Source: Deltaproteobacteria bacterium RBG_16_49_23
Lineage (GTDB): Bacteria > Desulfobacterota > BSN033 > UBA1163
Direction of reading: 5' to 3'
Length of the DNA: 37,485 nt
Assembly: GCA_001798855.1 (NCBI GenBank)
Contig: MGQQ01000068.1
Span: 1 to 37,485, forward strand
Below the pieces are notes generated by a model. It worked only from the letters and a program-made list of their open reading frames with translations, was not told where the DNA came from and did no database searches. The translations under genes and the position numbers were made by a program. Below are positions 1 to 37,485 of this stretch, piece by piece. Numbering within the stretch: the stretch's first letter is position 1; every line of letters starts with the position of its first letter.

Positions 1-585
1 GGCAGTCAAAAGAAGCTTCGGCGACTCCCTCAACGCCTCTTTAAGTGTGTTGGCAATCACGTTTGACGGCTTATAGACGTTACGAAGGCGATGAGCCTCG
101 TCAATGACCACCAGATCCCACCGAATCTGCCTGATCTCAATCGCCTTTTTTTGCGCAAACTGATAGGAACAGATAACGATATCATCCCCTTCAAAAGGAT
201 GGGGATCCCCCTTCCTCGCCAGGTCGTTGTAGGACTTTGTTTCGAGGATACGGCATGGCAGGAAGAACTTCTCCTGAAGTTCCTGGTGCCACTGTTTGCG
301 GAGGTTGGAAGGAGTGATGATCAGGACCTTGCGTTTTCGTTCGGCCCATTTCTGCGAGAGGACAAGCCCGGCCTCGATCGTTTTTCCCAAGCCGACTTCA
401 TCGGCGAGCATGGCCCCTCTCGACAGAGGAGACTTGAAGGCAAACAAAGCTGCCTCAATCTGATGAGGATTGAGATCGACCTGGGCATCTACCAGGGCAC
501 CGGCCAGTTTCTCAGCACTGTCAGAGGGGCATCGTTTGGTCAGCTCGTAAGCGAAGTATTTGGCGTGGTAGTCGGTGGTTTTCAT
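1..585 (-). CDS. SNF2/RapA-type DEAD/DEAH helicase, N-terminal 195 residues (partial)
   Basis: The reading frame is open from an ATG at 585 to the window edge, so the C-terminal part is missing. Seen: Walker A DEVGLGKT at residues 62-69, motif Ia around 87-100, the DEAH box at 162-165, and the start of motif III (LLLTA) at the last residues. The start is firm because an in-frame TGA directly precedes the ATG. These motifs define superfamily 2 SNF2-like ATPases that translocate on duplex DNA. The conserved N-terminal block resembles, from memory, helicases found beside DNA methyltransferases in restriction-like or defence loci, but the partner genes would lie outside the window. Not a chromatin remodeller in bacteria; RapA proper is a less likely alternative because RapA has long extra N-terminal domains. 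Confidence 0.85.
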   Translation of the reverse strand, partial: MKTTDYHAKYFAYELTKRCPSDSAEKLAGALVDAQVDLNPHQIEAALFAFKSPLSRGAMLADEVGLGKTIEAGLVLSQKWAERKRKVLIITPSNLRKQWHQELQEKFFLPCRILETKSYNDLARKGDPHPFEGDDIVICSYQFAQKKAIEIRQIRWDLVVIDEAHRLRNVYKPSNVIANTLKEALRESPKLLLTA

Positions 586-713
586 TCAGCAAAATGCCTG
601 TAATAGACCAATCTTGCCAAAACCGGTGCAGGTGCCTTTACATTCCCTCGTATAACTCTATCCCGGAAGTTGAGATATTTATACCAAAAATTTAGTTTTA
701 TGGCAATTTTTTG

Positions 714-727
714 AGGAGGGCCCTCCT
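714..727. repeat. 14-bp perfect palindrome
   Basis: A GC-rich perfect palindrome centred on GGGCCC in the 228-bp spacer between the helicase and the next gene. It has no loop and no adjacent T-run, so it is not a terminator. It could be a dyad operator or chance. Confidence 0.4.
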
Positions 728-778
728 GCGCTGAGACTTCGGAGGGTAAACAGCAGGCAGAGGCACATTCCCGACAAC

Positions 779-798
779 CTATGGCCTTTCGGTCATAG
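779..798 (-). other. Hairpin with GAAA tetraloop downstream of the kinase-like gene
   Basis: Read on the minus strand this is an 8-bp stem (one G-U pair) closed by a GAAA (GNRA) tetraloop, 16 bases beyond the stop of the gene at 814-1629. No U-tract follows, so it is more likely an mRNA 3' stabilising hairpin or Rho-dependent end than an intrinsic terminator. Confidence 0.4.
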
Positions 799-813
799 CG
801 GTTAAGAGCGCCT

Positions 814-1629
814 CTAATTGATGGGTTGATAATATACGATTTTCCTTCGCTCCACCGGCAATTTTAAAGAGATGGATGTCCTTCCCTTTTGGGCATCTAT
901 TCCGAGTTCCATCCTTCCTTGATTCCTCTTAACCATTTCTTCAATGAGTCTTAACTCCAAATCAAGCCCCTCTTCCTTGATGAAACTCGGGGCTTTCAAG
1001 ACTGGACCTGAGGGCTCTCTCTTTTTTCTATAACCATCAAAGACGACCGAGATCTCAATATATTTTCCATCCTCCATCAGGGTAAGCGAACGGGTGATAA
1101 AACCGATGCCCCCCTCCAGGGGGATCAACCCCACTGCATATTTAAGGGTAGAGTCTAAAATGTATCTCAAATGCTCATCCGGCGTAATGGTTTCCGGAAG
1201 GCCTTCTTCAAATTTTTTAAATACCCGAATCTTCTTTCCCTCCATTTGAGGTTTGTGTTTTTTAAGCGCCTCCTCGATCAGGGTGTGCACCGTGTTTATT
1301 TTCTGAGTCGTTTCATTGACCTTGAGGTAGTTCAGAACGCAGCCCACCGCCAGATCGACCTTCCCAATCTCCTCATTGATGATCTGACTAAAATGATCGC
1401 CGAAGGTCTTATTCGTAAATTTTCCCTGGGCTATGTGTGTAATACTTTTGATGGATTCGAGTGAATGTCCGATGCGTTGAATCAGTTCAATGAGAAGAGA
1501 GAATACGAATGAACCATTCTGTTCATTGAGCTTAATAAGCTTTTTTAATTCGAGCGGACCTATATCGTCTTTAGGAAAAATAGTATGGAATAAATCACTT
1601 CCAATATTAAAATCGGGGGTATTTTTCAT
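814..1629 (-). CDS. Degenerate histidine-kinase-like protein (DHp plus HATPase-like)
   Basis: 271 residues, no signal peptide or membrane segment. Residues about 40-105 form two helices like the dimerisation domain of sensor kinases, with a histidine (H55) in the position expected for the H-box. Residues about 145-260 match the ATP-binding fold: an N-box-like helix at 152-170 and a G2-like segment at 221-243 followed by the closing strand ending in LKLP. Key residues are changed: the Mg-ATP asparagine aligns with Y164, the G1 box is poor (only D198-G199), and the second glycine of the G2 box aligns with D223. It probably binds ATP weakly or not at all and may act as a dimerising adaptor. It stands alone, with its own candidate promoter upstream. 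Confidence 0.65.
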   Translation of the reverse strand: MKNTPDFNIGSDLFHTIFPKDDIGPLELKKLIKLNEQNGSFVFSLLIELIQRIGHSLESIKSITHIAQGKFTNKTFGDHFSQIINEEIGKVDLAVGCVLNYLKVNETTQKINTVHTLIEEALKKHKPQMEGKKIRVFKKFEEGLPETITPDEHLRYILDSTLKYAVGLIPLEGGIGFITRSLTLMEDGKYIEISVVFDGYRKKREPSGPVLKAPSFIKEEGLDLELRLIEEMVKRNQGRMELGIDAQKGRTSISLKLPVERRKIVYYQPIN

Positions 1630-1663
1630 AAAGGTGCTCCCTCTTTTTTGACCCTATAAAAAT

Positions 1664-1692
1664 ATAATATAATAATATTTAATGACAATCAA
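1664..1692 (-). promoter_or_regulatory. Candidate sigma70 promoter for the kinase-like gene
   Basis: On the minus strand: -35 TTGATT (1687-1692), 17-bp spacer, -10 TATTAT (1664-1669), about 35 bases upstream of the ATG at 1629. A GGGAG Shine-Dalgarno sequence lies in between. The surroundings are very AT-rich, so chance matches are possible. Confidence 0.4.
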
Positions 1693-1802
1693 TAAAAATG
1701 ATAATCCAGGTTTTTTATCCCCTTTGCCTGCAGCCCATAGGGCCTCTGGCCCGGAGGGCAAAGGGGGATTTCAAAAATATGTTTTTTAAAAATCTCCCCC
1801 TC

Positions 1803-2078
1803 CCCCTCTTTGCCAAACTGATCCTTACCCATAAATAGGGGCGTTGGACACAAGGGGCGCCCTGATAGATTCCCCATCCCCCTCCTGACCTCCCCCTTGA
1901 AGGGGGATGAACGTGGGGATTACCTTCCCTTTCATTAGGAGGGCCATAGCGATTACCCTCCCCTTCAGGGGGAGGGTTGGGGTGGGGTATGCCAAAACCT
2001 CAATTGCACCAGTCGTACGTTCCTTCCTTGTGTCCAGCCCCCCGACTTATGGGACACGGTTAGTTTGCCAAAGAGGGG
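1803..2078. repeat. 276-bp element with 53-bp imperfect inverted arms
   Basis: The left arm 1803-1855 and right arm 2026-2078 are inverted copies that align without gaps over 53 bp with 43 identities (about 81%, counted by hand). The 170-bp interior holds two further C/G-rich hairpins, the clearest a 9-bp stem at 1955-1977. No long ORF in it looks real and no target-site duplication is obvious. It has the architecture of a MITE-like non-autonomous element or a pair of REP units. With flanks it fills most of the 532-bp gene-free stretch 1630-2161; the rest holds a second palindromic C/G-rich stretch near 1720-1767 and the udg promoter. Confidence 0.65.
1955..1977. repeat. C/G-rich hairpin inside the inverted-repeat element
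   Basis: A 9-bp perfect stem with a 5-base loop (TTCAG). A shorter relative with five C's opposite five G's lies at about 1892-1907. This sequence type recurs as intergenic repeats in many deltaproteobacterial genomes (recollection, not searched). Confidence 0.55.
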
Positions 2079-2106
2079 TGAAAAGGTGCAATCTTACGGT
2101 TTGTTC

Positions 2107-2135
2107 TTGACACAGGAGTCAGAAAAGGCTATTTG
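2107..2135 (+). promoter_or_regulatory. Candidate sigma70 promoter for udg
   Basis: Perfect -35 TTGACA (2107-2112), 17-bp spacer, weaker -10 TATTTG (2130-2135), followed by an AAAGGGA ribosome binding site and ATG at 2162. It starts 29 bp beyond the right arm of the inverted-repeat element. Confidence 0.5.
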
Positions 2136-2161
2136 AAAAGAGAAAGATAGAAAGGGATTCC

Positions 2162-2911
2162 ATGGATCAAAAATTTAAGGAAATAATCGATGATCTTCAA
2201 TCTCATCTTGACTATCTCAAGAGACTGGGGATCACTGAATTGCCTCTTTCTGATAGAAAGAATGAAAAGATTTATCGATCAGAGATGTCAACCGGGACAG
2301 AGACCCTTCATGAATCGCCCTTACCCTATGGAAAGGGAAATTCTTCTCAATCGGAGGTTTTGAATCTTGGTGAGATTCGAAGCGAATTAGGAGATTGCCA
2401 GAGATGTAAACTTTATAAAACACGGAGCACGCTTGTTTTCGGGGAGGGAAATGAAAAGGCAAGGCTGATGGTCATCGGAGAAGGTCCGGGATATGATGAA
2501 GATGTTCAGGGGAGGCCATTCGTCGGAAAGGCAGGACAGCTTTTAACAAAAATTCTTCAGTCTATTGAAATCGAAAGGGAGGAGATCTATATTACCAATA
2601 TCATCAAATGCCGGCCTCCGCAGAACCGGAACCCTGAACCCGATGAGATCGAGAGCTGTTATCCCTTTCTTTTAACACAGATTCAGGCGATTCAACCCAG
2701 GATCATCTGCGCTCTTGGAACGTTCGCCGCCCACACCCTTCTCAGGACCGATGCCAAGATCACCTCCCTCCGCGGAAAGGCTTACGATTTTTCGGGCATC
2801 CAGGTCTTTCCCACCTATCATCCTGCCTATCTTCTGAGGAATCCCGAAAAGAAGCGGGAAGTCTGGGAAGATATAAAGCGGATTGCCAAAGCCCTGTCCG
2901 GCCAATCATGA
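2162..2911 (+). CDS. udg: Family 4 (iron-sulfur) uracil-DNA glycosylase
   Basis: 249 residues. Removes uracil from DNA to start base-excision repair. Four cluster cysteines are visible: C79 and C82 (CxxC), C150 (in KCRPP) and C166, matching the [4Fe-4S] pattern of type 4 UDGs. Motif A reads GEGPGYDED (106-114), where most family members have GEAPG; motif B is HPAYLL (220-225). The first 70 residues are a charged extension, longer than in the Thermus-type enzyme. It has its own promoter and is convergent with sppA, leaving a 19-bp gap with no visible terminator. It is one of only two confident protein genes on the plus strand. Confidence 0.95.
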   Translation: MDQKFKEIIDDLQSHLDYLKRLGITELPLSDRKNEKIYRSEMSTGTETLHESPLPYGKGNSSQSEVLNLGEIRSELGDCQRCKLYKTRSTLVFGEGNEKARLMVIGEGPGYDEDVQGRPFVGKAGQLLTKILQSIEIEREEIYITNIIKCRPPQNRNPEPDEIESCYPFLLTQIQAIQPRIICALGTFAAHTLLRTDAKITSLRGKAYDFSGIQVFPTYHPAYLLRNPEKKREVWEDIKRIAKALSGQS

Positions 2912-2930
2912 AGGTTGGTTTTGATCCTCT

Positions 2931-3821
2931 TTATGGCTGGAGGCGATAGTTGAGCTGAACCCCTTTTTCACTCAAGGCGCTCAGGATAGCCTCCGTGACT
3001 CCTTCCACCAGCAGTTCCAGAAGAGAAAATCTCCTTTTGGGGTAGAGGACCACGGGTTTTCCTTCGATTCCCACCATCTTGGCGGCCGTATCGATGGCGT
3101 CCTGAAGGTTTCCAAGCTGATCCACCAGGCCCAACTGTTTTGCCTGTTCACCGGTTAAGATCCGGCCGTCCGCAACCTGGGCGACCTTTGAACGGTCCAT
3201 TTTTCTGCCCTCCGCCACTGCCTGGATGAATTGCTGGTGGACATTGTCAATCACCGACTGGATGAGTCTCTTCTCTTCAGGGGTCATCTCTCTGAAGGGG
3301 GAGCCGATATCTTTATGCTCGCCACTTTTCATTACTACGCCCTTGATCCCGATCTTCTTGAAGAGCTCTTCGATGTTGGTAAACTCCATCAGAACGCCGA
3401 TGGAGCCCGTGATCGTTCCGGGATTGGCGACGATAAGATCAGAGGCGCTTGCCACATAGTATCCGCCCGATGCAGCCACCGAGCCCATGGAGGTGATCAC
3501 CTTCTTTTTTTTGTTCGTTTTAATCTTCAGAACCTCCCGATGGATTTCCTGCGACGGCCCTACTCCTCCGCCGGGAGAGTCGATTCTCAGGATGATGGCT
3601 TTTACCGCTTCATCGTCGTCGTACTGGTGAAGCTCTTCGATGACTCCTAAAGATTGGGTGATCACCCCCCGGATCTCAACCACTGCGATCTTATCGCGGA
3701 AGGCGAATTTGGGAGAACCGGATCTGGAGACATACTGATTGATGACAAAAAGGAGAATAAAAAAGAAAGCCAGTAATCCAACGATGGCAACCAAACCCAG
3801 TAAGATTCTTTTCTGTCTCAT
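2931..3821 (-). CDS. sppA: Signal peptide peptidase SppA (short, 36K-type)
   Basis: 296 residues from the preferred ATG at 3821. A membrane-bound serine/lysine protease that degrades cleaved signal peptides. Seen: one N-terminal transmembrane helix (about residues 5-27), the nucleophile segment SVAASGGYY with S118, and a downstream lysine, probably K170 in HKDIGS, as general base. The SPGGG turn (about 82-86) is typical. The frame stays open to a GTG at 3860 overlapping the scpA stop, but a strong GAGGAGG lies 5 bases before ATG 3821, so the shorter form is chosen. Single-domain length fits the Gram-positive/delta type, not the tandem E. coli 67K enzyme. Last gene of the CCA-scpA-sppA unit. 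Confidence 0.93.
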   Translation of the reverse strand: MRQKRILLGLVAIVGLLAFFFILLFVINQYVSRSGSPKFAFRDKIAVVEIRGVITQSLGVIEELHQYDDDEAVKAIILRIDSPGGGVGPSQEIHREVLKIKTNKKKKVITSMGSVAASGGYYVASASDLIVANPGTITGSIGVLMEFTNIEELFKKIGIKGVVMKSGEHKDIGSPFREMTPEEKRLIQSVIDNVHQQFIQAVAEGRKMDRSKVAQVADGRILTGEQAKQLGLVDQLGNLQDAIDTAAKMVGIEGKPVVLYPKRRFSLLELLVEGVTEAILSALSEKGVQLNYRLQP

Positions 3822-3856
3822 AGAGACCTCCTCATTCAAAGACATAGATATATCGC

Positions 3857-4594
3857 TCACGTGGGTGAGATTCGAATGGTTTCAAAAGGAGCGGCCTGAA
3901 AGACCCGTATCCATTTGGTTTTGACCAGCTCGAGGATGGCCAGAAAAGTGATAACGATCACCCTGCGGGAGGCCTGTTCGGGGAAAAGAAGATGAAAAGG
4001 AAGGCTCCGCTTCTCCTTTTGAAGGAGGAGGAGAATCTCCTGGACCTTATCCTCCACGCTGAGCCGGTCCAGGACCACTTCATGAAAGGACTCCTCCGTC
4101 ACCCTTGAGAGAGCCTTGCGAAGAGCATCGATGAGATCGAAGAGGTTTGCCTCGATCTTCTCCTCTTCCGGCAGCCCTTCCTCCGTCGATGCCAATCGGA
4201 TAAAGACATCCCGGTCCAGCATGGGCCTCTTTACCAGTTCTGTGGCGGCTGCCTTATATTTCTGATATTCCAGCAGCCTTCGAACCAACTCGACCCTGGG
4301 GTCCTCCCCTTCCTCCTCCTCTTCCACGGAGGGCTGCGGAAGGAGCATCCTCGACTTGATGTGGAGGAGGGTGGAGGCCATCAGAAGATATTCTCCCGCA
4401 ACGTCGAGATCAAGAGTCTTCATCCATTTGAGATACTCCAGGTACTGTTCGGTGATCAGGGCGATGGGGATGTTGAAGATGTCCATCTCATTCTTCTGGA
4501 TGAGATGGAGCAGAAGGTCGAGAGGACCTTCAAACGTCTCCAGCCGAATGGTATAGGGAGATCTCTCCTCTGAATGGAATTCGCCTTCAGACAT
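3857..4594 (-). CDS. scpA: Segregation and condensation protein A
   Basis: 245 residues. The kleisin subunit of the bacterial SMC condensin, bridging SMC heads and binding ScpB. The N-terminal block FEGPLDLLLHLI (19-30) and the C-terminal winged-helix region are typical; an acidic linker of seven residues (EEEEEGE) around 92-98 separates them. Its ATG shares one base with the stop of the upstream fusion gene (TAATG), so translation is coupled. scpB, the usual neighbour, is not next door; sppA follows instead. Confidence 0.95.
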   Translation of the reverse strand: MSEGEFHSEERSPYTIRLETFEGPLDLLLHLIQKNEMDIFNIPIALITEQYLEYLKWMKTLDLDVAGEYLLMASTLLHIKSRMLLPQPSVEEEEEGEDPRVELVRRLLEYQKYKAAATELVKRPMLDRDVFIRLASTEEGLPEEEKIEANLFDLIDALRKALSRVTEESFHEVVLDRLSVEDKVQEILLLLQKEKRSLPFHLLFPEQASRRVIVITFLAILELVKTKWIRVFQAAPFETIRISPT

Positions 4595-7221
4595 TATTTC
4601 GCCCCAAGAGATTTAGTCAAATAGTGTATCTCATCCTGCCGCGTGATCACTTGCTCATCCAAACGGGCCTTGAGAAGATCCTCCAACCCCTTCCGGATGG
4701 AGGGCCCGGGTTTGACCCCCATTTGAACCAGGTCGGCCCCCTTCAATATCGTTTTCGTATCCTTTAATTGAGTGAAGTAGAGGGAAATGTATCGCCGGGT
4801 GGCCATCTGGGTCGTCATGGCCATCATAAACAGCTTGACCTCCGTTGAGAGGGGGTCGAGAACCGTGTAAATCTCCGAACGCTTGGGTTCCCTCCCTCCG
4901 CTGATCCAGGAGTAAATCTGGAGCAGGGCCGGATCGCTCTCGCGTTTCCCTCCGATCACCCTCTTTTTCTGCCGCTCGTTCATGGCTAACCGTTCGCAGA
5001 CCTCGAGGCTCTCCTGCTCCTTGAGAGAGTCGATCAATCCCAAAAAATAGATCAGCCAGCGCTCAAACCGCTCATCGAGGAAGAGAAGATCGAACCAGGA
5101 GATGACATGGTGAATCTGTTCAAAGAGGGTGATCTTCTCCTCATCCCATTTGAGGTGGGGATGGAGAAAATAGAAGAGGCCGAAATCCTTCATCCGTTTC
5201 ATGGCGGGGAGGGGATCATCTTCCTGACAGATCAAGATAAATTCCGAGAGAATCCTTCCGCCTGAGAGGCGGTCAAAGATGCCCGTCTTGACCGCATTCT
5301 TCATCAAATTCTGAGTGTGTTTTCCAATCTGGAACTTCAATCGTTGTTCGAAACGGATCGCCCGGAAGACACGGGTCGGATCCTCGACAAAGGAGAGGTT
5401 GTGGAGTACACGGATTATCTTCTCCTTAATATCTTTCACCCCGCCAAAAAAATCGGTTAATTCTCCGAAGGCCCTGGGATTGAGCTGGATGGCCAGCGTA
5501 TTGATCGTGAAGTCTCTGCGGTAGAGATCCGCCTTGATCGACCCCCGTTCCACCGTTGGAAGGGCGGCCGGTGAGTCATAGACCTCCAGACGGGCGGTCG
5601 CCACATCCACCTTGAGGCCATCCGAGAAGAGGATGATAGCGGTCCCGAATTTTTTATGAGTCCGAATCCGGCAGGGGAATCTCCTTTCAAATTCCTCCGC
5701 CAGGCGGATCCCATCGCCCTCTATGACGATATCGACATCGTAGTTCTCCACCCTCATCAGGAGGTCCCTGACAAAACCTCCCACCCCGAAGACCGAATAC
5801 CCCAGGTCATCCCCTATTTTGCCAAATTCTGTCAAGAGGTTCCGTATCCTTTCCGGAAATCGCTCCTCCATCAATTTTGAGATCATCTTCTTTCGTGCAT
5901 AGAGAGGTTGAATTTCTTTCACCGACTTGATCATTCCCTCTTGGAGAACCTGCATCACATCGCCCATAGCGATGACCCCGATGAGCCGCTCCTTTTCAAT
6001 GACGGGGATGAGGCTCTGGTTCTGCCCGATGGCCAATTCTTGAATTCTGGAAAAGGGCGTTTCCGGAGAGACGGCGGAGAATTCTGTTGTCATATACTCC
6101 TTCACCAGGGAATCCTTCAGTCCATGATGGACGGCTCTCTCCACCACCTCCTTGGAGATGAGGCCGACCACCCGCTCCTCCTGTACGACCGGGAGAATAT
6201 CGAGAAGATAACGTGAGAGAATCTCTCCTGCTTCCTCCAATGTGCGTTCAGGGCCCACGGTCTTGACCGGATAGACCATGAGGTCTTTGGCTACCCTTCT
6301 GGGTCTAACAACCTGTCTCAATACATTGATCAGGCGGCCATGCGCTTCTAAGAGCGCCGTCCCTTTGATGGTGGCCGAGGCGGCAGTGGGGTGGCCGCCG
6401 CCTCCAAATTCAGCGGCAATCTCTGAAACATTGACCTCCTCGATTCTGCTCCTTCCGATCAGGTAGATCCGGCCTTCCATCTGGACGAGGACGAAGAGGA
6501 CATCGAGATTCTCCATATCCTTCAATTTATGGACGAGAATGGCAATGTCTCCGACATACCGGTCCACTGTGGCCTGGGCGATCACCACATCGATGCCATG
6601 GACATCATACCGGGTGGCCGACTGGATCAGATCGTTGAGCAGGAAGACCTGTTCCGAGGTAAGCTCCTTGGTGATCACATTGGACAGGATATTGAGATTG
6701 GCCCCCTTTCCCACCAGGTATCCTGCCGCCTGGAAATCCTCCTCGCGGGCCGAAGGGAAAGTCAGGTTTCCGGTATCCTCATAAATGCCGAGAAGCATCA
6801 CCGTGGCTTCATCGGGAGTGATGGGAATTTCTTTTTTCTTTAAGAGGTCCAGAAGGAGCGTAACCGTGGCCCCGACTTCAGAGACAATCTCGAGGGAGCC
6901 ATGGATATCCTCCGAAGAGGAGGGGTGATGATCGTAAATATGAATATCCAGGCCGGGTTTCATGACGATCTCCGAAAATTTTCCGATCCGGCTGTTCTGC
7001 CGGGTATCGACCAGGATCAATCTTTCGACCTCATGAAGGTCGATATTTTTTACTCGTTCCACCTCAAAGGCATAGAGGGTGGAATGGATGAAAAACTCCC
7101 TCAGCCCCCTCTCCTGAGATCCGGGAAAGACCAGGACCGCTCCCGGGTAGAGTTTTTTGGCTGCCAGCATGGAAGCCAGGGAATCGAAATCCGCATTCGT
7201 ATGAGTGGTGATCACTTCCAT
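4594..7221 (-). CDS. cca: DHH-CBS-tRNA nucleotidyltransferase (CCA/A-adding type) fusion
   Basis: 875 residues with four parts. Residues 1-300 are a DHH/DHHA1 phosphoesterase: THTNADFDSLAS (6-17), VDTR (71-74), DHHP (97-100) and GGGGHPTAA (273-281), the nanoRNase/pAp-phosphatase layout. Residues about 312-435 are two CBS domains, usually adenosyl-ligand sensors. Residues about 465-640 are the class II nucleotidyltransferase head: VGGFVRD (480-486), metal-binding D495 and D497, RRDFTINTLA (568-577) and DPTRVFRAIRF (614-624). The rest is the helical tRNA-binding body. The head adds C and/or A to tRNA 3' ends; the DHH part may trim or degrade short RNA. Related fusions occur in deltaproteobacteria and Aquifex-like lineages, where CC- and A-adding can be split, so the exact specificity is open. 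Confidence 0.9.
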   Translation of the reverse strand: MEVITTHTNADFDSLASMLAAKKLYPGAVLVFPGSQERGLREFFIHSTLYAFEVERVKNIDLHEVERLILVDTRQNSRIGKFSEIVMKPGLDIHIYDHHPSSSEDIHGSLEIVSEVGATVTLLLDLLKKKEIPITPDEATVMLLGIYEDTGNLTFPSAREEDFQAAGYLVGKGANLNILSNVITKELTSEQVFLLNDLIQSATRYDVHGIDVVIAQATVDRYVGDIAILVHKLKDMENLDVLFVLVQMEGRIYLIGRSRIEEVNVSEIAAEFGGGGHPTAASATIKGTALLEAHGRLINVLRQVVRPRRVAKDLMVYPVKTVGPERTLEEAGEILSRYLLDILPVVQEERVVGLISKEVVERAVHHGLKDSLVKEYMTTEFSAVSPETPFSRIQELAIGQNQSLIPVIEKERLIGVIAMGDVMQVLQEGMIKSVKEIQPLYARKKMISKLMEERFPERIRNLLTEFGKIGDDLGYSVFGVGGFVRDLLMRVENYDVDIVIEGDGIRLAEEFERRFPCRIRTHKKFGTAIILFSDGLKVDVATARLEVYDSPAALPTVERGSIKADLYRRDFTINTLAIQLNPRAFGELTDFFGGVKDIKEKIIRVLHNLSFVEDPTRVFRAIRFEQRLKFQIGKHTQNLMKNAVKTGIFDRLSGGRILSEFILICQEDDPLPAMKRMKDFGLFYFLHPHLKWDEEKITLFEQIHHVISWFDLLFLDERFERWLIYFLGLIDSLKEQESLEVCERLAMNERQKKRVIGGKRESDPALLQIYSWISGGREPKRSEIYTVLDPLSTEVKLFMMAMTTQMATRRYISLYFTQLKDTKTILKGADLVQMGVKPGPSIRKGLEDLLKARLDEQVITRQDEIHYLTKSLGAK

Positions 7222-7235
7222 ATCTCTTAAAAAAA

Positions 7236-7360
7236 GGAATAATGGAATAGTGGAAGAATGGAATGATGGGTAAAGAAATTTCTATTCGTATTCAAACCCA
7301 ATATTCCAATATTCCAACGTTCCAACATTCCAGTAGTCAACCAGTAACCCAATATTCCGG
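7236..7360. repeat. TGGAA/TTCCA tandem and inverted repeats
   Basis: The spacer between the CCA fusion and xerD is built of short TGGAA-type units: four on one strand at 7236-7269 and four or five on the other at 7298-7332 with one more near 7352. The blocks are inverted relative to each other and could fold into a long imperfect hairpin. It also holds whatever promoter drives the CCA-scpA-sppA unit; none is obvious. Confidence 0.6.
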
Positions 7361-7363
7361 TAT

Positions 7364-8251
7364 CTATCCTCTCGGGTGATATCGCTGATGGATCTTCTTC
7401 AATCTTTCGCCTGTCACATGGGTATAGATCTGTGTCGTGGAGATGTCGACATGGCCAAGCATCAGCTGCACAGAGCGAAGATCCGCCCCCCCTTCAAGGA
7501 GATGGCTGGCGAAAGAATGGCGGAGAAGGTGGGGGGTGATCCTTTTACGGATTCCAGCCTTCCGCCCATAGGCCTTAATGCTCTTCCAGAACTGCTGCCG
7601 GCTCATCGGCCTTCCGGATCGATTGACAAAGAGAAAGGGGCTCTCCCTCTCTTTTAAGAGTCTTTCCCGGGGTTCCCTCATATAGCGTTGCACCCAGTTC
7701 ATCGCCTCGCTGCCGATCGGCACAATCCTCTCTTTTGAACCTTTCCCGTAAAGGAGGGCATATCCCGCTTCGAGTTGGACATGATTGACCTGGAGGCGAA
7801 TCAATTCAGAGACCCTCATGCCTGTGGCATAGAGCATCTCCAGCATGGCCCGATCTCTTATTCCCCTTGGGATCATGGGATCGGGTTGCACCAGCAGCTT
7901 CTCCACCTCCTCCAGGGAGAGGATCTCGGGGAGGGTCCTGGCGATCTTCGGAGATTCGACTTCTTCCGACGGATTGGCGCCCAGAATGCCCTCTTCGGTC
8001 AGGAAGCGAAGGAAGACGCGGATGGAGACCAGATTCCTCGCCAGGGTCTTGCTCGAAAGTCCCTTCTTTTTCAGGAAGAGGAGGAATTCCCTGATATCGA
8101 GCTTTGAAATCTCCCTGGCCTCTTCAATCCCTTTTCCCCGTAAATGGTTTAGAAAGCGATTCAGCCCATGGCTGTAGGCTTCGATCGTATTCCTGGAAAG
8201 GCCCTTTTCGACGATGAGATAATGGAGGAATCGGTCTAACAATTGATGCAT
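7364..8251 (-). CDS. xerD: Tyrosine recombinase XerC/XerD
   Basis: 295 residues, standard length. Resolves chromosome dimers at dif with its partner Xer protein and FtsK. N-terminal SAM-like core-binding domain (about 1-90) and C-terminal catalytic domain. The full catalytic set is visible: R146 (GMRVSEL), K173 (GSKER), H241 and R244 (HLLRHSF), H267 (LGHVD) and nucleophile Y276 (QIYTHV). XerD is favoured over XerC on general resemblance only. Last gene of the rimP-to-xerD cluster, separated from dut by a 47-bp spacer containing a hairpin repeat, and without a strong Shine-Dalgarno sequence. Confidence 0.92.
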   Translation of the reverse strand: MHQLLDRFLHYLIVEKGLSRNTIEAYSHGLNRFLNHLRGKGIEEAREISKLDIREFLLFLKKKGLSSKTLARNLVSIRVFLRFLTEEGILGANPSEEVESPKIARTLPEILSLEEVEKLLVQPDPMIPRGIRDRAMLEMLYATGMRVSELIRLQVNHVQLEAGYALLYGKGSKERIVPIGSEAMNWVQRYMREPRERLLKERESPFLFVNRSGRPMSRQQFWKSIKAYGRKAGIRKRITPHLLRHSFASHLLEGGADLRSVQLMLGHVDISTTQIYTHVTGERLKKIHQRYHPRG

Positions 8252-8252
8252 C

Positions 8253-8281
8253 GTTGCATGGGATGCAACCCTAAAGGGTTG
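8253..8281. repeat. Two overlapping hairpins before xerD
   Basis: A 7-bp perfect stem with 3-base loop (8253-8269) ends one base from the xerD start codon, and overlaps a 6-bp stem with TAAA loop (8266-8281). They share bases 8266-8269 and cannot form together. Looks like a remnant of a common REP-type unit; it could affect xerD translation. Confidence 0.5.
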
Positions 8282-8298
8282 CCCTACGATTAAATTTG

Positions 8299-8748
8299 TC
8301 AGACCCCTGTGTGACCGAAGCCCCCCCCTTGCCTTTGCGTGGGGGGCAATTCGTCCACCTCTACCAGAATCGAACGAAAAACGCGGGAGATCACCATCTG
8401 GGCGATTCTCTCACCGTTACGAAGAGTGAAAGGCTCCTTTCCAAAATTGATCAGGAGGATTCCCACCTCTCCGCGATAGTCCGAATCAATCGTCCCCGGT
8501 CCATTGACCAGGCCAATCCCTTTCTGAATGGCCAACCCGCTGCGGGGTCGAACCTGTCCTTCAAATCCTTTGGGAATGGCAACCGAAATCCCGGTTGGAA
8601 TGAGTCTCCTCTCGCCGGGCAGGAGGGTAACCTCCTCTTCGAGAGAGGCAAAGAGGTCCATTCCGGAGGAACCTTCGGTCATATATTGGGGAAGGGAAAT
8701 GGGGTGATTCTTTTTGAGCCGTCTGATATGGATCTTTACCTGTTCCAT
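8299..8748 (-). CDS. dut: Deoxyuridine 5'-triphosphate nucleotidohydrolase
   Basis: 149 residues from the ATG at 8748. Hydrolyses dUTP to dUMP and pyrophosphate, keeping uracil out of DNA, and complements the uracil-DNA glycosylase nearby. All five trimeric dUTPase motifs are seen: SSGMDL (27-32), RPRSGLA (67-73), GTIDSDYRGE (85-94), ERIAQMV (113-119) and the C-terminal RQGGGFGHTG (139-148). The start is uncertain: ATG 8757 would add three residues and the frame extends further. Both starts lie inside the end of the M16 peptidase gene, so translation is probably coupled. Confidence 0.95.
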   Translation of the reverse strand: MEQVKIHIRRLKKNHPISLPQYMTEGSSGMDLFASLEEEVTLLPGERRLIPTGISVAIPKGFEGQVRPRSGLAIQKGIGLVNGPGTIDSDYRGEVGILLINFGKEPFTLRNGERIAQMVISRVFRSILVEVDELPPTQRQGGGFGHTGV

Positions 8749-10070
8749 TGACCCCATGGTTGCAGATTCCTGTCGAGCTGGCTTCCATCCATGGGGCCCA
8801 GAACGGTGAGGCAAAAGTACTGTTCATCGAAGATCTGGCCGGCCAGGTTTTTGACCATCTCCTCATCGACCTCGTCAATGCCCTTCAGGATGGAGTCCAC
8901 GGTCTGATAGGTTTCAAAGTAGATCTCATTTTTAGCCAGTCGGGTCATTAAACTGTCAGAGCTCTCCATGCTGAGCAGAAGATTGCCCTTCAACTGTTCT
9001 TTAGCGATCTTCAGCTCTCCGTTCTTGAAGGGCTCGGACTTAAGCTTTTTAAACTCTTTCAGGATGAGTTCAATGACCTCTTCGAATGAGCTCTCGTCCG
9101 TTCCCGCATAAACCACGACCAGCCCGGTATCGATATAGGTGGGAAGATAGGAATAGACGGAATAGGCCAGGCCGCGGTTCTCCCTGATCTCCTGAAAGAG
9201 CCGTGAACTCATGCCCCCTCCTAAAATCGTATTCAACACATAAGAGCCAAACCGGAGGGAGTGGTTGTAATGAAGTCCATGGGTGCCCAGACAGAAGTGG
9301 ACCTGTTCCAGATCCCGCTTCAAGACATGGGTGGTGGAGATCGAAAGAGGTTTCACCCTTTCTCTGACATGGTTCGATCTCGAGATCCGGCCAAATGTGG
9401 CTTCGATGAGGTCAACCACGTTCTGATGACAGAGATTCCCTGCCGCACAGACGATGATCCGGTCCGGTTGATACTGGGATCTAAAAAATTGGTCGATCTG
9501 ATCCCGACGGAAGGATTGAACCCGGTCCGCGGTTCCGCAGATCGGAAAGCCAAGGGGATGATCTCCCCAGCAGGTCCGGTTGAAAAGATCGTGGACGTAA
9601 TCGTCGGGCGTATCCTCTACCATCCTGATCTCCTGAAGGATGACCATCCTTTCCTTATCCACATCCTTTTCGTCCAGAAGGGAGTGGAGAAAGATATCGG
9701 AGAGGAGGTCGATGGCAAGGGGCAGGTTTTTATCGATCACTTTGGCATAAAAACAGGTATATTCCCTCCCGGTAAAGGCATTCAGGGTACCGCCCACAGA
9801 GTCGATCTCCTTGGCGATGTCAAAAGCGGTTCTTCGCTCGGTCCCCTTGAAGAGCAGATGTTCGATGAAATGGGAGATTCCGTTTTCGTGCGGCTGCTCA
9901 TCCCTGGATCCCGTGGTAACCCAGATGCCAATGGAGACCGATTTGAGATAGGGAATCTCTTCCGTGATCACTTTAATCCCGTTCTCCAGAACGGTCTTCT
10001 GGTATCCGGGGCCATCCGGCATGGCGGCGGGTTTTAATGAAGAGCACAGTTTACTCTTGATTGAATCCAT
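8736..10070 (-). CDS. M16 family zinc metallopeptidase (processing-peptidase-like)
   Basis: 444 residues. Inverted zinc motif HFIEH with H67, E70 and H71, third ligand probably E147 in LQEIRM. The GGTLNAFTGREYT segment (93-105) and the C-terminal inactive half with RENRGLAYSVYS are typical of the MPP-beta/YmxG group. No signal peptide is visible, so probably cytoplasmic. Starts two bases after the pnp stop; pnp-M16-dut is a widespread order in deltaproteobacteria and Firmicutes. The in vivo substrate is not known for this group. Confidence 0.92.
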   Translation of the reverse strand: MDSIKSKLCSSLKPAAMPDGPGYQKTVLENGIKVITEEIPYLKSVSIGIWVTTGSRDEQPHENGISHFIEHLLFKGTERRTAFDIAKEIDSVGGTLNAFTGREYTCFYAKVIDKNLPLAIDLLSDIFLHSLLDEKDVDKERMVILQEIRMVEDTPDDYVHDLFNRTCWGDHPLGFPICGTADRVQSFRRDQIDQFFRSQYQPDRIIVCAAGNLCHQNVVDLIEATFGRISRSNHVRERVKPLSISTTHVLKRDLEQVHFCLGTHGLHYNHSLRFGSYVLNTILGGGMSSRLFQEIRENRGLAYSVYSYLPTYIDTGLVVVYAGTDESSFEEVIELILKEFKKLKSEPFKNGELKIAKEQLKGNLLLSMESSDSLMTRLAKNEIYFETYQTVDSILKGIDEVDEEMVKNLAGQIFDEQYFCLTVLGPMDGSQLDRNLQPWGQWNR

Positions 10071-10072
10071 GT

Positions 10073-12202
10073 TCAGACCTTCTCTTCGCCCTTGTCCTCT
10101 TTCGAATGCATGTTTTCCTTCAAGGCTGCCTTCCGGCTGAGGCGGATCCGACCCTGCGGGTCAACCTCGATCACCTTGACCGGCATATCATCGCCTTCCT
10201 TCACGATATCGGTCACCTCTTTGACATGATAGTCCGCCAGCTGGGAGATGTGGACCAGGCCATCCGTCCCTGGGAAGATCTCGACAATGGCGCCAAATCC
10301 CATGATCCTCTTTACCTTGCCCATATAGATCGCGCCCACTTCCACTTCCTGGGTGAGCCGTTTGATGATCTGGATGGCTTTTTCAATCGATTCATAATTC
10401 GGCGAGGCTAACTTGACCGCGCCCGAATCCTCCACATCGATTTTCACGCCGGTCTGTTCGACGATCGACCGGATATTCTTGCCTCCCGGTCCGATGATGT
10501 CGCGGATCTTCTCCTGTTTGACCTGGAGCGTGACAATCCTCGGGGCATGCCGGGAGAGATCCTTCCGGGGTTCCGGAAGGGTCTCCCTCATTTTCTCCAG
10601 TATGTAGAGCCTTCCTTCGCGCGACTGCTGAAGGACCCGGCCCAGCACCTCTTTCGATATTCCCTTGATCTTGATATCCATCTGAATGGCAGTGACCCCT
10701 TCGGCTGTGCCCGCCATTTTAAAATCCATATCGCCGATATGATCTTCGTCGCCAAGGATGTCGGAGAGGATCGCCTCCTCCCTGTCTTCGAGAATCAACC
10801 CCATGGCAATCCCGGCCACAGGCGCTTTGATGGGAACGCCCGCATCCATCAGGGAGAGGCTTGCCCCGCAGACGGTGGCCATCGAGGAGGAGCCATTCGA
10901 CTCCAGGACCTCCGAGACGATTCGAATCGTGTAAGGAAATTTTTCGCTGGAGGGAAGAATGGGGAGGATGGCCCTCTCGGCCAGGGCCCCATGGCCGATC
11001 TCTCTTCGAGAAGGCGATCTCAGGGGGGAGACTTCCCCGGTGCTGAACGGAGGAAAGTTGTAGTGAAGCATGAATGACTTATAGGTCTCTCCCATTAAGG
11101 AGTTGATCTTCTGTTCGTCCTCGGAGGTGCCGAAGGTGACCACGGCAAGCACCTGGGTTTCCCCGCGTGTGAACAGGGCGGAGCCGTGGGTTCGTGGAAG
11201 GATCCCGGCTTCACAGGAGATGAGACGAATCTCCGAAAGGCCCCTCCCGTCCATTCTCTCTCTCTTCTCCAGAATCCACCTTCGCTTCAGTTTGCGGTCC
11301 ATATCCTCAAAAACCTTCTTGACCATCTTCTGGGATGGATCATCCTCGGTTCCGCATTCCTTGAGGGTGAGATTTAAAATTTCTTCCAGATGTTCTCGCC
11401 TCTTCGCCTTTTCGGGAATCCGGTAGGCCTCCTGCAATCTCTCCTGCGTGAACCCCCTTACCTTTTCAAAAAGGGTTTCATCGGGTATTTTGAAATTGAC
11501 CTCCCTCTTCTTCAGTCCACAAACTTCTCTCAATTGCTTTTGCAATTCGATGACGGGCTTCAGGGATCGATGTCCGAAAAGAATCGCCTCCAGGATCACC
11601 TCTTCCCTCACCTCTTTCGAACTCCCCTCGACCATGATGATCGCATCTTCGCTTCCGGCGACAAAGAGGTCGATGTCGCTCAACTCCAGTTCGTCGGGGG
11701 CGGGGTTGAGGACATATTCTCCATCGATTTTCCCCACTTTTGCTCCTGCGATAGGAACATCGAAAGGAATATCGGAGAGATAGAGCGCGGCCGAAGCCCC
11801 GATCATTCCCAGGATGGAGGGGTCATGATCCGAATCCGCAGAGAGGACCGTTGCGATGACCTGGGTTTCATTCTGGAATCCTTTTGGAAAGAGGGGTCTC
11901 AGGGGCCGATCGATGAACCGGGAGATGAGAATCTCACGGTCGGTCGGTCTTCCCTCCCTTTTGAAAAAACCTCCGGGGATTCTCCCCGCCGCATACGTCA
12001 TCTCCTGGTAGTTCACCGTAAGGGGGAGAAAGTCAATCCCCTCCCTCTTCTCCTCCGATGACACCGCGGTGACCAGAACGACGGTCTCGCCATACTGAAC
12101 GACCACAGCGCCGCTGGCTTGTTTAGCTACCTTTCCCGTCTCTATGGAAAAGGGTTTCCCTCCAAATTCGATCTGCAGCTTTTGAACCATAGGTTTATTC
12201 AC
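10073..12202 (-). CDS. pnp: Polyribonucleotide nucleotidyltransferase (PNPase)
   Basis: 709 residues, family-typical length. Trimeric 3'-5' phosphorolytic exoribonuclease of the degradosome, also making heteropolymeric tails. Two RNase PH-like domains are separated by a helical linker, then a KH domain (about 557-617, GPGGKN at 571-576) and an S1 domain (about 621-691). M1 at 12202 is chosen over M5 because AGGAGAG lies a few bases upstream of it. Directly follows rpsO, the classic rpsO-pnp pair; the 37-bp spacer shows no clear terminator. In E. coli PNPase autoregulates through this leader; not visible here. Confidence 0.98.
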   Translation of the reverse strand: MNKPMVQKLQIEFGGKPFSIETGKVAKQASGAVVVQYGETVVLVTAVSSEEKREGIDFLPLTVNYQEMTYAAGRIPGGFFKREGRPTDREILISRFIDRPLRPLFPKGFQNETQVIATVLSADSDHDPSILGMIGASAALYLSDIPFDVPIAGAKVGKIDGEYVLNPAPDELELSDIDLFVAGSEDAIIMVEGSSKEVREEVILEAILFGHRSLKPVIELQKQLREVCGLKKREVNFKIPDETLFEKVRGFTQERLQEAYRIPEKAKRREHLEEILNLTLKECGTEDDPSQKMVKKVFEDMDRKLKRRWILEKRERMDGRGLSEIRLISCEAGILPRTHGSALFTRGETQVLAVVTFGTSEDEQKINSLMGETYKSFMLHYNFPPFSTGEVSPLRSPSRREIGHGALAERAILPILPSSEKFPYTIRIVSEVLESNGSSSMATVCGASLSLMDAGVPIKAPVAGIAMGLILEDREEAILSDILGDEDHIGDMDFKMAGTAEGVTAIQMDIKIKGISKEVLGRVLQQSREGRLYILEKMRETLPEPRKDLSRHAPRIVTLQVKQEKIRDIIGPGGKNIRSIVEQTGVKIDVEDSGAVKLASPNYESIEKAIQIIKRLTQEVEVGAIYMGKVKRIMGFGAIVEIFPGTDGLVHISQLADYHVKEVTDIVKEGDDMPVKVIEVDPQGRIRLSRKAALKENMHSKEDKGEEKV

Positions 12203-12239
12203 TCTCCTTCGTTTATTTCATTTTTGAAAAATCATCCGT

Positions 12240-12509
12240 CTATTTCCGGAGGCCTAATCGATCGATGATCATTCGATAACGATCCATGTTGTTCCCCTTC
12301 AGATAGTTGAGAAGTCTTCTTCGCTGTCCCACCATCTTCAAGAGGCCCCTCCTTGAGTGATGATCCTTCTTGTGACCTTTAAAATGCTCGGTGAGATAAC
12401 GGATCCGTTCACTGAGAAGGGCGATCTGAACCTCCGGTGAGCCGGTGTCCTTCTCATGAACTCTGAACTGGTCGATGATCTCTTTTGTTTTCTCCTGAAC
12501 CAATGCCAT
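12240..12509 (-). CDS. rpsO: 30S ribosomal protein S15 (uS15)
   Basis: 89 residues, exact family length. Binds 16S rRNA at the central domain junction and helps assemble the platform. The central [19 protein letters not shown] region (42-60) is the conserved rRNA-binding core. Strong ribosome binding site AAGGAGGG 5 bases before ATG. Lies between truB and pnp as in many bacteria. Confidence 0.98.
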
Positions 12510-12526
12510 GAAATCCCTCCTTCGAT

Positions 12527-13540
12527 TTAAATAAGATCTTTTCCCTCACCCTTTTCCCCTATGGGGAGAGGAATGGCCTGCCTACCGGTAGGCAGGGGTG
12601 ATGGGTGAAAAACTCTTAATGGACGAAGCACAACTCTTTCCGGGCCTGCCTTGTCACTCTCTCCCCTTCTTAACTCAGATTGTAAGATAGCCACCAGTCC
12701 CTCTCCAGGAGAGGACATTTTAAGCCATTGCCCCTCCACAAAGGGAGGAAGAGGTTGCGGTTCGAAGTCCCGCGCCGCCATCTCCTTTCCATAACGGACC
12801 TTCCGGATCATACGCTCATCTCCGATCACTTCGGGGAAGTCAGGCAATACCTCTTTCAAAGGGATGAGACAGGCCTGCAGGGCCTCCTCCCCCGGAAGGG
12901 CCTTCACCTTTTCCATCGGAATGGCCTGGTCGAGAGAAAAGGGACCGCTCCGGGTCCGTCTCAAAGAGACAAGATGAGCCCCGCATCCAATCCGTATTCC
13001 GATATCCTTTGCCAGGGCCCGGATATATGTCCCTCTGGAGCAGGAGACTCGGAAATGGACCATCGGAAGATCGATCTTCCGTATCTGGAGATCGAAGATT
13101 TGAACCTCCCTCTCTCTTCTTTCGATCTCGATCCCTTTTCTGGCCATCCGGTAGAGGGGTTTTCCTTTCACTTTCACCGCTGAAAACATAGGAGGCGTCT
13201 GCCGGATTCTTCCTGAAAAGGATTTAAAAACGGTTTGGATGGCTTCCGGTGATAGCGTCTCCCAGGAGCCGCTCCGGGTGATTTCGCCCGTAAGGTCATC
13301 GGTTGCGGTCTCTTCTCCCAGCTTCATCACCGCTTCGTAATCTTTCGGATCCTCCCGCAGGAAAGGGACGAGCTTCGTCCCCTCATTCATGACAACGGGG
13401 AGGACTCCCGTGGCAAAAGGGTCGAGCGTTCCGACATGGCCCGCTTTCTTGATAAAAAATCTCGCCTTGATCTCCCTCACCACATCGAGAGAGGTCATTC
13501 CCCCGGGTTTGTCCACGACGAGAAGGCCGTCAATTCTCAT
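12527..13540 (-). CDS. truB: tRNA pseudouridine(55) synthase TruB
   Basis: 337 residues from ATG 13540. Makes pseudouridine 55 in the T-loop of tRNAs. Catalytic aspartate D40 in GHVGTLDP (34-41) is visible, as is the [10 protein letters not shown] block. The start overlaps the rbfA stop by 11 bases and has GGAG upstream; the frame's earlier starts lie inside rbfA. The family-typical end is at LRPLRVF; the last about 26 residues (with PTGRQA) are encoded by a palindromic repeat, so the tail is an acquired extension rather than part of the fold. Confidence 0.95.
12577..12596. repeat. 20-bp perfect palindrome in the truB 3' end
   Basis: A perfect dyad centred on ACCGGT, next to a smaller inverted repeat (CCCC/GGGG) at about 12556-12565. 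This is a common intergenic repeat type in uncultured deltaproteobacteria-like genomes (recollection). Here it is translated as the TruB tail. Confidence 0.7.
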
Positions 13541-13898
13541 CCGGCTTCTCCTCTTTCTCCTCTTGAAGAGATTGTAACACCTCTCCGATATGGATGGCAT
13601 ACTCGATCGAAGGATCGAACTCAAAGGTAATTTCAGGGGTGTAACGCAGGTTGACCCGTCTGGCCAACTCTCTCCGGATATATCCCCTGGCGCTATCGAG
13701 CCCTTTCATTGACCTTGTCCTCTCCTCGACCGAGCCCGGGACACTGAAATGGATCCTGGCCGAACGACAGTCCCCGGTCACCGTCACCCTGGTGATGGTG
13801 ACCAAACCGATCCGTGGGTCCTTGATCGTCTTCACGAACATCTCGGAGATCTCTTTGCGGATCAAATCCGCTACCTTCTCCGATCGCTTTCCTTCCAT
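13530..13898 (-). CDS. rbfA: Ribosome-binding factor A
   Basis: 122 residues. KH-like fold protein that binds nascent 30S subunits and helps 16S 5'-end maturation and cold adaptation. Recognised from KVADLIRKEISEMF (8-21), the DPRIGLVTITRV block (27-38) and the closing FEFDPSIEYAIHI segment. The lysine/glutamate-rich tail is variable in the family. Preceded by DUF503 and overlapping truB by 11 bases, so co-translated. Confidence 0.96.
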   Translation of the reverse strand: MEGKRSEKVADLIRKEISEMFVKTIKDPRIGLVTITRVTVTGDCRSARIHFSVPGSVEERTRSMKGLDSARGYIRRELARRVNLRYTPEITFEFDPSIEYAIHIGEVLQSLQEEKEEKPDEN

Positions 13899-13935
13899 TT
13901 CCTTTAACCCGCTGAAAGAGCCTGAATCGTAAGGT

Positions 13936-14223
13936 TCAGACCGAAAGGATTTCCATCTCCGTATGAACCAGCTCTCCGAGGCTCATCTTTTCGATGAAGT
14001 CGACCACCTTGTCCAGACTGGAATTGATATGCCGCCGGTCATTGCCCACCGTGCAGATTCCGATCTGGGCCCTCTGCCAGAGATCCTGATCCCCGACCTC
14101 CGAGATGGAGACATTGAATCGATGCCTGACCCGATCGATCATCTTTCGAAGGACATGACGCTTTCCTTTGAGCGAATGATTCTCCGGAATCCGAAAATCA
14201 AGCTGGCAAATTCCAACAACCAT
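13936..14223 (-). CDS. DUF503 (YlxP-like) protein
   Basis: 95 residues matching the DUF503 pattern: hydrophobic N-terminal strand, HSLKGKR (16-22), RFNVSISEV (35-43), and GICTVGND. The position between infB and rbfA is the standard one in Firmicutes and deltaproteobacteria. Small alpha-beta dimer; reported as a possible ribosome-biogenesis factor by association, with no proven activity I can state. Good ribosome binding site GGGGAGGGG 6 bases before ATG. Confidence 0.92.
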   Translation of the reverse strand: MVVGICQLDFRIPENHSLKGKRHVLRKMIDRVRHRFNVSISEVGDQDLWQRAQIGICTVGNDRRHINSSLDKVVDFIEKMSLGELVHTEMEILSV

Positions 14224-14255
14224 CGCTTTCCCCTCCCCTTTTCATCCTTCGGGAT

Positions 14256-16829
14256 TTAAGACAATCGGGGTTGAACTTCCTCCATCTCGTAGGATTCAAT
14301 GATATCCCCGGGTTTGATGTCGTTAAAATTCTCCATCCAGATGCCGCATTCGAGACCCTGGGCGCATTCCTTCATATCGTCTTTATGCCGTTTGAGCGAG
14401 GAGATCCGTCCGTCATAGACGACGACGTTATCCCTCAGAAGCCTGGCATGGGATCCCCTCACCACTTTTCCGTCCGTGATCAAACTCCCTGCGATGGTCC
14501 CTGTTTTCCTGACGTTAAAGAGCTGGATCACCTGGGCTCTTCCCAGAAGGCGCTCTTTGTAGGTGGGCTCTAACAGACCCTCCAGGGCTTTCCGGATATC
14601 GGAGATGGCATCATAAATGACCGAGTAGACACGGAGATCCACACTTTCCTGTTCGGCAAGGGACTGGGCCTTGGGTCCCGGCCTCACATTGAACCCGATG
14701 ATGATCGCATTGGAAGCCGAAGCCAGATTGACGTCGGTTTCCGTGATTCCGCCGACCCCGTCAAGGATGATGTTCACTTTTACTTCGTCGTTGGAGAGCT
14801 TCTTTAATGCCTCCTTCATCGCCTCGATCGATCCCTGGACATCCGCCTTGATGATGACATTGAGCTCTTTGATCTCCCCTTTCTTGATCTTTTCATAGAG
14901 CTCTTCGAGAGAGACCTTGCTCAACTTAGAAAGCTCCTTGGCGCGATGCTTCTCCTGTCGGTAGAGGCTGACCTGCTTAGCCATCCTCTCATCCGTGACC
15001 GCGATGAAGGTCTCCCCGGCATCCGGAACGTCGGTGAAGCCCAATACTTCAACGGGGGTGGAGGGGCCGACCTTTTCGATCTTCTGTCCTTTATCATTTA
15101 ACATGGCCCTGACCCTCCCGTAATGGGAGCCTGCGATGAAGACGTCACCCGCCTTCAGGGACCCTTCTTGAACCAGAACGGTTGCCACGGGTCCTCTTCC
15201 CTTATCCAGTTTCGCTTCAATCACAATTCCCCGTGCGGGCTTATCGGGGTTGGCCTTCAACTCCAGTATCTCCGCCTGAAGCAAAATCAGTTCGAGCAGT
15301 TCCTTGATTCCGGTCTTCTGTTTAGCGGATATTTCAGCAATAAGCGTATTGCCTCCCCATTGTTCGGGGACCAGTCCGTATTCTGAAATCTCTTTTCTCA
15401 CCTTTTCCGGATTCGCATTCGGCTTATCCATTTTGTTGATGGCCACGAGGATGGGAACATTGGCCGCCTTTGCATGATCGATTGCCTCTTTGGTCTGCGG
15501 CATAACCCCGTCGTCCGCCGCGACGACCAGGACAACCACGTCGGTAACCTGGGCTCCTCTGGCCCTCATCGCAGTAAATGCCTCATGACCGGGTGTATCA
15601 ATAAAAACGACATGCCCGTTTTCCAGCTGAACATCGTAGGCGCCGATATGCTGGGTGATTCCGCCGGCCTCCCCCTCCACCACATTCGTCTTGCGGATGG
15701 CGTCCAGAAGCATGGTTTTGCCATGATCGACGTGGCCCATAATGGTAACCACGGGCGGCCTGGATTGTAATTCTTCAGGCCGGTCTTCCTTCCTTTCAAG
15801 AAGCTCCTGGCGCTCGATGGAAACCCGTTCCACTTCATATCCGAATTCGCTTGCCGCCAGCGAAGCCACATCTGCATCGATCATCTGATTGATATTGACC
15901 ATGACTCCGATATCCATCAATTTTTTAATCAAATCTCCGCCTTTAACACCCATTCTTTTCGCAAGGTCTCCAACCGAGATCACCTCGGCAATCCGGATGA
16001 CTCTTTTGATGGGTTTGGGGACGGTGATCTCTGTTTTTCTGGGTGATTTCAAAACGAGCTTCTTCTTAAAAGGTTTGAAAGGCCGGATCAACGATTCGCC
16101 CTCTTTCTGTGGTTTCTTCTCTTCAACAAAGCCTTCCTCCTGCACCATCCTCTCTTCGATGAGTCTTCGTTTCTTAACGATCCCCTTTTTCTTCGAAAGA
16201 AAGAGGTTCGCTTTTTGCTCCTGGAGAAGGGCTTCTTTTGCAGATAATTTTGCCTCCCCCTTTTTAGCGGGGGCTTCTTTCTTTTTTATCTCTTCCTCGG
16301 CCTTCCCTGCGCCCTTCACGGCCTCTTTGACCATGACTTTGGGCGGGTGGGGCACTTCAAAAGCCGGTTTGGGTGAAACGGCCTCCCGAATCCCGGCTTT
16401 TATCTCGATCGCCTCCTCTGATTCCTTCTTTCCTTTCAAGGGTGTTGTAATGGACCCCTTTTCTTTCTCCTCCTTGATCTCCCCTTTTTTGGGGACCCTT
16501 AACTCCTTTTGTGGAGTGATCAGTTCTGGCTTTATCTCTGCTTTTGGAACAACAATCTCGGGTTCTACAGACACAGGAGGAGGGGGAGGAGGGAGGATTT
16601 CAAGACTTCTCGTTCTTCTCCGGATGACCGTGGGTTTGACCCGTTTCTCGACGACCTCTTTTTCGGCATCCCTTCCTATGATCTTCTCGTCAGAGAGGGG
16701 AGCGGCCTTTTCGGAAGGTTCGGGCTTTTTATCCTTAACTTTCAATCCCATCCGTTTCAATTTCTGAAGCAGTTTATCGTCCCCTACCCCAACTTCGTTC
16801 GCAAGGTCGAGGACTTTTACCTTCGCCAT
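14256..16829 (-). CDS. infB: Translation initiation factor IF-2
   Basis: 857 residues. GTPase that brings initiator tRNA to the 30S subunit and promotes subunit joining. N-terminal IF2_N subdomain (1-32), a long K/E/P-rich linker with a proline run (80-85), a second IF2_N (about 283-335), then the G domain with G1 GHVDHGKT (365-372), G2 GGITQHIG (389-396), G3 DTPGHE (411-416) and G4 NKMD (465-468), and domains II-IV to the end. Strong AAGGAGG before ATG. Follows ylxR by 18 bases. Confidence 0.98.
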
Positions 16830-16847
16830 TCCCTTTCCTCCTTCATG

Positions 16848-17117
16848 TTAATCCTTCCCTCCGGCAGTGGTTTTAATTTCGGGCCATTCCTCAAATGGAT
16901 CGAGGTCGACGGATGCCTCGAGCCGGCGTTTCTTTCTGGCCGCCTTTAAACAGGAGGCATCCGGGCAGAGATAAAGCCCTCTCCCATCCTGATGTCTCGC
17001 CCTGGGAGCCATTGCGACGCCATCTGTCGTCAAAGTGAACCGGATCATCTCCTCTTTCTTCCTTCTCTTTCTGCATCCAATACACATTCGAATCGGGACA
17101 TGTTCCATCCGGCTCAT
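16848..17117 (-). CDS. ylxR: YlxR (DUF448) RNA-binding protein
   Basis: 89 residues. The motif HVPIRMCIGCR (6-16) followed by a basic stretch and GRGLYLC (46-52) is diagnostic of YlxR. The family is a small, probably nucleic-acid-binding protein encoded between nusA and infB; it has been linked to RNase P and regulation in some bacteria. The start ATG overlaps the nusA stop (ATGA); M4 is an alternative start. Second cysteine pair C51/C56 is also typical. Confidence 0.95.
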   Translation of the reverse strand: MSRMEHVPIRMCIGCRKRRKKEEMIRFTLTTDGVAMAPRARHQDGRGLYLCPDASCLKAARKKRRLEASVDLDPFEEWPEIKTTAGGKD

Positions 17118-18592
17118 TTCTTATTGCTTTCAAGAAACTGCTTTGCTGACCGGATCAATCTTTCCGCTCTTTTCACACCGATCCCCTGGAGGTCTGAAAG
17201 CTTTTCCACGTCTGACTTCACAATATCCCGGAGGGTATGAAATCCATGGCCTTTCAGGATTTCCGCAAGTTTCTCTCCAACTCCTTCTAATTTTTCGACA
17301 GGATCGAGGCCGGGTTCTTCAACGGCCGGCGGAGTTCCCGGGCTACCCTCTTCGACGCTTTTCGTCTGAATCATTCGCAATGCGTTTTGAATAATTTCAG
17401 CAGCCTTTTCCTTCCCGGTCTCCAACACCTTGGCCAATTCCTCGGGGTCTGCCTCAGCCAGCTCCTGGATCGATCGAAATCCTTCATTATAAAGGATACG
17501 ACTTCCCACATCCCCGATATGCGGGAGACCTTTAAAACTCTCCAGAATTTCACCGGAGATCTTCTCCATCTTTGATTCGCTTTTGATGTCGATCTTCCAC
17601 CCCGTCAATTTGGAGGTCAAACGGACATTCTGCCCTTTCTTTCCGATAGAGAGAGAGAGCTGATCATCCGCCACCACCACTTCCATATGCCGGTTTTCCT
17701 CGTCGATATAAACTCTTGAGACTTTGGCAGGAGCGAGTGCATTGCACACATATTTCGCCTGATCCTGAGACCACGGAATAATATCGATCCGTTCCCCTCG
17801 GAGTTCCTGAACCACATTCTGAACCCTGGAACCTTTCATGCCCACGCATGCTCCGACAGGGTCGACATCACGGCTCGAACTGTAAACGGATATCTTTGCC
17901 CTCTCTCCAGGCTCCCGGGCCGCACTGATAATCTTGATGATCCCTTCTGAGATTTCAGGCACCTCCATTTCAAAAAGCTTGATGAGCAATCCCGGATGGG
18001 TTCTGGAAAGGAAGACCTGGGGGCCTTTGGCATTCTTCTGTACGTCAAGCACATAGGCCTTGATCCGCTCCCCCTGACGATAGACCTCTCCGGGAATCTG
18101 CTCTTTGGATAAAAGGACGGCTTCCGCCCTCCCGATATTGACGTAGAGATTTCCTTTCTCCATCCTCTGGACCGTGCCGCTTACCAGATTTGCCTTCCGG
18201 TCCTTAAACTCATTATAGACATTATCCCTTTCAGCATCTCTAACTCTCTGGATGATCACCTGTTTTGCCGTTTGGGCACCGATGCGACCGAAATCGGTCG
18301 TGAGCTTCACACCCAGGCTGTCCCCGATCTGCACTTCGCCGTCCAGTTCTTTTGCCTCTTCGATGGAGATTTCCGTCGATGGGTCCGTCACCTCTTCGAC
18401 GACCTGTTTAAATTGAAATAACTCCACCTCGCCGATTTCTTCGTTATAGTGGACTTCGATCTCTCCTTGATGTCCATATTTTTTTCTGGAGGCGGTCAAA
18501 ACGGCTTGTTCCAGGGCCTCAATGATCACCTTCCGGTCGATCCCTTTGTCCTTCCCCACCTGGTCAATCACATAATTGAGGTTGGTTGGCAT
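17114..18592 (-). CDS. nusA: Transcription elongation/termination factor NusA
   Basis: 492 residues. Binds RNA polymerase, promotes pausing and hairpin-dependent termination, and joins antitermination complexes. N-terminal domain (1-130), S1 (about 135-200), KH1 with GMKGSR (251-256), KH2 with GKKGQN (317-322), then two helix-hairpin-helix repeats (about 352-410 and 435-490), like the acidic-repeat region of proteobacterial NusA. AAGGAGA lies 8 bases before ATG. The leader of its operon has an intrinsic terminator, a plausible point of NusA feedback. Confidence 0.97.
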   Translation of the reverse strand: MPTNLNYVIDQVGKDKGIDRKVIIEALEQAVLTASRKKYGHQGEIEVHYNEEIGEVELFQFKQVVEEVTDPSTEISIEEAKELDGEVQIGDSLGVKLTTDFGRIGAQTAKQVIIQRVRDAERDNVYNEFKDRKANLVSGTVQRMEKGNLYVNIGRAEAVLLSKEQIPGEVYRQGERIKAYVLDVQKNAKGPQVFLSRTHPGLLIKLFEMEVPEISEGIIKIISAAREPGERAKISVYSSSRDVDPVGACVGMKGSRVQNVVQELRGERIDIIPWSQDQAKYVCNALAPAKVSRVYIDEENRHMEVVVADDQLSLSIGKKGQNVRLTSKLTGWKIDIKSESKMEKISGEILESFKGLPHIGDVGSRILYNEGFRSIQELAEADPEELAKVLETGKEKAAEIIQNALRMIQTKSVEEGSPGTPPAVEEPGLDPVEKLEGVGEKLAEILKGHGFHTLRDIVKSDVEKLSDLQGIGVKRAERLIRSAKQFLESNKK

Positions 18593-18608
18593 GGCTGACT
18601 TCTCCTTC

Positions 18609-19067
18609 TTAAAACTCCAAAACTAAATTAGCTTTTGCAATATTCTGAAAAGGGATGTGAACGACTTTTCCATCCGCATCGATCTCAATCCCCTCATGGA
18701 TCACCTTTAGCAATCTTCCCTTAAACTGCCGTTGATTTCCGACGGGCTCAACGGTCTTCACCTTGATCAGGCGATTCTGATATTTCAAAAAATCTCTTTC
18801 GCTCTTTAGGGGCCGGGTCAACCCGGGAGAAGAGACCTCTAAGGTATAAGGGGTGTCGATAGAATTCTCCACATCTAACATCCTTCCCACTTCCCGGTTG
18901 ATCCGGGCGCAATCGTCGAGCGTGATCCCGCCCTCTTTATCGATATAAAGGCGCAGGATCCATCCTCTTGCCTCTCTGCGGTATTCGAGATCCACATATT
19001 CCAACCCCTCGCTGGAAAGGATGGGGTGAATGATTTTTCTCGACCGCTCAATGATCTCCTCTGACAT
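18609..19067 (-). CDS. rimP: Ribosome maturation factor RimP
   Basis: 152 residues from ATG 19067. Needed for early 30S assembly at low S12. Visible features: SSEGLEYVDLEYRREARGWILRL split across residues 18-40, IDKEGGITLDDC (42-53) and SSPGLTRPL (79-87). The ORF extends upstream to 19112, but AAGGAAGG lies 4 bases before ATG 19067 and the extra residues run toward the terminator hairpin. First gene of the rimP-nusA-infB operon. Confidence 0.95.
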   Translation of the reverse strand: MSEEIIERSRKIIHPILSSEGLEYVDLEYRREARGWILRLYIDKEGGITLDDCARINREVGRMLDVENSIDTPYTLEVSSPGLTRPLKSERDFLKYQNRLIKVKTVEPVGNQRQFKGRLLKVIHEGIEIDADGKVVHIPFQNIAKANLVLEF

Positions 19068-19094
19068 CCTGCCTTCCTTTAAGAGAAGCGGTCT

Positions 19095-19125
19095 AAAAAA
19101 AAAGCGGGCCAATAGCCCGCTTTTT
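19095..19125 (-). terminator. Intrinsic terminator/attenuator in the rimP leader
   Basis: On the minus strand: an 11-bp stem (A5-GCGGGC with its complement; arms 19115-19125 and 19099-19109), 5-base loop, then nine consecutive U's to 19095. It ends only 28 bases before the rimP ATG, and a promoter fits upstream of it, so it sits inside the operon leader rather than between independent units. The mostly symmetric A/T flanks allow weaker function on the plus strand. Confidence 0.85.
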
Positions 19126-19149
19126 CAGCAGACCCGAATCTCTAAGAAA

Positions 19150-19178
19150 TGTATACTACAATTTTACCATAAATGCAA
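19150..19178 (-). promoter_or_regulatory. Candidate promoter of the rimP-nusA operon
   Basis: Minus strand: -35 TTGCAT (19173-19178), exactly 17 bp, -10 TATACA (19150-19155). Predicted start near 19143 gives a leader of about 75 bases containing the terminator hairpin. The -35 is weak (TTG only). Confidence 0.45.
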
Positions 19179-19226
19179 GAGAATATTTTTAACGGAGGTC
19201 CCCGTTCTGAGGTCCTTCAGTGAGGG

Positions 19227-19559
19227 TCAACCCTCTCTTTTAAGAAATGAGGGTTGCTCCATCCCTGAGCTACGAAGGGTTTCCACCTCTCTGCTCAATT
19301 TTTCAATCATCTTCTCATTTTGGCGAAGGGCCTTTTTGAGTTGAAAGCGCTGGTAAAGGTCGCCGATTCCCCCGATCAACACCCCCAAGAAAACCGAACA
19401 GAGGATGATTAAAAAAAGAGGTAGTTTAGGAACCTCCCAGATACGGTCTTGGATCGGATAAAGTCCAAAACGGAGGACGACCTCTTCCCTATTCTGAAGA
19501 GAGAAGAGAATGACAAGGATGAAGATGATCATGATCAGAAGCGTTTTTACCCATTTCAC
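19227..19559 (-). CDS. LapA-domain (DUF1049) small membrane protein
   Basis: 110 residues with two transmembrane helices (about 4-20 and 46-66) joined by SLQNREEVVLRFGLYP-like sequence (20-35), the hallmark of the LapA/YciS family, then a cytoplasmic coiled coil (about 68-100). In E. coli the relative LapA works with LapB in lipopolysaccharide assembly control. Starts at GTG 19559, overlapping the HIT gene stop (GTGA), with a G-rich ribosome binding site inside the HIT C-terminus. lapB is not adjacent. Confidence 0.85.
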   Translation of the reverse strand: MKWVKTLLIMIIFILVILFSLQNREEVVLRFGLYPIQDRIWEVPKLPLFLIILCSVFLGVLIGGIGDLYQRFQLKKALRQNEKMIEKLSREVETLRSSGMEQPSFLKREG

Positions 19560-20074
19560 TTTTTCCCCCCCCCTTTCCGCCTCGTTCTTTTCTTCAGATG
19601 ATCGATAAAGGCAGAACGAAGTCTCTGGTAAGTATTGACAAGATGCTCCGGAACGATTTTCGTCTCCCCCAGGACCGGCATGAAGTTGGTATCTCCTGCC
19701 CAGCGGGGAACAATATGAAAATGGAGATGGTCCTCGCCGGCTCCCCCGACCTTTCCGATATTGACGCCGATATTGAACCCGTGAGGAGAGAGGGAACTCT
19801 TTAATAACCGGATGGACACCTTTAAGAGGTCAAAGAGCTCTTTCGATTCGAGAGGATTTAAGTCCTCCAGGTCGGTGCAGTGCCGGTGGGGGACAACCAT
19901 CAGATGGCCGTTGTTGTAAGGATATCTGTTCATCATGACAAAGGCATGCTTTCCCCGGCACAGGATGAGATTCTCCCTGTCCTTTCCTTGCTTCGGTTTC
20001 ATGCAGAAGAGACACCCCATTCCTTTATCCTTCAAAATGTAATCCATTCTCCAAGGAGCCCAAAGATATCTCAT
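19556..20074 (-). CDS. HIT family nucleotide hydrolase/phosphorylase (Ap4A-type)
   Basis: 172 residues from ATG 20074, chosen for AAGGAGA 4 bases upstream; the frame runs on to 20248 but that part overlaps HNH gene sequence and looks non-coding. The histidine triad HLHFH (116-120) with catalytic H118, the zinc pair CLFC (21-24) and the APWR start are typical of the Ap4A phosphorylase-like HIT group. Acts on nucleoside phosphates such as Ap4A in the cytoplasm. Ends in a basic RRKGGGKK tail that doubles as the LapA ribosome binding site. Confidence 0.93.
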   Translation of the reverse strand: MRYLWAPWRMDYILKDKGMGCLFCMKPKQGKDRENLILCRGKHAFVMMNRYPYNNGHLMVVPHRHCTDLEDLNPLESKELFDLLKVSIRLLKSSLSPHGFNIGVNIGKVGGAGEDHLHFHIVPRWAGDTNFMPVLGETKIVPEHLVNTYQRLRSAFIDHLKKRTRRKGGGKK

Positions 20075-20180
20075 GGTTTCTCCTTCTTCAATGTTGTCAA
20101 ATCCTTTTATCCCGTTTTTTTCCGAAAAACCGGAGGTGGAGATAGACGGATTGGTCGCAAGGAAATGTATCCATGAAATT

Positions 20181-20705
20181 TTATGATGAAAATTCCTGAT
20201 TGAGGTAGAGATAATCCTTCCATGAAGTGGGAGTTTCATCGATCCCAAGACTCTTGGTCAATAGAGGGATCCAGATCGGGGCCTTCGGTTTTCTGATCAA
20301 GGGCATCCCCGCCTCCTCAGGCGTTCTCCCTCCCTTCCTCAGGTTACACGGAGTGCAACAGGTCACTACATTGGTCCATTCAGTCTGTCCCCCTTTGGAG
20401 CGGGGGACCACATGATCATAGGTCAACTCTTTATGCTCGAAGGGGGTCCCGCAATATTGACAGACCCCTCTATCCCGAACATATAGATTCTGTCTGGAAA
20501 ATTTGACAATGGGTGTTTTCCTCCCAATAAACCGGTTTAAACGGAGGACAGCCGGGAGGGGGATGGAAACACAGATTCCTCTGATCGCTCGTTCATATTC
20601 TTCGATCACTTCCACCTTGCCGAGCATGACCATGATGATTGCTTTTTTCCAGGTCACCACTCTCAAAGGCTCAAAAGTTGAGTTGAGTAGTAATGTCCAT
20701 TCCAT
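20181..20705 (-). CDS. HNH endonuclease (McrA-like zinc type)
   Basis: 174 residues from ATG 20705. N-terminal LLLNSTFEPLRVV (5-17) and the HNH core are typical of the widespread HNH family in deltaproteobacteria and cyanobacteria. Core: CxxC at C82/C85, the catalytic D97-H98 in TYDHVVPRSKGG, N112 in WTNVV, and CTPCN (C117, C120). The start is uncertain: no clear Shine-Dalgarno sequence precedes it and the frame continues to 20795. Role unknown; not linked here to a restriction or intron context. Possibly transcribed with the HIT gene 106 bp downstream. Confidence 0.85.
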   Translation of the reverse strand: MEWTLLLNSTFEPLRVVTWKKAIIMVMLGKVEVIEEYERAIRGICVSIPLPAVLRLNRFIGRKTPIVKFSRQNLYVRDRGVCQYCGTPFEHKELTYDHVVPRSKGGQTEWTNVVTCCTPCNLRKGGRTPEEAGMPLIRKPKAPIWIPLLTKSLGIDETPTSWKDYLYLNQEFSS

Positions 20706-20812
20706 CGATGATGCGGATAGCCTATCCTTCCTGTTGAATTTTAAGGTTAAATAACGACTTTCGAGCTGGTTGTCAAGCATTTTTTCAAACTTCAAATTCC
20801 GATTCAGAAACC

Positions 20813-20925
20813 GTCATTGCGAGGTATCCGAGGCAATCTTGTTTTTTTCAATGAGATTGCCTCGCCTGCGTGCTATAACGCCGCTTCGGCGTGCAGGCAC
20901 GCACCCTGGAGGCGCTCGCAATAAC
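20813..20925. repeat. Palindromic intergenic repeat (ATTGCGAG family)
   Basis: About 113 bp with terminal inverted repeats GTCATTGCGAG and CTCGCAATAAC (10 of 11 pairing), an inner perfect 10-bp inverted repeat (20830-20839 with 20854-20863), and a nested 6-bp stem near 20880-20894. This terminal motif is common in intergenic elements of deltaproteobacteria and Nitrospirae-like genomes (recollection). The rest of the gap 20926-21300 is AT-rich with no convincing gene except a weak 40-residue ORF. Confidence 0.75.
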
Positions 20926-21139
20926 TGGATAGGAAATAGGAAGCATCTGAAGTGACTCTTTTTCAAAAAATGAACAATCCGTGTCACTCTTGGAAGGAGA
21001 ATCCAAAATATTTTATTTTGAATTATTGATATTGTTATATTATTTCAATGGATTACTTTATTATTTAAATTTGGCAATAATTTTGCAGTAATTTTATGAT
21101 TATCCATTCAATAGCTTCTGTTTGAAGAGGTCCGGGTAG

Positions 21140-21262
21140 ATGCTGAGAATAGTCATGGAAGCAACGCTGGCCAAGCTTTATTTGTTAAGAATCCACCTTG
21201 TGATGAGCAAGTTATTCATGGCCAAAATCATTTCAGTCTGGATGATGAAGACTCTCCGCTAG
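21140..21262 (+). CDS. Possible 40-residue cationic peptide ORF
   Basis: ATG at 21140 with GAAGAGG 9 bases upstream, stop at 21260-21262. The predicted peptide is rich in Leu, Met, Ile, Lys and Arg and could form an amphipathic helix. Nothing else supports it; it may be chance in a gene-free stretch or a remnant. Confidence 0.15.
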   Translation: MLRIVMEATLAKLYLLRIHLVMSKLFMAKIISVWMMKTLR

Positions 21263-21308
21263 TCTTTACCCTTCCATCATGGGATTGCTGTCCGGTATCT
21301 TGGAGTGA

Positions 21309-21337
21309 TTGACAAAGGTATTCACTTTTGATACGAT
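21309..21337 (+). promoter_or_regulatory. Strong sigma70 promoter
   Basis: Consensus -35 TTGACA (21309-21314), exactly 17 bp, -10 TACGAT (21332-21337), 5 of 6. Expected start near 21344, so the mRNA leader is only about 14 bases and starts almost at the AGGAGG at 21347-21352. Confidence 0.75.
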
Positions 21338-21357
21338 TTTTAAAAAAGGAGGAACCT

Positions 21358-21666
21358 ATGAAAAAATATAATAAGGCGTTTTTAATCTTTCTGGTTTCCG
21401 TAATGATGGCAGGGGGTATTCATGCGAACGCATTTGCCTGGGATAATTGGAACTCGAACGATCCCATCACGGATGAATGGAAGATGTTCGATATCATCAT
21501 TGCAAGGCCAATGGGAATTGTTGCCGGTATTCTCGGGACCGGCATTTTCATTCTCGCCCTCCCTTATACCATCCCAACAGGAGGGGTAGACGAAGCGGCT
21601 GATACTTTTATTAAGAGACCGTTTAAATTTACCTTTACTCGTAAGTGCCCCGATGAAGATATGTAG
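21358..21666 (+). CDS. Small exported protein with one membrane segment
   Basis: 102 residues from ATG 21358, with a perfect AGGAGG 5 bases upstream. Signal peptide 1-27 with cleavage expected after AFA. The mature part has a W-rich start (WDNW), a hydrophobic helix about 51-72 containing GIVAGILGTGIFILALPY, then GGVDEAADTFIKRPFKFTFTR. The pattern 'RP-G-hydrophobic helix-P-GG-D-AA-F-FTFTR' recalls a family of short proteobacterial envelope proteins often misnamed 'multidrug transporter' (recollection). Function unknown. It is a monocistronic unit with strong promoter, strong ribosome binding site and strong terminator, suggesting high expression. Confidence 0.85.
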   Translation: MKKYNKAFLIFLVSVMMAGGIHANAFAWDNWNSNDPITDEWKMFDIIIARPMGIVAGILGTGIFILALPYTIPTGGVDEAADTFIKRPFKFTFTRKCPDEDM

Positions 21667-21680
21667 GGTTAAATCGTTTA

Positions 21681-21723
21681 CCCCGTTAGAAATAATGCCC
21701 CGCTGGGATTTCTAACGGGGTTT
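21681..21723 (+). terminator. Terminator hairpin after the small exported protein
   Basis: A 13-bp perfect stem (21681-21693 with 21708-21720), 14-base loop, followed by only three T's (TTTACC). It lies between the convergent genes and probably serves both; its weak T-run makes it a moderate intrinsic terminator. Confidence 0.6.
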
Positions 21724-21910
21724 ACCAGATCTCTCTAGCTTTTATCTCATCTTTTAATTTTCGATGGCAAAAAGGACAGGGTTTGCCTTCCTTGATGAGC
21801 ATCTCCTTCATCATCTCGACCAGTTCTTCATCTTCGAGGATCTGTTTGACGATATGGGGGTGGGGTTTCCTGTCAAATTGTCGGTATGGAAAGCTACTTC
21901 TGCCACTCAT
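21722..21910 (-). CDS. 62-residue protein with CPFC motif
   Basis: Start ATG 21910 has AAAGGAG 7 bases upstream, which supports a real gene. Helical acidic middle (about 20-40), then KPCPFCHRKLKDE with a single CxxC (C45, C48). One CxxC could bind metal in a dimer or be redox active. Not recognised as a named family. Convergent with the small exported protein and upstream of the PilZ cluster's 3' end on the same strand. Confidence 0.6.
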   Translation of the reverse strand: MSGRSSFPYRQFDRKPHPHIVKQILEDEELVEMMKEMLIKEGKPCPFCHRKLKDEIKAREIW

Positions 21911-21991
21911 CGTTCTGCTCCTTTAATGCCAATTATAATCCCTCTTTCTTTTTTTGACAAGGAGATTCAGAAAAGTAAGAAATAACGAGAT

Positions 21992-22378
21992 TCAGTTTGT
22001 AAGGGATAACAGGAAATCCTTCAGGCGCTCTAGATCTTCAGGAGAAATATCAATCAGCTTCAAACCCGTCCGATAATCTCCCCAATTCATATCCAGGTGG
22101 ATGTCAATCCACATGACCTCTCCTGTCATCTCGATGGTATTCATACTAGAACCGGAGTGGAAGAAGAGTCTCAGGCTGAGCTGCTGGCCCATCTCCATCT
22201 TTTCCGGAAGGTAAATCAATAATCCCCCTTCGCTCGCATTGAGTGCCCGGCCGGTATGAATAACGGTTGATTGGACCCGGTGATACTCGATGGGCAGGTC
22301 GATCGAAAAACGTGGATACTTCCTTCTTTCGATGTTAACAATCCCAATGCGAGGCTTCCCTTCCTTTGGCGATGTCAT
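21992..22378 (-). CDS. PilZ domain protein 1
   Basis: 128 residues from ATG 22378 (the frame opens earlier, inside the neighbouring PilZ gene; a G-rich ribosome binding site precedes 22378). PilZ binds cyclic di-GMP through RxxxR and (D/N)xSxxG: here R19-R23 in RRKYPR and N47-A-S49-E-G-G52. A Trp/Tyr-Gly-Leu segment near the C-terminus (WGDYRTGLKL) is shared by all three PilZ proteins here. Stand-alone PilZ, no output domain. Overlaps the stop region of nothing; 17 bp after PilZ 2. Confidence 0.9.
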   Translation of the reverse strand: MTSPKEGKPRIGIVNIERRKYPRFSIDLPIEYHRVQSTVIHTGRALNASEGGLLIYLPEKMEMGQQLSLRLFFHSGSSMNTIEMTGEVMWIDIHLDMNWGDYRTGLKLIDISPEDLERLKDFLLSLTN

Positions 22379-22395
22379 CCGCTCCCCCCCTCCCC

Positions 22396-22785
22396 TTAAC
22401 GGTAATTTCGTTGGGTCTCCTCCGGATGGAATTGACCATTCAAGACCTGTTTCAATTTCCAATACTCATGATTCAGAACCTGAATGAATCTCAAGCCATA
22501 CTGGTACCCCTCCCAATCCTCTTCCCAATGGAGGTCTTTCCAGATGATTTCGGCCAGAACCTCGAAATGGGTCAATTCGAAGCCCTTCGGGAATAAGACG
22601 GCGATATTTAATTTTGCCCCAATGGGGATACTTTTCACGGATTGGACAAGGAGGCCGGATTCGCTCGCATTGACCACTAATCCTCCGTGAGCATAAGACG
22701 CATCCATGACACGGTATTCAATGGGTAAGTCCAGCATCTTTCTCTGGGACCTTCTCCTATCTTCCATGGAATTCGACTTCTCCAT
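22396..22785 (-). CDS. PilZ domain protein 2
   Basis: 129 residues. Motif RRRSQR gives R11xxxR15, and N39-A-S41-E-S-G44 gives the second c-di-GMP signature, so binding is likely. The C-terminus again has WEGYQYGLRF. GGAGG lies about 7 bases before ATG. Encoded 21 bp downstream of the large bL12-FxLYD-EndoIII-like gene, so probably in the same transcript. Confidence 0.9.
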   Translation of the reverse strand: MEKSNSMEDRRRSQRKMLDLPIEYRVMDASYAHGGLVVNASESGLLVQSVKSIPIGAKLNIAVLFPKGFELTHFEVLAEIIWKDLHWEEDWEGYQYGLRFIQVLNHEYWKLKQVLNGQFHPEETQRNYR

Positions 22786-22806
22786 TTAACGCCTCCGGCT
22801 TGACTG

Positions 22807-24735
22807 TCATGATTGAATAATCATTCCTTTTTCTGCAGGATTAAGGCCGGGCAAGAGTTTTGGGCAGAAGCCCTCAAAAGGGCAATGACGACATTGGGGT
22901 CCGGTCGGAAAACAATGCCCTCCTTCCTCCTCCTTTCCCCCTAATCGGCTCATCGGCTCCTCGATCTTTCCCGGATCATCAGGGAAAGCAGTTTTTGCAA
23001 AGGATTGAAGCTTCAGGTCACCCATCGAATTTTTCCCCTGATAATAATCGAATAGCGGATTGACAATTCCTAAACGGGAGGCCACCCGGTAAAGACCTTC
23101 ACTGATATCAATGTCCATATTTAAAAATTTGACGTTGATCCCTGGAATCCTTTCACGGATGGAACGGATGGCACGACGGCTGTTCCTATCGGTCATGTGA
23201 GGGATGATACGAATCAACCGATCCAATTCGGATGGGTCCCATTCATTTTTCTCAAGAATTCGATGTGACACTTCTCGAAGTTTGGGAATGGCCCTGAAGT
23301 ATAAGTCTCTCCAGGCTTCTCCCGAAAAGAAAAGCGTCCCTTCCATGGGAGGGACCTCCTCAAGGAGCAGATCGGCTCGGAGGGAGAGCTTGTATACTTT
23401 CCGGGTATTTTCCAATGGGGTCTCTGAGGGATGCGTTTGATTGAAACGGGCATAGATCAACAGGGTGAATAAAGAGTGGTAGGCTCCCTCAAAACCGACC
23501 TCTTTTTGGACATTTTCGAACCAAACCTCAAATGGATCCGGATTGATTTGCTCATAGGCAACAATGGCTTTCTTGAAGTCTTCCATCCAGGGGTAGAGGA
23601 TCGTTTCCTCTTTCCCTTCTTTTTCGATAGCCACAGGACGTTCTTCTATAACTTGATCTCCTTCTTCGGATAAGGAGAGGTCCGGTTCAGTCTGCAGGAT
23701 ATCTCCGATTCTGGTTTCCAAAAGGGCCTCCAGATGGAGTTCTTCCTCCCCGGGGCCTCCCTCCTCCCTTTCAATCAAAGCCCGTATGACGTCTGGAGCG
23801 GCCTTTTCCTCCGGCTCAATTTCGCCTCCCTCTTCTGTTGTCGCCGGCTCCTTCTCCTGTTGATTGACCTCTTCCAAGAGACTCAGGGTTAATGCTTCTC
23901 CACCGCTTCTTATTTCTTCCTCTTTTTTTAAGGCAAGCTCATGAGTCTCCGGCAGTGAGATTTCTTGTGAAGTCTTTCCTGCGCTCTCTTCCTCTGACTT
24001 CTCTTCTCCTATTTCGGAGACAAGAGAGATCTGAGGCTCAAGAGGGGGCAGGATCTCTCCGGATATTTCCGCCACACGAAAGGAAGCGTCTTTTTTCTCA
24101 ACCTCATATCTCTTGATCTCTACCCATTCCTTCTTATCCCTCCTATCCATCGTTTGGAAAAGGTTTCCTGAAGCGTTCTTAAAGGCAATGGTAATTTTAT
24201 GGATAGGAATATCCCCTTCGAAAATCACTTTAAAGGGAGAGGACTCATCCGGTCGAAGAGGATTGATAGGAAGAGGGATTTCTTCGAAGGTGATCAACTC
24301 CTCAAATTCATCAAAGAGCTGAACCAGCGACCAGATATTGTGAAGCTCTTCGTTGGATATGTTTTTAACCCTTCCGGACACCTGCCATGCTCCGCCAGGC
24401 GACTTCCTGAGGCTGGATGACTTCAATTCCAACCGGCAGGGTTCTTCCGTCATGAAGTCGAGAAAGATGGGAGAGAGATTCCTCTTCCTCTCCACTGAGA
24501 CAAAGGCCCCGGATGATTTAAAAGCAAGGGCCAACAGCTCTGCTTTTTTAGACGGGAGGTCTTTTTTAACGACAATGGGACAGCGGTCGGCAATCTTTTT
24601 CATCAGGCGCAGAGGGATCCCATAATTTTCTGAGACCTCCCTGCAGAAACGGGTTTTTTCCTCTTCAGTGTTTCCCCCGATGCTATGGAGGATGACCCGA
24701 TAACTTTCTTTTCTGGGATCAATGGTAGACATCAT
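22807..24735 (-). CDS. 642-residue fusion: bL12-CTD-like, FxLYD-like and EndoIII-like Fe-S domains
   Basis: Not recognised as a described protein. Residues 11-84 follow the ribosomal L7/L12 C-terminal pattern (VIL..G.N, helix, P-VVKK-L, AELL, SGA-V-V). Residues about 115-195 resemble an FxLYD/DUF3426-like beta domain (SGRVKNIS, PDESSPF). Residues about 225-378 are an acidic, Glu-rich linker. Residues about 380-630 look like a HhH-GPD/endonuclease III domain: LIYARFNQTHPSE (426-438), RVASRLG (550-556) and a C-terminal C608-x6-C615-x2-C618-x5-C624, exactly the EndoIII [4Fe-4S] loop spacing. The catalytic Asp position aligns with S545 (D541 and D543 are nearby) and the HhH glycines and lysine are missing, so glycosylase activity is doubtful. 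Alternative start M2. Lies among PilZ genes. Confidence 0.75.
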   Translation of the reverse strand: MMSTIDPRKESYRVILHSIGGNTEEEKTRFCREVSENYGIPLRLMKKIADRCPIVVKKDLPSKKAELLALAFKSSGAFVSVERKRNLSPIFLDFMTEEPCRLELKSSSLRKSPGGAWQVSGRVKNISNEELHNIWSLVQLFDEFEELITFEEIPLPINPLRPDESSPFKVIFEGDIPIHKITIAFKNASGNLFQTMDRRDKKEWVEIKRYEVEKKDASFRVAEISGEILPPLEPQISLVSEIGEEKSEEESAGKTSQEISLPETHELALKKEEEIRSGGEALTLSLLEEVNQQEKEPATTEEGGEIEPEEKAAPDVIRALIEREEGGPGEEELHLEALLETRIGDILQTEPDLSLSEEGDQVIEERPVAIEKEGKEETILYPWMEDFKKAIVAYEQINPDPFEVWFENVQKEVGFEGAYHSLFTLLIYARFNQTHPSETPLENTRKVYKLSLRADLLLEEVPPMEGTLFFSGEAWRDLYFRAIPKLREVSHRILEKNEWDPSELDRLIRIIPHMTDRNSRRAIRSIRERIPGINVKFLNMDIDISEGLYRVASRLGIVNPLFDYYQGKNSMGDLKLQSFAKTAFPDDPGKIEEPMSRLGGKEEEGGHCFPTGPQCRHCPFEGFCPKLLPGLNPAEKGMIIQS

Positions 24736-24952
24736 GCCTTTTCAGTGAATATAAATTAAAGAGCGGTCTCGGATTTTTTTAAAACGAAAATGAGACATCC
24801 TCGCCTTCAGGGATATCTAAAACATCTCTATTCTTAATAATTTTTTTAAAAAGTTCAAGAGATTTTTCTTTTTTTAAAAAGAAGGGGGGAGAAGGAAGAT
24901 GGGATAGTGAGGAGGATGGGTGGAAAGAGTTGATGATCCGGGGGGTCTATCT

Positions 24953-25345
24953 TCATTTTCCAATTTCCTTCAACAAATTCATCAATCTGACCAATTCGTT
25001 CTCTTCGATGTGGACGAATTGCAACCCGTAACGATACTCTCCCCAACTCTCTTTTGCGGCCAGATCAGCCCAAACGACTTTGGCGACGGCTTTGATCGTG
25101 CTGAATTCCAATCCCTGAACATAAAGGATTTCGATTTTTAATACGACTCCGATCTCCATCCTTTGAGGAAGGTAGACGAGTAATCCTCCTTCGCTCACAT
25201 TGGCGACCATCCCTCCATAAGTCTCTTTATCTTCAACCCGGGTAAAGTCGAGAGGGAATTCAACGCTATATCTTGGGTACCGTCTCTTTTCAACGGAAAG
25301 GACACCTAATTTTCTCTCAGTGGTCGCCCGTTTATTCATATCCAT
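24953..25345 (-). CDS. PilZ domain protein 3
   Basis: 130 residues. RRYPR gives R21xxxR25, and N49-V-S51-E-G-G54 completes the c-di-GMP signature. It is closer to PilZ 1 than PilZ 2 (shared GGLL-YLP after the motif and similar spacing), suggesting local duplication. WGEYRYGLQF near the C-terminus. No clear Shine-Dalgarno sequence before ATG 25345. A 217-bp AT-rich gap with a small imperfect hairpin (24791-24816) separates it from the fusion gene. Confidence 0.9.
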   Translation of the reverse strand: MDMNKRATTERKLGVLSVEKRRYPRYSVEFPLDFTRVEDKETYGGMVANVSEGGLLVYLPQRMEIGVVLKIEILYVQGLEFSTIKAVAKVVWADLAAKESWGEYRYGLQFVHIEENELVRLMNLLKEIGK

Positions 25346-25399
25346 TTACTATAAATAAGATGCATTAAAAATGCCATATCTTCGTTTTTTATTTTTTAG

Positions 25400-25460
25400 A
25401 TTGAGTTGCTCAATTATTGACCACCGGAATGCTCATTTTTGAGCTAATTGGGTCAAATAA
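25400..25460. other. Structured AT-rich segment upstream of PilZ 3
   Basis: Contains a 6-bp stem with 3-base loop (25400-25414), then a 5-bp stem with TTTT loop (25431-25444) nested in an outer imperfect stem (25415-25422 with 25450-25459). It lies in the 272-bp gap 25346-25617. It does not show the conserved GEMM c-di-GMP riboswitch core. Possible operator or leader structure; otherwise the gap shows nothing. Confidence 0.3.
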
Positions 25461-25617
25461 GATTGCGCAAAAATAATACCAGTTTTTTGAAATATTAATT
25501 ATTCTCCTTAAAGAATTACAAAGTGTCGATTATTCATATCAAGATGGTATTAATAATAATAATAGGTTAATTGCCATTTGGGGGTTAGATATTTTTTTTA
25601 GCCCCTATGAAATTTTT

Positions 25618-26133
25618 TCACTGCTTAATCCACTCCGGCTTTGCTTTATAGAGCTCTGCTTCTTCAGGTATCTTTTTTTCAAGAGTCACCTTTGCCTCTT
25701 CAATTTGATTTTTATACTGATCCATCTCCTGCTTCACCTGTTCTCTTTCCCTCCTTAGCTGGTTTCTTTCGGCAGAACTCTTTGAATCATTAAACTTTTC
25801 TGTCAATTCATTATATTTTATTCTTGTCTGTTCGATCTTCTCCTGGGCGGACCTCAATCTTCTTTTCCAATCCTCCACCCTGTTCTTCCAGTATTCTTCG
25901 TTTCTGCCCACCAGGTCTTTATAGGTATCTCCCTTGGTTTTCGGAGATGGATCAACCTCTATTTTTTCTTCAAGTACTCCAATCTTTTCAGTTTTAGGCA
26001 TATGTTTTTCAGGGATTTTCGTCACATCATCTGTAAAGTGGACCACTCCTTTATCATCGACCCATTTATAAACCTGGGCAAACCCCGGAGTTGAAATAAA
26101 AATGGATAGAATGATAAGGAGAAATATCTTCAT
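25618..26133 (-). CDS. DUF4124 exported coiled-coil protein
   Basis: 171 residues. Signal peptide 1-19 with cleavage after GFA. The mature start QVYKWVDDKGVVHFTDD (20-36) is the DUF4124 signature, common in periplasmic proteins of proteobacteria. Residues about 75-155 are a charged coiled coil. No known activity. Divergent from the proposed small RNA; the 80 bases between its ATG and the RNA start may hold its promoter. No Shine-Dalgarno sequence is evident, so start confidence rests on the signal peptide. Confidence 0.85.
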   Translation of the reverse strand: MKIFLLIILSIFISTPGFAQVYKWVDDKGVVHFTDDVTKIPEKHMPKTEKIGVLEEKIEVDPSPKTKGDTYKDLVGRNEEYWKNRVEDWKRRLRSAQEKIEQTRIKYNELTEKFNDSKSSAERNQLRREREQVKQEMDQYKNQIEEAKVTLEKKIPEEAELYKAKPEWIKQ

Positions 26134-26178
26134 AATAACTTATGATGAGCAATTACTATGCCAAAAATGGTTTGTAAT

Positions 26179-26207
26179 TTGATTTCTTATTTTTTACCAG
26201 TTATAAT
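26179..26207 (+). promoter_or_regulatory. Near-consensus sigma70 promoter for the small RNA
   Basis: -35 TTGATT (26179-26184, 4 of 6), exactly 17 bp, -10 TATAAT (26202-26207, 6 of 6). Predicted start near 26214, right at the foot of the first hairpin. No ORF follows, which marks it as an RNA-gene promoter. Confidence 0.75.
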
Positions 26208-26213
26208 AAACAA

Positions 26214-26307
26214 GCCGGTGCATCAAACCATATCACCTCCTTGTTTCACCCCCATTTGATGCATTGGTTGGGATCAGTTAAAGCCCTCCTCTAACTGATC
26301 CCTTTTT
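26214..26307 (+). ncRNA. Candidate small RNA with anti-Shine-Dalgarno loop
   Basis: About 94 nt. Hairpin 1: 13-bp stem with two G-U pairs (26215-26227 with 26255-26267) and a 27-base C-rich loop. The loop contains ATCACCTCCTT (26232-26242), identical to the 3' tail of bacterial 16S rRNA, plus a CACCCCCA stretch. Hairpin 2 is an intrinsic terminator whose 11-base loop also has CCTCCTC. Promoter, RNA and terminator fit together with no ORF. The layout recalls C-rich-loop regulators such as actinobacterial 6C RNA, but no homology is claimed. It could pair with ribosome binding sites. Alternative: on the minus strand the same loops show GGAGG and an AAGGAGGTGAT-ATG followed at once by a stop. Confidence 0.65.
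26270..26307 (+). terminator. Intrinsic terminator of the small RNA
   Basis: Perfect 11-bp stem (26270-26280 with 26292-26302), 11-base loop, then five T's (26303-26307). On the minus strand the same hairpin lacks a T-run, which fixes the direction. Beyond it, 26308-26650 is AT-rich and holds no gene I can support. Confidence 0.85.
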
Positions 26308-26650
26308 GTTTACCCAATGGTTTTAAGTAGTTAAATTTACTTTCAACATTTTTTGTTTATACCCTGTTGATAACTTAATATTTTAGGATTCAAAATGGCG
26401 TATCTTTCATTTTTTTCACCTTTTGCCTAATCTTTAATCAATAAAAAGTATTGTTTTTACAATGTCTTATAAGGTTTTTAGCCACCTATTCCTATCCATA
26501 TCCTCCCCGATTTAAGGTTAAACACAAACCATAATCCTAATTTCGATTTGACTCACTTCATTTATAAACATGGGAGGACCAAGGATTGAATAATAACTTA
26601 CAGGATTTAAAGGATAAGAGTCAAGGTTTTTTGAGGACTTGAAGGGAATC

Positions 26651-28297
26651 TCATCGGCTTTTATGAACCGGATTAAAGTATTCACGGATGCTTCCTAAAA
26701 CGATATGAGGGATATCTTCCTTTTTTTTCACCTTAAAAATATTGATATTCTTCCTCTTCTCCACCGCCTTTTCAAACCGTGAAGCATAAGGATTTTCTCC
26801 GATATGGACCGCTGTAACCCTGTTCTGGATCTTCCCGAAGAATCCGATCAGGGTTTCCAGGTTGGTAATCTTCATATCCGTGATAATGAAAAGATCCAGC
26901 TCCTTTCTTCCCTTAATCAGGGGCATGATATCTTCCAGGTCCAATGCCGTTCCGCCTCCAAAATATCTGCAGAGCACACGGTAGACTTCTTCGCGTTTAT
27001 CGGTATAATCGAGAACATCTCGTCCACCCATTGGGGCATCGCTAAAATTATAGACCGCCACTTTTGAATCGTTCCTCAGATAGGCATTGGTTGCGCAGGC
27101 GGCCCCCAAGACTGCATAGGAAAGGTTTTTCCGGGGATTGATCATACTTCCCGATGAATCGATGATGATCAGACAGTCCGGCGTCCCGTCGATTTTCCCC
27201 CGGCCTTTTCCTTCTTTCTTCTTCCAGACCTGTGTGATTCCTGGCATGATTTTCCCAAAACTTGTCCAGATATCGATGTCCTGAAAGGGCGATCCGATCT
27301 CCCAGGGTGAATGGGAATGGGGATGGAGAGTTCCTGTCTCTTCGATGGGAACTTTCTTTAATGGAATAGAATAATTTTCAGCCAGTTTCATATAGAAGAG
27401 GACATCGGAATCGATGGGAGCCCCCCTCCCCCTACCCATTCCGCCTTCAATTCCATAACCCATTTCCTTCAGCTCTTTGGAGAAGTCATCCACGACCTCT
27501 TTGAAGTCTGAAAGCCCCATGGTCTTTTGAGCATAATCCCTTAGCCCCTCGTCGATCTCTTCATAGGAGTAATGATTCAGATCATGCTCTCCCTGAGGGT
27601 TGGACTCCCCTTTCCCACCTCTGGCCTCCTGTTCCTTCTGTTCCAGGAGGAGAAGAGGTTTAAGGGAGCGGGCAAACTTCCGGATGCTTTCAGACCACCT
27701 GGAGCGATCCAGATAGGGAATCCTCGCAAGCCTTCGGACGACCTCCTCGTTGCCTTTTTCGCCCTTTTTAGACGGAGCGACGCCCAGATCGATTCCCCAG
27801 ATCCTCTGATAGAGAGAAGCAATCACCGCCTCAACGTTCCCCTTCTTAATATTTCGATGTAATTCCGGGATCTCCGTTGCCCTTTTTTTAACGCAATGGG
27901 TATCGGCAATCACGTCGATAAAGTAGTTGGCTACCTGCTTGGCCGACTCCTTATCCCCCATCACCTTTTTGGCTTCCGCATAGAGCATGAGGTGGGTATG
28001 GAAATCCCAGGGGCAGAAGGTGTAGTGAGTAATTCCGTGATCGAGTAAAGCCTCCACCAGATTATCCTCCGCCATCTTACCCTTCATGCTGGAGAGAAAG
28101 AGCGGGTTGAGGGTCATCTGTTTCCCTTTCATCTCCAATCCAACCCTAACTTCCGCGGAGTCATCCTTCTCATTTTCTTCATCAAAAGAATCGGAGACCT
28201 TCCCGACCTTCGGGATGGGGATCTCAGGGTAGAGATGTTTTCTTTTCAACCGGGGCCAGATTTCTTCGATGAGGGCCTGTAGCTCTTTTTCTTCCAT
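26651..28297 (-). CDS. VWA-domain protein with degenerate zincin-like N-terminus
   Basis: 548 residues, cytoplasmic. C-terminal von Willebrand A domain (about 373-540) with full MIDAS: D380-S-S-G-S384, T450 (GGGT) and D474 (ITD), so it should bind Mg. The N-terminal part has DHGITH (86-91), resembling HExxH of VWA-linked putative metallopeptidases (DUF2201-like) but with Gly for the catalytic Glu, and further His/Asp at FHTH (99-102) and ADTHC (131-135). A Gly-rich stretch lies at 285-293. Third gene of the MoxR-GXGXG-VWA operon, 7 bp after the second, with AGGTGA before ATG. MoxR ATPase and VWA pairs act as cofactor-insertion chaperones. Confidence 0.8.
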   Translation of the reverse strand: MEEKELQALIEEIWPRLKRKHLYPEIPIPKVGKVSDSFDEENEKDDSAEVRVGLEMKGKQMTLNPLFLSSMKGKMAEDNLVEALLDHGITHYTFCPWDFHTHLMLYAEAKKVMGDKESAKQVANYFIDVIADTHCVKKRATEIPELHRNIKKGNVEAVIASLYQRIWGIDLGVAPSKKGEKGNEEVVRRLARIPYLDRSRWSESIRKFARSLKPLLLLEQKEQEARGGKGESNPQGEHDLNHYSYEEIDEGLRDYAQKTMGLSDFKEVVDDFSKELKEMGYGIEGGMGRGRGAPIDSDVLFYMKLAENYSIPLKKVPIEETGTLHPHSHSPWEIGSPFQDIDIWTSFGKIMPGITQVWKKKEGKGRGKIDGTPDCLIIIDSSGSMINPRKNLSYAVLGAACATNAYLRNDSKVAVYNFSDAPMGGRDVLDYTDKREEVYRVLCRYFGGGTALDLEDIMPLIKGRKELDLFIITDMKITNLETLIGFFGKIQNRVTAVHIGENPYASRFEKAVEKRKNINIFKVKKKEDIPHIVLGSIREYFNPVHKSR

Positions 28298-28304
28298 GGA
28301 TCAC

Positions 28305-29066
28305 CTAATAATAGTGGTTGGGATAGCGGACCTTTCCGGGATAGACGAGTTTGTCTCTTTCATAGACTTTCCCTTCAACGATATTTCCCAGTCCTCTCAC
28401 CCTTCCTTCGACATAGATCTCGCCCCCCATCATCCACTCCCCTGTATGGAGGCCGATGTTCTTCTTCACCCGTATCTTTCCGGACCTCATCCCTGCCCCG
28501 GTCCAGTTCTTTGCGTTTCCCTCGACCTCCAGTTCTCCGCCTTCGAGGCCAATACCGGTGAAATCGCCCGTATCCCCCTCGACCATCAGCCGCTTTCCTT
28601 TGGGCAACCGGAAACCGACAAGATTGATCTCCGTCTTGAGCTCCGAGAGTTTCAGAACGATCTCCTCTTCTTTTGCATAATTACACAATGCGGAGATATA
28701 GATGCCCGCCGGTCCCGGAATGAGATAGGGAATCCTCTGGGTATTCTCGAGGGCAAAGCAGAAATCCTCAATATCCTCCGCTGAATAATCGATCTCCTTA
28801 ATATATTTTTCCGCCACCTCGTAGGCTTTGATGATGGTGTTATACTGAACCATCCAGACCAGCTCTTTGGCCTCTTCTTCCAGAAGTCTCTCATACCCCA
28901 GGCGAATCTGGTTCATCACTACTTCAGTGGTCTGGACGATCTGGTCCAGAGGGATTTCCTCCCGTTTAAATTGGAAAGACCTGAATTCCTCAAATGGGTT
29001 GAGGGTCGCCTCAGGCTTTTGCTGAAGAGGCTCCAGAGTCTTCTTCTTTGAGCAAGCGTTCTTCAT
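28305..29066 (-). CDS. GXGXG beta-helix protein (GltS C-terminal/FwdC-like)
   Basis: 253 residues from ATG 29066, overlapping the ATPase stop (TGATG); a TTG three bases upstream is possible. N-terminal 150 residues are mainly helical and unrecognised. Residues about 155-240 carry three repeats of about 19 residues, each like DFTGIGLEGGELEVEG, NWTGAGMRSGKIRV and LHTGEWMMGGEIYVEG. This is the right-handed beta-helix of the glutamate synthase alpha C-terminus and formylmethanofuran dehydrogenase subunit C. No catalytic site is seen, so it is probably a scaffold. Nothing else in the window suggests glutamate synthase or methanofuran chemistry. Confidence 0.75.
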   Translation of the reverse strand: MKNACSKKKTLEPLQQKPEATLNPFEEFRSFQFKREEIPLDQIVQTTEVVMNQIRLGYERLLEEEAKELVWMVQYNTIIKAYEVAEKYIKEIDYSAEDIEDFCFALENTQRIPYLIPGPAGIYISALCNYAKEEEIVLKLSELKTEINLVGFRLPKGKRLMVEGDTGDFTGIGLEGGELEVEGNAKNWTGAGMRSGKIRVKKNIGLHTGEWMMGGEIYVEGRVRGLGNIVEGKVYERDKLVYPGKVRYPNHYY

Positions 29067-30412
29067 CAATGACTTCTTCTATGATGAATGTCTTTCTTGA
29101 TCTCGGTGTAAATCGGATGATCCCCCTCTAAAGGCTCCAGGGATTCGCCCTGAAAGATTTTCGATCCCAGAGCGAGCGCATCCTTAATATGATCGCTCTG
29201 CTCCCGGTATCTCTGGGAAACAGTCTTCACCGCTTCCTTGGCGAGGAAGATCTGGAAGGGATCGTCCCGTTTTGCCTTTTCTTTTTGAGAGAGGATTTCA
29301 TCCTTCCACTGGATCCGGTGAGAAAGGGCAAAAGGCATGACCGCCTTCACATGTTCGATATCGATTTCGGAGTCTCCCAATAACCATGCCAGTCCCTGGG
29401 CAAAAAGCTTGATGGACGTCGGAAGGCGATTCGAAGCGCAATTTTTAATCTGACGGCAGAGATATCCTGTATAATGACAGCCCTCCTCACAGTTTTCTAC
29501 GATCCTTTTCTGCCCGTAACGATCGCAGAAGGAGAGTTCTGCCAGGAGCATCCTTTCAAAAGCGCTGGCATCCTGATCCAGATCGAGCTTCCCCATTTCG
29601 GTTCGAATCCGGTCACGGTCCTCCCTCCGGAGGGGCTTCACTCCCAGTGTCTCCTGGACGTATTCGCCAAAAGCGTTACAGATCTCCTCCAGCTTCGGGA
29701 TCTTCCTCTCATAAGCGACCTTCGATTTCAGGACACGATAGAGTTCCTTCTCATATTTGGGATGTCTTAGAACCCGGTCCTTTCCCCGGGATTTCCCGAT
29801 GAGAAAGGAGAGATTGGCCCCCGGGTATCTCGATTCCACAATCACATCGAACCGGTCGACGAGGGGGGCGATGATCGAGTTGGTCCCTCCATCCTGATAA
29901 TTGGCGGTGGCAAAGAGGCAGTATTCGTCGTTGATGATCATCTCGTTCAGGTATTCCCAGTTGCCCCGGTCCACTCCGTCGAGAATCATGCTCTGTTTCG
30001 TCTCAGGGAGACGGTTAATTTCATCCACGATCTTGACCGGCACCTGGGAGAAATTGGTCCACACCACATCTTCCTCTCCCCGGTTCAATTTTCCAAGGTC
30101 CGGCCTGCCGATGATCTTTTCCTCGGTCTGTTCGGGATGCCCTGAAACCTCACTCCCCCAGATCACCCCTAACGGGAATTGGTACATCAACGAACAGACA
30201 AATTCAGCGGAGGTCGTTTTCCCCATCCCTGGTTCTCCGATGACCAGTTCCTTTCCTTTGGTCAGGCCGGTCAGCACGCTTAAGAGGATGGCTGAGTTAT
30301 AGGATTCGCCTTTGATTTCAATATCCGGTCTATTGAAGTAAAGATGATCGCTGATGAACCGGTAGATGGCCATCACCTGTTTCTGATATCCGTTCTTTTC
30401 CACGACCGACAC
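29066..30412 (-). CDS. MoxR-type AAA+ ATPase with cysteine-rich insertion
   Basis: 448 residues. Walker A GEPGMGKT (59-66), Walker B VKIVDE (126-131), sensor 1 ATANYQ with N171, arginine finger R187 in VDRFD: the MoxR/RavA pattern. After the lid there is an unusual segment with C296, C308, C312, C319 and C325 (spacing x11, x3, x6, x5) that could bind zinc or an Fe-S cluster. First gene of the operon. Starts at GTG 30412, but GTG 30403 fits the AAAGG ribosome binding site better (about 8 bases). MoxR ATPases with VWA partners remodel or activate metalloenzymes; target here unknown. Confidence 0.85.
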   Translation of the reverse strand: MSVVEKNGYQKQVMAIYRFISDHLYFNRPDIEIKGESYNSAILLSVLTGLTKGKELVIGEPGMGKTTSAEFVCSLMYQFPLGVIWGSEVSGHPEQTEEKIIGRPDLGKLNRGEEDVVWTNFSQVPVKIVDEINRLPETKQSMILDGVDRGNWEYLNEMIINDEYCLFATANYQDGGTNSIIAPLVDRFDVIVESRYPGANLSFLIGKSRGKDRVLRHPKYEKELYRVLKSKVAYERKIPKLEEICNAFGEYVQETLGVKPLRREDRDRIRTEMGKLDLDQDASAFERMLLAELSFCDRYGQKRIVENCEEGCHYTGYLCRQIKNCASNRLPTSIKLFAQGLAWLLGDSEIDIEHVKAVMPFALSHRIQWKDEILSQKEKAKRDDPFQIFLAKEAVKTVSQRYREQSDHIKDALALGSKIFQGESLEPLEGDHPIYTEIKKDIHHRRSH

Positions 30413-30440
30413 CTTTCTATCTTTAATTTAACACTATTTT

Positions 30441-30470
30441 ATTTTAACACGGCCTACACTTTAAAGACAA
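30441..30470 (-). promoter_or_regulatory. Candidate promoter of the MoxR-GXGXG-VWA operon
   Basis: Minus strand: -35 TTGTCT (30465-30470), 18 bp, -10 TAAAAT (30441-30446, 5 of 6). About 30 bases before the GTG start. Confidence 0.4.
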
Positions 30471-30497
30471 GGCGGGGGGAAAGGGGAAGAAAAATCT

Positions 30498-30518
30498 CCT
30501 CCCTTTGAAAAAGGGAGG
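30498..30518. repeat. G/C-rich hairpin repeat
   Basis: Perfect 9-bp stem (CCTCCCTTT with its complement) and 3-base loop, followed by a GGTTGGGAGGGATTT stretch. This is another common intergenic repeat type; it lies between the HD gene stop and the ATPase promoter and has no terminal T-run in the minus direction. Confidence 0.55.
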
Positions 30519-30570
30519 TTGGGAGGGATTTTATAGAGATGATTTCAAACCGCTTACTTGCTACAATTTG

Positions 30571-32004
30571 TTAAACGTTCGTTTCAAAGATTTCTGCTTG
30601 CCCTTCTGAAGCAAGGGCCTGGCGTGCGGCATGACTGAGTTGACGGTCAAAACGGTGATCGGGCGCATAGACGCGGCAGATGGCCACCCTGGCCGGAATA
30701 TACTGGAACAACCTCCTCAAGGGTTCCCTTGAAATCCTTTGGTTCCCCGGGTCGTAGATCAGTAAGGCCGACCCTTCTGTCTCATGCCAGGGGTTGAGAG
30801 GCCTGGGGTCGTGATGGGCCATGTCAACATGGAATTCGATCTTTTTCAACTTCCTGGGCAAAAAGGCCTCGATTCTCTTTTTCACTTCTTTGGGGGTTAG
30901 AAAGACCGGTCTTCCGATCTCCATTTCCTTGAGGGTCAGTTTTTCCTCAAAAACACTGCTCCATCTCAACTTCCTTGAGAGGACCTCTCCCCATTTTTCA
31001 CCCAGCCGTTTTTCCTTCGATGAAAGGGATTTCTTCCATTCCATCACTTTCTCCATCAGGAACCAATCGGTCAAGCTGAGATATTGTTCTATCTCTTTGA
31101 GTGGATGATAGGGGCAGAGGATCTCCATCGTCTCCTTAAAGATCTCCTGAAGTTGAAGGTCGATGGAGCGTGTTGTCCGGTGGTAATAAACATTGGAGTA
31201 GAGGTAAAGCCGCGCATTGAGGAACATGGCCAGTGCGTCCATCCCTCTTTTATCCAGGGCCAGTCCCTCTCTGCGGAAGGAGGTATAATAGAGGAGACGC
31301 CTCCAATCGATAGGGCCGATGGAAACGCCCGTCATATAAGCATCCCGAAGGACATAGTCGATATTATCAAAGGTAAAGATTCCACGGAAGAGTTGCTGGA
31401 GGAAGACAAGCCACTTTGGATGTCTTCGCCTCTCCCTGTGGAGCGGCCTTTTGATGAGAAAAGCCACCTGCTCCGGGTCGAGCGACTCCGATCTTCCGAA
31501 GGAGCCTCCGGCGCTCCTTCGGATTCCCCTCAGGATGGGAGAAACCTTTTCTCGGATGATATGCTGTCCGATCCCCTCGTGATTCGTCTGAAAGCGGGAT
31601 AGATATTGTTCATCAAAAAAATGGCAGAAGGGGCCATGACCGACATCATGGAGGAGCCCGGCCATTCTCAGAAGCTCTTCGATATAGGAAAAGGATGGAA
31701 GTTCCGATTTAAAGAGATCGAAGAGGGAGGGATAGAGTTGTTCTGAAAAGACCCCTGCCACATGCATTGTTCCCAGGGAGTGCTGAAAGCGTGTATGTTC
31801 TGCGGAGGGAAAGACCCAGCGGGCGCTTTGAAGTTGAAAGATCCGGCGGAGCCGCTGAACATAAGGGGAATCGATTACATCCCTTTCGGTCTTCTCCCCT
31901 TCGATGCGGTCGGTCATGACGATATAGTGATAGATGGGATCGGCGATCAATCCGGTTCCCTGACTCTCAGCCGCACCTTTCATTTCTTTGATGCCTGTCT
32001 TCAT
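30571..32004 (-). CDS. HD-domain phosphohydrolase (SAMHD1/dGTPase-like)
   Basis: 477 residues from ATG 32004, which overlaps the rpoZ stop (TGATG); a GTG one codon earlier is possible. HD metal site: H in RFQHSLG (about 75), H-D in LLHDVGHGPFCH (about 119-120), and D in FDNIDYVLRD. The pattern matches SAMHD1-like dNTP triphosphohydrolases or related HD proteins of unknown substrate. A segment GIRRSAGGSFGRS (about 160-171) after the HD core is encoded by a palindromic repeat and looks like an in-frame insertion. The C-terminal third is helical and variable. Confidence 0.85.
   Translation of the reverse strand: MKTGIKEMKGAAESQGTGLIADPIYHYIVMTDRIEGEKTERDVIDSPYVQRLRRIFQLQSARWVFPSAEHTRFQHSLGTMHVAGVFSEQLYPSLFDLFKSELPSFSYIEELLRMAGLLHDVGHGPFCHFFDEQYLSRFQTNHEGIGQHIIREKVSPILRGIRRSAGGSFGRSESLDPEQVAFLIKRPLHRERRRHPKWLVFLQQLFRGIFTFDNIDYVLRDAYMTGVSIGPIDWRRLLYYTSFRREGLALDKRGMDALAMFLNARLYLYSNVYYHRTTRSIDLQLQEIFKETMEILCPYHPLKEIEQYLSLTDWFLMEKVMEWKKSLSSKEKRLGEKWGEVLSRKLRWSSVFEEKLTLKEMEIGRPVFLTPKEVKKRIEAFLPRKLKKIEFHVDMAHHDPRPLNPWHETEGSALLIYDPGNQRISREPLRRLFQYIPARVAICRVYAPDHRFDRQLSHAARQALASEGQAEIFETNV
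31495..31523. repeat. Palindromic repeat inside the HD gene
   Basis: Perfect 11-bp inverted repeat with 7-base loop, in frame and without stops, encoding an Arg/Gly/Ser-rich insert. The motif (CCGAAGGAGC with its complement) also resembles common intergenic repeats. Confidence 0.65.
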
Positions 32005-32225
32005 CACTCCTCTTGAGAGGAACTGTCTTTCTTCCCTCCTGGATTGACAAATTTAACTTTTCCGGAGGCTACCTCTCTCAGGGCATTCACAATGTGCCGG
32101 TTATCCGTCTCTACCAGGGGTTTTGCCCCTTTCAGCAGCATCTTGGCCCTTCTCGAAGTCAGCATCACCAGCTCAAACCGGCTTTCCACATTTTTCAAGC
32201 AGTCTTCCACTGTCACTCTTGCCAT
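32004..32225 (-). CDS. rpoZ: RNA polymerase omega subunit
   Basis: 73 residues. Binds and stabilises the beta-prime subunit and mediates part of the ppGpp response in proteobacteria. Recognised by [10 protein letters not shown] (1-10), [15 protein letters not shown] (16-30) and the [12 protein letters not shown] helix (42-53). Strong AAAGGAG before ATG. The start lies inside the gmk 3' end (53-base overlap), and the gmk-rpoZ order is standard. Confidence 0.97.
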
Positions 32226-32826
32226 GATTCATCTCCTTTCGGCATCTCTCTGTAAGGATGAGCGCTTTCAATTTCTCAACGGCCTCCTCAATCCTCTCAT
32301 TGACGATGATATGATGGTACCAGTGTGATTCCTCAATGTCCCTCTTCGCATGGGCCAGACGGAACTGAATCCTTTCAAGCGAATCGAGACCCCTGCCCTT
32401 TAATCGTTCTTCGAGGGCGTCTATGGAAGGCGGAAGAAGGAAGATCAATACGGCATGGTCCAGCTTCTCTTTTGCCTTCTTTGCTCCCTGGGTATCGATA
32501 TCGAGAATCAGATCCACCCCTTCTGATTTCAGGGCTTCGATATCCACCCGGGCTGTTCCATAACAGTGCCCCAATACTTCAGCCCACTCTAAAAATTGCT
32601 CCTTCTCAATCATCTCCCTGAAAGCATCAGGGGAGATAAAATGATAATCCACTCCCTCCTGCTCGCCGGTCCTGGGAGGCCGGGTTGTGTAGGAGACAGA
32701 GAAGCGAAGGCCGTGCAATAATTCCATTACCCGCTTCACCAGAGTGGTTTTCCCTGTTCCTGAAGGTGCGGAGATGATGAAGATGAGGCCCCTTCCTCTT
32801 TGATCCTCCTGGCTTTGAATTTCCAT
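32173..32826 (-). CDS. gmk: Guanylate kinase
   Basis: 217 residues. Phosphorylates GMP to GDP with ATP. P-loop APSGTGKTT (20-28), the GMP-binding [11 protein letters not shown] (45-55) and DYHFIS, and the lid motif ERLKGRG are all visible. A short polar N-terminal extension precedes the core. The C-terminus reads about 17 residues into rpoZ, longer than the usual end near LTERCRKE. Weak ribosome binding site. Preceded by a 195-bp spacer holding a REP-type repeat instead of being tightly linked to yicC. Confidence 0.96.
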
Positions 32827-32884
32827 TCCAGTCCCGAAGATAAGGCTTCCAATTTCTTTGAGCGATTCTTTTAAAAATTGTAAT

Positions 32885-32970
32885 CGCCCCGGCTTTTCCG
32901 GGACGTAAAAAAGATGCGTCCGTGTGAGGAACGAGAGGCCAAAATCCTCGCCCCCTGAAGGGTGCGGCTA
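32885..32970. repeat. REP-type palindromic units between yicC and gmk
   Basis: Two small hairpins: CCCGG stem with 5-base loop (32888-32902), and an imperfect CGCCCCC/GGGTGCG stem (32949-32967). They resemble the repeat units near xerD. The rest of the spacer shows no clear promoter. Confidence 0.5.
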
Positions 32971-33021
32971 CAGTTCACAAAAATATCGCCCAATTTGGGT
33001 TTCAGTCATTTGACTACCCGA

Positions 33022-33900
33022 CTACTCAATATTCTGCACTTGCTCCCGGATCTTTTCCAATTCACTTTTGATCTCCACCACCTTCTGGGAAATCTCTGCA
33101 TCATTGACCTTTGCGCTTACGGTATTGACTTCACGATGGATCTCCTGAAGCAAAAAATCCATCTTCCTGCCGACAGACTCTTTCCCATTCATGAGCAGGG
33201 CAAACTGGCTGAGATGACTCTCCGCCCTTACAATCTCTTCAGTGATATCTGTCCGTTCCGCAAGCATGGCCATCTCCTGCTGAAACCGGTAAGGGTCCAC
33301 CTCAATCCCGCCCAGGAGAGATTGAAGCTTCTCCCGGAAGCGAACCCGGTAAACCTCAAAGTGTGAAGAGAACTGGCATTTGATCTCTTTCAGCTCCTGG
33401 GTGATGCGCTCCAGCCGTTTTTGAATATCCTTTGCAAGTGTGTCTCCTTCTGAGGATTTCATCTCGTCCATTTCCTGCAAAGATTGTTTCAGAATCGAGG
33501 CAATCTCCTGCCAGTAGGGTTCAATATCTCCGGGCTCTTCCTTGACGGAGATCAGATCCTTTGCTCCCGCCAGCAAATCTAAAGTGATCTCACCTTTGAT
33601 CTGAAACTTATCCTTCAAGGAGAGGAGGGCCTGAAAATACTGCTCGGCGAGGTTGGAATCCACCTGGAGTTGAACCTTCTCGCCTCCCAAGGCATCCAGT
33701 TTAACGGAGACATCGATTCTTCCTCTTGACACCTGCGACCGGATCATCTCTTTGATCCGGCTTTCAAAGGCGGCCAGACGTTTAGGGAGTCTGATGTTGA
33801 TATCGCTGTACCGGTGGTTGACAGAGCGCGATTCGACAAGCGCTTTCCCCAGACTGCTCTCCCCTTCCCCTCTTCCATAACCTGTCATCGATTTCAGCAT
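33022..33900 (-). CDS. yicC: YicC family endoribonuclease-like protein
   Basis: 292 residues, family-typical. MLKSMTGYGRG (1-11), SVNHRYSDINIRLP (26-39) and the C-terminal GRKMDFLLQEIHREVNT (247-263) are the conserved blocks. YicC proteins have been described as endoribonucleases acting on small RNAs in E. coli (with RyhB), which is of note given the small RNA candidate in the window. Start overlaps the DUF4416 stop by 7 bases. Upstream of gmk as usual. Confidence 0.95.
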   Translation of the reverse strand: MLKSMTGYGRGEGESSLGKALVESRSVNHRYSDINIRLPKRLAAFESRIKEMIRSQVSRGRIDVSVKLDALGGEKVQLQVDSNLAEQYFQALLSLKDKFQIKGEITLDLLAGAKDLISVKEEPGDIEPYWQEIASILKQSLQEMDEMKSSEGDTLAKDIQKRLERITQELKEIKCQFSSHFEVYRVRFREKLQSLLGGIEVDPYRFQQEMAMLAERTDITEEIVRAESHLSQFALLMNGKESVGRKMDFLLQEIHREVNTVSAKVNDAEISQKVVEIKSELEKIREQVQNIE

Positions 33901-34439
33901 GAATGATCTTCCCCTTCCTTTAAATTTTCCATATATCCCTTTCTGAAACGGTTGAAGAGCTGGAGGGTTTCCTCCTGACGATAGTCAGGATAAGTCCAAT
34001 CCAGTGGCTGAAATGACTTGTTCCGGTAAATAAGCGTCATATCCGCATAGATGCCCTTGCTGAGATAGGGCCGGTGCGTATAGGCTTTTGTCGTGGCGAG
34101 GATGACGTGTTCCATGCAGAGATATCCTGGATCGATATTGATCCGGCGATTCTTTCCGGTGGCGGCATACTTTTCCTCCAGACGGTTGGTGGCCAGTTTT
34201 ATGCCGGGAAGAGAGTCCCGTGAAATGAGTTGTTTGAAAGTGATGAAGTGACGGAACAGGTTCTCTCCTATCTCTTTCGTGTAATATTGAGTGAAATTGA
34301 ATGAAATCCTCTGGCTGATGAAATCTATCTCCCCAAAATCTTTTTGCAGGTCCTGGATTCCTTGATGGAGGATATCCTCCTCCTTAACTATCAGACTCAT
34401 AAAAAGTTTGGTGGGGCCGGGTTCCCTGGCTCTGCCCAT
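33894..34439 (-). CDS. DUF4416 protein
   Basis: 181 residues. Opens with PTKLFMSLIV (9-18) and includes FTQYYTKEIGENLFR (49-63), NIDPGYL (101-107) and YPDYR (150-154), the DUF4416 hallmarks. The family is found mainly in deltaproteobacteria, Nitrospirae and relatives, next to yicC; its function is unknown. Sits 4 bp after tlyA, so cotranscribed. Confidence 0.88.
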   Translation of the reverse strand: MGRAREPGPTKLFMSLIVKEEDILHQGIQDLQKDFGEIDFISQRISFNFTQYYTKEIGENLFRHFITFKQLISRDSLPGIKLATNRLEEKYAATGKNRRINIDPGYLCMEHVILATTKAYTHRPYLSKGIYADMTLIYRNKSFQPLDWTYPDYRQEETLQLFNRFRKGYMENLKEGEDHSC

Positions 34440-34443
34440 CCTT

Positions 34444-35217
34444 TTAGTCCTCTTTCATTAAATAGATAAAAAATTCCTTATTCCCTTTTGGACCGGGCAG
34501 TGAAGATTCGATCACGCCAAGAACCTTCAATCCCAGATTGCGGCAAAACCCGGAAATCCTATCGATCACTTTTTGATGGAGGGTTCCATCTCTCACCACT
34601 CCCCCTTTTCCCACTTCGCCCTTGCCCACTTCAAACTGGGGCTTGATGAGGCTGAGGAGGGCCCCCCTCTTTTTCAGAAATCCGAGAAGATGTGGAAGAA
34701 ATTTCTCGATGGAGATGAATGAGGTGTCGATGAGGATCAGGTCCACCTCCTCGCTCACCTCTTCCCTTTTCAGATATCGGATATTTCTCCTTTCTAAATT
34801 GACGACCCTCGGGTCTTTTCGTAATCTCCAGGCCAACTGGCCATAACCGACATCTACGGCGTAAACCTTCCTGGCTCCTCCCTGAAGAATGCAGTCCGTG
34901 AACCCGCCTGTGGATGCGCCCACATCCATGACCACCATTCCCCTTGGATCGATTTCAAAGGTATTGAGCGCGCCTTCGAGTTTCTGACCCCCGCGGCTCA
35001 CATAAGGATGGTCTTCTCCTCGAATCTCTATCCGGGCTTCCTCGGTCACCCGGACTCCGGGCTTGTCAATCATCGTCCCATCGACAAGAACCCTTCCCTC
35101 CATGATACACGTCCTCGCCCTTTCACGGCTTTGAACAAGGCCTTTCTCTATTAGAAGCCTGTCGAGCCTCTCCCGTCTTGCCGTCTTGCCTTTGAGGACA
35201 ACTGCAGGGCCGATCAT
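34444..35217 (-). CDS. tlyA: TlyA family rRNA 2'-O-methyltransferase
   Basis: 257 residues. S4 RNA-binding domain (about 15-75) followed by a Rossmann methyltransferase with SAM motif DVGASTGG (98-105) and VDLILIDTSFIS further on. TlyA enzymes 2'-O-methylate 16S C1409 and/or 23S C1920 and affect capreomycin sensitivity; older names call them hemolysins. The N-terminal length could suit either specificity. Between dxs and DUF4416, a usual neighbourhood. Confidence 0.93.
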   Translation of the reverse strand: MIGPAVVLKGKTARRERLDRLLIEKGLVQSRERARTCIMEGRVLVDGTMIDKPGVRVTEEARIEIRGEDHPYVSRGGQKLEGALNTFEIDPRGMVVMDVGASTGGFTDCILQGGARKVYAVDVGYGQLAWRLRKDPRVVNLERRNIRYLKREEVSEEVDLILIDTSFISIEKFLPHLLGFLKKRGALLSLIKPQFEVGKGEVGKGGVVRDGTLHQKVIDRISGFCRNLGLKVLGVIESSLPGPKGNKEFFIYLMKED

Positions 35218-35265
35218 TCTTCCGCCCTATTGGGTGCGCCTGACCCCGCATCAAGGTGCAATTCG

Positions 35266-37227
35266 TTACTTGGGATGGTTCGGCGGATCGACCATGAAGG
35301 GGATGACCTGAGTCGAATGGGCCGAGGACGATCTCCCTTCCTCAGCCATCTCCCTCGCTCCTCTGAATATCCCGTTTTCATCGATCCCGACCTGCTCTCT
35401 AAGAACAGTTTGAGGCCCATGTTCAACAAAAGAGTCGGAAATCCCCAGCCGTTTCACCGGAATGGATAAGAGGTTCTTCTCCTGAAAGAGCTCAAGAACC
35501 GCACTTCCAAAACCTCCCATCAGAACATTTTCCTCAACGGTGAGCACTTTCCCTGTTCTTTTTGCCCAGTGGCAAAGGAGATCCCCGTCAAGAGGCTTCA
35601 GAAAACGGCTGTTGATGATTGCAGCATCGATCCCGATCTCTTCCAGTCTCTGTGCGGCCCGGAGCGCGGGATAAACAGTCGAACCGATGGCCACGATAAG
35701 AATATCTTTGCCTTCCCTGAGCACTTCTCCTCGACCGATTTCCAATGATTTGAGGATATCGCTTCTCTTCGCACCCACGCCCTTTGACCTCGGATACCTC
35801 AAGGCAACGGGCCCTGGATGTTCAACCGCCGTTTTGATCATATGCCGGAACTCCTCTTCATCTTTGGGCGCCATGACAATTAGATTCGGAATGTGCCTCA
35901 GGTAAGAATAATCGAAAAGGCCGTGATGGGTCGGCCCATCCTCTCCCACAATCCCGCCCCTGTCCAGGGCAAAGACGACTGGAAGGTTTTGAAGACAGAC
36001 ATCCTGCTGAACCTGATCATAGGCTCTCTGCAGAAAGGTGGAGTAAATGGCCACCACCGGTTTCATTCCTTCGAGGGCAAGGCCGGCGGCAAAGGTGACC
36101 GCATGCTGTTCCGCAATTCCGATGTCATAGAACCGGTCAGGAAACCTTATCGCAAAATCTTCCAGACCCGTTCCGCTCTGCATGGCAGCCGTAACGGCGA
36201 TGAGCTTTCTATTCTTCGCGGCCAATTTACAGAGCGTCTCTCCAAAGACCTCGGTGTAGGTGGGAACAGGGTTCGCCCCGCCAGGGTGGGGCCTCCTTTT
36301 GATCTCTCCGGTCTCGAGATCGAACGTCGGAACGCTATGGTAAAGGGAAGGATTCTTTTCGGCAGGGCCATACCCTTTCCCCTTCTTGGTGATCACATGG
36401 ACGAGGAACGGACCCCGCAATTTATTAATGTTCTGGAAGGTCTCGATCAGATGATCAAGGCGGTGGCCATCAATCGGTCCGATATATTTCATGCCTAACT
36501 CCTCAAAGAGGAGTCCGGGGATCAACAGGCATTTGAGTGATTCCTCGGCCTTTTTAGCAAAACGGAGGGCTGATTTCCCAATGCTCGGTATGGTTTCGAG
36601 AAACTTATTCATCTCATCCCGAAAGCGGTTGACAAACTGCCCGGTCATCAACCGATTTAAATAAGAAGAAAGGGCGCCTACATTGTGCGAGATCGACATC
36701 TCATTGTCGTTCAGAATGACGATCAGATCCTGGTCGATGTGGCCTGCCTGATTAAGGCCCTCAAAGGCGAGTCCGGCAGTCATCGACCCATCTCCGATGA
36801 TGGCAATCGGCCGTCCCTCGTCTCCCCGATGCCTCTTCGCTTCGGCCATGCCCAGAGCGGCTGAGATGGAAGTGCCGCTGTGGCCGGAATCGAAGGTGTC
36901 ATAAGAGCTCTCATCCCTTTTTGGAAAACCGCTGATTCCTTCATACTGCCTCAGGGTATGGAAAGAGTCTCTTCTTCCGGTCAGCAGTTTATGCGTATAA
37001 CTCTGGTGGCCTACGTCCCATATCAGTTTGTCCCTGGGGAGATCAAAGGCGTAGTGAAGGGCAATGGTCAACTCCACCACCCCGAGATTCGAGGCGAGGT
37101 GTCCGCCATTTTGGGAGACAGTGGAGAGGATTTTCCCTCTTATCTCCTCGCAGAGTTTCTCCAGTTCTTCCCTGTCCAGTTTCTTAACATCAATCGGGTG
37201 GTCGATCTGTTCCAGGTATTTCGTCAT
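35266..37227 (-). CDS. dxs: 1-deoxy-D-xylulose-5-phosphate synthase
   Basis: 653 residues. First enzyme of the MEP isoprenoid pathway: pyruvate plus glyceraldehyde 3-phosphate gives DXP, using thiamine diphosphate. H43, DVGHQSY (71-77), the TPP motif GDGSMTAG (145-152) with LNDNEMSIS (172-180), and the central and C-terminal transketolase-like domains are seen. The last about 20 residues are a variable Ser/Pro-rich tail. Starts 3 bases after the ispA stop. Confidence 0.98.
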
Positions 37228-37230
37228 GGA

Positions 37231-37485
37231 TCAATATTCCCTTAAAATAATGAATTGGGCAATCTCTCTGAGCGGCTCTACTTCAGGTCCAAAGGGTCGG
37301 AGGTCTTGGATTGCCGACTCCATCAATTCCTTTGCCGTTTTCTTCGATTCTTCGAGTCCCAGCAACGAGGGGTAGGTTGCCTTCTTTTTAGAAAAATCGC
37401 TTCCTGTATTTTTCCCAAGGAGTTCTGTCTTTCCCTCCACATTCAAAATATCATCGACAATCTGAAAGGCATGCCCGATTTTCTC
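37231..37485 (-). CDS. ispA: Polyprenyl (farnesyl/geranyl) diphosphate synthase, C-terminal part
   Basis: Last 84 residues; the frame is open to the window edge, so the gene is partial at its 5' end. The second aspartate-rich motif GHAFQIVDDILNVEG is visible at the edge. Then GKNTGSDFSKKKATYPSL, with the KATYP block conserved in IspA-type short-chain trans-prenyltransferases. Condenses IPP with allylic diphosphates. ispA-dxs-tlyA order supports the call. Confidence 0.93.
   Translation of the reverse strand, partial: EKIGHAFQIVDDILNVEGKTELLGKNTGSDFSKKKATYPSLLGLEESKKTAKELMESAIQDLRPFGPEVEPLREIAQFIILREY

Follow-up and report, generated by a model that had tools for sequence, protein, structure and literature searches.

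An apparently new, lineage-restricted small RNA family in a class of Thermodesulfobacteriota, with the leader of an M23 endopeptidase gene as its predicted target

The locus at positions 26214 to 26307 of the window (the whole 37,485-nt stretch analysed here, from Deltaproteobacteria bacterium RBG_16_49_23) specifies a member of a small RNA family that is real, apparently new, restricted to one lineage, and of a known functional kind. What computation shows is the RNA itself, the strand from which it is read, its fold and its conservation; its complementarity to an M23 endopeptidase leader, together with the rank of that leader among the starts sampled; and, in a few species, a loop and a leader that changed jointly. 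On balance we favor the view that the RNA acts in trans, covers the M23 ribosome-binding site and lowers M23 translation, in a mode like that of NfeR1. The features on which the argument turns are these:

26179 to 26207, plus strand: putative promoter, with -35 TTGATT at 26179-26184, a 17-nt spacer and -10 TATAAT at 26202-26207; 16 of the 17 family copies have TTGAT[TA] ahead of them.
26214 to 26307, plus strand: small RNA of about 94 nt, ends predicted, indicated by fold z-score, covariance-model matches, compensatory pairs and a strand test.
26214 to 26268, plus strand: hairpin 1, 14 pairs (26214-26227 with 26255-26268) closing a 27-nt C-rich loop (26228-26254) that holds the 11-mer ATCACCTCCTT at 26232-26242; 9 of the 14 pairs show two-sided changes among the 17 family copies.
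26237 to 26251, plus strand: predicted seed CTCCTTGTTTCACCC, 15 contiguous pairs (one G-U) with the M23 leader of the same genome (G000:C56).
26270 to 26307, plus strand: hairpin 2 and U-tract, a predicted intrinsic terminator, 11 pairs (26270-26280 with 26292-26302), CCCTCCTC in the loop at 26284-26291 (17/17 family copies) and TTTTT at 26303-26307.

For the 111-nt stretch 26205-26315 the predicted folding energy is -36.8 kcal/mol, where its shuffles give -16.7 (sd 2.9; z = -6.9), and none of 200 shuffles equalled it. A generic promoter scan found 3 promoters where shuffles led us to expect 3.6, which is not above chance, and a generic scan reported no terminator, since its loop limit is 8 nt. 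The case for the putative promoter and terminator is carried by conservation, not by these scans. The TTGAT[TA] element is accompanied by a TATAAT-like -10 before the same 16 copies; the exception, the second copy in genome G012 (copy b), lacks a -35 of this kind, and in G003 our script picked a poorer -10 only 3 nt ahead of the hairpin. No open reading frame of at least 20 aa lies within the transcript, and the sole overlapping one (33 aa) starts at 26158, upstream of the promoter. Sequence and conservation agree on what is probably a free-standing unit with its own promoter and terminator. An Rfam 15 scan of the window found no family at gathering score; relaxing the threshold at the locus to E 10 brought just four chance matches to snoRNA and microRNA families, and four loci from two related families (f2 and f3, below) gave implausible eukaryotic or archaeal chance matches at lax E-values and no bacterial small RNA family. 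The sequence-only reading had described this promoter, the lack of a coding frame and a terminator with a C-rich loop, and in all three it was right; its hairpin, loop and placing of the 11-mer also stand, with 14 pairs in the stem in place of its 13.

The structure is borne out by the way the stems have changed. Within the 17 copies of the window's family (f1), hairpin 2 has 10 of its 11 pairs invariant. When f2 and f3 are added, two-sided changes are seen in 15 of the 25 pairs, four of them among the 11 of hairpin 2, and the C-rich loops are kept. In this enlarged alignment the share of cells that pair is 95.1%, and not one of 500 shuffles attains any of the five measures, figures that favor the structure because the alignment was fitted to the model. 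Wobble pairs give the strand: the 17-copy alignment contains 26 G-U cells against 5 A-C/C-A cells, and this excess of G-U on the plus reading makes plus the RNA strand.

A DNA search returned strong matches (E ≤2.5e-19) in all nine other genomes of the same genus and in six of seven further family members. Our genome has one copy of the RNA, so the idea of a multicopy element was rejected; G012 has two, of which copy b (G012:C56:27990-28078) is diverged and lacks both the usual -35 and the sigma54-like element described below. A covariance model of the 17 family copies (R1) matches 16 of 17 family genomes and two f2 genomes (E 2.6e-10 and 6.0e-10). A second model (R2), made of 16 family copies, two from f2 and one from f3, finds the RNA at E ≤4.8e-4 in 20 of the 23 class genomes (f1 16/17, f2 2/4, f3 2/2); one of the two f3 matches, G019, comes by construction, since G019 is itself in R2, and the other, G018, is outside the model. 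Scored by R1, G019 has an E of 0.0466. With R2 the RNA was not found in G010, G017 and G020, where it is either absent or unassembled; a weak match in G010 (E 0.918) was rejected as lacking the two hairpins. Over 395 genomes of the phylum, R2 under strict filters, with 10 candidates scored per genome so that weak relatives may be missed, gave 15 positives, and R1 gave 13, every one of them inside the class. The named relatives are metagenome-assembled genomes, for example Syntrophaceae bacterium UBA2208, UBA2188 and UBA1163, and NCBI taxonomy places UBA2208 in Syntrophia, Thermodesulfobacteriota. In assembling the alignments we left G015 out of alignment A6, where a minus-strand chance match came along, replaced the row L068, which was out of register, by the trimmed stretch L071, and dropped 13 matches of 14 to 29 bits as minus-strand readings of the near-palindromic terminator. 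The check proposed from the letters of one contig, a covariance search of related genomes with both hairpins and a look for compensatory stem changes around conserved C-rich loops, bears out a plus-strand small RNA with conserved stems, and the contrary pattern, in which a minus-strand frame is conserved and stems and promoter are not, did not occur.

The same reading took identity with the 16S rRNA tail to be the key feature, and here it fared less well. The 11-mer ATCACCTCCTT, which we take to equal the 16S 3′ end, is exact in 9 of the 17 family copies and in none of four f2/f3 copies (two of each). Loops of the window's family contain CACCTCC or CACCCCC and CCCTCCTC. The f2 copies have CTGTTTCACCTCCC as loop 1 and CCCTCC within loop 2, and those of f3 have TTTACCTCCC within loop 1 and six consecutive C in loop 2. 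Judged from these sequences, the trait common to the three families is a pair of C-rich loops complementary to Shine-Dalgarno (SD) sequences, not rRNA identity, and the likeness to 16S would be a by-product of a loop that complements a ribosome-binding site. Loop 1 also has a conserved part, GTTTCACC, outside the SD-complementary stretch (12/17 family copies). The f3 copies (G019, G018) have a longer terminator hairpin whose CCCCCC loop gives them an outward resemblance to 6C RNA.

A loop-1 match in G016 gave the lead to a target, since its opposite strand is an M23 endopeptidase leader; G004 shows the same match, ahead of a protein with domain PF01551. Orthologs of this protein (E ≤1e-40) are present in 20 of the 23 class genomes. 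Among 14 M23 leaders from the family, six have exact TGAAACAAGG directly ahead of the start codon, five more (G008 and G011-G014) have a near form by eye, and CTTGACA lies upstream of the gene in 13. Pfam matches in G008 give the order fabH-like, pmbA/tldD-like, M23, secA, and G004 looks alike by eye; the M23 gene directly upstream of secA can be seen in G008:C20:35000-50000, at local positions 7577-11320.

When loop 1 was paired with gene starts of its own genome, the longest contiguous helix, G-U allowed, fell in the M23 leader in all three genomes sampled (rank 1 of 188 in G000, 1 of 108 in G004 and 1 of 265 in G008, with 15, 16 and 14 pairs), ranks that refer to a minority of gene starts, called by a simple script, and to contigs some of which, in our own genome, were picked for loop-like matches, a bias that works against the M23 rank. 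By duplex energy the same leader ranks 1, 1 and 12. A helix of at least 10 contiguous pairs, G-U allowed, can join loop and leader in 10 of the 13 family genomes that have both parts, a conserved complementarity to a translation start region encoded elsewhere; the exceptions are G007 (9 pairs), G003 (8) and G009 (6), the last with an intact RNA and an M23 leader devoid of complementarity. Six to eight pairs are left in f2 and f3. The 11-mer GTGAAACAAGG has three occurrences in our own genome: the M23 leader, the antisense of the small RNA, and the inside of a long open frame. Cofolding the RNA with its own leader gives -58.9 kcal/mol against -33.8 and -7.8 for the two apart, the model used being unable to represent a kissing interaction between loop and leader. 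The genome has an hfq gene. These results bear on the earlier suggestion of broad translational control: target prediction against ribosome-binding sites made one leader stand out, not many, and among the sampled starts it is the M23 leader that extended pairing singles out, short SD-type pairing elsewhere being possible. The original observation holds; its reading is partly supported.

Loop and leader have changed together in a few genomes. G008 is the only one of 13 genomes with loop CTCCTATTTCACCC, and its leader, GGGTGAAATAGGAG, pairs with that loop over 14 positions with a score of 35; the G008 leader scores at most 26 with other loops, and the G008 loop at most 23 with other leaders. Duplex energy runs contrary to this, in that the G008 loop fits the leaders of G016 and G010 better than its own. 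Copy b of G012 has loop AAGCTCCTT and fits the G012 leader, AAGGAGCTT, better than copy a does. G003 has lost the element from its leader; its loop is degenerate, and 8 pairs are kept. Permuting leaders among the 13 genomes gave p values of 0.005-0.037, and of 0.0017-0.024 for the 11 that remain when the two discovery genomes are removed; further removal of G008 gave 0.011-0.20, and of G008 and G003 0.037-0.47, all of these with relatedness ignored. Such co-variation as the sequences suggest rests on few genomes, and G009 is an exception to it. In G010 the leader is similar to the family's and the RNA was not found: a search there for a small RNA matching its own leader gave 41 pattern places against 30 for the control, the only exact match was the leader itself, and inspection of 30 loci turned up no convincing RNA.

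Over the 23 genomes the exact 11-mer GTGAAACAAGG occurs at 47 places, against 24 for a backward control; 10 of the 47 are the antisense of the small RNA and four are M23 leaders, contexts having been inspected for 32. Two sequences recur among the remaining places (L185/L202 and L196/L197). A search with an 18-mer of loop 1, allowing up to three mismatches, led us to inspect 13 stretches; the M23 leader of our own genome, absent from that list, surfaced by protein search. Besides M23, matches to the 18-mer lie before a start codon on C141 of our own genome, C68 of G006 and C162 of G007. The first of these (G000:C141:27600-29100) precedes an ORF that by eye is response-regulator-like; its leader, AAGGTGAAACAAGAAGGT, fits loop 1 less well and is possibly a second target. 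A loop-like match on C41 of the same genome was rejected, there being no gene start with the site. In three sampled genomes loop 2 can match several SDs along 8 to 12 positions and, as a specific second seed, has no recurrent partner.

The surroundings of the RNA are partly conserved. Of 19 loci examined, some of them truncated, 15 gave the divergent DUF4124 gene (PF13511; 25618-26133 in the window), 10 the nearest PilZ gene and 13 the ORF at 26651-28297. The f2 RNA likewise adjoins a DUF4124 gene, beyond which comes a PilZ gene. Copy b of G012 sits elsewhere, on a stretch where none of the three neighbor proteins was found. In the window a PilZ-domain gene (PF07238) at 24953-25345 is next to the DUF4124 gene, two more PilZ-like ORFs can be made out by eye in the region 21992-22785, and relatives give several matches to the PilZ protein. 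The consensus of sigma54 -24/-12 promoters is of the type TTGGCAY-N4-ATTGC. An element of this kind lies at 26149-26164 on the minus strand ahead of the DUF4124 gene and is kept in 16 of the 17 family copies; because it ends 15 nt before the DUF4124 ATG, almost no leader would remain. G001 retains the element, though the DUF4124 gene was not found there.

In the scheme that we favor, the locus would give rise to a trans-acting RNA of about 94 nt, presumably transcribed in the cell from its own promoter. Hairpin 1 would offer a single-stranded C-rich loop of 27 nt and hairpin 2 would serve as terminator, with a second C-rich loop. Loop 1 would then pair with the M23 mRNA, whose gene lies just before secA, at its translation start region, and by hiding the SD sequence there would reduce the translation of the peptidoglycan endopeptidase; we infer repression rather than activation. 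Assistance by Hfq, an effect on secA and a trigger may also belong to the scheme. A larger claim, one that is possible and that we advance tentatively, is that this family, specific to a small class of Thermodesulfobacteriota, is largely dedicated to the M23-secA mRNA, tracks its leader by compensatory change, and ties the opening of the cell wall, and perhaps the supply of SecA, to an RNA switch. The anti-SD appearance of the loops would then follow, since the main target site includes the SD sequence.

That appearance can be read in another way. Both C-rich loops might pair with many ribosome-binding sites, M23 being one of many, as in a broad anti-SD regulator comparable to the cuckoo RNA alpha-r14. 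Loops complementary to the SD are what the three families have in common, the CCCTCCTC loop is unvaried in all 17 family copies and makes its 8 to 12 pairs with several SDs, and G009 retains the RNA without an M23 site, all of which such a regulator would account for; the extended pairing that picks out one leader, the want of a recurrent partner for loop 2 in three genomes, and the conservation of loop 1 beyond its SD-complementary part fit it poorly, and we regard it as rather doubtful. The RNA might also act as decoy or scaffold for some protein with affinity for C-rich or anti-SD-like RNA, which would suit its two exposed C-rich loops and the fixed sequence of the terminator loop within the family. 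The sequence-only reading had named a protein decoy too, and nothing in the present results favored it; the role is improbable in our estimation, because it leaves unexplained both the complementarity to the leader and the joint changes in G008 and in copy b of G012.

A cis-acting element, whether leader, attenuator or terminator of a neighboring gene, would draw on the partly conserved neighborhood (DUF4124 gene in 15/19 loci, ORF 26651-28297 in 13/19, with some loci cut short). It is very improbable: the upstream gene diverges from the RNA and the next ORF converges on it, so that no plus-strand gene lies downstream in the window, and on the stretch around copy b of G012 none of the three neighbor proteins was found. 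We give almost no credence to the notion that the real product is a minus-strand RNA resembling CsrB or RsmZ, for which it can be said that both loops read GGAGG or nearly so on that strand; stem variants form G-U in 26 cells on plus and 5 on minus, and promoter and U-tract are both on the plus side.

The trans-acting repressor that we prefer has parallels among known RNAs. PMC10746234 reports, from experiment, that NfeR1 silences ntrB through anti-SD loop motifs that pair with the translation start region, that NfeR1 is Hfq-independent, and that alpha-r14 (a cuckoo RNA) has three hairpins, each with the ultraconserved CCUCCUCCC in unpaired regions. The likeness between these α-proteobacterial RNAs and ours consists in anti-SD hairpin loops directed toward translation start regions; alpha-r14 differs in having three hairpins to our two, CCTCCTCCC is absent from all 17 family copies and all 19 model sequences, and we claim no homology. 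The present RNA has no match in Rfam, which may not include every cuckoo family.

6C RNA consists of a pair of stem-loops with six consecutive C in each. In Actinobacteria it is a stable small RNA with C-rich loops, according to PMC9569102. The two stem-loops and C-rich loops are shared with our RNA, and f3 copies have CCCCCC in the second loop only; 6C RNA belongs to another phylum, the window copy has no run of six C, and the 6C Rfam family gave no match up to E 10 at the locus nor up to E 1 in the four f2/f3 loci. LytM is an M23-family enzyme. RNAIII of Staphylococcus aureus, a 514-nt RNA that encodes Hld, appears in a review's list as directly targeting lytM with inhibition of translation (PMC9266662). 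On that evidence the analogy is one of kind of target only, RNAIII being far longer and coding. Searches of the open-licence literature on anti-SD loop small RNAs, 6C-type RNAs, δ-proteobacterial small RNAs, cuckoo RNA and small RNAs acting on M23 enzymes brought up nothing that described the present RNA by title or abstract.

What the finding offers is an RNA family absent from Rfam 15 that has both support from co-variation and a concrete predicted target. The pairs found in G008 and in copy b of G012 are natural compensatory pairs, useful for asking how the loops of small RNAs and ribosome-binding sites co-evolve. For the bacteria that carry it, the family may indicate that a peptidoglycan endopeptidase whose gene adjoins secA is controlled post-transcriptionally.
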